Origin: Cloeon dipterum | Lineage: Eukaryota; Arthropoda; Insecta; Ephemeroptera; Baetidae | Reading direction: 5' to 3' | DNA: 64,000 bases | Assembly (NCBI RefSeq): GCF_949628265.1 | Contig: NC_088790.1 | Span: 17,116,545-17,180,544, forward strand | Part shown: in pieces, positions 1 to 64,000 of the stretch | Numbering within the stretch: the first letter of the stretch is position 1 | Layout of the letters: each line of letters begins with the position of its first letter | Notes under the pieces: model-generated | Seen by the model: the letters and a program-made list of their open reading frames with translations, nothing else | Database searches by the model: none | What the model was told of the DNA's origin: nothing | Position numbers and translations under genes: made by a program

Positions 1-743
1 CATTTGACCACACCCTAGATGGCTTTGCGATTAAATTTGATTTCATCTTGACTGGTATTCTGGTGTACCCATAATATAAGTGACAATATAGTCTAATCAT
101 TTTTGGACACTGAACTATTTTTTCCAAAATGATATTTGATATTGGGGCCGTACGTTTCAAATAAAAATATGAATGAAGTTAAAAGAGAAAACAGTTGTAA
201 TTTAAACGAAATGATTTAACATTTTAAGATGCGTTGAAAACATAATAATAATTAACAAGAAACGCGGTTATATTATTTAGTAGATTCAAACAACTGCCTA
301 AAATTTTAATATTAAAAAAACGTAACTTTAGAATGTTGGTTTATAGCTTCTTTAAATAATTTTTAGATATAACAGACCTCAATAAACATGCAAAATTGCG
401 TTTTTAGAGGATTTTTAATAACAATCAACGAATAAAGTTTCTGGCCTAGAGCACAGCATCGTTTTTTATGTCGACTCATATGAATGTGTTAAATGCTTTA
501 ATTTTTAGCTGTTTTTTTTTTGTATCGTTATAACATATTCATGCTTCATGAATTTCTTTCAAGATAAGTTTATTTTCCTTTCGAAAGCTTTTTGTTTCCA
601 TGTTTTTTTTTTATTTTCATGTGCCTATTTATCCTCCTACAAGAACAAAAAACCCACTTACACAACAAACGTTCACCATAGTTCAATATTTTGTAAAAGA
701 CACGTCGCGAAAATTGATAAATCTATTTTGATCAAGATATTAC
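1..743. other. Gene-free left edge, probably intron of transporter A
   Basis: No coding segment is visible here on either strand. Transporter A on the minus strand ends its second coding exon at 744 with a good GT donor, so this AT-rich stretch is most simply the first part of a long intron, with the remaining exons beyond the left edge. Confidence 0.5.
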
Positions 744-1461
744 CTGTGATCACTCTGCCCACGTAGAGCATGTTGACCGACGAGGCCCAGAGGATGAGTG
801 CCCATCCGATGGCGAAGGGTACGGCCGTCCAGAACATGGTTTGCTTGCGTCCGATCTTGTCCACGAGGTATCCGGCTGGGAAGTTGGAGGCGGCCGCGCC
901 CAGCGTCAGCAAAGAGCCGACCCACGCGAACTCGGAAGGGGTTACCTGCAGCGGGCCTCCCTGGACATGGCTACTTGCGGGCGATGACCAGCCGATGACT
1001 GTACCTAGGGCGAAGGCACCCAAGCCAGCTGCAAATACACACAATTTGATTATTTTGCAATTTTATGGTTTAATTAATTTGATGATAATTGTGCCAAAAT
1101 AAAAACTTTGGAAAAGAACAGCCCACTACACACGAAGCATTAAATTACTTCTAAAATGAATAGTTAAGTTTGAATCCAAAAAATGAGATAGCGTTCAAAA
1201 CTATTCAAATCAAAAATTAAAAATCAGGATTTTTATTTAAAAAATATTGAATAAACAGTTATCAAATGAACTAGTTAAATTAATTATCTTATTTTCAAGC
1301 TTTGTGAAAACATTATTAAACTTATGAATACCAGATATCGCAGCCATATACTGGGTCAGTCTGCGAGGCTTCTGGCCTGCCGCCTCTTCAGCCTTGAGAT
1401 TGGCTGCCACCGAGTCCACAGATCCAGTAACCAGCGTGGCCGTGCTTGCTGTTGCGCTCAT
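744..1461 (-). CDS. Tret1-like sugar transporter A, 5' part only
   Basis: This is the N-terminal part of a 12-helix major facilitator sugar transporter of the insect trehalose-facilitator type (SLC2 relatives), which moves trehalose or hexose across the plasma membrane. Coding exons are 1461-1332 (start ATG, about 43 residues, cytoplasmic, rich in Ala, Ser and Thr) and 1028-744. The second exon shows helix 1 (FALGTVIGWSSPA), the helix 2-3 loop with the family motif DKIGRK, and VGRVITG at the end of helix 4. Exon 1 ends in phase 1 and joins the acceptor at 1029-1032 in frame. Unlike genes B, C and D to its right, it has no intron after the helix 3 'IG' position, so it belongs to an older branch. 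The remaining helices are outside the window; if they do not exist there, this is a truncated copy. Confidence 0.8.
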
Positions 1462-1744
1462 TCTTGTATTGTTGTTTTTCTTGATAAAAACTATGAATCC
1501 GTCTTTCTAGGCTGTCACCTGAAACGAAATTTTATAAATAAAATAGTTATTTTGCCCAAACTTAGGATCAATAGCCCCTATTTTTATAAAAAAGTATTTT
1601 AATTAGATTTTCAAGCTCTTCGAGTCTGGAGGAGAAGCGGTAGTGAAAATTTTTGGAACATGTGTGACAAATAAAACTAACATGTACACTGAGATTAAAA
1701 ATTGGTTTGAATCAATTTCAAAAAAAAAAACAAGTCTCTTAATT

Positions 1745-1772
1745 TTTGGTGTAGAATTATTTCTACACCAAA
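1745..1772. repeat. Perfect short palindrome
   Basis: Two 12-base arms (TTTGGTGTAGAA and its exact reverse complement) flank a 4-base loop TTAT. Imperfect pairing continues several bases outward on both sides. A related piece (TTACACCAAATCAA) lies 40 bp further on. It could be a relic of a palindromic transposon end or simply a cruciform-prone sequence. Confidence 0.6.
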
Positions 1773-4700
1773 CTAATTGCAAGTTAAATGTTTAGTTACA
1801 CCAAATCAATTTAGCTCAACATGAAAAATGAAAAGTGGAAAGACTATCAACGTTGACCTATTCACAATTGCAGCGCAGGTGCGTGCGGATGACAGTGTCT
1901 AGCGTTGCTGTAAATTGATAAGTCTGTGCAAGCGATTAGCACTTATTTGCTAACCATTTTTTCTCCTCCTCCGTCCTCGCATCAAAACGCATTAAATTAA
2001 TTGCCCTGCAATGAAAATCTCCGGTCTTTGTTTTTTATTATTTGCTTCGTTATATACACCGGGAATGTGTTCCAGGCCGCAGAGAGATAAAATTGCTCAA
2101 ACATTTGCGTTGGAATCGTTCAAACGCAAACACGTGTTCCTTGCTCTTGCTCTACGTTTTGTTTGCGCTAGAGTTTGTACGTTTTCAAACTGGAGTACCT
2201 ATTCCTTTGTAGGTTGTTGGGAAACGCCTTTTTAAGAAATAATATATTCGTTTTATTTTCGAACGCGTTCGTTGGCTGACTTGTCAATATAAAATGTTTC
2301 CTTGTTAAGTTTCCTTTTCGACTGTGCGCCAAAACACGTCTTTCAACGATCACGGGGATTTTTGTTCGCACACCTTCTTGTTGTATTTTCTATCTGATTT
2401 TATCCTCATTCCTGTTTGCGTTACAAGTGAGACTGTTTGGTGCAAAACCTGTCTTCGCAAACGGAATTCCCCGAACACGCTGTGCCCTCTTGCAGCTTCG
2501 TAAATATTCATTCAGAGGTTCCTAACCTTTCCAGCTATGCTCGATAAAAGGAGCGTGAAGCAGGTTCTGAAATTTACTCTTGCTGACGAATCACCTTTTC
2601 GTCATTTTGACCTTTGTCTTAGCAACATGTTTTTCGGAACTAATTGAATTTTGAAATTTTCTTCACAAACAAAATTCCACAGAACTCACTAAGGGTGTCG
2701 AAATAATTAACTTTCAGCTATGCATAATTAAAACAGATGCTTTCTTGAGTTGACATTGCTAGAGAAAAATTTAGACAGATAGATTTGTTCGTTAAACCAA
2801 TGGTGTACGAGTAGACAATTAGTTAACGATTTTTTTAGGAAGCAGCTTGAGTGAGTAGAGATAATTTTTAAATTTCATTTCCGTTCAAAACAAATTTGTG
2901 ATAACAGTAATAAAGTTTGTTGATCATTCCATTAACGGTTGATTTTTCTTTCGGTTGATGGAAGCTCGCCTAAATGTCCAACATAATTTAACAAAGACCT
3001 ACTAAGCTATTTTCACGTCTCGCCCCATTGATAGCAGTTAATTTTCTTTTCAAGGAGAGAGAGTTAGCGACGCAGGAACCGCGCTAAATTTACTCTCTTG
3101 ACGAGGTATTTAATTAGGCGCTACACAAAGTGAATGTCAATGTCAGGCTCTTGATCGCGCACGCGACACGTTTGTTCGCTAATTCTTTCTCATCCGTGTT
3201 GGCCGCCAATTATCACTCCCGACTGCTATTGTTGCGTTTATGCGGTTAGTTGCATTGAAGCAAAGGAAAGAAAGGCTGTGCACGTAGTCCGTTTGAAAGG
3301 GAAACTATGACGCCGGTCACGTAAACATCCTCAGCCTTTTTTTTTGTTATTCATTGCCGGGTTTTATCTACTTGCGTTTATAGTAAGGAGTAATATGTTA
3401 TTTCTAGGTTACACTTATAAAAACAGGAGCAAAAAGAAAATTAGGCTTTTGAAAACGACAAAAAATAGGATTTCTTATTAAGTAGCAACGCAAGAAAGAG
3501 ATATCAGATTTCTCCAAGATTCACAAAGTAGTAGTTATGGTTTCTAGGGGTCTCCGATTTTTTAGCAAACCAACGATTAAATAGAAAACCAATTAGTTCC
3601 GTGGCTGCGGTACTTAATCACCACATTTGGCAGTTAAATCACTACTTTTGAGGTATTCTAAATTATTCGTTATTTTTTTGCAGAAGCACCTTTTAACTGT
3701 ATGCAAAATTAATCACTAGATGAGAGCTGAACCAAAACATCTGCCGCATTTAAAAATAGAACAAATTTTTCGAGTAGCCCGCATTCCTTCATATATGCTT
3801 TCTAAGAAATTAAAATCGTGCATTTGAAAGACTAACTTTTTAACTAATTTTTTGGCTTATAAATATTATGGATGATATGGTAATAAGGCTGTCCACTCTG
3901 AATAAAAAATTTCGTATAAATTCCTTCCTTGAAACCACAGCAAAATTTAAATTCACACGATTTATGGCTAACAAATAGAGCGGAACTTACGTGTTCTGAT
4001 ATTGAACAGGAACGCCCCTCGAATCGCTATTTCGAGCAGCCAGCCAGCTCAGTCAGTCGTCTTGTCCCTGCGATGGCCACTAGCACTACTCCGCGGCCTG
4101 ATAACGAGTGTGGTGCCTGCCGCCGCACTTGCCTTTTCAAAGCACTGCACTGTTTTCCTCCTTCGACTTCCACGCTACAACTTAATAATGTACTTGGCTT
4201 TTCCCCGCCTCGTCCTGCCAGGAGGCAAGGAGAAATGGAAGTAATGTGGAAAATAATTTAACATCTCGCCATTGTTTACTAAATGATGATACGCCTTGTA
4301 ATTTAAAAAAAAAACATTCCATATATATGTTGTGTCGCACGCACTCTGTATAAAATAGCTTGCTTGCTGGAAGAAATAAAAACAAAGAATTTACAAAATG
4401 TTTTTTGTTACACAATATTTTGTGTCTGTAAAAGTGGATATAAATGAATCTTAAGATTTTCATTTTGCTTTGTTGTAACTTGTTGACTCTTTTGAACTCG
4501 CATTTGAAATGGGAATTTCCATTTTGAAATTCATGTTAGCCCTTAACTGATTATCCGGCCTTAAGGAGGAAGCTATTATTGAAACCAAATTTATCACAAC
4601 GTCATCAAGCGTTTCACCCAACAACTACGAACGATTCTGAAAAGGAACAAGTATTTAATTTATTTATTTTTCGCATAAAGTATGACGTGAAGATCTTTAA

Positions 4701-5342
4701 GTATTTTATTTGCTCGCTATTCTTGTTTGAGAGAAAATGTAACGTCGTGCGATTAGACCAATTGCTCGTTTACATTTTCAAAGTTGAATTCAAAATATTT
4801 TTTATGAAAATTTATTGTCTTAAAACAATTTTGTATATTTACTTGTTTAATTCACGATATATCAAGATAACAAGATAAAAATGATTAACTAAATCATTTT
4901 GAAAGGTTAATGACTGCAGCGAAATGAAACCAATAATAATGTATTGAAGCTTTTGATGATACAAATATTCAAACAAATGTTCCTATGAAAATGTCATTTA
5001 TTTAATAAAAAGCCCATTTAAATGAACGAAAGTAAAATCAAATAGAATTAGCGTTTTTTTTAATTTTGCTGTATAAATTAAATTTTGAAATTAATAACTT
5101 TCCTGGCAGATTCTATCCTGATTTTTAATCACTGACAGTGTAATGTTTTATTTATATATTCACCTATATAAGATAATGAACAGCATTCGATATACTATGT
5201 AAGTATTTGAATTAACATCCCAGAACGCGATATAATCTTTAATTAATTTTCACAACAATTAGCCAGCTATTTTTAGCTTTTTTAGAAACGTTTTGGCTGC
5301 CTTTATTGGCCTAAACAATAAACGACTAGTATTTTTACGCTT

Positions 5343-5389
5343 GGGGATTTCCGTGAAAGCTTACTCAGGGCAGGGAGCAGGGCTATATA
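5343..5389. promoter_or_regulatory. kappaB-like site next to a TATA box
   Basis: GGGGATTTCC at 5343-5352 fits the GGGRNNYYCC consensus bound by Rel/NF-kappaB proteins. TATATA at 5384-5389 lies about 30 bp further on. The pair resembles an immune-inducible insect promoter, but it lies beyond the 3' end of the lectin gene and no reading frame starts just downstream on the plus strand. It could drive a noncoding transcript, or on the minus strand a distant first exon of transporter A. Confidence 0.3.
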
Positions 5390-5440
5390 GAATCCCGTTT
5401 TTGGCAAGTGGGCCGTTCAATATCAACGTACCCAAGTATA

Positions 5441-5446
5441 TTTATT
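5441..5446 (-). terminator. Candidate polyadenylation signal of the lectin
   Basis: TTTATT on the plus strand reads AATAAA on the minus strand, about 115 bases after the lectin stop codon. Confidence 0.5.
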
Positions 5447-5560
5447 CGTGAGAAGTTTCTCTTTTCTTAATTCTTCTGAAATAAAATATATTTAAGATAT
5501 CAGCAATTTTTTTTTAAATTTCCTTGGTGATGTGATCAGTAACAAAGTGCAGTGATAGTG

Positions 5561-6957
5561 TTAAGTTCTGCTAACTAGCTCGCAAATATAATTGGAATGG
5601 ACAAAGCAGTCCTCATCATTCCACCCAATATTGCCCTTGAGGTCTGAAAACTGAACGCATGACTCGTTGCCCTTTGCATTGTTCGGCTCCTTTTTGTTCC
5701 AAGAAGCGAATTCAAGGCGCTGACCAGTCGTCGACCAATAAAAGGCTCCGTCTTCAGCACCAAGGCGAGTTGCCGAAAGCCAGAAATTGTCAATGATGGT
5801 CACCTTTCCTACAACCCATATAAAATTAACTTCAAATAAACATTGCACGGTCAAATTAATAAGGTTTAAAAATATGTTTCTAGAATAAATGAAATAAGAG
5901 CCACGTGATTGTGGTGCATCAAACCTAGTGCTTTGACAAGATGGTAATTTTCTTCGGCAGTCTCGATAGTGGCTAGCTGCATTCCCAGAGATCTGCACGC
6001 CCGCACAGCCGTGAACCAGTTCTCCTGGCAAGTTACCAAACGAATTTTTAAATTTGTACATTAGATGCGGTACCTCTGATTAAACGACCTTCTTTAAACT
6101 GATGAAGTAGCAACCACTAAGCGTGTTGATTTCTAAAACGATTCCGTCCGGCTCTAAACACCAGTTTCCAATAACATACAACGCAATAAATCCATTTAAT
6201 TGAAATCAAATTCACCTTTCCTAATCGCTGAACACCGCTGGTGCAGCTGTAAAATCAACTTCAATTATTAAAAATCTTTCAGACATTTAAAATTTTACAT
6301 CCTGCTCTTCCTCCTCAACGCATTTTTTCGTCAGCCTTGAGGTGAAGTTGCTGAAGATTTGTTCAATCCTTTGGGGAAGCAATTATCTATTTATCCAGCA
6401 GTTTAAACAAATGACGCACCTCAAATTGCAGTTCTCATTGTGCAACTGCTTCTCCATTTCGCAGGCTCGTAACTTTTGCTCGCACAATGCGAGTTGGTAT
6501 TCTTGGTTAATTCCTGTCAACCTGGAGTTTTCCTCCTTAAAACTTTGCGTCACGCTAATCAGCAATTGTAGATCCACGACCTTTTCTCGTGCGCAGTTCA
6601 GTTCTGTTTGCAAGGTGGCCAATTTCTGTTCGCAAGTTGCACTGTTACAAAATTAATTTTTGGAAATCAAATCAACCCTCGCTGGATCAATTAGTTAACA
6701 CCCTTAAATAATAAGGTACACGTCACCTCGAGTTATCTGGAATGGCTGCACTGTCGGTAGCCTGCAAATAAATAAATTTGTTTAGCACGCAATTCCAGAA
6801 AATAATTAATAAAAAAACAAATGGAATAATTCTTGAACTCAGAAAGCCTATTTACCTGAATGTTTTTCGATTGTAACGCAGCATTCTCGGCGCCGGCATA
6901 ACGACACCAGTGAAGCATAAGTGCGACGACGAGGAAAAGAGCCTGATTTGGAGCCAT
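5561..6957 (-). CDS. Secreted C-type lectin with coiled-coil stalk
   Basis: A secreted sugar-binding protein of 284 residues, likely used in immune recognition. Eight coding exons join in frame: 6957-6856, 6761-6727, 6641-6420, 6350-6299, 6246-6216, 6153-6089, 6024-5925, 5808-5561. Residues 1-23 are a signal peptide (hydrophobic core ALFLVVALML, cut after AGA); an upstream in-frame start at 7053 would bury it, so the inner ATG is chosen. Residues about 46-120 are charged and heptad-like (coiled coil). The lectin domain runs from about 160 to 281 and opens with GCYFIS. It has the calcium/sugar motifs EPN (243-245, typical of mannose-type specificity), Glu251 and WND (265-267), plus Cys253, Cys270 and Cys278. 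The donor after exon 6 (AAG|GTCGTT) is weak but gives the expected alignment. The gene sits between two sugar transporter genes on the same strand. The fold assignment is firm; the ligand and role are inferred. Confidence 0.88.
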
Positions 6958-7823
6958 GTTTTTGCGCAACTGACGCGCTGAGTGTTTCTTATTGAACGCG
7001 GCACTACAGCAACGCTGACCTTTCTCACCGCGAGCGAGATAGAGCAAAGTCACGAACCCGAAGTGTGACCCAACACAAAGGAGTCATTGGCAGCACACAA
7101 TAATATTAAAAACTCATATCATTAGCATGGAAAATAACCTTGTCTTCTTTAAGAATTTTAACGAAATAGAAGAAAATTTTATTTTTATTATTTTTGCAAG
7201 ACTACACACTTAGAATACGAGTTGTGCAGATAAGTTTTTAACAACTTATGTGCGTTCCTATGATGCAAAGTTGAAAAAAGGGGCAGCTTCAGAGCTGATT
7301 ATACAACTATAGTTGAGTTTATCTATCATTGTTGCTGTTTATTCATCATCTGTCTGCAGCGATCTAGCTTGATAACATATTTAACTAAAGGATTTTTGAA
7401 AATTTATTATTTATTCCTTTGATGAAAGAAACCTTAAAATTGTGTATCAAGTGACTATTTTTGTGCAGCGGGGACGTATGTCTCACACACTTCTCAGCTG
7501 GCTGACAAACTAGGTAAAGGGCAATCATTGATATTTGTCTCTTTGATTCATTTCGCGCTTAAGCGATAAGCTCAATGGTCAAAACAACAGTAGAATCAAA
7601 CAGATCATGATACTTATCATAAAGCAATTTCAATTGCATTTTAATTGCTCGAGTAAAATAAGTGATTTATCTATTTATAACAGGAAAATTAACATCGGAA
7701 CATTTTCAAGGTGCACATTGTGAGGTGGCATTGATATTACTGTTGAACTCCACTTAAGAATTTTAATCATTTCAACACATGTGATATGCAGTCTTACGTC
7801 ACAACACAATTTATAGCGATAAG
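6958..7823. other. Spacer between lectin start and transporter B end
   Basis: This holds the lectin promoter and 5' leader on its left side and the 3' end of transporter B on its right. I see no other gene and no clear TATA box. Confidence 0.5.
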
Positions 7824-10301
7824 TTAGTCCTTGGCTCCGAGTTCCTTGAGGATTTGCTCGTTGGTTTTGCCCTTGGTCTCGGGCAGAACGAAGAGGACAA
7901 AAGCAGCCCCCAAGAAGCAGCAGCCACCGAAAATCCAAAAGGTGGTGTAATTATTCAGGGCAGCCACCATATCTGCGTAGAACAGCGTGACCAGGAAGGC
8001 AAGCAGCCAGTTCGAAGTGGCGCCGATCGCGCTGGCAGGCCCTTTCACCTGCGGCGCGAAGATCTCAGCGGCCACCACCCACACGACGGGACCAGCGCCG
8101 AACGAGAAGAAAATAATGTAAAGCACCAGCAAAGTTACTGGCAGCCATCCTTGCTCCACTAGTTCATTCTGAAAGAAAAATATTTATTTTTATTTAAAAA
8201 TGAACTGAATTGAACTCTAAATATTTTATACCATTTTAAGAGAATAAATTGTCTTAGATAATTACAAAACCTTTTTAAGGATTTCCAAAATTATCGAGAA
8301 ATTGCTGCAATAATTTTTTAGATTCTTTTTTGTATTTTTTATTTAATTCTTTGCAAAAATCCACTTATACTTCATACATCTTTTAAATGCGCTCGAATAA
8401 AATTCATTTTGGGTCAGTTTTCGTGCCTGGTACCAAAAACAAAAAATTTTCAAAACTTAGATGAAATAAAAATAAACAATCTAAGTAGCCAATTATAAAC
8501 CATGGAAAGAAGGGTCCAAAAATATTCAATCTAACCTGATAAAAGAAGTAAAAGCCGAGGATGACGATGAATACACCCATTGCTACCGCGGAAACAAGCA
8601 AAAGCAGTTTTCTTCCCAAACGGTCGACAACCAATGAGGCGGGGACGGTGGCTGCAACTTGTACGGCGCCAATAATGATGCTGTTGATGTTGGGGTCGAG
8701 GGTGGAGCCGGCGCTTTCAAATATGCTGTTGGCGTAGAACAGCACCGCATTGATGCCCGACAATTGTTGCAGGAAGAAAACACCGAACAAAATTAAAATT
8801 CCCTTCAAGGCGAGACGGTCGCCGAACATTGCAAAAAACGAAATCTGTGATTTAAAAACAAAATAATCATTGATTTTAATTTGAAAATAACGCTTTTCAC
8901 CTTGTTGTTCCTTTCCTGCTCCTCTGCGTTCTTCATGTCTTCAAGCTCGTTCTTTATATCGCAGTGAGCGCCACGGAACCACTGCAACGATTTTGTAGCC
9001 TCATCGACCTTTCCTCTCCTCAACAGGTATTGAGGTGTTTCAGGCATCCAGAAGAAACAAGCAGCGAACGCAATGGGCACGATTGCGCATATTAAGGATA
9101 ACCTAATACGTTCGGGTTAGATTTTACTGTAGTGAAAATTAAATAGTTCGAATTTATTTTGATAAAAATTAAATATTCTTACCAAAAAACGGGAACAAAG
9201 GCACCAATTATGTAGCTGAAGAGGATTCCAATAACAACTAAAAGCTGGAAGAAAGAACTGAGCAATCCACGGATCTTAGTGTCAGAGATCTCGGCGATGT
9301 ACATCGGAGAAGCCACACAGAAGAGGCCACCGCAGAAGCCTGCGATGAACCGTCCCACGATCAGCATTTCGACCGCCGCTGGCCAGATAATAAACGCCCA
9401 ACCTGTTGACAATTTTCAATTAATATTTTTTGTTCACAAGAATTGTCAGAGATTACCTATGACGAAAGGTATGGAGATGAAAAGCATGGTGTATTTTCTT
9501 CCGATCCAATCGACGAGAAAGCCGGTTGGCAGGCAGGATACGGCAGCGCCCAGATTTACGACGGAGCCAACCCAAGAAAACTCGGACGTGCTGACAGTAA
9601 AGCTGAAGACTTCACCAGTAAGAATTGGGGTTTGTGCAGGCGATGACCATCCGAGAACCGTGCCCAACGCCATCGCGCCCAGCGTCGCTTTAATGCACGC
9701 AGACACAGATTTTTTCAAAATATAAATCATGCAATTTGTTTCATAATTTTAGCAAAAAATCTCACTTAAGTGGCTTTCTTACTTGAAGCCATTCGTATCT
9801 TTTGTAAATCTAAATTTGTGTACAGATGAAATTTACGAAAGTTACCTGCAAGAGCGGCGATGTACTGAGTCTTGGTACTGCCATTTGTGTTCGCGCTTAC
9901 CTCTCCTTTATCCACTACGAAATAAATTGTTTTTAAAAATTGTCACTTAAAACTTTGCTCTCAGCGTATTGGAATTTAAGAAATATTTCGGAAGAATTTT
10001 GTTTTAAAAATGTCTGTTTTATAACCAAAAAACTATTGATCTGATGTTTTTGGACCAGTTAAGCACAAAAATTGTTCTTAACTATTGGTAAAATCAGGTT
10101 TTATCAGCGCAATTAAATTATAAGAAAATCTGGAATGCAAGTAACAAAATGCTAGGGATAGTTTTAGACTTTATCTGTTATTACAAAAGACTGCATTTCT
10201 CTTCACGGGTATTAAAATGCCGTTCTAAAGCGATTGAATCTCCAGCACTACTTGAGAACTCTTTTAATAATTCACACCGCTATTGAAATCATTCACTTAC
10301 T
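7824..10301 (-). CDS. Tret1: Tret1-like trehalose transporter B
   Basis: A complete 458-residue sugar facilitator, close in size to other insect trehalose transporters, expected in the plasma membrane with 12 helices. Coding exons: 10301 (single base A), 9914-9846, 9687-9457, 9402-9183, 9102-8901, 8844-8536, 8168-7824. The start codon is split: exon 1 ends in A before a strong GTAAGT donor, and the next exon begins TG. Family marks are DWIGRK after helix 2, VGRFIAGFCGG in helix 4, PETPQYLL after helix 6, QQLSGINAVLFY in helix 7, DRLGRK after helix 8 and PETKGKT after helix 12. It is the leftmost of three close paralogs (B, C, D) in the same orientation. The substrate could be trehalose or a hexose; the sequence alone does not decide. 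Confidence 0.9.
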
Positions 10302-10344
10302 TTTAATGCAGGCTAGTGCGTGCAGTGGAAGGTTCGCGTTTTGC

Positions 10345-10428
10345 CCAACTGGCTATTTGGGAATTTTTCTATGGTCCGTCTGCTCTCAACCGATACGCTT
10401 TATTATCAAAATCACTTGAAATAATCAA
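10345..10428 (-). promoter_or_regulatory. Promoter block of B, conserved with C
   Basis: Two blocks are shared with the region upstream of gene C. CCAACTGGCTATTTGGGAATT (10345-10365; here quoted in two parts CCAACTGGCT and ATTTGGGAATT) has a near copy at 14859-14880. AAATCACTTGAAATAATCAA (10409-10428) is identical at 14930-14949. Most of the surrounding sequence has drifted, so the conservation suggests function. The second block contains TCAAGTG on the minus strand, which matches the binding core of NK-2 class homeodomains. Confidence 0.5.
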
Positions 10429-11048
10429 TCCACTCCCGTAAAAGCGGGTAAAAAATATCTTCAATGAATTTTCACGCCGAACTGATTAAATGATTTTCGA
10501 TTAATTAAATGGAAATGGCAATTTAGCAATTTCTTACAATTAGTCATATTTGATCAGTATGTCATGAAAAAAAATATGATTTTATTTAAAATGCTTTTAT
10601 ACATTCAATTCACTTTGGTCTTCAACCAGAAAGACATAGTTATTCTGTGCAAACTCATACCAGTCTGTAGGAACTACGCTTTACGAAATATCAAAATAGT
10701 CAGATGTGTCAGTGGCGCGGAAGCCACCCTTGCGGTCAACCACTTTCCCCGCAGATAAAATTTTGATTAAATGCTGTGCTTGTAAAAAAACTTAGCTCAC
10801 TTTACTCCAAAAATCATACCGCCCACCAAATCAAAGCAAACGTCCCTTTTAGATAATATATTTTTCTGCAAAATCAGCGCATCAAACTAAAACACTGTAG
10901 TCTGTTTTCAATTTTTCTCAATAAAACACTATATCCAACATCGTAGGCTATATGAATAATTTCTTAATTTGTCTTATGAGTAGGACAACCATTTACTAAA
11001 CAATTATAGTAACGTTGTTATTGCGAAGCATCATTTTCAAATTCCTGT

Positions 11049-11226
11049 TTGGAGTAAAACATATCCGCCTCTACGACAATGAGTAATCTGTAAGAGATTT
11101 TAAGATAAAATTTTATGATTACTTAACCTCCAAAGAATATTGTGCATATAAAGACCAACAAATTGTCTTTTATGGCGAGAAACACCATCAAGTTTAACTT
11201 GAAACGAGAGAGAGATAATGTAAAGT
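11049..11226. repeat. Duplicated upstream segment, copy near B
   Basis: Similar by eye to 18491-18676. Shared pieces include CATATCCGCCTC/CATATCCGTCTC, GAGTAATCT and CTTGAAACGA followed by GATAA. The copies lie roughly 0.75-1.1 kb upstream of transporters B and D and probably came along with the gene duplication. See the copy near D for a possible small coding segment. Confidence 0.45.
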
Positions 11227-11599
11227 GTTTTCCTTTTACGTAATCGAACGGCAATCATAACGAAATCATGCGATCCTGCTCTTGTGAATTTATACAATAA
11301 TCTAAATGAGTTTTAATAAAAAAATAACTATACTATCATAGGAATAGTAAATTTTATATACAAAAGATACTTCCCAGAATAAAATAAAGGTCCTTATGGA
11401 GGTGTCCCTATTGTATTTTACATAACATGATAAGAAAAAAAATGGTTGGATTTTTACTGAGCAAAACGTCTTTATTCACAAATGATGTTCTGTCAAATTT
11501 GTATCAAATAATTTATCATGAATTTTTCAGCATAGAATATGAGTCGAAAATAGTTTGACAGCAGATTGTTACAAGCACAAAATGGTTATTAATGCGCAT

Positions 11600-11739
11600 C
11601 GTCCTGGTCCCGGCAAAATTGCGTAACTTTCAACAACCAAACGAGAATTTCCTTATTGCAACAAAAGGTCAACAATCAATTCGACAATGTAAATTTGGGT
11701 GTTTGTTGAGCGTTGCGCAATTTTGCCGGGACCAGGACG
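11600..11739. mobile_element. 140-bp foldback (MITE-like) element
   Basis: The ends are inverted repeats: the first 28 bases, starting CGTCCTGGTCCCGGC, match the reverse complement of the last 28 with one mismatch, and weaker pairing continues through most of each half. The element is flanked on both sides by the direct repeat GCAT (11596-11599 and 11740-11743), as expected for a 4-bp target duplication. There is no coding capacity. It fits a small non-autonomous DNA transposon; I do not recognise the family. Confidence 0.65.
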
Positions 11740-12059
11740 GCATATTTCATTTGTTTCATGACTATAAATATTATATTTCGGTGGGTAGTGTTAATATTTA
11801 GTGTTGTTGTGGTTAATTGAATAAATACGTATAGTCTGCATTCAAATTTATTAGGTGACTCAACCAGAAGGTAAGACCGCTTTCAAGATTATATGAAATT
11901 TCCTTTTCTTCATTTGATCCAAATGTATAAGAAAAAATGAATCTAGAAAATAAATTAAAAACGTGAATTGTATCTTTATTGTAGAGAGCAAGCTATTTAA
12001 TCATGTAAGTCAACTCCATTACTTGAGAGATTATAGATACATATTTGTACATAATTCAT

Positions 12060-12065
12060 TTTATT
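12060..12065 (-). terminator. Candidate polyadenylation signal of transporter C
   Basis: AATAAA on the minus strand, about 80 bases after the stop codon of C. A second copy lies at 11975-11980. Confidence 0.45.
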
Positions 12066-12146
12066 CAATGATCCTTCGAGGAGTGATGGATTTTTTGCAA
12101 CAATGCCAAATTGCAAACAACTATATTACATATAAATTAAAACGTC

Positions 12147-14810
12147 CTAATCTTTTCCTCTGAGTTCTTTAAGAATTTGTGCAGTTGTTTTTCCCTTTGT
12201 CTCGGGAAGAGCGAAAAGGATAAAGGCTGCCCCCAAGAAGCAGCAGCCACCGAAAATCCAAAAAGTGGTGTTATTATTCAGGGCAGCCACCATATCTGCG
12301 TAGAACAGCGTGACTAGGAAGGCGAGCAGCCAGTTTGAAGTGGCACCGATCGCGCTGGCAGGCCCTTTCACCTGCGGCGCGAAGATCTCGGCGGTGACCA
12401 CCCACGCAACGGGGCCGGCACCAAATGAGTAGAAAATTACGTACAGCACCAACAAGGTTACCGGAAGCCATCCTTGGCTTACGAGCTGTACCTGAAAAAC
12501 GTTGCATTTTGTAAAATCAATTCAATCTTCTGTTATATCGTCTGTGAAATTAGTTTTAGCATGAGACGAAAATGTCAAATTACATGAGGAACAAAATTTA
12601 ATTGTTATATTTAATTTTGGAAAAACAATACCTGAAATTGTTCAAACTTTTCATAAAATAAAAATTAAAAATAATACATTTATAAATGAATCTATGTATG
12701 TGTCATATGATTTCTTCAATGAAATAATTTATAATATAATCTTCGATCAAAACGCTTACCCATTTTGTTTTTTAAATCTTATATTCTCTAAAAAAATATA
12801 TTCAGTTTAATATTTAAAATGAACCTCATTTAGAGAGACAGTTGAGTTGTCCAAAATTATTTGTAATTAGCCTGAGTACCTGATAAAAGAAGTAGAAGCC
12901 AAGGATAACAATGAGGATGCCCATTGCGACCGCCGAAATGAGCAAGAGTACTTTTCTTCCCAATCGGTCGACGACCAGTGATGCAGGAATGGTGGCTGCA
13001 ACCTGCACGGCTGCGACAATGATGCTGTTGATGTTGGGATCGAGAGTGGAGCCAGCGCTCTCAAAGATGCTGTTGGCATAGAATAGGACGGCGCTGTAGC
13101 CACACAGTTGTTGCATGAAGAAAACACCAAACACAATTAGAATTCCCTTCAAGGCTAGCCGGTCGCGGAACATGGCGATGAATGAAATCTAGAGAATTTT
13201 GGTTTTATTCTAACGTTGTTTTGAGAGCCAAAAGTTTTCAATTTTACGTGCAATTAAAAATATCTTTATACAAAATAACTTAATAACCCACGGAAATATT
13301 TAATTTCCACTATATTCAGTTGGATAAATTTATATTTAAAAACACGCAAATTGTGCTCTATTTTGACCTTATTTTTCTTTTCCTCCTCCCCATCATTCTT
13401 CATGTCTTCAAGCTCATTCTTGATATCACAATAGGGTCCGCGAAACCACTGCAGCGATTTTCTGGCCTCGTCGACCTTTTCACTTCTCAGAAGGTACTGT
13501 GGCGTCTCAGGCATCCAGAAGAAGCAAGCAGCGAACAAAACTGGTATAACCGCGCATACTATTGAAAACCTTTAAATCAAATTATTTTTTAACAAATTTT
13601 GTTAATTAAAATTTTCTTACCAAAAGACTGGAACAAAAGCACCGATGACGTAACTGAAGAGAATACCAACGCAGATCAAGAGCTCAAAGAAAGAACTGAG
13701 CAAACCGCGGATTTTGGTGTCCGAAATCTCGGCAATGTACATCGGAGCAGCCACGCAGAACAGGCCGCCGCAGAAGCCTACAATGAAGCGCCCCACGATC
13801 AGCATTTCAACCGCTGCTGGCCAGATAATGAAAGTCCAACCTTAAACAGGACAATTTATTCAAAAAGATCAATCAAGAGGCTATTAACGTTAGTTGCCTA
13901 TTATGAAAGGTATTGAGATAAAGAGCATGGTGTATTTCCTTCCGATCCAATCGACGAGGAAGCCGGTTGGCAGGCAAGATATGGCAGCACCCAGATTGAC
14001 GATTGAGCCGACCCACGAAAATTCTGTGTCACTCACAGAGAAGCTATAGACATCGCCAGCAAGAACGGGACTTTGCACTGGCGATGACCAACCAAGCACC
14101 GTTCCCAATGCCATCGCGCCCAACGTTGCTAATTTGGACAGTAAAAAATTAGTTAACTCTGGGACAATAAATAACAATTTCAAATATTGGATTCCCGGTA
14201 TTTTCAGCTCGGCATATTTTGACTCGAGCTCTTCTCGGAGCGGAAACCTTTATCGACGTCCAGCAGATCTTGCGCGACTCAGGCTGCGGCGCCGGCGACG
14301 CTGTCAGCGTGAATTTCACGTTCCTTAATCAGGAAGGCGACCGAATGTTCCACAACGCTGAAGTTGGCCCATCAGTTGGGAACGAAAGTATTTCGTTTCT
14401 GCTAAATAGAGAGACTTGAGCTAAATACCTGAAATTGAGGCTATGTACTGGTTCTTGGTGCTCCCCTTGCTTCTACTAATTTCTGCTTCTCCCACTGTTT
14501 AAAAAATGTGATGGCAAAGTAAAAAATTTGGATTTTTTTTAGTTTTTTTTATGTTAAGGCTATGTTGAAATTTTTGTCTCATCTCCTTCGATCAGTTTTT
14601 GGAGGAGAACTAGCAAAAAATAACAATTCACGTGAAATCGATTTCATAAGATTTAATTGATGGTGGCAATCAACAATAGTCCTTGGTCACGAGGTGCACG
14701 TGAACTTCACTCTAATTTGTAGATTTTTAAATATTATTTCACTCAAATAATGTTACTTTTCAGAATGAGTACTTGATTAGTTGTCTTGATGAAATCATTA
14801 CCGACTTACT
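12147..14810 (-). CDS. Tret1: Tret1-like trehalose transporter C
   Basis: A complete 457-residue paralog of B. Coding exons: 14810 (single base A), 14494-14429, 14128-13898, 13840-13621, 13569-13368, 13188-12880, 12491-12147. The start codon is split A|TG exactly as in B, after a GTAAGT donor. The exon ending at 13898 is followed by GCAACT, not GT; B and D have GT at this position, so this is read as a GC-AG intron, and exon length and phase (231 nt) support that. Motifs DWIGRK, VGRFIVGFCGG, PETPQYLL, QQLCGYSAVLFY, DRLGRK and PETKGKT are present. The helix 7 motif has CGYSA where B has SGINA, which could alter substrate affinity. An antisense tan-like fragment lies in the intron between 14129 and 14428. 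Confidence 0.9.
14208..14387 (+). pseudogene. tan-like (peptidase C45) exon fragment
   Basis: Inside an intron of transporter C, on the opposite strand, lies a GC-richer 180-nt segment. It has an acceptor (TATTTTCAG at its left), an open frame and a GT donor at its right. The frame reads HILTRALL, ILRDSGCGAGD, VNFTFLNQEGDR and HNAEVGPS. From memory this resembles the middle of Drosophila tan, the N-beta-alanyl-dopamine/carcinine hydrolase of the peptidase C45 family. The piece starts and ends in phase 1. No other tan exon, start or catalytic cysteine is visible nearby, so this is most likely an orphan exon left by duplication or transposition. It could instead be part of a gene with very long introns. 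Homology is recalled, not computed. Confidence 0.5.
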
Positions 14811-14858
14811 TTTTTGTGGGCTACTAAAAAATACGTGCAGCTTAGATTTCACGCTTGG

Positions 14859-14949
14859 CCAACTGTCTATTTGGGGAATTCTCGACAGTGTGATTTGTCA
14901 GTTCCAAATCGATATACTTGATATAATCTAAATCACTTGAAATAATCAA
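14859..14949 (-). promoter_or_regulatory. Promoter block of C, conserved with B
   Basis: The counterpart of 10345-10428. CCAACTGTCT followed by ATTTGGGGAATT, and then an exact 20-base match AAATCACTTGAAATAATCAA at 14930-14949, lie 50-140 bp upstream of the first base of the split ATG. The spacing to the start is nearly the same as in B. Confidence 0.5.
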
Positions 14950-15027
14950 CTCCTTCTCCGTCAGAGTGGGTACAAACATCTGACTCAATTAAAATGCATT
15001 TTTTTATTCTAAGAAAGCAGTTCAATG

Positions 15028-15033
15028 TTTATT
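15028..15033 (-). terminator. Candidate polyadenylation signal of transporter D
   Basis: AATAAA on the minus strand, about 95 bases after the stop of D and about 80 bases before the conserved promoter block of C. Confidence 0.45.
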
Positions 15034-15125
15034 CATTGTTTGGTCAACAGATAATCAAACATTTGATCGATTAAAAGCATTCTGTAGGCAGTCTTACGTC
15101 AAAATACATAAATTACTCTCTCAAC

Positions 15126-17572
15126 TTAATCCTTGGAACCGAGCTCCTTGAGGATTTGCTGGTTGGTTTTGCCCTTGGTCTCGGGCAGGAAGAAAAGGAT
15201 GAAGGCCGCTCCCAAGAAGCAGCAGCCACCGAAAATCCAGAAGGTGGTGTAATTTTGCACTGCTTCCACCAAGTCGGCGTAGAATAACGTGACTAGGAAA
15301 GCCAGAGTCCAGCTGAAGGTGGCACTGATTGCACTGGCTGGACCTTTCACCTGGGGGGCGAACATTTCGGAGCAGACGACCCACACGACGGGACCGGCGC
15401 CGAAGGAGAAGAAAATTATGTACAGCACCAGCAGGGTCACTGGGAGCCACCCTTGTGTTGACCACATATCCTTTAATAAAAATTGTTCTTATTTAAAAAA
15501 GAACTAAAGCTGAGGAAAATTTCAGGCTTAATTTACACATTTTTACAAACAAATAGACGTTTTTACATTTAGATTTTCGGACCTGATATAAGAAGTAGAA
15601 GCCAAGGATGACGATAAAAACGCCCATTGCGATGCTCGAGATGAGCAAGAGCAGCTTCCTTCCCAAACGGTCGACAACGAGCGAGGCTGGAATTGTGGCC
15701 GCAACCTGCACAGCGCCAACAATGATGCTGTTGATGTCAGTGTCGAGTGTTGATCCAGCGTCCGAGAAAATACTGTTTGCGTAGAAGAGGACTGCGTTGA
15801 TGCCGGAAAACTGCTGCATCGCGAACAAGCCGAACATTATGAGCATTCCCTTAATGGCGATCTTATTGCGGAACATGGCGATGAATGAGATCTGCGAAAA
15901 AGATGTCATTTGGTGAATTAAAATTTAAAATGTTTTCCATGTGGCATTTTGTTGCTGGATGAAAAACAATTTAGTATTTTATAGAATGTGCTTGATTTTT
16001 TTCCTGTTTCAAAATTCCAGAAAGTTATAAAATGGTTAGAAGCGTGCCTGCGATTTTAAGGCCTGATCAAAATCCCTCATGATCGATCATTTTTCCATGT
16101 TTCTTTCCTTACTATCAAGATCATAATTAATTAACTATATATCATTTAATCTTTTCAAATAAAAAATGCGGATCAGGTGAAACAGTCTACCTTATTTTTC
16201 CTTTCATCCTCTACAGCTTCTTTCATACTATCCAGCTCTTTTTTGATATCGTAGTCCTTGCCGCGGAACCATTGCAACGCCTTGGTGGCTTCCACATCCT
16301 TTCCTTTGCGAAGCAGGTATTGAGGTGTCTCTGGCATCCAGAAGAAACACACGGCAAACACTATCGGAATAATGCCACTGATCGCAGACAGCCTGTTGAG
16401 GACGGTTGTGATTAGTTTATTTGGACATTAGGTTAAATTTAAAATCGTTTGCTACCAGAAAATAGGAACAAAGGCGCCGATGATGTAGCTTATGAGGATG
16501 CCGATGACGAGCAAAAGCTGAAAGAAAGAACTGAGCAATCCACGGATCTTGATGTCGCATATCTCGGTGATGTACATGGGCGATGCCACGCAGAAAAGGC
16601 CGCCGCAGAAACCAGTGATCAGTCGACCAGCGATCAGCATCCCGACTGCTGCTGGCCACACTATAAAGGCCCAGCCTAAAAATGACAATAAATTTAACAT
16701 TCTGATTTGTTTGGCTAAATTTTACTTTATAAAAGGAAAAGGCTCTGAATTTGATGAAATTTCTACATCGAACGACTGAAATATCGACTTCAATCGTGTC
16801 TAGAAAAATGTCATCAAAATTTGATCGCAAAAATTCATTTCTGGTATTTTATTTCCACTGAGAAAGCTCAAATTCACAGTGAACTGTATTTGATCTAATC
16901 CATGATAGCATAAGTTTAGGTTATTTTAATTTAAATACAATACAATTTTTCAGCTAATATTTGTGGTCAGTATATTTTTACCTATTACAAATGGAATCGA
17001 GATGAAGAGCATGGTGTATTTTCTTCCGATCCAATCGACGAGGAAGCCGGTCGGCAGGCAAGACAAGGCAGCGCCAAGAGGAACGACGGAACTGATCCAG
17101 GAGAATTCTGTGACACTGACAGAGAAGCCATAGACGTCACCAGCGAGGATGGGGATTTGCGCTGGCGATGACCATCCAAGAACTGTGCCCAACGCCATCG
17201 CGCCCAGCGTCGCTGTTTCAAGCAATATTTAATTATTTTATAACGTTTTATTTTGCATAAATAATTAAATTTGATCTATTTTTCCAATGCAAAAGGCGTA
17301 ATAAAAGAGTACTAGCTGATACTTCTTCTTAATGGGGTCCATATTTCACGGAAAAAATATTTTTCAATATATATTTAATATTATATAACAATATTTATGT
17401 TTCAAAATGTTGTAAAAATTGATTGTATTATTAGAGTTGCACGCATATGCGTTTAATAATAAATACATTCAATATTTATGTTTCAATGAATATTGGATTA
17501 TTACAAAACCCAAATCTCACCTGCGGCAGCAGCGACAAATTGCGTCAAGGTACTGCTTTTGTTCGACTTCAT
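15126..17572 (-). CDS. Tret1: Tret1-like trehalose transporter D
   Basis: A complete 452-residue paralog of B and C. Coding exons: 17572-17521, 17212-16982, 16675-16456, 16392-16191, 15891-15583, 15470-15126. The last five have the same lengths as in B and C. The start is a normal unsplit ATG eleven bases into the exon that in B and C begins with TG, so the initiator position has shifted in this lineage. Motifs DWIGRK, AGRLITGFCGG, PETPQYLL, QQFSGINAVLFY, DRLGRK and PETKGKT are intact. It is the first gene of the D-C-B tandem in transcription direction. No copy of the B/C promoter block was found upstream, so its expression may differ. Confidence 0.9.
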
Positions 17573-20500
17573 CGCTGTCCTGTCTGGCAATGAAATGGTA
17601 TTAGGATCAAAAGTCATTTATACTACATATATCAATTCATCTTATTGTGTGCTTATCTCCTTTTAGATTCTCGGTATTAATCCTTCGTTGTTATATCTGT
17701 CTGCAGGAGGATAAAAAACGAAGCTTCTTTGCCACTCGAATGCAAAAATAATCTTATTTGGTATTGTTATATACAATCAATAATAGCAAAATATTAGTAA
17801 AACGACTTTATCTTATCATCCTCATGCGTCAAATCAATCGGTTCGATTCATATTTAAAATAAACAAATTTTTGACAGTTTTGTATGCCATGTAGTAAGTA
17901 GAAACAACAGTATAAAAAATTAAATTGATATTATTTATCGCGTGACACTAATTTGCGTGTACATCGTGTACATACGATAAAAAATTATACATTTCAATCG
18001 ATATGATAAAGCAAAATATTTCAAGAAAGAGAGTGCTCTTGACGGACAAGCAAGGCAAAAAGTGCCTATACATAAGTATTTCATTAAAATAAATTGAGGA
18101 GTAAATCTAGGATTTTGATTGAACGTAACAGCTGTTCTTTGAAAACACCGAAAACACATATTTACAAACAATTTAAGATCAGATTAATTGTACACGCTGT
18201 AAACAGTTTTAATCAAGATTTATAATTTGAAAATGATTTGCTAAACTGTCTTTTATTTTATTGTTGAAATTAAATAATATTGAATGCGTTTATATTCATT
18301 TAATTTCTACGCGGATTAGTGGTTGTGATTATCTCATATGCTAACTTTAACTTTATCGAATGACAGTTAAAATTTTCTTTAAGCACCCAAGGAATCCTTT
18401 TTAAATTTCAATGAAGGTAAAAGTACACTGAAGTAATATTGAAATGTTTGAACGACTCAAGCGCGTGATGATTATCTTGCATCTTATTTTCTCTTTGGAA
18501 ATAAGCATATCCGTCTCCACGGTAGATGAGTAATCTTGAAGTGCTATATAGATTAATTCAATGAACAGATAATGTCCCTGCCGCGAATGCATATTATAAA
18601 AACAATGGCAAAACAAAACTCGTGCCGAGGAAAAGCATCACCGTGTTCATCTTGAAACGACAAAGATAACGTGAAATTAAGTACAGCTATTATTGTGCGT
18701 AATAGATGCTTTCACAAATAATTCGACAACTCAAAACTCGTTAAACTGTTATTGATTTATTTAAATTATGATTTACAAGCAATAATTATCCTGAATTGTG
18801 GAAATATCAGAGGCAGGTCCTGCTGCTCTGCAAGAAGAGCAACGCATAGACACAGCTGGGCCTGGCTAAAATTAATAAGAAATGTTACGGATGGAAACTG
18901 TTCTGATTCTGTTTTTCTTTCAAGCATGTGAGAATTTTAAAATCTTCTAGATGTTTTATTTATCATAACGGTTTGTATAAAAAATAATTATTGGTAGCAG
19001 TTTCCTTGGTGTGCAGCTGATAATGATCACGTACTACAACTTTTCTTCACTTAATCGCCCTAAGAATAAACTCTTTGACTCACCAGATGTCCAGAATGTG
19101 AAGCCAAGCATTTTGGATAAAATATGTTTTCACTACGGTGTCTTACGAAGTGACCCGTCGGAAGGGCTGGACAAAACTCATGGCAAAATGCAAGTCCCTC
19201 CTGTGCTTAAGTGCTGAAGACCGAGTGACCTTTACTCACGCATTGTTCCATGTGTAAGGCCACACTGCCTTAGGGGTTTACCATCCGGTCCTGCATACCT
19301 GTGCGAGCATTAGAGTAACATAAAACAATAAATTCATCATTGAGCAAGTCTTCATTAACACGTCGATCACGCACGATGATAACCGCTGGTGGCTGCAATC
19401 AATATTATTGCACTCATACTGAATTAATCATATATGTATTCTTCCAGGGTCCAGAAATTAGGGCTACGTATAAATTGATATTGGCTGGAAATCAAAGCAA
19501 ACTGATATTGAGCAAATTGAGGAGAGAAAAATTAAAATGCTACAAATCAATATTTATTTCGGTTTGATTTGATTTTTTAATTTAACATTTTATCGTATAT
19601 TTCAAAGATACTTTTACCTGATCAAATCAATTAAATTTAACATTTTCGACTTTGCGTAACTCGTAGAAAACAAAACAGAGCAAGTTAATCTTTCTCACAC
19701 ATCAAATCTCTGTCTAGAAACCCCTTACTCGCAAGTGGAGACTGTGCCGGCGTACGGCCCACCAATGCGGGTGGCCGCTTCAATAGCACAATTCCACCAT
19801 TGATGCGGATAAAAATGAGTTATGACCTCGTAATGCACTAACAGAGAAGCGGTCAAAGGTTCATTTTTGTAAATTTCCCACTAGAAGTGATGTTTTAAGT
19901 ACAAGCAACTTCTTAGACTTTTTACGGGAGGGTAGGGGAATCCCGCTGCATCAAACAGGTTAATTTTAAACAGGTGTGGCTCAAAGTCCTATTTAAAAAA
20001 AACTTCAGCCAAAGGCACAATTTGTTTTAAAATTTGTCATTTCGTGAAGAAAAAAAAATTAAATTTTGCATTTGATCAACAGACACTATGCCATTTTTAG
20101 ATAATATGTGATGAAAAACAGTATTTCTCAGGTAAAAAGGTTTAATGGAAACTAACACAAATTTTGAAATCAAGACATTGCTCATCTTGCTAGAAGCACG
20201 CCATCTTTTGGTGGTATAGAGAGGAATTTTGCAATCTCCGCATGCTATACAGTCGCACCTCTGGTTATAATTCCCTCTGTAACAAAAAACTCGTACCTAA
20301 TCCAATCCAAGCCCGCCAAATGCTGGAGGCTAATAAGGTTTACTCTTCTCCTCTAGCAAGAAAGGTCTTTCCGCGAATTACTATTTTGTTTTTACTGAAG
20401 CTGAACCTTTTTGCGTTCTATCCAGTGACATGGTATGCAATATTTGGATTATATATATGCTCAGTGTTAAAAACTCAGTTCGCAGTTAAATCTTAAGAAT

Positions 20501-21299
20501 TAGATCGTCACAGGTCACGCGCCAGCGAGAAAACGTGTGCCTGCGGAGTTTTCTCGTGGCTTAGCTTGCTTTTAACACTACTTGTTATCCCATGTTGCAC
20601 ACGGCGACAGTCGACCAAGTTCTCTGCTGGATTTCTCTAAATCACCTCTCAAAGTGGTAAATTTATAATATTTTGGCATTGATCTCCGTATCAGGAAAAA
20701 CTTAATCGACTCTTTGATTAAATTAAAAATAATATATATCACAAAATTTTCAAATTTTATATCGACCCAAAAGAGAAGAGCATTTTGGGGAAAATTCCAG
20801 AACTGATAGCACACATTACTCTAGTGCTCATTTCACTCAAAATGGTCCTCTTATTTATAAAAAATAAATAACCTATAAAAATATATATAAACCTGCTAAA
20901 GTTGCATCACAGAAAAGTCTGAGCTGCGCACATTACTTTTACACCAAAGGCGGGTAAAAGTCTAACTTGGCTCTCACTCTATATCTGAGGCAAACTTCTA
21001 CCCGTCCCTTAATAGTCAACTATCCAACTCAAATAGACAACCTCCGCATTAAGAAGATAGTTTAGTATTTTGTGAACTACGCTGGTCATCTAGGACGTCA
21101 TGGCTTTGTGCTTCGAAATATTTTCGTCTATTTTCGGTTTTGGTAACTTACAGCGATGACATTCCATAACATTAATTTATATCTTTTAGTAATATTTCGG
21201 CTCCTTAATTTTCATGGTGTACAAAAAAGCCATTTTAATCTAGAATTTCATTAACTTGACTCTTTAACAGATTTTAGATGCCCACGGTATGCAGATACT
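17573..21299. other. 3.7-kb gap between transporter D and the BIR gene
   Basis: No supportable gene. It contains the D promoter, a segment related to one upstream of B (18491-18676), GC-richer unassigned patches at about 19080-19310 and 19720-19800, a hairpin at 20526-20556 with 9-bp perfect arms, and the likely 5' leader of the BIR gene with an acceptor just before 21271. Confidence 0.55.
18491..18676. repeat. Duplicated upstream segment, copy near D
   Basis: Similar to 11049-11226. On the minus strand this copy reads ATG at 18640 followed by a short hydrophobic stretch (MNTVMLFLGTSFVLPLFL) and a stop. A second open part lies after an AG acceptor near 18537. In the copy near B the ATG reads TTA and the second part has a stop. 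It may be the remnant of a small secreted-peptide gene duplicated with the transporter, or conserved noncoding DNA. Confidence 0.4.
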
Positions 21300-23092
21300 A
21301 TGGAAAATGGCTGCAGTGTGTCCTTCAAATCGAATAAGGAGACGCCTTTAACTAGGGATGAATCGCTAACTTTAGCTACTTTGAGGTTAACTTTTATATC
21401 AGAGATGCACTTCTTACAATACGGCCTAGAAAAAATTGTCAGCGTGGTTAACTCTGGATTTTTTGAAATAGTAATAACAACAAAATTTAAAGTCTAAAAT
21501 TTGATTTAACTAATTTTTATGTTTCTCTAGGAAGGCGGGAATTTTGCTTGCGCATTTTGTACACACGAGGAAAAAGCGAACGTTCTGCTCGATCATGATA
21601 TCCGGCATAGCAATATCATACACAAGGAAATCTCTCCAAATTGTCCGCATCAAGCACATTCATCAAACGACGCCTCAACGGAAAAAGAGCTGGACTTGGC
21701 CACATGCTTCGACTACAAGCGGGAGTCACATCGGAGGATCAGCTTTCTGCAATACGCTCTGCCCTGGGTTTGCACGGTGGACTTTGGTGAACTGGCCGCG
21801 GCGGGTTTCTACTACATGGGCCCGGAAGACAACGTCATCTGCTTCTTCTGCCGAGTACAGATCAAGGGCTGGGAAACAGACGACAAAGCTGACACGGAGC
21901 ACAAGCGCTGGAGTCCCAGCTGCCCCATGGTCACTAAGGAGCCCACTTTGTGCAACGTGCCGCTCACGGAAGAACTCGAATACTCACAGGAGGCTGAGAA
22001 GTGCCTTAAAAATCTTTTAGCATGTAAGTAATTTTCATAGTTTAGTTGAGATTAGATGAAAAGGTAAATTTTTTTATCTTATATAAATTATAATAATTCT
22101 TTTAAGATCAGAAAGGTTGATGCAATTTTTTTATTTATTTACAAATGCACATATGGGGCGTCGGGGAAAGATATTTCAAAGTTCATGCAATCAGTTGCTC
22201 AATGAAAAGTCTTGCTAGACTTTTTGTCGCAAAAGTCATCCTAATTTACGAAGCTCACGTTAAGGAAGGGCATTTCACTCAGAGCAGTGTTAAACTACGG
22301 TTTTGGGTTTTAGACAGTTTTTTATTGCAAAATATTGTCGCGAGACTATTTGTTGACAGTAATTTGGCGCAAAATAGAAGGTTTTTATGATCTCTGAGAT
22401 TTAGAAGATTTAAAACGTGAGAAATATTTATTGATGCTAAACACAATTACACACTTTTTTCTCAGAAACTAAGCTGATATCAGACTGTTACTAAACCCAT
22501 TTAGATTGTTTTTGAGGAGTTAGACGTTTCAAGTGTTGTTTAAATGGCTTTTAAAATTGTATATTGCTCATTTTATCGTTCCATGACGATTGGGAGATCA
22601 GAAAAAATAATCGATGATCACCTAAAATTCACCAACTTAGATATCAACGGGATATCAACTGATGTAAAGTATTTTTCTGTTGTTTTGTCTTAAGGTGAGA
22701 ATGCACGCGTTAATATGCGCAGTGGACACTGTTTGCTCAGCGAGGAAGAAATAAATTCATTGCTGGGCGCTAGCAAGTATCCCGAGAAGCAAGCTCATGA
22801 AGAAAGGCTAAAAACCTTCAACGCATGGCCGTTGAGCGTGAGACAAACGCCCGAAAGTTTAGCATCGGCAGGCTTCTACTCCGTCGGCGACGGTGACAAG
22901 GTTCTCTGTTTTCATTGCGGTCTTGGAATTATGGATTTCGCACCCACAGATGACCCTTTCGAAGAACACGCGAAGTGGAATCCGATATGCACTTACGTCA
23001 TTTTGGAAAAGGGGATGGACTTTGTAAAGGGTTCCCTTCGAAAAAATTCAATTGTGGAGAAAACTGGCAATCAAGGAATAATTAAAAAGTGA
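21300..23092 (+). CDS. Three-BIR IAP-family protein lacking a RING
   Basis: A 353-residue inhibitor-of-apoptosis family protein. Coding exons: 21300-21470, 21531-22023, 22695-23092. BIR1 is split by the first intron: its AGFYY-equivalent SGFF ends exon 1, and the zinc ligands follow in exon 2 (Cys64, Cys67, His88, Cys95), with a C-to-H spacing of 20 instead of the usual 16. BIR2 (about 122-190) and BIR3 (about 255-330) keep the exact C-x2-C-x16-H-x6-C pattern, with GFYYMG and GFYSVG before it. Such domains bind caspases or IAP antagonists. The protein ends 30 residues after BIR3 with no RING or UBA, so it cannot itself be a ubiquitin ligase. BIR1 is degenerate and may not bind zinc in the usual geometry. 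Start choice: an acceptor lies 29 bp upstream. It converges on tinman. Confidence 0.85.
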
Positions 23093-23270
23093 AGGAGCTT
23101 TATTCTATTTGATTTTGGAATTTAAGCAAAATTATTTTAGCTCGATTAGCTCTTGCTCCGTTCAACAACAGCAGCAAGAAATACTTATATAAATATCGAA
23201 CTTGTATTGTTTCTATCTTGGTTTGAGACGGCAAAATTTGTTATAATTTCATAAATGATTTATTTTTTTT

Positions 23271-23276
23271 AATAAA
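23271..23276 (+). terminator. Polyadenylation signal of the BIR gene
   Basis: AATAAA about 180 bases after the stop codon. Confidence 0.6.
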
Positions 23277-23361
23277 ACTTTGTTGGTATAATAAAATTAA
23301 AAAATGTTTCATTGGCAAAAACTGTAAAAATTGTGAATATTTATTTGGAAAATTAGACATT

Positions 23362-23367
23362 TTTATT
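23362..23367 (-). terminator. Candidate polyadenylation signal of tinman
   Basis: AATAAA on the minus strand about 120 bases after the stop codon. A second one lies at 23340-23345. Confidence 0.45.
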
Positions 23368-23487
23368 AAATATTTCACATAATATTGATTCACAATATGA
23401 CACATCAAGAGGTTTAATTTCTACCGCACTAACAGATACTTAAAGAAGAGATGATTATGAAGAAAGTTTTTGTCCTAACTACAATCT

Positions 23488-26400
23488 TCACCAGCACCTG
23501 CCAGGCTGCTGAACTGCAGCAGTGTTGACACTCTGCAGGGTAGCGTAGGTGGGCTCAAAGTCCGAGGCGAAGACTTGTGCTATAGGAGTCGGCTGCGAGC
23601 CTCTTGGTGGCGCAGGAGCTGTGCTGTAGGGTGGTGGACAGAAGTAGTGGTCGTAGGAGGGGAAGGGCTGGTGGTGCACGGTGGCCGTCGCCACGCTCGT
23701 CGTCACCATGTGGTTGTTGCACGAGGCCAGGTTGTTGTTGTTGTTGTTTAGCACCTGCAAAGGACGAAAATATTATTTGCACTGCTACCAAATTTTTATC
23801 TTATATTTTGTAGTTTCATAAAAGAAATTAAAATAATGAACGGTTTGAAGTAAATTTAATTAATAAAAATATGTATACAAATAAATTTATTGCAGTGGTT
23901 TTCTAAATTTGTTTTTACACAATAATGGTGATTTTAATTTAGGCCATCTTTGACAAGGAATAAAGCAAGCTGTTAGAAATTACAATTAAAGCATTATTGT
24001 CACAATATATTTACAATGTTATTGAGACGTTTCAAGAAATTTTATTTCCTCCTCAAAAATGACCGTAAGATTTAATTAGTCACGGTTTTGTACTGCTGGA
24101 AGCATTTTTTCATTCAGATCAAAATGGGTTTTACCTTTTCTGCAAGCTCTTTAGGCTCGTTCAGACGCCGTGAATGTGTGCAGGGTGAAGTTGTTACGAT
24201 CTCCGGCTGTGCAGGCAACGGTGGGAAACGTTTTGACTTGTATCTTCGATTTTGGAACCAAATTTTGACCTGCGTCGATGTCAGTTCAAGCTGCGATGCG
24301 ATTTGGTCGCGCTCTGGTGCACTCAGGTAACGTTGTTGGTTGAACCGCCGCTCTAACTCTTGTACTTGAATCTAGAAAAAAGGATGAAATTACTCTCACA
24401 CCATAAAAAATAGCATGATTTTTTTCGAATACATTGAGCAGAGAGTTATTTTTTATCGAATTTAATGAGACAGAAACTATGTGTTAAATATGGCCTGGCG
24501 TTAATCTCAATTTCCTGGTATATTTTCTTTTTGTATTTTATAATTATCTCATGAACCAAGCGATGGTTGAAAATTTAAATTATCTGGCGAATGTTGTGAA
24601 AAATATCGGATTCAGAAGTGTATTGCTAGAAAAATGCATCGGAGTGAGACAAGCTTCGAATTTGTGCAAAACGTAGTCTGCGAAATAAATTTAGTGGTAC
24701 ACGTGTGTTCAATAAATTTTATACTATGTTTTTTCATTGATTTGAAAAAAAACATGAATTAGCTACATTTGAACAAGAGTAACAAAATGAAATAACCTTA
24801 TCCTAATGAAATGAAAAATGCACTATTTTATTTCAATATTTTTAGTTGCGTGATGAAAAGAATAATTATTCAACTTTTATGTTTCATCAGCTTAGGAAAC
24901 TAAAGACAAGATAATAAGTAGTTTAGGTTCATCAGATATTTAAAGAATGCGGAGATAAGTTTGTGGGTAACGGGTTAAGCGCATTGTTAATCGTTAATAT
25001 CAATAAGACTTTTTGAAAAGTCCGACTAAAATACCACTCTTGATTTCGCCGTGAAAACAAGTTTCTTTGATAACTCAAGGCCTTTGCTCACAATACTAAC
25101 AATCTTCAATGTAGCATTTTATTAAAAATTGTGCCTATTTTACTAAAGAGCATTGAAAAAGAACAAATTTAATGGAAAAGACTTCAATTAACAAAAAATC
25201 GAACAAAACTCTATCTGAAAGATAATGTGTTATTTATCAATGAGAATTTTAAATCGAAACAACAAAAGAGATTACATCATAGATTTATGTGAGCGATTTT
25301 TATCTACGTCTAAAAGGTAATTTCACAATGTTTGTTCCGCAATGGAAAAAATACCTGTGAAAACAGTACGCGCGGCTTCCGCTTTATCCTTGGCTTCGAT
25401 ACATCAGACTTTGATTTAGAGGTGGCAGGCAGTTTCTCAAATTTGGATATATCTCCTGAAACAGAGTAAAAAATATGACGTTTTGGGTGGAATACTATGC
25501 ATCGTTATTTATTCTATCAAAATTGAACTGTGCTTAAAATTGATTTGTGAAAAGTCTTAGGCGACAATATTTTCCTGGTTAGTCCCAGGCAATGAATATC
25601 TAAGGAATGCTCTCACGTTGTTTTTGGCACTCGATAGTCCTCACACGTGCTTGAGGAAAAACGTGATCGGGGTCCCCGACATGATAACCACACATATTAG
25701 ACTTTTTATAGGGAAATAGAGATTGTTTGTTTAAAAAACATAAATGATAGAGTGGCTTGCAAATGCATAGCAAAAATATAACTTAATAAAAATGTGTTCC
25801 CTTTTCGTCTGCTAAAACAAAATAAAGAAATCAACTCATTGAATACTGCGCAACTAAGTAAGCAAAAAGCTAATGCTGTCTATTTTTGTTGTGACTTTTA
25901 AAATAAGTCTAAGTCACTCATATAAAATAAAGCATCTAAGCCAAGTGAGGATACATTAGAAGCTGAGTAATGTGCTGGGCATCGAGTAAATTCTCTTTTT
26001 CTCTCTCGCCAATCAAATGCATTATCTTTACAACCTAAGGAAAGAGGGAAAAGACTAAACAGAGCAGAGGCGATGTTGCGTGAAATAAAACTCAAATTGC
26101 GTCATCTAGATATCTGATCCTCGCTAGCAGATATTGCTCCAGATTTTAATCCACGGCTCAAATTAAAAAAGAAAATGCCGACAGAAGAATCTGCCTTGCT
26201 TTCTAACCGAAGCACAATTGATTGTGAGTAGTAATTTTAATATCAAACTAAAGACAAAGATGATTTTTAAGCGTTTCAGACGACATGACAATTAATTTGA
26301 GAGTTTAACAACGACAATTACACCAATGAATTGTTTAGCTGGTTTTTTTTTCTCAAGGATGAGATATAGAAATTGAAGGTAATTAAGATTATTTGATAAT

Positions 26401-27538
26401 CAGTAAAACAATTTTACATCGAATAATTGTTATAGATCTGATAATATCGGAGAAAATTATTTCAACGAGAATATAAGCGATTGCAAACGCATATGAATAA
26501 TAGCGAGCTTGAGATGTGTGATTTTAGACTATTTTTCAATTGTTGAGGCAGTACTAAAAGGCACATAATAACCTGTTTACAAGCAATTTCATTGGAAAAT
26601 TTTATTTGTTTTGTAATTACAGTTTATTTAAAATATTGAGCTTAAAATATTTGTTTTATTAATTATCTCTGCTAAAAATTAGACCAGAAAAGAACCAGCA
26701 TTCGTTTTTATTCCTCAAAATAATATTCCAGCATGAATGAAAATTCTAACAAAAATCAATTTTTAATATATGAGCGGTTGAAAAGATAAAATACAAGAAA
26801 AACACCTATTTGCTAGCTTTGAAATTAAGCTAATTACAGGGAACAATCATTCTTGATTCGTTCTTTTTCCTATTTTTGTTATTATATTCATTCGGTCAGT
26901 TCCGTATAGCTGATTTAAGACGTCAATAAAAAGCTCAAAGTAAAATTAAATTAAGTCCATTTTCTACCAGTGAAAAGACACAAAAAAGCAAATTAAGTTG
27001 CATCTTGCGTTTAGTCATATCTTTGAGAGGATCAAAATAAATTCGAGTTACTCGCACTTCGCTTAACTAATATCTCAAGAGGAAAAAAGACAAAATCGGT
27101 AGGAAATGCTTTCATTTCAATACACAAAAAGGATATTTCTGTTCCCAATTAAGTAATGCTCATGGTTTGAGAGGGACCGATGAAACTCTCCTATCAAGGT
27201 GTAAATCAGATAAACATACACCACACATGTGTCGCACACGGTAAAAAGTCCAAGTTTTGGTCCCCGCTACAATCTACAGTCTCACCTGCGGGCAAGTGGT
27301 GGGGCTGCTGCGGCTCTGGCACCTGCTGGAAGGGTTCCTGCTCGTGATGCCAGGAGGCGAACGGTGCCGGCTCGAAGGTGTTGGCCGCGGGCTCATCAGG
27401 GTAGTCGAGCAGCAGGCCGCCAGGTTCATCGAGGTAGCAAGCGTAGGGGGTGGTGGGCACCATTGTCGGCTGGGGGTGGCCGAGTTGCAGGATGTCCCTG
27501 ACCGAGAAGGACGACTGCTCCATCACGGTCGACAGCAT
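23488..27538 (-). CDS. tin: Tinman / NK-4 homeobox transcription factor
   Basis: A nuclear DNA-binding protein of 285 residues, orthologous to Drosophila tinman and vertebrate NKX2-5, which specify heart and visceral mesoderm. Coding exons: 27538-27286, 25455-25355, 24371-24135, 23754-23488. Residues 11-19 (FSVRDILQL) are the TN repressor motif. The homeodomain spans 109-168: it starts [10 protein letters not shown], and helix 3 is [14 protein letters not shown] with the NK-2 class hallmark Tyr54. An intron interrupts the homeobox between homeodomain residues 10 and 11. No NK2-specific domain follows. The last exon starts with six Asn and is rich in Pro, Ser and Thr; the protein ends PGRCW. 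ATG 27538 is used because it places TN at the N-terminus; Met6 is an alternative. A strong acceptor near 27642 suggests a noncoding first exon further upstream. Intron 1 (1.8 kb) and the upstream 7 kb may hold enhancers. Confidence 0.9.
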
Positions 27539-30500
27539 CGCCGCCAGACACTGAATGAGCATTAACAGAGGCCAGAGTGGATTTTCGTCCTCGCGGATCA
27601 GCCCCCGCCCCCACCCGCCACCGCCTCCCCCACAGCCTCCTGTGAAAGAAAGAAGAGAGAAAGGAAGATCCAGCGTAAGGACCGGGGCCGCCTCGAACAT
27701 GGACCTCACAGTTAGCCCATGACTGTCCATTAAAGAAAAAAATATGCTGTATATTGTACAAGGGCATGCCAATAACTGCTCCACCGTAAAACTATATTTA
27801 AGTTTTTTTCCTGCGAAATGGAAGGTCTCTTTTACTGAGCAATTTTTAAATAATTTTGAATTTATTAAGCATAATTTAAAACAAAATTCAAATTTTGAAA
27901 CGAATTATATTATAGTGAAATATGGCCATTTTAAATGATTTTTTTAGATTAAAATTTCCAAAAATCATCCAGAGTCCAGACTGTTTAATCCTAAGGGTAA
28001 AGTATTTTGGGATTCGCTAACATTTTTTGACTAAAAATTGTGCCGTGTCTACTTAACTTAAAGAAAAAACTAGATCTATTGAGCTCCATCAGCCTGTCCA
28101 AGAGTTATCTAGTTTCGTTTTTGTTAAGTGTGTTTAAAATCTTTGAAAGATTCGCGTTTGAAAATTGGATGGAACACGATAATTAAATTATCTAATTATT
28201 TCGCAGAGGCAATTTCATCGTTTTGCCAGAAGCCACTGAATGCTAGACGGTCCCGTCGGCGCGTGAAACTTAAGACAGCCAAATTACCCCGGTCGACCGG
28301 CCGGCGCTTTTACTTAATGGATCATCTCTCGCTGGGCAAACAGACGCACACACATACACACAAGAAAGGCATTTACACGCGGCGTTTAGCCACTGCAGCG
28401 CCAGGCCAGGAGGGTGTGATGCGGTGAACAGAGCCGAAAGGGTGTCTTTCCGAGCCGCCACTGGGGGCTGTTTCTGCATTTATGGCCTCTGGGGACGAGC
28501 GAAGAAAAAACAGACTCGATTTTTTGCTGGCAGGTGGCTGCGTGCTTTGCGGTTTCACGCTCGTTGACAGATTTATGTCACGAAATCAAGGCGGAGACCC
28601 AGCTTTGAAATGTGATACACCCACTTGCATTCTTGAACAGAAATCTTCCTTTAATAACTCTAAAATACACAGATTATAGCTGTATTCTTATTAATCAATT
28701 CTATATTAATTGGATACTATTTTTTAAGTTAAAAATTGTGATAAATATTTAAGAGACCAGAATTTTTTTAATGAACATTTCTTAAAACTATTCGCCCCTA
28801 AGTCCCAAAACAACTATATTAAAATGCCCTGAATTTCAATTCAACATGAAAAAAGGACCTGGTTAGGATTCTTTTGTGGAATAAAAATATGAAATGGGCA
28901 CAGAAGGAAAAAAATCAATCGGTTCAGTATACTGATTGTGAGATAAACACAACAGTTAAGTATGATCTAAAACGATCGTTATTTATTCAAAGGTATCACG
29001 CTCAAATACGAGACTTAGAAGTTAAAAATAATATTGTTTTGGTTTTTTCAGGCTAAATAAGTCTTTAGCAGTCTTTAGGAACTAATCTGATTGTGAATAT
29101 AATTGTTTAAATCATTTCATTTTTCTATGCTTGAAATTTTTCCAATTTTAATAATTGAAAAATCCGATAACTGAAACCTAAATATTAAGACGACCTCGTG
29201 TGCTTCTGCCTTTATTGGTATCTATTAACAGAAAGTTTAAAAGCTAAATGGTCAGTTTTATTATAGTCAGTTAATTTTAGTTTCCGGTCATGGGTTTGTT
29301 TGAAATTTATTCAAAATGCCAAGGAAAAGTTTAAAAGCAAAACAGATATGTTACAAAATATTTAAAAATCTCAGATAAACCTTGTTTGCCAAAAATTCCA
29401 CAATTTTTTTTTATATCAACAGAGCCACTGGATCAAGGTTGAGTAAATTTAAATATGTTTACTTGGAGGGATATAGCCCCCCCTTTATCCTTCAAATTTC
29501 TCTGAAACCGAGATTGACGCGAGCCATTTGTTTGGCTATTCATCGGTGTGGATATTATCTCTTCTTATTACACATACTGTTAAGCTGCCTACTGAATGAG
29601 ACTGTTATTTGCTTTGAGAAAGTGAGACGCCGAGAGAGGGTGGTCCAAGTTGCCTTTTATTTCTTCGCTCTCCTTGGCAGACTTGGCAGCAGAGAAAAAA
29701 AGCGACGCGTCTTATAACTCATGCTTCACTGTTTAACTTACAAAAACATTCAACCAGTGGAGAAATTCACGAGTTCGGTGTAAGTTAAGAAATCCAATTT
29801 TATTCCAGAGTTCACTGGCATAGAGATGGTGATACTGGCTGTTCAAATCACTAAAAATTTTAAATGATTTATTTAGATAAAAATATAAATTGCAGCATCC
29901 GGGCAAAATATCAAAAATTATAATGCGCGGATCAACGCTTTTTAAATTTCTCAAAGGTCAAATTAGAGTTGTATTAAAGGCACAATTACAAACAAGGGAA
30001 GGCTATTTATATAAAAATGTGTGTGCCTTTTCAAAATGCTAGTGTAGAGTGCAGTAAGGGATAGTTAATTTTTCCCCCAAAACCAACCTTATAGTGAAAA
30101 TAAAATCATTTCAAATATAATATCTTACCAGGGAGCTTACAACTAGGTTCTAAAATGGGGATGGATATTTAACATTTATCGCTATAGCCAGACATTTTAC
30201 ACATTTTACGCTGATGGACTTAGTGTCTTAAATTTTAATACGCAAATGATGCTTTTGTCGGGGTGCTGACTAATGAATCCAAGAGAAGCTGCTTGCAACA
30301 CTCACCATCAGCGTCGTGTGTTTTATTTTTCGTAAAAACTAAGAGAAAATGCTGCGCGCTGCTGATAAAGCAGCACGCGCATACTGAATCACGCGCGCAT
30401 AATGGACTTTTCGTCATAAATTGGAAATTAAGTCTTGAGTGAGTGCAGAGCGGAGAGCAGAAACCTTGGACACACACAAGTGCTAAAATTAGACTTCCAT

Positions 30501-33500
30501 TAGAACGGCGACGGAATGTGCGCGAGTTTGATCTATCTGCATATTAAAGTCCGCTTTATCTTCCTCGCTCTATCTCCCTGCTGTTGAATAAAATTTATGT
30601 AAGTCTTTGTGTGTTTTCCTGCTGAAAACTAGAACCCGTTTTGTGCTTTAAAGCATTTTACGCTCATAGTACTGGTGAGAAGATGAGGATTGATGATGCG
30701 CATTTCACGAGATTCCCTCGTTCGGATCTCCACCATGGCCTACTGTCATACTCAAAATTCTTTAAAACTGGAACATTTCAACACAAATAAAATATTATTA
30801 ATATAAAACGAAAAATATATTGTTTCACACAAAATAAAAAATGTCAGGATATTTAAATTTACATAACAATGTTTTGGAACTTTTGACTATACATTAAAAC
30901 GGATAATAACTTACAAAGTTAACAATCGCTGCATCAAGCCAACCAACTCAAAACATTTTAAGACCTTTTGCATGTATTTTAATCAATTAAAATTTGAGTT
31001 TGAAACAGATTGATAGATTTCCTAAATTTCCCCGCACTATCTTCTTCTCAAAAATATACAAATTTTGCTAACAATCTGGAGCATTGTTCAAATCATCCAG
31101 CAAAAATGGAAATAAATAAAATAAGTGGAGATTTATTAAAAAAAATCCTGATGCAATATAAATCGGGCATATTTGCCGGGTTATATGAAATCTTTCTGCT
31201 TTAGAATGTTTTTCTGCTTCCCTTCTAATAGGTTATGATAGTCCTGCGCGTGTATATCAGCAGCCTGTCTGACAGGGCAGCAGGTCTGCGTTGGTGTTGG
31301 TCTGTTAAATGTACACGATAATCCCGGGGCAAAGCAGACGGAATCGTGTGTGTGTCCGCGCGCGCATATCATCTTAAATGTAGAAAATTATCTCGCAACC
31401 TGCCTTCTGCCTCTGCTCCATATAATATTTTATATTTTGAAATATATGGATCGGCTCTTTCTATTTCCAGCACGCACAAACACGGCCAGCCTAGAGAATG
31501 AATTAAGATAATTTATTACGCATTCGGCGACTTTCCTCAGCAGAAGCCTGCACATATGAGCCTAAAAGTTTAAAAGCCCTACGATAAAAGCCGCGCCGTC
31601 GCTCCTGTTTCCTGCTTTTTTTATCTGCAGCCCTTTTTTGATACACCACACGTAGTATGCAGCCCCCGCGCTGTACATTTACATTCCAGCTCAAGATTCA
31701 ACTCGCATTGCAACTCATAGTGCTCGCAAGCAAGGTCAAAAGATTCACACCCTCTTAAAAATGTTAAAAATTAGCATTGATTAGTCTGTGACATAGTATT
31801 TCAAACACAGCTATACCATGAGACCGATTTTTGCTCTAAATTTTAAATGAAATGAAGAAATGAAAGGGTCCACCATGTCAATTCATTGGTTCAAATAAAG
31901 AAGAATAAAATAGTGGCGTTAAATCTAAGTCTTTTTGTAAACGAACCAGCGAATTACTAGCTGCTGATTCCTTATTTTCACAAATGAATGGGTACACAAA
32001 AAACGATATGTTATCTTAATCTAATTTTTAACGCTTGGCAATTCTCAGCAATGGCAACTATTTAAAATAAAAAGACACTTGTTGGCATTATCGTGGTTTC
32101 CTCAATTTTTATTTTCTTATTTATTTTTAAGAAATTAGGCACTGAATCATCAGATCATAATTTGAATCAGACAACCGTTAACTGTTGATATTGATATTTT
32201 GTTTTGATTAATACTTATATATTTTTAGTGTTTCAATAATCGTTACAATGCTGTCTTCTTCATCCTCACAAATCAGAATAAAAGATTTATTTTAAGGAGA
32301 AGAACTGAAGTGGGACTGTAAAGGTAATTTATTTCAAATTCCCTCACAATTGTAAAAATATCATAGAGGATAAATTATTTTTATGGAATTAAGGATATTA
32401 TTAATATTTGAGCGCTAACTGACATTGCCTAGTATCTACCTTCACTGGAATTTAAAACTACACATTTTTTAAACAAAATGTTGACCATTATATAAAAGAT
32501 GCAATATATAGTTATTTTTTTTAAAGTCGTAAACGCCAAACTACTATGCACTTTCACTTATGCTGACAATGGGATAATATTTATGATACACTCTCAAATA
32601 CAAACAGTTTGGAGGCGCCAAGGGGAAATGCGCCCGGCGGGCAAACCACCCCTAAATAAGTAAGCGAGTGGTCGAAGAAGCAGAGCAACATGTGTGTGTT
32701 TGTTTGTCGTGTTTTTTATTGCGCTAATGGAGACTTTGTCGCGTCTCGACGCGCGAAACAAAACGCATTGCTTCCTCGTCGCCGTCTCCTCGGCGACGCA
32801 AAGTGTCATATCTGCGCTGATGCCGAGCCACACACACTACTTTATGCTTTATGGGCCGTTTTCTCACGCGGCGCGTAAAAATATAGCTTTTTTTCTGGCC
32901 GATTTTAAAAATGTGCACTTGCCTAGTGCCAGCGTGACTCTGGTTGGAGCGAAAAAAGTTTTAAAAAGATGAGAGACGCCAGAGAAGAGTAGTGTGCGTC
33001 TGGCTACTATACGGACGGCTTTGGAGTAAAAGATTGTGCAGACAAAGCTCGTCCCGAGTAAAACATCAGGCGCCTGTACTTTTCTCCTGCCCTATAGCTG
33101 CCGTCCAAGTCGGCGCGGTCTCTGAGGTGCCGCCGCGCTCAAAGCTTTTGACACTCTCCAGAAGGCCTCCTCGATGATCGTTCTTTTTTCTCTTTATATT
33201 CTACTTTGGGCTTTTATGTCACTGTGTCATTATTTTTAAAATTGAAACTTTTGTGAAATCCCTTTAAATGAAATCAGCTGTGAACAAATATTTTCTAAAA
33301 TATTATAAAAATATCGATGAAAATTTATTTAAAAAAAGCTATCTTTAGAATTTTAAATCTTTAAGAAACTGCATTATAATATTGGCTCTTTAAAAATATT
33401 CCTTGTTGATTGCCTATTGAAGATAGTGCACCGCCGTGCAACAATTAAAGTCCATCAAAACATTCTTTAATGGAATTTTAATCCCTTGATCAAAAGCTTA

Positions 33501-34978
33501 ACTGATTTGACGTCAGACTGCTGTTGTATTTTTAACAGTGCGTTGTTTGGACTGATACCATTAAGATCGATAAGAGGAGTAGCAATAAGGGCTTACCAAT
33601 TTTGCAATGCGCAAATAATGCACCATTGGTATTTTGCATAAAAAATCAGCCAAAAAACATTAACTTTTGATTTTTCTGCATTTTCCCGCATTTTTCAAGT
33701 TTTTACCACCTAAAGAGACATAATATAACTAGACAGAGAAAAATGAAAAATTCGTCATATCATAATATCATAAAAATGTATCTACTAAATTTCAGAAATA
33801 ATTTTTTTTAAATTAATATGTTTCAAAAATTAACATTAAATTTTTATGATCTACTAAACAAAAGCACGTGTCCCAGAAAAATGTGCAAAATTGCAAGTAG
33901 CAAAAATAGCTTGAACATTTCACGAGAAATGTGTCAGCGCAGCTCTAGCATTTTTAAACAAGATAAAAGTTAGAGAAACTCTATGAAGCATAATATGTTA
34001 TCGATAAAATTCCTATCAGCTATAGCTGATGGTTTTTAACTATTTTCAAATATGCAACTCGATCAAGTTACAGCTGTAGTTGAAACCGAAGTAATAATGC
34101 CAAAAATTATTTTACTTTATTCTGGAAAAAGTTCAGAAAGAGAAAAAATTGATATGCACTGTAAAAAGTTCTTAAAAATTGTCGGCCACATTTAAAATCA
34201 TATTTTAGTTCAGCTGCCAAATTATATATTTTTGTCCTTTTATAGCGAAGGAAAAAATCTTGAAATGTTTAATAGTAATATTTTGAACTGTATTAAACAA
34301 ATTTTTGCTAGTTGCCCTTTAAAAATGTGATTTATTTTCTAGTTTGCTCAATTAAACCGAATCATAATCACATTAAAAGTAAAAAACACAACAAATGGCG
34401 AAAGTTTGTACGCATCAACGAGCATGAATCATTTCATCCAATCAATATTACCAATAATATTTTTATTAACACGCAATAATGCCAACAATTATTATTTATT
34501 TTACTGCTTTTTGTCTGGAAACTTGTTAAAACGATTTTTAAATCAACTCTGATAGCCCCCATGAATCCCAGATGTGCCACGTGAGCCTCATGTTTTCAAC
34601 AATTATTTCAACACAAACTGCAATCAAGAAGAATTGGACCTTCTAGAATCGAGAGTAACCGCGCCCCTATCATAAGAGCCAATCAACGCGAGCCTTCCGT
34701 AGCAAGCAGCTGCTTCAGCGCGGCAAACTCAAAATTCTCAGCTTTCTCCGAAGGTCGTGATCATCGCGAGGAAAAGTTGACCCCGTATTCACGTTTGGCG
34801 AGGTGAGAGTTCTCCTTCAGGAAACACGCCTCAGCCCTCGTTGACCGAATCGAGTTCACCAGCACGAAGATGACGAGTGCATTGCTCGGGAATTGTCTGT
34901 TGTACGTGTTTTGCTTCGCCTGACAGAATTAAAATCATAATGTGCTCGCTGCGGAGGAGGTGAGGACGGTCGGACAAA
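27539..34978. other. 7.4-kb gap between tinman and VPS13D
   Basis: No gene is supportable. Next to tinman is its GC-rich 5' leader (27600-27660). GC-richer islands at about 28240-28540 (with an AC repeat and a palindrome near 28290-28305), 30350-30400 (stem-loop), 31220-31380 and 32590-33180 stand out from an AT-rich background and are candidates for enhancers or a distal tinman promoter. The right end (from about 34560) is the VPS13D promoter and leader. Confidence 0.5.
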
Positions 34979-37900
34979 ATGCTACGAGAACTGGTCAAGT
35001 GGGTGCTCAACAACTACCTGAGCAACTACGTTGAGAACTTGAGCATTGACCAGCTCAGCATCGCCCTTCTGCAGGGTAATTCATTGAAGATGTCTAAAAA
35101 TTGTTTTGATTAATGGCTTTTCAAAACTGTCACTGCTTCTGCGTTGGATTTGACGTGTCTTGCTTATTTTGGTTTCTGCAAGTTTCTATTTATAAGCACT
35201 GAGTCAATAAAATTTCTGGTTCATTTGACGTGTACATAAATCGCTTATCATTTTATTCTGTTAACAGCTTTGTTCGGTTTGAAATACATACGTACATTTA
35301 TTAGATTTGTTAAAAATTTGATGAACCTTTATCTTGTTTACATTTTTCAGTTTGATTACAATATTACTGTCGAGTGTTGTTTTATCTCTTCGAGCTTTTT
35401 TTGAAATTTCGCGTGGAATAATAAAGTCTTGCAGTTGTCAAATAATAATAAATACAATTTGTCTTTAATACCATGATCCAAGTGTTTATCGAGTTATTTT
35501 TATTTAACATTTTAGGAGAGGTGGAATTAGAAAACGTTCCATTGCGGAAGGATGCATTCCACCACCTACGGCTGCCGGTGTGCATCACCTCGGGCCTCAT
35601 CGGGACTGTCAAGTTGCAGATTCCGGTCAGGTACATCCGGACGGCGCCCTGGGTGATCATCCTTGAAAAACTCTATCTGACTGCTTCCCCCTATAAGACT
35701 GATGAGGTTAAAAAACCTTGGTGACAAAAGTGGAGTGCTAAACTATTGTTTTTTCATTGCTAGTTTGATCCAAAATTTGAGGAGCAATTAATTCAAGATG
35801 ACAAGCTGCGCAGCCTGGATATGCTGGAGGCCATATGGAGGGCTGAACACCAGTCTGAAGTGTCTGGTGGTAGCTCCAGCTTCTACTCTTCCAGCTGCAG
35901 CTCATGGATGAGTTTTACGTCTGGTCTTGTCACAAATATTGTCGAAAATGTGCAGGTTTGTTTAGACAAAAAATGCTGCTCATATGCACCTTACTAATTG
36001 AGCTAAATCTCAGCTGAAGATTAAAGATGTGCACATCCGATTTGAGGATGACACATCTATTCCAGGTCAGGTTGTGGCTGCTGGATTCACCCTGAAAACC
36101 CTGACAGCAAATACATGCACATCAAACTGGACACCGGGATATGTGTCTATCGACTCATCATCTGAAGCTTTCAAACTGGTTGAGCTGACAGATGCTGCAC
36201 TGTACTGGGACACAAATGCAACTATTTTTGGAAATTTGCCACCAAATCTATTCTCTGTACGTTACATACAATTATCTCCCATTTAAATATTCAAGCAAAT
36301 ATTTTTTAACGTTTTGGTAAAGTTTTTAATCAAGTTACCATGAATTTTACTTAATTTAACTCTTCTTAATTTCATAAAATAACAAAATCTTCAGAATTTC
36401 ACACTTTTTCATTACTTAGTTATACTAATAGCCCAAATTTTGCAGGCTGCAATGCAAACTGCAATGGAAGCCTGCAAGCCGGAGAGTTTTGTATTGTCTC
36501 CTGTGAGTGCACAGGCAAGGCTAAAGAGGAACCGTTCTGAGCTGCCTCTGAAGTCACGCAACCAGCCTAGGATTGTGTGTGATCTGATGCTAGAGACAAT
36601 CCAATTCTCAGTCACCGATGTACTAACAAAACTTGCCTTTCATAAACTGTTTATGTTCAATTTTCGTATTTATTCAGGTGCAATATGATCAGATGGTCGG
36701 TTGCTCCAGAGGCTTGAAGGCTATTGGCCTCCAGCGGGAGGCTTCTTTGGGACAGACAAGCTGTCCTAGGAATGACGCTCAAGCTCTCTGGCACTGGGCT
36801 TTTTGGAGGGCATTGACCTTGAGCAGGGTCAGCCAGCAGTACATAGAAACCTACACCCAGTACCTGCTTATGCCAAACAGCTTCAGTCAGGAGGCAAAAG
36901 TCTTCAAAGACACCATTGAATTGAGGCATGTTTCAGAATCAGCTTAATTGAGTTGGTAAATGATTGACTTTTCAACTCAGGTACTCTTGTGAAGCCTTAC
37001 AAGAGTTGCGTGAGAAAGCCATGCAGAATGCTGCATCCAAGCTTGTGGACTACGAAACTAAAGGCTGGAGTGTGCCTGGGGCTGGAATTCTTCTGCAGTG
37101 GTTCCCCCTGTGGACAGGATGGTATGCTGCACCTGCCCTGCCAGAGCAGGTGCCAAAGTAAGCGATCTTGTTTATTTTCTCTCCATTTAAACACACATAA
37201 CATTATTTTAACTGAAACAGATCAGTCGAAAATTTAAACAACCAAACAAATAATTATAAAATAGAACAAGGGAATATTAATCACTATTATTCAGATTTTA
37301 ATATTAAAAAAGAGCAAAAACACATTGCATAGGTTGTAAATCAGCTGTCTATTTATTGAATGTTTATTTTCATACTTAATAATGTACATTAATTAATGTA
37401 ATTAAAAGTCAATTGAAATAGAAAGTATGTGAAAGGGTGACACTTCTGGAAAATAAGTGACTAAGACCCTTCCCTGGAGAACAAAGCCAAAGTGAGCCCA
37501 GACTAGTACAAATCATAAAAGATATCACAAGAAATCACACATCAAAATCTTGTTGTCACATACGCCTTTCATAGGGAAGGAAACTGCCGCAGAGTAGTCT
37601 TTCAATATGGGTGGCATATAATCGTTCACGAAAGTCAAACATATTTTTGCTGAGGGCAGGGCGAGACAGTGCAAGGATGCAGCAGATCGTCGCCGCGCTT
37701 CACACGCCTCAGTATGATTTGTGCTATCGCGTCATAGTTGGTGTGGCACTTTGTCAAAAGCTTTGTCGCTTTCATTAATTATATAATGGGATTAAATTAA
37801 TTCAACTTGCTATTTACCTTTAATATGTGTATCACGCACAAATGTTTAGATCTCCGGACGAGGCTCAAACCTTGGAGGACGAGCTACTGCATGCTTTAAG

Positions 37901-40900
37901 CGACTCCGTTGAGAGCAGCTCAATGCTGAAAAGGGATGCGGTTTTTGCCATCAATACACTGACCATCAAACAAGGCAGCTTCAAATTGCTCTCATCCACG
38001 AAGCCTACAAATGACACAATGGAGGAGGATGAGGGAGATTATAAAAGGTATATCAGAATATGAGGCCTTGTTTCAAAGCTTTGAATATTCTGTAAAGTGT
38101 GATAAGCTTCCCTGTGATGGACCTGGAAGTCGAGGCCTTGAAGGTGCAATTGGAGTTGCGGCCAAGGCTCAACTCTCAGTGCTTCAGTCTGAGTGTTGGT
38201 GGAATCTACCTGAAGGACTGCCTCACTAGGAATTCCCTCTATCCAATGGTCGTGGAGCCGCTGCAGAGTCGAGACAGGGCAAAGCCCAAGCAGAACCAGA
38301 TTTCTTCAGAGCCGCTTTTCTCGTTATTGTACGAGTCTAAACCCTTCAGCAGCAAATTAGATTACCGGCTGCACATTGAGTCACGCAGTCTGGCAGTGGT
38401 TTACAACCCAAGTGTGGCTAAGGCCATCACAGACTTTTTCATCAGGCCACAGTCTCAGGAACCACTCTTGCATCTGGGACAGGCAGCCAGAAGGAGGTAA
38501 AATCACAGATTAAATCTAAAATTTCTGCAGAAAGTTAATTATTTTATATTACAGGTATGAACAAATGAAAAAGAAGACAAAAGAAAGGCTGATGCAAAAT
38601 TGGGAGCAAATGTTGGAGGGGAACCAGCGTGGCAGACAAAAGTGGGACATCAAGCTCAATATTTCAGCACCGCAGATTATTCTTGTGGAGAATTTCACTG
38701 ACAAGAGTGCAACTGTAAGCTAAAACAATTTGATAAAACTTAATGAATAATATTATTTTTACGCAATTGTAAGCTTTAAATAAATTATCTTTTAGTAATA
38801 TTTATTGCTTATATTTGTCTTTTAGGTTGTGCTTGCTGACCTAGGCAAATTAAACGTGCGCAATCTTCTGGAGCAGGAAACCACCCCTAGCATTGTTGTG
38901 AGCCCCATGCGTCAAGACTCTGAGGAAGACGAATGCTTCCACACACCTTGCTCATCACCTCAAGTTGAATCTGTGATTGGGGAGACATTCAAAAGCCCAG
39001 AAGAGTCGGGCAAAGGCCAAAAGCCACATGATGTGACTGAGTCAGCGCTGCAATTGCGGATGTATGACAGGTACAGCGTTGAGCTAGGTGACATGCAGAT
39101 ATTGGTCGGACGCACAAGGGACAACCTCCGTCACGCACACATCAAAGGCACATCTAGTCTGCACGTTCTGGACAGATTCAACATATCCATCCAGGTGGAA
39201 AGAAGAGCACTCTACTCTAATGACCCTAACATGCCGTCAATTAAGGTTTGTAGCATTTTTTTCTTTTTAATTTGCCGAGGGTTAACTTCAAATTTAGGTG
39301 TCAGGAACACTGCCCAAGCTAGTGGTGCACGTAAATGAGCAGAAAGTGAACACACTAAGAAGCATGGTGTGCCATATGCTTGGCGAGGGGCTCCCTTCGC
39401 CATTTCGTCCGCAGGACTCTCCAATTAGACTTGGCCGAATTGACGAACAGCCCTCTCCAGATCCATTCAGAGAGGTAAGACTTTTTGCATTTTTACTATT
39501 GTAACGCACAAACTGGTCTAGGGTTTCGGTTTTATCATTAGTGCGTTACTGTTTGAACTCCTTTTTTATCTATCCATACAAACTTGCACCTATTGATGAA
39601 TAAAATTGTAATTCTTTAAATAATGCTAATATTCAATTTGTAAATTTGTTCAAAGATGTCCGAAAACGCATTCTTGTGCGTATTTCGGTTTTGCGTGGAT
39701 GACATGTCACTGGAGGTGCAGTCGAGAGGACGCTCAGTGGCTGAACTGCAAGTGCGGGGTGTACGGGCTGGCCTGGTTTTGCGCCCCCAGGAGACAAGCG
39801 TCTCACTTAGCATTCACAGCTTGTTATTAGTGGATGCCATGCAGACTTACGGCAACGACTTTGACCTACTGCTAGCTAGTCATCAGCGAGTGGGCATGGA
39901 CAGTGTCAGTGGCAGTTTGTTTGACAGCGAGCCCACCAGTCCCACGTCGCCCGCCTCGCCAGATCCGTCAAGGGCCTCCCATCGACCCACTAGTCCCATT
40001 GCGCTCACACAAGCCTTGTCCACTCTACAGTTTCTTAGGGCAACATCCCCGAACCTTGTACATCCTGCAGAGTTGGAAGGGGAGTCATTGATTGTTATTG
40101 AGCTAGTCTGGCTCAGTCCAAATATGGAAGAGGTATGTTTTAGAAGTTTAATAATTTTATAGAACAACTTAGTTTGCCATCTGCATTAAAATTATCAGTC
40201 GAATAATTTTAAATTGATTGATTTCAATTTTTTACAGGTTGGTTCAGAAGAGAGCAAGTGTATTACAACAGTGCATTTCAACTGTCTAGATGTGATAGCA
40301 AATCAAGAGACTATCGTTGAGCTTGTTGGCTTTGTCAAAAGACTGTTCCCGGACAACCACTATGGCCCCACTGGCGCCTCCACTTTCAGTACATCTATTG
40401 ATAACCTGACAAACAATACCTCGGTGGCCAAAGTGGACCTTACTTTTGACTTCCAAAGGCTTAATGTCTTGCTGCTAAGAGGTATAGTTAAGGATGGCGT
40501 TCCGCAGGCAAGAAAAATCGCTACCGCAACTCTGACTGAGGCCAAAGTGCAGGCGACAGTTGGGTCTGAATTGACGGTCAAAGGGTCGCTTGGAGGATTG
40601 CAGGTAAATAATTTATTTATCTCTTATCAGCCATAATTTGAACTTGAATCCATTTTAAGGTTCTTGACTTAACCCCAGAAGGTCAAAAGCACCAGCGAAT
40701 CCTGAGCTTGGGCCACGATCCACTTGCCTCATCTAACGTAGACCACCAGGCTGAGCTGCTCCAGCGACTGAACGCTGAGCTTAGCAGCATGTACCAGCAC
40801 AGCAGTAGCCCAGGTCTATTTGCGACCTCTAGCGTCGAAGAGGAAGACAAAGAGGCATTCATGTTCAGCATCTACCGAAGTCTGGAGACAGGAGGCCAAA

Positions 40901-43900
40901 CGTCAGTCAGTATGCGCATGGCATCTGTTTGGTTTACGCACTCGCCGCGCTTCCTCCTCGAGTTGCAGTCTTGTGCCTCTGAATTCAAGCAATATGTATC
41001 TAATTTGGCGAAATCCATTCGCTCCGCGGCCGCAGAAGTGGCTATGGGCCTCATGCACGTCCACGCCCGAGTGGACGCGCTTTCCGAACGAGGCAGCCGT
41101 CTATCTCTGTCCACTCTTGAGATGTCCCCCCAGCACAAGCGTCGCAGGAGCATGTCCCAGTCACTTGAGTTCCTGGAGAATAAATTCAACACGCCCTTCA
41201 CGCCTGAAGAGGATCCTGCTGAACAGGACTTTCTCCTGGACACAAAGTTGGATATTGTTCTTGAGTCTCCAGTCATCGTATTGCCCCGCTCATCTTCATC
41301 TGGAGATGTTCTAGTGGCTCACCTTGGTAAAATCACTTTGATCGACGAGAATGAAGCAGAGGACGATGAAAGTCCTAATTCAGACAATGCCGGACACTAC
41401 TGCTGGGGCATTGTCCGGCGCAGAGCCAAGTACAAATTGGAGATCAGAGATATGAATCTTGCCTCTCTCAATATAGATAATAGAAGGTGAAAAATCTTTC
41501 ACTCCAAAGTTCATTTTTTAATATTTTAATATAACTATTAACAATATATTTCTTTGCAGGCGAGTTCCTGAGTATCCTGGTGAATCAGTTTTACAAAGAG
41601 CGGATGTTTTGTACTCTTGTAAAGAAGGCGCTGTCCCTATTCTTCACAATACTGTGATTAAGTTAGTCATTGATCTTGAAAGAGGCCGCAGTGTGATGAA
41701 GCCTACCGAAAGTCTCCCATCATTGTTAATGGACCAGAGTATGGACTTCCTTGACGTAGACAGCGAAGACACTTTTCAGGTTAGCTACTTAAATTTATTG
41801 GGGAAAATTAGTTGGATAATTCTACTGAAAGTTAAAACGTGCATGTTCCGCGTGGAAAACTAGTAAATAAGTGGAACATGCGATTCCAGCGTATAAATTG
41901 AGAGGCCAAAATTGAGAGCACACTCTGCAAAAAAAAACAAATAATATTAAAATAAATAAAAAAATCTAAAAATGTGGTTAATGTTTATATAGGTATTATT
42001 GAGTTTGAATAGATCTATTTTACTTTCAAATAATGATTGAATTAATGATTTCTCGTTGTTTTACATAGTAGCAGTGATGCGTATTTTGTAGAGCAGAATT
42101 TTTAATTTATTTAATTTATTTTTTAATCTCGCATTTTATTAGGTTCGCGGCATGGTTGTCCAAGATTTGAAGCTCTCCCTGTCTCGGTCTCAATATGAAC
42201 AGCTTCTGGACAGTCTCAATCAACTTACCGTGACCGAAACAGATCCAACAAAGGCGCAGGAAAAATCCTCAACGGACTCGTTCTTAGTGTTGGACCCAAC
42301 TTTGAAGTCTCGCTTTATAAACTCGCAGCCAGCCTGCACTCCAATGGACCTAAAGAGCAACCGCAATAAAGTGATCGTGAGAGTGTTCTTTGAGTTGCCT
42401 GCGCTGAGCGTGACCCTGAGAGGCCACTACCGAGGTGATGAGCGTGACATGGTTGACATCAGCTTCCACGACTTCAGGGTGCACTACCTGAAAACCGACC
42501 CATTTGAAACAACCATTAAGATGTCCCTGAAAGCCTTGCTTGTGGAAGATCTGCTGCAGCCGAAAGAATCGCCTCATCGTATGCTAGTTGTGTCTCAGTT
42601 TGTGCCTCAGGAAGAAGCTCCTGAACCCAGAAAGACCGCCATGCATGTTTCTCGCTCCTGCCCTGACCTGAATTCAACTCCACTTGAAATGCTTGGTGCC
42701 ACGAAAGGCTCTCTGCCAGACCTGCTGGAAACCAGCATCCTCTATGGAGCTGGCCCAAAAGGGGCGCCTCCAAGTGCGAGCAACATCACGGAACAGAGGT
42801 GCCCTTGCACTCCGCCACCCTCACCACGGAGGAACGTATCTTCGCCGTTTGGTGCGGTGGCCATGAAAGACAATCTTGTGCATGTGGACGTCCAGATCAT
42901 CGATCCCAAGTGTCCAGAATTTTTCACCAAGCACAAGAGTGTCCAGAGATATCTTGATATCAACTTTAATTGTTTGGATCTTGTGGTCAACATTGAATCA
43001 TGGGTAAAATATAAATGATTATACTTTTTCTCTTAATTTAATATTTGTAACATATCCAGGTTGTCATCCTCGACTTTTTTGGGCTTGGTCCTGACACTGA
43101 GAGTGCGTCTGAAAAGAAGATGCAGTTGCAAACCCCAGCCAAGAGACTTGAAAAACGCAATGAGGAAAGCTGCAATTCTCAAACCGACGTCAAAGTCAGG
43201 TCTTTGACCTTGGTGCTGATCAAGACTTCTGGTAGTGAATTAGCCAGGGCAAACGCGTCTCACCTGACAGCACACACAGAGCGAAGAGGATCTGAGAGCA
43301 CCACGACTGGAAAACTTGGAAAATTGTCTCTTCTAGACGTTAGTAGCCATGGCAGATTGTACAAGTAAGCTTTAAATACTCAAAATCAAATTTATTTTAG
43401 TTTGACTGAAATGAGTCCAATAATAATAGTTACACTAAAAAAATTTCTTCAGAGAGCGATTTATCACATCAGGAGGAGAAGCTTTGGACTTCAGCATCTT
43501 GAACTACAGCAAGCCAGATGTGATGCTGAATCGAGAGTGCGACACTCAAGTCCGTCTGCGCATGAGTTCCGTGTTTTACGTGCACACGCAGCGCTTCATC
43601 GAAGAGCTCAAAATCATGATAAACCACTTTAGCCTGCTGCAGAATTTGATGTCCAGGCTCCGTGAAGCAGCCGCGGGCATGACAGATGAAGAGCAGTCCA
43701 CAAGAGGAAGAAGAATTCTCTGGGACATTCAGGCAGATTCTCCAGTCATCTTGATCCCCCTGAGTTCCAAGTGAGTACTGTTAACATTCTGCCAATTCAG
43801 TTTATTTCTCCACATGAGTCATTATAATTTTAATATTTGACTATCTTACAATCAATAAGCATGGAAAATAAACAAACTTAATATTTCTCTCATAATTTCA

Positions 43901-46900
43901 GGTCAAACAAAGTTCTAGTCGCGGATCTTGGCAAGCTGACTGTTTCCAACAAATTCACCTTCCATCTTCAGCCAGATGCTGAAAACTGCCTCTTGGACGT
44001 GATGGACATTAACCTGATCAACATGGATATCTTCTCCAGCCACCGTCTTGCTTCCTACAGCGACTCAAATGCTGCCAACTCAGTCAAATTCCGCATTGGT
44101 AATACCTGCGTGGAGAAAGTTGGTGCCTCATTTCTCACTGAGAAGAAGTGCCAGCTGCAGCTGCGAGTGGAGCGAAACCTGGACTCGATGACCGCACACC
44201 CAGTGCCCGATATCAGCATACAAGGCACATTGTCTGCCGTGCATGCGGTCATCGGCTTAGAGCAGTACCAACTCGTCAAAGGTCTGCTGATGTACAACAT
44301 CGGCGAAAATCTAGACGACCTTGACTACCTTTTAACTCCCACGCCGTGCATCAAGTTCACGACCGCCAGCAGTATGGAAGACCTGGTCTGGGTGTGCACC
44401 TGTTTGAAACTGGACTTGGTGGACGTGCACGTTGTACTGCAGCAGCCGGAGCCGCTCGCGCTGATCAACTTCATTAAATGCCGCCTTGTCGTTGAAAGTC
44501 GCTCAGATGGAGCCAGAGATATTGATTTGGTGTCCAAGGAGATCCTTCTCAGTGACAAAAGGTTCTGCACTGAGCCAGTGAACAAGAGACCTAACATTTT
44601 CAACAACATTCTTCTCCCTGTTGACGCTGCTCGAAGATCTAGTCAGGTACTGATACAAAAAAAATATATTTAAAAAATTGGCTCTTATGCTAGAGTCTCT
44701 ATTTTAACCATCTCAATCTAACTAGGAAATGAAAATTCTCCTAAACAACATTGATATTGTAAACCATCTCCTTTATTATTATTGCTTATCTCCTTTATTA
44801 ACCTCAAAGATTTTGGTTAATTGAATATTTTTCTGCAGGTTCAGGCTGAAATCCACCACAGGCGGATGCCTAGTGATGGTGCCAAGTTCACCATTTTGCT
44901 GAATAACATGCGGCTTATGCTAATCCTTGATTGGTGGGAATTGGTCAGAGATTTCATCAGCACAAATCCGGATATAGAATTCGTCGATCCAGCTAAATTG
45001 TCCACCCCTTCGCACCAAACGCCACAAACACCAGACCAAGAAGAGCCATTTGAGCTAACCTTGAACATTACTGATTCTGAGGTGGTGCTAGTCGAAGATT
45101 GTTCACAATGGGAAACAAACGCTCTAATTCTCAAAGTGAGTTAAGTGTTGGATCACTCACGAAATTGTTAGTTTTTAGTGGGTTCTCTTTCCCTTGGGAT
45201 TTTAATTATTAAATTTAGAGCAGGAAATTAAGTAAAAAATCATTTCAGAGCACAACTGTTGTGTCATACCGTCCAACATCAAAAGAGCGGCCGCTAACCT
45301 GCAACCTGAACCGCTGTGAGCTATTGTACTGTTTGCTAGGCAATGAGGAGGAATCCGCTGTGTCCATAATTGACCCTGTGACCGTGAACCTAGACATTGT
45401 ACAATCTGAAGAAGGCGTCAAGGTGCTTGATGTCACCCTTCAGAATCTGAGCCTTCGTCTTTCCTACCATGACGCCCAGATGTTTTCTCAGCTGTTGAGC
45501 AGCATTAGTGGTCATGACCGTTCTAAACAGGTAGATGGCCCTAAAAACGTGCTGCAGAACATCAAAAAGCTGCGAGCGCTTGGATTTTCGGCAGAAGATT
45601 GCGCCAGCGCCCTAGACCAATGTGGGGGCAAACTTGACGACGCTGCCTTGTGGCTCACTCAACACGCTAAACACTCACACATGAGTAAGTATTTAAGCTC
45701 ATTATTATTTTGCTGTTCGCGAGTGTAAGTGGCAAAATGTCAACATTAAAATCATTAAATGAATTTGTACACTCCTATAACAATTATAAATAAATATTTA
45801 ATTATATTTATACTATTGTAGCTAAGTGCAGGGGAACTGATCTAGATTATTTTGCAGCGTCTCATCACATTCAAGGTGGTGATGGAATCCTGAGTTTCAA
45901 GCAAATGGAACTGAAAACACATCTTCTGAGCATCTGCATCATTGACGATTGCAGGGACGCTGATGTACCATTGCTAGAAATAAGTTTAGCTCAGCTGAGC
46001 CTTAAGCAGCTGCTAGGCACTAATAGGCTTGTTGATAACGGCCAGATGGAATGCCACCTGACCATCGACTACTATAACAGACTTCTCTCAGGTACTGTAT
46101 GCCGCATTCTTCTTGAATGTAGTTAATGGTCTTTTGTCAGGTTGGGAGCCTCTGGTGGAGCCATGGAGGACCAAATTTACGTGGGAATGGCAAGAGCTCA
46201 TGCCTGTGCCGTATTTCAGGCTTCACGTTGACGCTGATGACACTCTTTCGTTTAATTTGACCGATTCCTTCATTTCCCTGTTCCACATAGTAAAAGAGAC
46301 TTGGACAGAAGATTATATCCTGAGCACAGTGCAGAACAAGAATTTGTCGCAGAACTACCGTAGAAGATCGCCTTTTGTTCCATACCAGCTCTTAAACGAC
46401 ACTGGGTCGGACCTTTGGTTCACCACCAATGTAAAAATGGCCGACACTTATGACCCACTTAAGAATGAACATCCTCAAACCAATGAGGGGTGGACATTAG
46501 TCAAAGCTGGACAAACAGTGAGTTTTTATCTGCACTTTCAGTAAATTTCCTTCCTTCTCTTTTCCCAACTGCTCTGCAGTTTCTGCAACTATAAAACAGT
46601 AACTTTGAATTTAAAAATTAAAAAATCTCTTGGTTTTTATGACATGCAATAAAATTTATTCACAGATGCCATTTGATTTTGAGCACCAAGCCAAAAAGTT
46701 TCGTCACCGCAATTCGCACACCCTAAAATTGCATCAGGTGCGTGTCCGTGTTGCTGGCTGGAGAGCAGTCCACCCTGTTTCAGTTGACAGAGTTGGTGTT
46801 TATTTCCGCCACGCCCAACCCGACTTAGACGACACCAGCTTTGGAGTCCTCCCGTCATCCAGGGTCGTCTTCCAGGTGACCCTTGAAGGGTGTGCCCGCA

Positions 46901-49900
46901 AGTTAGTTACAGTCAGGTCCGCCCTGTTGATATGCAACCAGCTGCCCATGGCAGTACAGCTCTGCACGGAGCAAAAAAGCAGCTACAGAGAAATTGAGCC
47001 AGGGGCAACCCTGGCAGTTCCCATGACCCTGGTGCACTCGACTCTGAAAATCAGACCAAAAATCGACAGCAGCTACGATCTCTTTGAGGTCAGTGCTTCT
47101 CTTCAGTGGAGTCACGTTGCCGAGCCGGGCAGTGTGCAAGAGGAGTCTTATGTCTGCAGAAGCACAAGGTCGCACCACGCGGACGACGGATACAGGTTCA
47201 CCCTGGCTGTGCAGAGGGAACTTTATCCTACCGAGAAGCTTTACCCTCAGTGGACCAAGCACCGCAATCTCACCTACATGTACCCGCAGCCCGCGCACAC
47301 ACTCACACTGCTCAGTCCAATTGTGGTATGTAATCTTTGCTTTTGTATTCAGAACTGTTTCAAAGATTTAAAATGCAGGTTCACAACCTCCTTCCTTTGG
47401 AGTTGGAGTGCATAGTCCGTTCATCAACCAATCTGAAACTAAGCATCGGCCCAGGCACATCTGCATCCTTGAATTACGTAGACATTTCTGAGTCGCAAAC
47501 CTTGCACTTCCTTATGGACAATTTCACCTCATCTGGGCAGCTAGAACTACTGCCTTACGGAGGGAACTCCAGACAGAATAACATCTTCCTCACAGATATC
47601 CATTCTCGGGTATGTACTTCACACGCTTCATTCTAATTTTAAATTAATCTACGCAATTACAATGTGAACAATGAGTTACAAACAAAACCTGTTTTATCTC
47701 CATATAAATGGGAAATGCTGAGAAAATGTTCTAATTTTCTGCCTTAGGTTTTAGTTTTGAACGTCACGGTGCGCGTGGCCCCTGGCAGAGGCTGTCAGGT
47801 GAGCATCAGTGCCCCATACTGGCTGATCAACCGCACCGGTCTGCCAGTGGTGCTGAAGCAGGAGGGTGCCTCATTGGAGGCAGCTGGCCAAGGTCAGGAA
47901 CACGAGATGGCGCGCATGGTGGCGCCGCTGATCTTTTCCCTGGCTGATCCTGAGCAGGGCGCCGGCTACGTCGTGCGCCTTGGCAACGGTTACAAGGCCA
48001 ATAGCCGGCCCGACTGGTCCAAGCCGCTGCTGCCGCGCAGGGACGTTCAGCTGATCCAACTGCGTCTTGGCCTCAGCGATCGGCCTGACGAGATCTTCGA
48101 GCTGGGCGTGAGCACCAAACCTGGGAGGGGCCGCTATAGGAGGACCACCATGGTTCACCTGGCACCCAGATATCTGTTGCACAACAAGTCAAGCCGTGAA
48201 CTCGAGTTCGCCCAGAGCTACTTTGCTACCACGTTCACTGACCTGTACGCAAACGCTTCCTATGTCAGGATTGTGCCAGGATGCTGTATTCCTTTCCACT
48301 GGCCAAAGCTGGAGAAAGAGCACAGGCTGTGCGTTCGCATGCCAGAAGGTGAGTTTTTTCGCTGCTATTTTATTTATTAGACTTGTAATAGTTTTTAAAT
48401 ATTGTCTTTATTGATTCTTCTTCAAAATGCCGAATTACCTATTTTCAGCTTAAAATTAACCTTCAACACTGGTTTTTTAAATAATGTCAAGTTATATTTT
48501 TTACTGTCATACCTGCCTAAAAACTAAAGGGATCGGTCAGTCACTATAAATTAACAAATGGTTTAATTTTAGTTCTAGAGTGTTGCTGGTCTGGTTCATT
48601 TTTCATCAACAAAACAGCACTCTTCCACTTGAACATCCGTGATCGTTCTGGATGCATGAATTTCCTCAGCGTCGAGGTCACTGAGCAAGAAGCATCGTTT
48701 GTTATTGTTTTTTCTGACGTCTCAATGCCTTCACCAGTTCGAGTCGACAACTTTTCACAAGTTCCAGTCCACATCTATCAAGTACGTAGGGAATAATTAT
48801 ATCAGACTTCCAAGTCAGCATTTTCTTTCAAAATTTTAATATGCATGTTATTTTTTGTTCCTTGACTGCGTTAATGCGTCCCATATCTGATCATTAATAG
48901 AAATAAATTAACTTTTGCACGATAGTAATATAAATCATTGTTTTCGAAATTAAAGGGTGGAGCCAAGGTGCAGCAAACAGTGGTGCGTCCACACTGCTGC
49001 TTGCCCTACACCTGGGATGAGCCCCTTATGCCGCATAACCTAACGTGCATCGCTCCTGGTGGAAATGAGTTCTCCTTTGATTTGAATATGCTCGACATGC
49101 GTGGAGAGCTGACTTACGACAACTTCATCTACATCGCCATGACGTGGACTTTTCCACCTGAGAGTGGAGACGCGTGCAATTCGCGTATCGAGATGCAGTG
49201 CCAACAGTTGGTGCTTGACGTACCTGAGGGAAACAGAGTCGTCTTGAGGAAGAAGGAGCACGGCTGCCGCTCGCAACTCTGGCGGCTCACTGTCGACGGA
49301 CACCTACAGCATGAGGGCAGTGGGCCCCCAAGGGACCCTAGAAAGCCTGACGACCCTTACCACCAGTCATTGGTGAGTACAGAGTTTAGTATCTGAAGGT
49401 GTTTCCAATATACTGGGAATTTTGTATTTATGAACGAAAATTCACAAAAAAATGAACATAATTCATTACTGAAAATTCATTTTTCGGCACTTGTGGTTCT
49501 TTCTATAGAAATAAAGGCGACTAAATCAATTTTGATTAAAAATCATTCGGCTGAACTGTAACTTGTTTTCTTTTAATAATTTAATTTATAGATTCAATTC
49601 TTGTTCACATCATTGTGTTAAATTTTATTTTAAACTGGTTTTCAGGTTTTGGACATAGCCGGTCCAGCTCCACAGCCCTTGCAATACGTGCCTCTAGTTA
49701 TCAGAAGACCAGAGCCAAGGAGACAGTCAACACAAACCTGGCGATTCACTGATGACGGGAGATTGAGGTGTGCGCACAACAGCATGTGCGTTCAGGCTAA
49801 GGATGGCTTCTTTGGCCTAAGAAGAGGTCAGTTTTTTTCCTACATTTTGTTTTTTGCTTTTAAACTCTATCTATCCTTTTGTATGGAACATTGGCACAGT

Positions 49901-52900
49901 TTGCATTTTGCAAGTTTCACTTTTTTACATGTAAATTTTTATGTGATATACACGGTTATGGTGGATTTGATTGGCGCTTCTTTCAGGCGATGGTCTTGAT
50001 GCTGCTGGCTCCTGGCAAATGTGTATGTAACACCACCTTGTTCGTGTGTGTTCAACCCTCTGCCCCAGTAGCATCTTTTCTGATTTCTTTAATTCGCTTT
50101 TAATACACTTGCAAAGATCTTTCTTGTAACTGTGTCTATGTCAAACTATTAACACTATAGCAGCCTCACAAATCTTTAATTACAGGGAGTGAAGTTGTGC
50201 TTGGACCGCCTCAGCCTATCTGTCACCAAAAGACAGAGGACGGTGTCCCTGTGGAGCAAGCTTTGGGTCCTCAAAAATTGAGGCCAGGATCGGGAATTTT
50301 GTCGCTCAGGGTGTACGCAGATGGGCCGACAAGGGTGCTCGAAATTGCGGATAAGAAACTGCGAGTAAGTTTTACATTGTGATTAAAAGAAATAAGCAGC
50401 ACATTAAAATTAAAAAAATAATAATAATAAATTTTGTTGCAGAGGATCTTCTCAATTCCAAAGCAACGAGACTGGAGTCCAGTAGTTTTCACCCGTTGGG
50501 GCAGTCCCGCAATGCAAGAGAGTCAAACTGAGTCAAGGGAGACAAAGGAAAATCCGGGCACAGGCTTTTGCCTGCAAGTGCGTCTGACTGGAGGCCTTGG
50601 CATCAGCCTGATTGACACAAGCCAGCGTGAGGAGCTGGCATATTGCTTGCTCGAGTGCCTCAGCGTGCGGATTAGCACGCAGCAAAATGTTCAAAGATTG
50701 GAGGCCTCTGTGCTCAACATCCAAGTCGACAACCAGATGCTCGAGGCGCAGTGCCCTGTGGTTGTCTTTGTGCCAAGCTTTGAGAGGACTGAGGACATCT
50801 CCGCCTGCATCCCTGTCATTGAAGTCACAGCGGAAAGGGTCGTTTCAAGCAACCATAACATTGACACAATTAAGGTGTGTTGCTCTTTTGGTTATTTGAA
50901 TTGAAATGAATTTTTGTTGTCGATAGAACGCGGCGGTGATAATCCGCAACTTGAATCTGACTATTGAGGAAGAACAGCTGCTGCTTATCTTGTCCCTGTT
51001 CGGGCTTGGCGTGCCTGAAGTGGAACCAATCTCGACCGCAATGGCTGCTGGAGCTGAGGGCGGCGATTTAGAAGCTCAGAGAGGGCTCACTGCACTCGCG
51101 GAACAGAGAATGGCCGCTCAAAGATACTTTTTCTCTAAGTTCTTTGTTGCCTTCACAAATGTGCGTTATTCTCTTTTAACTTTATGCTTTTCTAAAAACG
51201 TTGATTCTCTTAGATTCGTTTAAGTGCAGTTACTACAAACAACATACCGCCAAGGCTTAAACCTATCAAAAGAAGACTAGGCCTCACTCTGATCAAATTC
51301 GAAGACGCTGGAGTCGAGCTGTCGCCTTTCCACATTGAACATGAGCTACTAAGCCAGCCAGCTTTGCTGGAACAACTCACCAAGCATTTCCAAGCTGTAA
51401 TGACTGTTTTAATTTCAATTTGTGTCCATAATTTTAAATTGTTCCGCACTGGAAAATATTATCAGGCTCTTAGAGGTCAGCTGCCGATTATCCTCTTCTC
51501 ATCGGACATCCTCGGCGGCGCCACTGGTCTTGTTTCTAACGTGACTGAGGGTGTTGTTGGCCTCATTTGTGACCCGGGTGTCAAGAGCGTTGGTGGACTT
51601 GTTAAAAACGTCACTCATGGAATATCCAGCTCAACTGCCAAAGTCACTGGTAATCAATTTTTCGTTCAAGTCTTGTGCATTTAAATTGGTTGATGTAAAT
51701 GACTAAAAAATTTATAAGCATAATAAACATAATCAATTAATTTTTCAATTTAGGCTCTTTGAGTGATGGCGTGAGTTGGGTGGCACTGGATGAGTACCAC
51801 GAAGAATGCAGGCAGCGCATCCGCAGGCGAATGCCAGCGCAAACAAACTCATGGGAACATGTGAAGGTGGGCGTCCGCAGTCTGGCCTTTGGCATCCTCG
51901 GTGGCGCCACCAGTATATTCACGCAGGCTTATGAGGGCGCCGCCTCTGAAGGAACTTCAGTGAGACCCAAGCCATCATGTAAATCGAATCATGCTAACTT
52001 TTTTGCACTAGGGCCTGATTTACGGACTTGGCAGAGGGCTAGTTGGAACCGTGACCAAGCCTGTGATGGGCTCGTTGGATTTTGTCAGCGATATTGCCAG
52101 TGCAGTCAGCACCTCAAGCAGAAGGTATTTAAATTTTATATCTTGATTAGATAGAGCATAAAAAACTTGCAATGAGAGTGGACGTTCTAGCTGCATGCAC
52201 CATGTTTAGTAGAATAATAATTGATAATATGTCTCCATTAGACGCTGCCAAATTATGTTAAATGATTTAAAGTGTTTGACCCCATAAATTATTTAAATTC
52301 AAATCAGCTTTAAATTAATCCATTGTCTATTTATCTTATTGATTGAATGCAAATCTATATGATAGAAATTGAAAATTACGCGCATATTTCACTTCTATAA
52401 TTATTGACTATGTTTATGAGTAATTTAAATAAATTGTTGAAAAATAAAGCATAGAGTTATAAAAATTATGAAGGACGAAATTTAAAATTTTACAAAATTT
52501 CAGCTCAAACCATTACCAACCAAGCCGGTGCCGGCTTCCTAGGTGCATCGTGGGCCCTGGAGGTCTTCTACCAATCTACTCGTACAAACAAAGTGAGGGT
52601 CAGCAGTTCCTCCACCAGATCAACAACAATCTCTTTTCTGAGATGTAAGATTTCTTGGTTTTTACTTTTATGAACGTGACTGCAGTGTCAAAATTACAGT
52701 TTCATGGCGTATGAACTGCTAAGATCTGGAACTGAGGACCTCCGCGTGATTGTTTCAAGTGAGGCTGTCCGCGTTTTCACCACCAGCACCACTGGCTCGT
52801 GTGCCATAGTTGTCAAGGTTCATTTAGGGTAATTTATTTGAGTTGTTTTTTCGGCCTCTTTATCTAATCTTAAATCGTGTCACTCTAGGGAGCTGCAAAA

Positions 52901-53340
52901 CTGTCGACCTATTCAGGAGGAGGATCCCAATTGTCCAGGCCGAATGCTTCAATACGTCGAGTTGGCTGAGCAGGTTGAGAACAAAGGCAGCTTCAGCCGC
53001 GATTTGGAGGAGGAGGAGCCGCAAATAAGGAGACCAAGGGTCAGATGCGATACTGAAGAGACGGCTAAATGGGTACTAATACAAAATCATTTAGACAATT
53101 TTTATCTCAAATTTTGCCTCAGCCCAGCGCCAATAATGTCTAGAATCAAACCTGTAAAATTAGTACTCAAGTAATACTCTTAAACTCTTTGTGACATTTT
53201 TTGTATCTATTTCCCTGCGGCAAATTGAAAATAAATCGATTTTGATTTTCCCACAGGTGTGTCAACAAATAATTTTTTCCAAAGGAATGTATGAAGAGAA
53301 AATTCGCACATTGGCTGCATTGCCAGACTTGGATGACTGA
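34979..53340 (+). CDS. Vps13D: VPS13D, bridge-like lipid transfer protein
   Basis: A 4177-residue lipid-transfer protein at ER-mitochondria/peroxisome contacts, needed for mitochondrial size control and clearance (family knowledge; human form about 4390). Forty-one coding exons join in frame: 34979-35075, 35516-35706, 35764-35955, 36014-36256, 36446-36619, 36678-36925, 36981-37157, 37850-38047, 38107-38496, 38555-38714, 38826-39245, 39298-39474, 39656-40132, 40238-40603, 40660-41486, 41560-41779, 42143-43003, 43060-43364, 43453-43770, 43902-44646, 44839-45135, 45249-45684, 45822-46091, 46141-46517, 46666-47325, 47379-47609, 47748-48348, 48573-48781, 48956-49372, 49646-49826, 50186-50364, 50443-50874, 50927-51160, 51214-51396, 51466-51649, 51754-51959, 52012-52124, 52504-52644, 52700-52828, 52889-53072, 53257-53340. 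The N-terminus [14 protein letters not shown] is the chorein domain. A UBA domain lies at about 2460-2505 ([19 protein letters not shown]), found in VPS13D but not the other VPS13 proteins. Two QxW-type repeats (QLWRL, QTWRF; about 3360-3500) mark the R-type lectin-like region. The end carries the ATG2-like and PH-like parts. Exon 6 ends AG|GCATGT, read as a GC donor. Confidence 0.93.
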
Positions 53341-54375
53341 AGTACTTAATGAACTATCGCTTGAAGTCAATTCGGACCAAAGAAAAATGGATTTCAATCA
53401 TCTCTATTGTTTTTAAACTACTGTTATTGTTGTAACTACTACTCAGGAGTTGAATAGTAGACCAGTCCCAGGTAATGTTATTTTTTAATTAGTTGTTAGC
53501 ATTCCTCAGTAGATCCGAAGAGTCGGGAAATTTTGAGGTAGAATAAAATACATTTTTGAGAAATTGGTTGCCGAATGGCTGTGTTGATAAGTTGAGATTT
53601 GCAAAAAGCATTACTAGTAGCCTTATTAATCTCTGTGACTTGTGTATAGTGATTAATTGACACAATAAAAAGTTAACTATTTTTCAATTCTTCAGTTTTA
53701 TTTTTACATTTTTGATCTCAGATTTTGGAAACTCATCATTTTAGGTGGTTACTAAGATCTTCAATTTAAAAATAAATTAGCATTACAATCAGCAAATACT
53801 AAGCAATTTTCAAATAGAAAATGGGATAGCGTGCACTGAATTTTGGTGAATCTTGAGGTACCCTAGAGTATTAAAAGTTTGTGTAACGTCAGTCAAAAAT
53901 TCTGACCAAAGTTACAAGCAAAAGCACAAAACTTATTGTGGGTACAATCATTTGAATGTTAATTAAACTGATACAGACATTTGTTTCTTGATAGATGCCA
54001 ATGAAGGCAGAAGCACACAAGGTTGTCAGAATTGTCAAGAATAATTAAATGCAGCTTCCTCAGTATGAAGTGAGCTGTTTATTTTTACATATTTGTACAG
54101 AAAAGTCCAGCTCTACTAGTTTTGGCAACTGACGTCAGCCTTAAAATGAGTTTCAATTAGTAGAGTTTGTCACATTTTTTTCTGAGGATATATGGAAAAA
54201 AACAGCTAACTAACTCTAAGGTAGCTGCATTTGATTCTACTGATAACAGACGTTAGTGTTAATTCGTTTCATTGATTACGCTTCAGTATGTACAGTGGCG
54301 TTGTCTTTTGTCAAAACAACTAACAAGTTAATGCAGGGATTGTGAACAAACAATAAACAGTGCCCGATCAGAGAT
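53341..54375. other. Convergent 3' region of VPS13D and Rad23
   Basis: No gene is seen. It contains the VPS13D 3' UTR with AATAAA at 53664-53669 (plus) and the Rad23 3' UTR with AATAAA on the minus strand at 54078-54083. Confidence 0.6.
53664..53669 (+). terminator. Polyadenylation signal of VPS13D
   Basis: AATAAA 324 bases after the stop codon; a T-rich stretch follows. Confidence 0.55.
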
Positions 54376-56380
54376 TCAATCATCTGGGTTCTGGGATAGC
54401 AGGAAATTAGCTGCCAAGTTTTCATTTTTCTCACAGGCAAAGTAGGCTTGCACCACCAAATGCTCAGGAAATCCCAGATCCTTTAGCTGCAGACCAAATT
54501 AAGTTACAATTTCGTTCAAATTATATAATTCATTATGCTGATTTACCCTGTCAATGGCCAGTTTATCCTGTGGGGAAATTTGAATTGTTTGTGTTGGGAC
54601 ACCTTCACCATCGTCCTCGGCCAAAGCTGCCGCCGCTGCCGTGGCGTGTCTCGGCGTTGCATCTCCTACAAAGACAAAACAGTTAGAGTGACAATATATA
54701 AAATTACAAAACTTTTTGAGTGAGACTAGAATTTTTACTTTGCTATTTTAGATTCCCTTGGAATGTTGAAATAAAGATTTTTTACGTCACTTCAATCAGT
54801 AAGTCAAAAATACTTTTTAGTGCCCAACTTCATGTTGGTTTTAACACATAGATTGGCCAAGCATAAACTGACTTGAATTTTTTGCTCTTGTTTATCTCTA
54901 ATGTGATAGTGATTTTTCAAGAGGGCTAGCAAAAGTTATCTGAATTTGGAACAATTTTTAACAAGACATAGAGGAACAAAATCTGTTTTCAATTGAGTTC
55001 TCATATAAGTTAAATAAATTAAATTTTTTGTGTCCATGAAAATATTAGTCAAGAATATATTTTCATATTTGGAATCTTTAAACTGTTTTCAAGTGCAGAG
55101 CTACCGCCTCTGGAACAATCTTCCGACGAATTTGTGTCTCAACGGAAACCAAAGTGCATTCAAGGAATTTTTAAAAGAACAGTACCTCAAGAAATATTGA
55201 ATCACCTCTCTTTTATACAATTATGTTCAAACTGATATTATTTTGTCTGGATATGGCAATGTATGGGGCAAAATAGCCCTGCAGAACCATAATAAAGATT
55301 ACTTTGAAACTAAATAAAAATATCAAGTGAATAGTATGTTCCGTACCTGCTGCTGGCTCATTCATCATGCGGACAAAGGCCTCCTGGTTTTCAGTGATCA
55401 TCTGCAGCAGGGCAGGGTTATTCTGTCCTATCTGCTGCAAAACTGCGTTCAGCAGCTGCGGATCCTGCTGCACAACCTGACGCATTTGCTGGAATTGCGG
55501 CTGCGTGCGAAGGAAAGCCAGAGGGTCCTCTCGGCCTGAATATGAGTATTTTATCAGGCAACCTTAAAATTGTGATAACAACATACCTTCAGGTTGCTCC
55601 CTTTCTAGTCCGCCCACGTCGATTGCCCTTTCCTCGACGGGGTCGTCCAGGTTCAGGTTGGGTATGCCCGAGATGAGGTATTCAACAGCCCTGTCAGGGT
55701 TGTTGAAGGAGGCTCTAAGGGCTACCCGGACTTCACTCTCAGGGTAGCCCATGTCTACTATGTTGCGCACCATCACCTGAAACTCGTCCGGAGGCAAAAT
55801 AACCGAGTCTCCAGCTGCTGCACCCGATCCGCCTTCAGCTTGTGCAGTCCTTTCTTCAGCCCTGTATTTAAGACTTAATTTTGGTTTTAAAAGGAACTAT
55901 GGGTGTCAAACCTTATGGGATTTGATTCAGGGGCACTGGGCTGCTCTTCCTCTGTACTTATTTCCCTAGGGTCAGATGGAGTTACGTCTAGAGGCGCCTC
56001 TTTAGGCTTTGTCACTAGGCACACGATAAATTTCTTTTCGTCGATGTTCAGAGAACTAATCAAGCTCGGGTCCTCCAAAATTTTACCTAAGTTTTTCAAA
56101 ATAAAATCCATTATCCTTCAGAATTCATTTGAAAATTACGGCCAACCTGAGTAGATCAGTTTTTGCATGGTAGCATTGTACTGATGAGCACCCTTTTCCT
56201 TTTCGATTTTCTCCTTCAGTTGCTTGACCTGCGAAACGCATCGCAAAATTTAGGCAAATGAATTGAAATTTTGATGAATCATGTAGATTGAGTGCGCATT
56301 TCACTGTTACGCACCGTGCTGGTGGCCGCAATTTCGATTTGGAACGTCTCCTGCTGCAGGTTCTTGACGGTCACCTTCAT
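54376..56380 (-). CDS. Rad23: Rad23, UBL-UBA repair and proteasome shuttle
   Basis: A 338-residue protein that binds XPC in nucleotide excision repair and carries ubiquitinated proteins to the proteasome. Coding exons: 56380-56315, 56228-56147, 56086-55912, 55861-55587, 55535-55347, 54665-54547, 54486-54376. Domains: ubiquitin-like at 1-77 (starts [13 protein letters not shown]), UBA1 at about 130-172 ([14 protein letters not shown]), the XPC-binding four-helix part at about 200-260 ([20 protein letters not shown]), and UBA2 at about 296-335 ([21 protein letters not shown]), ending in NPDD. It is shorter than human RAD23B because the linkers are reduced. It is transcribed away from QNG1 from a shared promoter. 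The intron between exons 5 and 6 carries a retrotransposon fragment. Confidence 0.95.
55084..55199 (+). mobile_element. 3' end of a non-LTR retrotransposon ORF
   Basis: In an intron of Rad23, antisense to it, the plus strand reads [15 protein letters not shown], then [13 protein letters not shown] and a stop. The pattern (RLWNxLP, then about 20 residues to a FKxxLK... terminus) is typical of the C-terminal end of LINE reverse-transcriptase ORFs. The upstream sequence does not continue recognisably, so this looks like a 5'-truncated insertion. The clade cannot be set from this length. Confidence 0.5.
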
Positions 56381-56749
56381 TTTCGACACTTTATCGGCCG
56401 AGTTTCCCAAACTTAGGCCACCGACCGGTGGAATTCAGCTCCTCAGGAGAGCAGAGTCCGTGCGAGGTAAACACGCACTTTAAAATGCCAAAGTCAGCTG
56501 GTTGTGGCAGTGTGGATGCCTTTTAAAAATGGCGCTGTTGTGTTTGCAAGATCACGCCCCTACGATCCATGCGGTATGCACATGCACGCTTGTTTATCAT
56601 GAGAACTCTCCTAGTCTCCTAATCTCCTTAAAACGTATTGGTTTTTAAAGTTAAACTTGGTGAAACTGGCATTGCGAACCGTCAGCTTATCGCTTGTAAA
56701 GCAGCAAAAGTTCACATTTTTGCTCAACTTTCGTTTTAAGATTTGTTCA
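56381..56749. promoter_or_regulatory. Head-to-head promoter of Rad23 and QNG1
   Basis: Only 369 bp separate the start codons of two divergently transcribed genes. The segment is GC-richer than its surroundings near 56400-56600 and has no obvious TATA box, as is common for bidirectional housekeeping promoters. Confidence 0.6.
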
Positions 56750-58377
56750 ATGTCAGTAATGTCGACTTCGGACGCTCTGAACCCACGGGCTTCAGGGGAA
56801 TTCATCGCGGACAACGCAAAATTTGTCAATATTAAAGTCGATGGAATTTCTAAACTCGCAACTGTGGTAAGAATTTAATTCTGATTTAGCGAATTTAATA
56901 CGAACCTAAATATTTAAATAGATACTCCCAAAATGTTTGTACATACAATTCTGCATAAAGGAATTATTTATTATTAATTAAAATACTACATAATATGTAA
57001 TTATGATAATATGTGATACACAACTGTTCTGATCTCATCATTTCTTTAGAATTATAATCCTAAATAATGTGTACAAAAGGATAGATCAAGTAATGTAAAA
57101 TTTCACATTTAAGGTCGAGGAGAGGCTACAGCTGAACGAGATTTCCATCAGAGGCTTTGCTGAGAGTCCTGTTCACCCCAAACCCAAAGAACCACAGTGT
57201 CTGGATGCCCTTTTGGTCATGGACGCACTTAACTTCAGCTTCTGGACGCCTGATAACTTACCAAAATGGACTGTCGAGTATAAAGAGATGAAATATACTG
57301 GGTATTTCGCTCTATGCGCCGCACTGATGAGAGCCAAAGATGTAATTTGAATACTTTCTCCTTTCCATCATTGTGAAATAATTCCAAACTTCAGGAAGGT
57401 ATTGACGTTTGGAAACCGGAAGTGTACTCAAAACTGAGTGAACCAGAGTTGGCACGAATTCTGCGCTCCTGCACAGAAACAGGACCACCTTTGTTGGCAG
57501 AAAGAGTGCAGTGCCTTCAAGAGGTATATTTATCAAATCACTTCAGCTAAATGAAACTTCAATCAGTCAATTTTAGATTGGCCAAGTGATAATATCTGAA
57601 TTTGATGGCACATTTGCCACTGTGATCAACAAATGCAACAACTCTGCTGCTCAGTTATTGAAGCTCATTGTGAATTCCTTTCCCTGCTTCAGGGATGAGG
57701 CTGTTTACAAAAACCAGAAAGGTACTTTACTCAATTTAATCTTTTTCTGAGCTAACTCTTCAACTTGGCTTTTAGTGGCAATTTATAAGAGAGCGCAAAT
57801 TCTGGTTGCTGATGTCTGGTCTTGCTTTGAGGCGCAAGGACCTGGCCACTTTCCAGACATTGATGAAATCACAATGTTTGCCGATTATCGAGTTCCACAA
57901 ATGCTGATCTACTATGGCTGTCTTGAGTACTCCCCTGAACTCCAAGAAAAAATTGAGAAAGGTAGGAACATTTTCTGTATTGAAATTTGGCTGTATAATA
58001 TAGTTGAGGGGACGAGAAGTCATCTCTTTTCTGACGTTTTTTCACAAAATTCGTAAAATAAGCCAAAAAATCGACTTGCTTTTTGGATATAAATTATATT
58101 TTTATGAGCTAAAAAGGTCAATTAAGCCAAGCAAAGAATCAAAATTGTTTTTTAAGGCACTGAACTGCCATCTGGAAGTGAAGAGGAAGTGGAGATTAGA
58201 GGCTGTTCCATTGCCGTTGTAGACCGAGTCTACAAACAACTAGTGGCAAAAGGTGTTGCAAAAAATCACTTAGTCAACCCTGTGCTGATTGACCAATGGC
58301 TGTGGACTGAGCGCAGAAAAATAGCCAGTCAAGTGGAACACCTTGGGTATCACAAAACAAGAACGATTTTCTATTAA
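56750..58377 (+). CDS. QNG1: Queuosine 5'-phosphate N-glycosylase/hydrolase
   Basis: A 341-residue enzyme of the DUF2419/C9orf64 family, the same length as the human protein as I recall it. It releases queuine from queuosine 5'-phosphate so that the base can be reused for tRNA modification; animals depend on salvaged or dietary queuine. Coding exons: 56750-56866, 57114-57341, 57395-57523, 57577-57721, 57776-57961, 58157-58377. Conserved-looking parts are [19 protein letters not shown] near the start, [12 protein letters not shown] and [11 protein letters not shown] (substrate pocket region), [21 protein letters not shown], and the end QWLWTERRK. The ATG at 56750 is used; the next Met, three codons on, is equally possible. 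It shares a promoter with Rad23. Confidence 0.93.
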
Positions 58378-58986
58378 TTAGAAAAAATGGGCTTCTTTTG
58401 GGACCAGCAGATTTCTTTGATAGTATAATTTTGTGTACCTTTATAATGAAGATAGAAGTTGAATGCATGTTGCCTTTCTACTTAAATAATGCACTTACTT
58501 GAATCTTACTACATGCTTCCAAGCGTTCCCATTTTTTTCTTTTGAAAAGATGTTCATATTTAAGGAAAATCATACATTCCTCAAAGGATTGATTACTTAC
58601 TACAATTAATAGAATTTTAATGTTTCTTTTTCCTTTTTAATTGTATTATTTCTTGTCAATATTGTCTTGTGTGATTTCAGCCTTGTCTGTTCAATTAAAT
58701 TGAAATTTTCAAAAACCATTACATCTTATTTAAATGATACACTTAACATAACTCAGCATAGTTTAGCTTTAATTGTGACTGTTGAGCGCTTCACATAAAT
58801 TAATTAATCTGCTTATAAATGATGATACACATTCAAGTACATCAAAGTGTCAAAAATGCAAGTCACATTCGTTTTCCATACATTAAAAATCAATATAATA
58901 TTTAAAAAGACCTCTCGTTCGTATTAATTTGTTCATTTTCATCTGCCCACTTGGATTTTATGGATCAAGTTGGTTTTTCGGTCCCT
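58378..58986. other. Convergent 3' region of QNG1 and MFSD6
   Basis: AT-rich, with no gene seen. It should hold the 3' UTRs of both neighbours. No canonical AATAAA was found on either strand close to the stop codons. Confidence 0.5.
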
Positions 58987-61900
58987 CTATTTTCCCATGT
59001 TGGACAAACTTTCATCGTTCTCATTTTCACTTAGCTTCACTATTTCTTCTTTGACACCTTCAAGCTGAATCTCAACCTTGCTCGGCTTGGTGATGTCGTT
59101 TAATTTACGATTGGGTCGTTTTAATGTAAAGCAATTGTGGAAGAAGAAATATAACACAGCAAAGCCAGCGCATACAGATGCGAAAATTTGGTATGTCGGC
59201 CTCGTGCCGACTGTCTTGATCGTGAATCCACCAACCATGCTTCCTACTCCCCTACCTGAAATAATCAATTTGAAATTAAAAATTATTTACTTATACATAC
59301 TTGACACCATTTGAGTTGAAGGAGCAAGAGCTACAGCAACTATATTGTCTTTTATTTTTTTTTTAAATTTAATTCATATTGCACGCTGTAAATGCAGTTT
59401 TTTGAAAAAGGAATAAAATTTTTATAAAGTGTTCTCCCGAAAATGATATACCTTCTGACGACTCTGGTATTTAAATCTGAAATAAGTTTCTGTAAATTCT
59501 ACGAACCGACTCCATAGTGAATGCCACCAACAAATCCTTGAATGCTTGCGTCTACTGCAGAGTTTGAGAGACTGGCCGCGTACGTGGTCATTGCTGTTAT
59601 GGTTAGTGCAGAGGTAACACCTTCCATGGCCTCGAAAAGCAGAGAGATCCATGGGTTGTACAGTAGAGAATATCCTGTTAACAGAATTAATTCACATTGT
59701 TAACATTGTATGTGTAAAACATACAAAATTAAAAAAAGTACCGATTAATCTAATAGCGTAAAAGACAAATCCAAGGCAGATGATGTTGGCGTGACCAACT
59801 TTTGCAATTATTGGGCCGGATAGGACCAACAGCGGTAGCCCTGCCAAGCCTCCAACTGTGATTGTGAGCCCCATCAGGGATCTTGAGGCGCCCAAATCTT
59901 GCAGAAGCCAAAAAAGGAAGCTCTCTAAGAAACCCCAAGTGCTTCCTGCGGTGATTGTGAATTTTATTATGCAACAGTACTATTAGTGCAAGCCTATACC
60001 CAACAGTAAACATGCTAAAATAAGAGCGATGACCTCGGAATTTTTGAGAACCTTCAGCACCTCCTTTGCAACCCCAGGGGCGGGGGCTTTGAAGTCCAGT
60101 TTGATTGTCAGCACCAACAAGCCGCCAATAACCTTTAAAACTGCGTAAAGGTAAAAGGCAGGTCTGCAATCAGACATAAAAAATAAAATTATAGACTAGC
60201 GCACTTAGATTTATCTCAATCTCGCACCTGAAATCGGTATACTGCTTTCCCGTTGAGGCATAGTCCATGAGCCACCCCGTCAAAGGGGCGCTGATCATGC
60301 CTCCAATCGTGGCGTAGATCCTCTGCAGACCATAGTCCGCCTTATTTTCCCTTAATATGGCGATCAGTGCACCGTCGAACATGGTGAAAGAGACGGCGCT
60401 GATGATGCTGTTGAAGATTAAGACGCCCAAGTAAAGCCAAAAAGTAAGGGTAGGGTCGAACACTCTTCGCTTCTTCATGTCCGAGCAAATTTGGTTACGG
60501 GGCGCTGACGCCAGGCACAGGGGACTGCACGAGCGCAGGCTGACTTCAATCGAAGGAATTACCACAACCAGGTCCCCAAGGGTCAGTGGATCCACGCACT
60601 TAAGAGTCGTGTTTTCGGTTACCAGCTCAAAATTAAGCTGATTTTGCCTGGAAAACAACCAAAATTTATGTTTAATGTTTTCATTTTTATGCGAATCTAG
60701 GAGGTTTCTATGCATTTTTAATTTCGTGACGTCTGACGTATATAATTTTCAATTATAATTTATTATTTAAGGGAGTAAATATACGCGGTCAGTACTTTTC
60801 GAGAAAATCCTTGGTGTTAGACATATTCGTGCTGACGTTTTCACTGCTGATCTCCGTCCTCTTCTTAAAAAGATATTTGTTGGTGGACAAATTATCGGTG
60901 AATGTCCAACCAGAAGAAATATTTAAACCATCTTTGAGGGAGCACTTTTCTCGCTCACAGATCATGTTGTACAAGGTGCCAGTTGGAAAGTAAAATTGAT
61001 CATCAGCAATAGCTCTAATTGCCTTGTAATAGTGCTCAGGATAATCCAGCTAGAATCAATTAAGCTCGTTATATAAAATTTATTAAAATAAAATAATAAT
61101 TAGATTATTACCTTTTCAAGGCGAGGATCATTGCTATTTACCACATGCTTTAAACTGCCAGATATATTATCTGACTGCTCGAACCGGTGGCTTTCCATTT
61201 TTCCGTCAACCCTGTAGGCAGGCACTGAAGTGAGCTGACTGAAATCGAGATTGGAGGACGCCTGACAAACGAGCCCACAGGATTCAAGCGCGATGCCGGT
61301 CAGCTCACTCGCGTTTTCCTTCAGGTCGCAGGGTACTTCCTTCAGCAGGGACACTTGCAGTGGTGGCTCGAGGTTGCTTTTGCTCCTGCAGCCCAGGGCG
61401 AGTGGGATCTGAGACGGATATGCAATATAAGCTCGGCCGGCGGGCACCAACAGCAACAGCAGCGTCGAGAGGCCCCCCAAGGCTGAGGAAATGCACAAAA
61501 GCACCTACGGATAAAGCACGATTATGAAAGAAATTGTTCAAAAAGTCGGAATTAAAAAGAACTGATTTAGATTGTGGGTTTACCCTGAAGTTTCCGATTC
61601 TGTCTGCTATTAGGCCCGTTAAGGGAGGCGTTACAGTTGCAAAAAATGGTGTTACCGCGTTCATCACAGCAGTTTCTTCTACAGCAATGCCCAATTCTCT
61701 CATGTGAATTGTCAGGTACGGGTAAAATACATACACAGCTGAAAATAAAATTGGAACCCGGCTGTATTCAATCTGTTGCCAGCTATTTAATTTTTTCCCA
61801 AATTTTACAAAAAAAAATTAAATTTGTTAAAATTTGAACCAATTTTTACGTAGAATATTATGGGTGTCTGGAATTCTATTTAGCAATGAAATTTTTTAAT

Positions 61901-62950
61901 CATCAATTTTTCGAGTTGAAGGTGACTAAAAATTAAATCTTAAAAAGGTGAAATTTGTTGAGGATCGAAATCTTTGTATATAACTTATTGTGCTTGTTTT
62001 TTAGAGAGACCTCAAGTAACTATATATTGTTTATTGACAAATAAAAAGAAACTGCACCGATTGAGGTGTGTAGCACGCGCCGGCTATTTCTTCATCGTCG
62101 TAATTTATTATTGTTGCTTCCAAGACAAAGCAGATCGTCCAGTTGGCCTTGAGTATACTGCGTGAATACTTTCATCACGTGCTTCAAGTGCGCAGCCAGA
62201 ACCAGAGGACCATGGTCTCCCTTTAAGTATAGAACTATTTAATTTTGCTTGCCTGCATCTTTCACAGATCTTTTTATCAAAACAGAAAGCGGCATTCTTT
62301 ATTTTGATTAAAAAATTGCAATTATATGTTTTAGAGTATGTAAATAAAAGACTTTGGAATTTAGCAGTCACTCTTTTTTTCATGAAGTTCAAAGCTTGGG
62401 ACCAATGCAGTCATATGCAGAAAGCAATGTATTTATTGCCATCTTTTTTCCAATTTAGTCATTTTTAATTTCTAGCACCTCAAATCAACTTGCAAATGAT
62501 TATAAATTTCACATTAATTTCCTTTTAAATTTGCCTCCTTAAGGCATTAACAAAATTAGGTGATTTTCGAGGCCAAAGAGGATTTTAAAAGCAAAAAATA
62601 TAAAATAAAATTTACGGGTCAAAGCCATTTCCCACATTTCTCGACAAGATCAATAATTCGTCACGTTTTGACATTTTTCTGTCTCTATTGTGACGATAGC
62701 GTCTGTTTTTTTATCCAGCAATAGTCGGTTTCAAGTCAACATTAAATAAAATCAGATTTCAGTATTTCGTAAAAAAAAGATGTGCTGTCGCATTTATATG
62801 AAACATAAAACTGAAAAATCAATCGAATAAAACTCCCATAATTTTAACGGAAAATTACTCACTTGATATATTAATTAGGAAGATCAATTTGAGTGGCATC
62901 AACTCCTTTTGGCGGAAATCAATTGCAACCCTTGTCCACATTGTCGCCAT
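58987..62950 (-). CDS. Mfsd6: MFSD6-type major facilitator transporter
   Basis: A 704-residue, 12-helix membrane protein of the MFS_1-like/MFSD6 family; the substrate is unknown. Coding exons: 62950-62863, 61738-61584, 61504-61112, 61049-60796, 60647-60228, 60163-60000, 59945-59742, 59674-59507, 59255-58987. Helix 1 is interrupted by the first intron (LKLIFLINIS, then VYVFYPYLTIHMRELG). TGLIADRIGNFR is the helix 2-3 loop. A loop of over 200 residues with many Cys and Asn-X-Ser/Thr sites spans exons 3-5, as in vertebrate MFSD6, and probably faces outside. GLMG-like motifs and IHYGVGRGVGSMVGGF near the end are typical. The C-terminal tail is charged and acidic. The gene is convergent with QNG1. 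Assignment to MFSD6 rather than another MFSD6-like paralog is moderately sure. Confidence 0.85.
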
Positions 62951-64000
62951 ACCTGACTTGAACGCACTATTACAGAGTATCAACCACCCTGTGCATGAAT
63001 TAACACGTTATGCGCGTTTATTGATTGATAAGTCTTATATTTTTCTTGTTCTAAGTTTGAAAAGTGGGGGCTGAAATGGAATAGGCAATAATTAATACTT
63101 TTAGCCGCAGTGAGATCGGCTGAGCAGAGCCCCTCTATTTGTGGCTAGAGTGGCAGCGCATGTGTGTGATAGAGAAACACTGCACGCGCCAGGGTTCAAA
63201 GGTTAAAATCATTAACCGCTTGGACACAGATAAATAGTTTTCACCTGAAGACACTGGAGAAGGTGGAGACGGAGACGTGGACGTGGAGAGAAACGACGAG
63301 CGAGGCTATGCAGCAGCACGTGACTAATAAAGAAGACACTTCGTTTCTTCAGCCTTTAATGAAACAGGTTTTTGATGGAATTTTTCTTCATGGAGTCCTA
63401 CTCTTTTCCACAAGTTTTTATTCAAATTTGGAGATGAACGAAATAATTCAAAACGATAATTGCTCTTTGGCACGTGAGGGGTTTTCATTTTGCTACCACA
63501 ACATTATTATTTGACAAAAAAAAAATGTATTTTAACTGTTCTGGATCTATAATGCTTTCACGCGAAGGGGTAACCATTATAAATTCTGAAATTTCGAATC
63601 TAAAGGATTGAGTAGGAGAAGAGATCGTCGCTGGTGGGAATCAGTCGCGTTGAGAAGCGAGCTGTAATAAGCATTGATGATTAGTTGGTCTGCTAAATTC
63701 ACTAATTTCAAATTCGGGATTTCCACCAACAATGGATTTTTAAATCAATGCAAATTATGGAACTTCAAGCAATTTATTTCCGTGTTAAAATGATCTAAAA
63801 GGAAATAAATTATTGAAACCGCAACTAATCCCAAAAACAAAACTAAGAAATATAAAATATTTTTTTGGAATTGCACCCCCAATATTCTCATGCCAGCTAT
63901 ATTTGTATCTGTTTAAAAATTAAGGTCTGGTTTAACCATTTAAAAAATTTAAGATTTTTTCAATCAAATTTCCTGATACTTTGCTAATAAATTTCAATCT
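62951..64000. other. Right edge, upstream of MFSD6
   Basis: This probably contains the MFSD6 promoter and leader. A purine-rich imperfect repeat (units like GGAGAC and GTGGAC, 63258-63290) precedes an E-box CACGTG at 63317-63322. The open frame at 63263-63514 (plus) shows no recognisable domain. Confidence 0.45.

Follow-up and report, generated by a model that had tools for sequence, protein, structure and literature searches.

Why does an intron of a minus-strand sugar transporter gene in Cloeon dipterum carry, on the opposite strand, an open reading frame that resembles the middle of the insect gene tan? A sequence-only reading of the region had described an exon at 14208-14387, with an acceptor, a donor and a symmetric phase 1-1, and had taken it either for an orphan exon copied from a tan-family gene or for part of a nested or very long gene. 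The window is the whole stretch of DNA that was analysed, 64,000 nt in length (C5:17116545-17180544); all positions are given within it unless a contig or locus is named, and the genome searches covered 190 Mb in 10 contigs.

A tan fragment in the intron of transporter C

Transporter C, a minus-strand gene, forms a tandem set together with its paralogs, labelled B and D, and is recognized as a sugar transporter by the Pfam family Sugar_tr (PF00083), so the placement inside a transporter intron on the opposite strand had been described correctly. The exon boundary at this intron is common to paralogs B and D. Both host splice sites and the branch-like ACTAAT fall outside the insert (Table 1), and removal of the copy leaves 85 nt with GT...AG. 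In the transporter pre-mRNA, the insert should be spliced out within the 300-nt intron, and it is probably without function. As surrogates of an empty site, the paralog introns (B, 158 nt; D, 308 nt) gave word matches of only 6-11 nt to the native intron parts of C, with a best E-value of 0.31. The splice model of transporter C is provisional at the first exon/start and at two junctions. Its 456-codon frame depends on a GC donor at 13897-13896, after the second exon, and the gene appears to use this donor, which reads AG/GCAACT (13898-13896, minus strand) versus AG/GT in B and D. With GT donors only, no combination extended beyond 101 codons.

Table 1. Positions of the copied block and of its host gene in the window
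Position	Strand	Feature	Basis or remark
12147..14495	-	Transporter C, 456-codon open frame ending with TAG at 12147	Best outcome among 48 combinations of splice sites
14129..14428	-	Intron of transporter C that hosts the copy, 300 nt in all and 85 nt once the insert is removed	GT 14428-14427, AG 14130-14129, phase 1
14148..14153	-	Branch-like ACTAAT about 20 nt before the intron AG, outside the insert	Motif recognized by eye
14175..14389	+	Probable templated insertion, 215-nt copy of C1:4286997-4287211	Genome search and gap-free alignment
14175..14207	+	3' end of the tan intron (33 nt) with its splice site AG (14206-14207), 1 difference (14190)	
14177..14181	+	ATTTC, with a direct repeat at 14390-14394 that adjoins the insert on its right	Could reflect microhomology used in priming or a target duplication of 5 nt
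14208..14389	+	182 of the 235 nt of the tan exon, counted from its start; 5 differences, frame open	Alignment; PF03417 match
14388..14389	+	GT previously read as a donor: the copy ends with these two bases, on the right breakpoint; not the donor of tan	

A genome search with 14150-14430, which passes over very common words, returned a sole non-self match, C1:4286997-4287211 (97%, 215 nt, E-value 1.1e-98; 2/2 candidates scored). Positions 14175-14389 (plus strand) are a gap-free copy of this locus, which lies inside the tan gene, with 97.2% identity (209/215), and judged by this alignment their likeness to tan is not a product of chance. The alignment breaks off abruptly at 14175 and at 14389, and neither flank resembles that of tan. 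The block is thus templated from one distant and unique locus on another contig (2/2 candidates scored); no third copy of the 215-nt piece was found in the 190-Mb search. Comparison of the window with 40 kb around tan gave no second match at E < 0.001, the next best having an E-value of 0.004. When L002:1-2800, from the tan locus on C1, was searched against the genome, 38 of the best 40 of 504 matches belonged to a dispersed repeat, and the other two were the region itself and the window copy; no further tan exon was among them. This repeat occupies a tan intron (L002 about 779-1068) and has at least 38 matches (best 40 of 504). An Rfam search of the window gave 0 matches. The insert is conspicuous because of its GC content, which is 52% as opposed to 29% in the native intron.

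At the parent locus on C1 (L002), three exons in succession (235, 235 and 301 nt) combine into one open 256-aa frame matching PF03417 (E-value 5.3e-44) and the NCBIfam family C45_proenzyme (87.6 bits against a cut-off of 85). These three joined exons demonstrate that the donor locus is intact, i.e., that the fragment was copied rather than excised; the exons further upstream were seen only as open stretches. Genome-wide, PF03417 was found only in the C1 gene, where its two matches are the exons that flank the copied one (4/4 candidates scored). We take this gene to be tan, whereas the analysis itself shows a single gene of the C45 family; a search for PDB relatives of its protein gave 0 matches at E-value 0.1. 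The tan gene is reported to encode an NBAD hydrolase that is self-processed at Gly121-Cys122 (PMC5085778). The likely counterpart of this site is NDGTG/CSS, in an upstream exon near C1:4285450. Downstream of tan there is an about 360-bp repeat (L002:2829-3212) of satellite-unit-like length that occurs on C1-C5 and has at least 41 other matches, 39 of them at 92-95% identity and two at 90% and 79% (best 40 of 2678). Carriage of the insert by satellite or circular DNA was considered and rejected, as the ~360-bp repeat has no match in the window at E-value 0.001.

Reading frame, splice signals and differences from the parent

The 60 residues encoded at 14210-14389 (plus strand) match the Pfam family AAT (PF03417) with an E-value of 2.9e-5 and 24.3 bits against a cut-off of 23.2, and they are identical throughout to those encoded by the tan exon itself; an NCBIfam search with this piece gave nothing at E-value 0.1. 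An open tan-like frame on the plus strand is thus confirmed, and the genome search for a parent, proposed along with the sequence-only reading, bore out descent from a tan-family gene. The proposed coordinates, 14208-14387, and the status of an exon are not confirmed, as the copied block occupies 14175-14389 and begins within the tan intron. The acceptor described earlier is that of tan itself, copied along with the block. The donor does not withstand the comparison. The parent exon measures 235 nt (L002:1534-1768), and the copy lacks its last 53 nt together with the donor that follows, so that the acceptor is retained whereas the true donor is gone. The GT at 14388-14389 closes the copied codon AGT and is followed by the native ATTT. 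The resulting site, AAA/GTATTT, has no G at -1 and no G at +5, where the splice donor consensus has G at both positions. As this GT sits on the breakpoint, the symmetric phase 1-1 is fortuitous. The acceptor and the open frame are inherited from tan, whereas the donor and the phase symmetry are accidental. The copied frame runs on for nine codons into native sequence before a stop. The likely Gly-Cys nucleophile of a C45 enzyme is located in the upstream exon, outside the copied block, and the copied piece carries a different Gly-Cys, within DSGCGAG.

The six differences between copy and parent are all transitions; one falls in the intron part (14190), and all five in the exon are synonymous. 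The probability of such a 5/5 outcome is 0.0007-0.004 if all changes occurred on a neutral copy and 0.008-0.03 if they were spread over a neutral copy and a parent under constraint, the ranges varying with the transition bias. This pattern does not fit a long neutral drift of the copy. The likeliest explanation is a young insertion copied from a tan allele other than the assembled one; the simplest account of the all-synonymous pattern would be that the differences of such a source allele had already been filtered by selection. Purifying selection on the copy itself would also explain the five synonymous differences, with the piece being a plus-strand coding sequence, either a newly gained exon or a short peptide that ends in VGNESISFLLNRET before the stop. 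Nothing beyond the synonymous differences speaks for such selection, and we consider it highly improbable.

Origin of the insert

We propose, with a probability of about 0.8, that the insert is a templated-sequence insertion that arose in double-strand break repair and is of the class 2 TSI type. Hallmarks of such repair are microdeletion and microhomology, and the ATTTC at the two junctions may be a microhomology of this kind. A block from one locus, ends that ignore splice sites, the lack of poly(A) and an unrepeated right flank all fit an insertion of this kind. The insert starts within an intron of tan and ends within an exon, i.e., its breakpoints disregard gene structure. No poly(A) tract or signal was seen at the insert ends, both of which were read directly; AATAAATAA at the left lies outside the tan match, and there is no A-tract. 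The right flank (14390-15400) matches itself and three other places, all in the transporter cluster (4/4 candidates scored), and contains no dispersed repeat, while on the left there is intron and exon sequence of the transporter. Under the proposed scenario, a double-strand break would have occurred in a short intron of transporter C, of about 85 nt, and the gap would have been patched with about 215 nt copied from tan on another chromosome, while the donor gene stayed intact. As the copy includes 33 nt of intron, genomic DNA or unspliced tan RNA would have served as the template. Within the final 60 nt of the tan intron only one YTNAY with a branch-like A occurs (-40), and the left edge of the copy, at -33, lies 7 nt downstream of that A, which raises the remote idea of a tan splicing intermediate as the template.

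Repair may have proceeded via alternative end joining, perhaps with polymerase theta as the maker of the insert. A gene for this enzyme was found on C5, where two matches represent polymerase domain exons (3/3 candidates scored) and helicase-like exons were recognized by eye just upstream. The best PDB match of the polymerase exon is DNA polymerase theta (E-value 5e-23), and by these matches the genome encodes the enzyme.

The remaining explanations agree less well with these observations. On the sequence-only reading, the exon, orphan or nested, would be transcribed from the plus strand with splicing at 14207/14388, and its product would be antisense to transporter C. The 60-codon open frame, the copied tan acceptor, the synonymous exon differences and the weak GT at 14388 are in its favor, but an orphan exon and a nested or very long gene alike are contradicted by the missing 53 nt and real donor, by the 33 nt of intron that the copy carries and by the absence of the exon with the likely catalytic Gly-Cys (C1 about 4285450) and of any other tan exon nearby or other window match to the 40 kb around tan (E < 0.001), as well as by the restriction of PF03417 to two neighboring exons of the C1 gene (4/4 candidates scored). 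An expressed exon is thus scarcely credible. Nearly as hard to accept is that a DNA transposon (Helitron, MULE or MITE) picked up the tan fragment as cargo. Helitrons are described as taking up gene fragments, with one family studied in insects (PMC6544945), and a MITE-like element does occur in the window, but the copied block is single and directly adjoins native intron, nothing outside the transporter cluster matches its right flank, and the inverted repeats nearby are short and imperfect (three pairs, 75-86% complementary). Neither long terminal repeats in 14100-14460 nor any terminal motifs or repetition of the flanks were found.

Insertion of unspliced tan RNA by a reverse transcriptase (LINE-type, class 1), with ATTTC as the target duplication, is unlikely, though somewhat less so than the other alternatives. 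It would account for the ATTTC present at both 14177-14181 and 14390-14394, and human templated insertions are reported to be enriched in transcribed sequence and to be fewer under RT inhibitors (PMC5110952). However, neither end has a poly(A) tract, and the repeat is weak, as the left ATTTC is also the own sequence of tan and 24 of 647 nearby 5-mers (3.7%) would match equally well. Misplacement of tan sequence into C5 during assembly is very unlikely: the insert is known from one occurrence in one assembly, but its six differences from the parent, its position internal to a 33-Mb contig and its length of only 215 nt speak against a joining error.

We also searched the window for other templated insertions (16700-64000 and 1-13360). 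No second single-partner copy at >90% identity was present among the matches listed (best 39 of 91, 39 of 392, 39 of 644 and 39 of 742), which are dominated by repeats. At 11599-11739 there is a 141-bp palindromic, MITE-like element with 40-nt arms that are 90% complementary; it is 100% identical at three other places and has at least 40 matches at 90-100% (best 39 of 742). A 235-bp element at about 55080-55314 has sharp ends and only a 10-nt imperfect inverted repeat. Its matches number at least 38 at 89-100% identity, 28/38 of them at >=96% (best 39 of 644), by which it is a short element that has been spreading recently. An older dispersed repeat family is represented at 37350-37738, with at least 39 matches at 72-81% (best 39 of 392). 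Exact (TTAGG)5 runs numbered 0 in the 10 contigs, i.e., no canonical insect telomere array was seen in the assembly.

Implications and comparison with known systems

The copied tan fragment is most likely an ordinary genomic scar and not a hidden gene. An exon-like signal in an intron, even a convincing one, can thus be a repair scar, and a transporter intron can lengthen from about 85 to 300 nt in a single step. If such patches could be dated as a series in an insect that has polymerase theta, they would constitute a natural record of break repair, and all-synonymous differences offer a cheap test of whether patches copy alleles other than the assembled one.

As a piece of tan with 60 identical residues, the insert resembles the insect C45 hydrolase (PF03417), but with a truncated exon and without the donor and the nucleophile-bearing exon it is not a tan gene. 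Among the papers listed in literature searches, none names a tan fragment in a transporter intron in its title or abstract opening. In Drosophila copy number variation data, 41 of 50 insertions are given as having no genomic match (PMC4056370); going by this figure, it may be uncommon for flies to carry long copies of distant loci. Polymerase theta and alternative end joining have been tied to templated insertions at breaks in Drosophila (PMC2895639), and these insertions share with the insert their copying from a template, an insect host and the presence of a polymerase theta gene. As reported there, however, the templates are often adjacent, with repeats of 5-8 nt, whereas here 215 nt came from another chromosome. 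Capture of ectopic chromosomal sequence at break junctions, similar to that proposed here, is described for human fibroblasts, with microhomology-mediated template switching as the suggested mechanism (PMC5087911); those captures were obtained at reporter breaks and were mostly coupled to deletions, whereas our insert lies in an insect intron.

The closest parallel is found in the experimental templated insertions of human cells, which are reported to span 73-414 bp with a median of 191 and to keep the donor (Onozawa & Aplan, PMC5110952). Class 2 insertions are characterized there as lacking target duplications and poly(A). The insert differs from TSIP class 2 in occurring in an insect rather than in human, in being known from one assembly and in its possible ATTTC duplication. 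It agrees with that class in being a short copy of a distant unique locus with an intact donor and no poly(A), and its 215 nt fall inside the range of the human insertions. The phenomenon is already known, and the insert is a fresh example of it.
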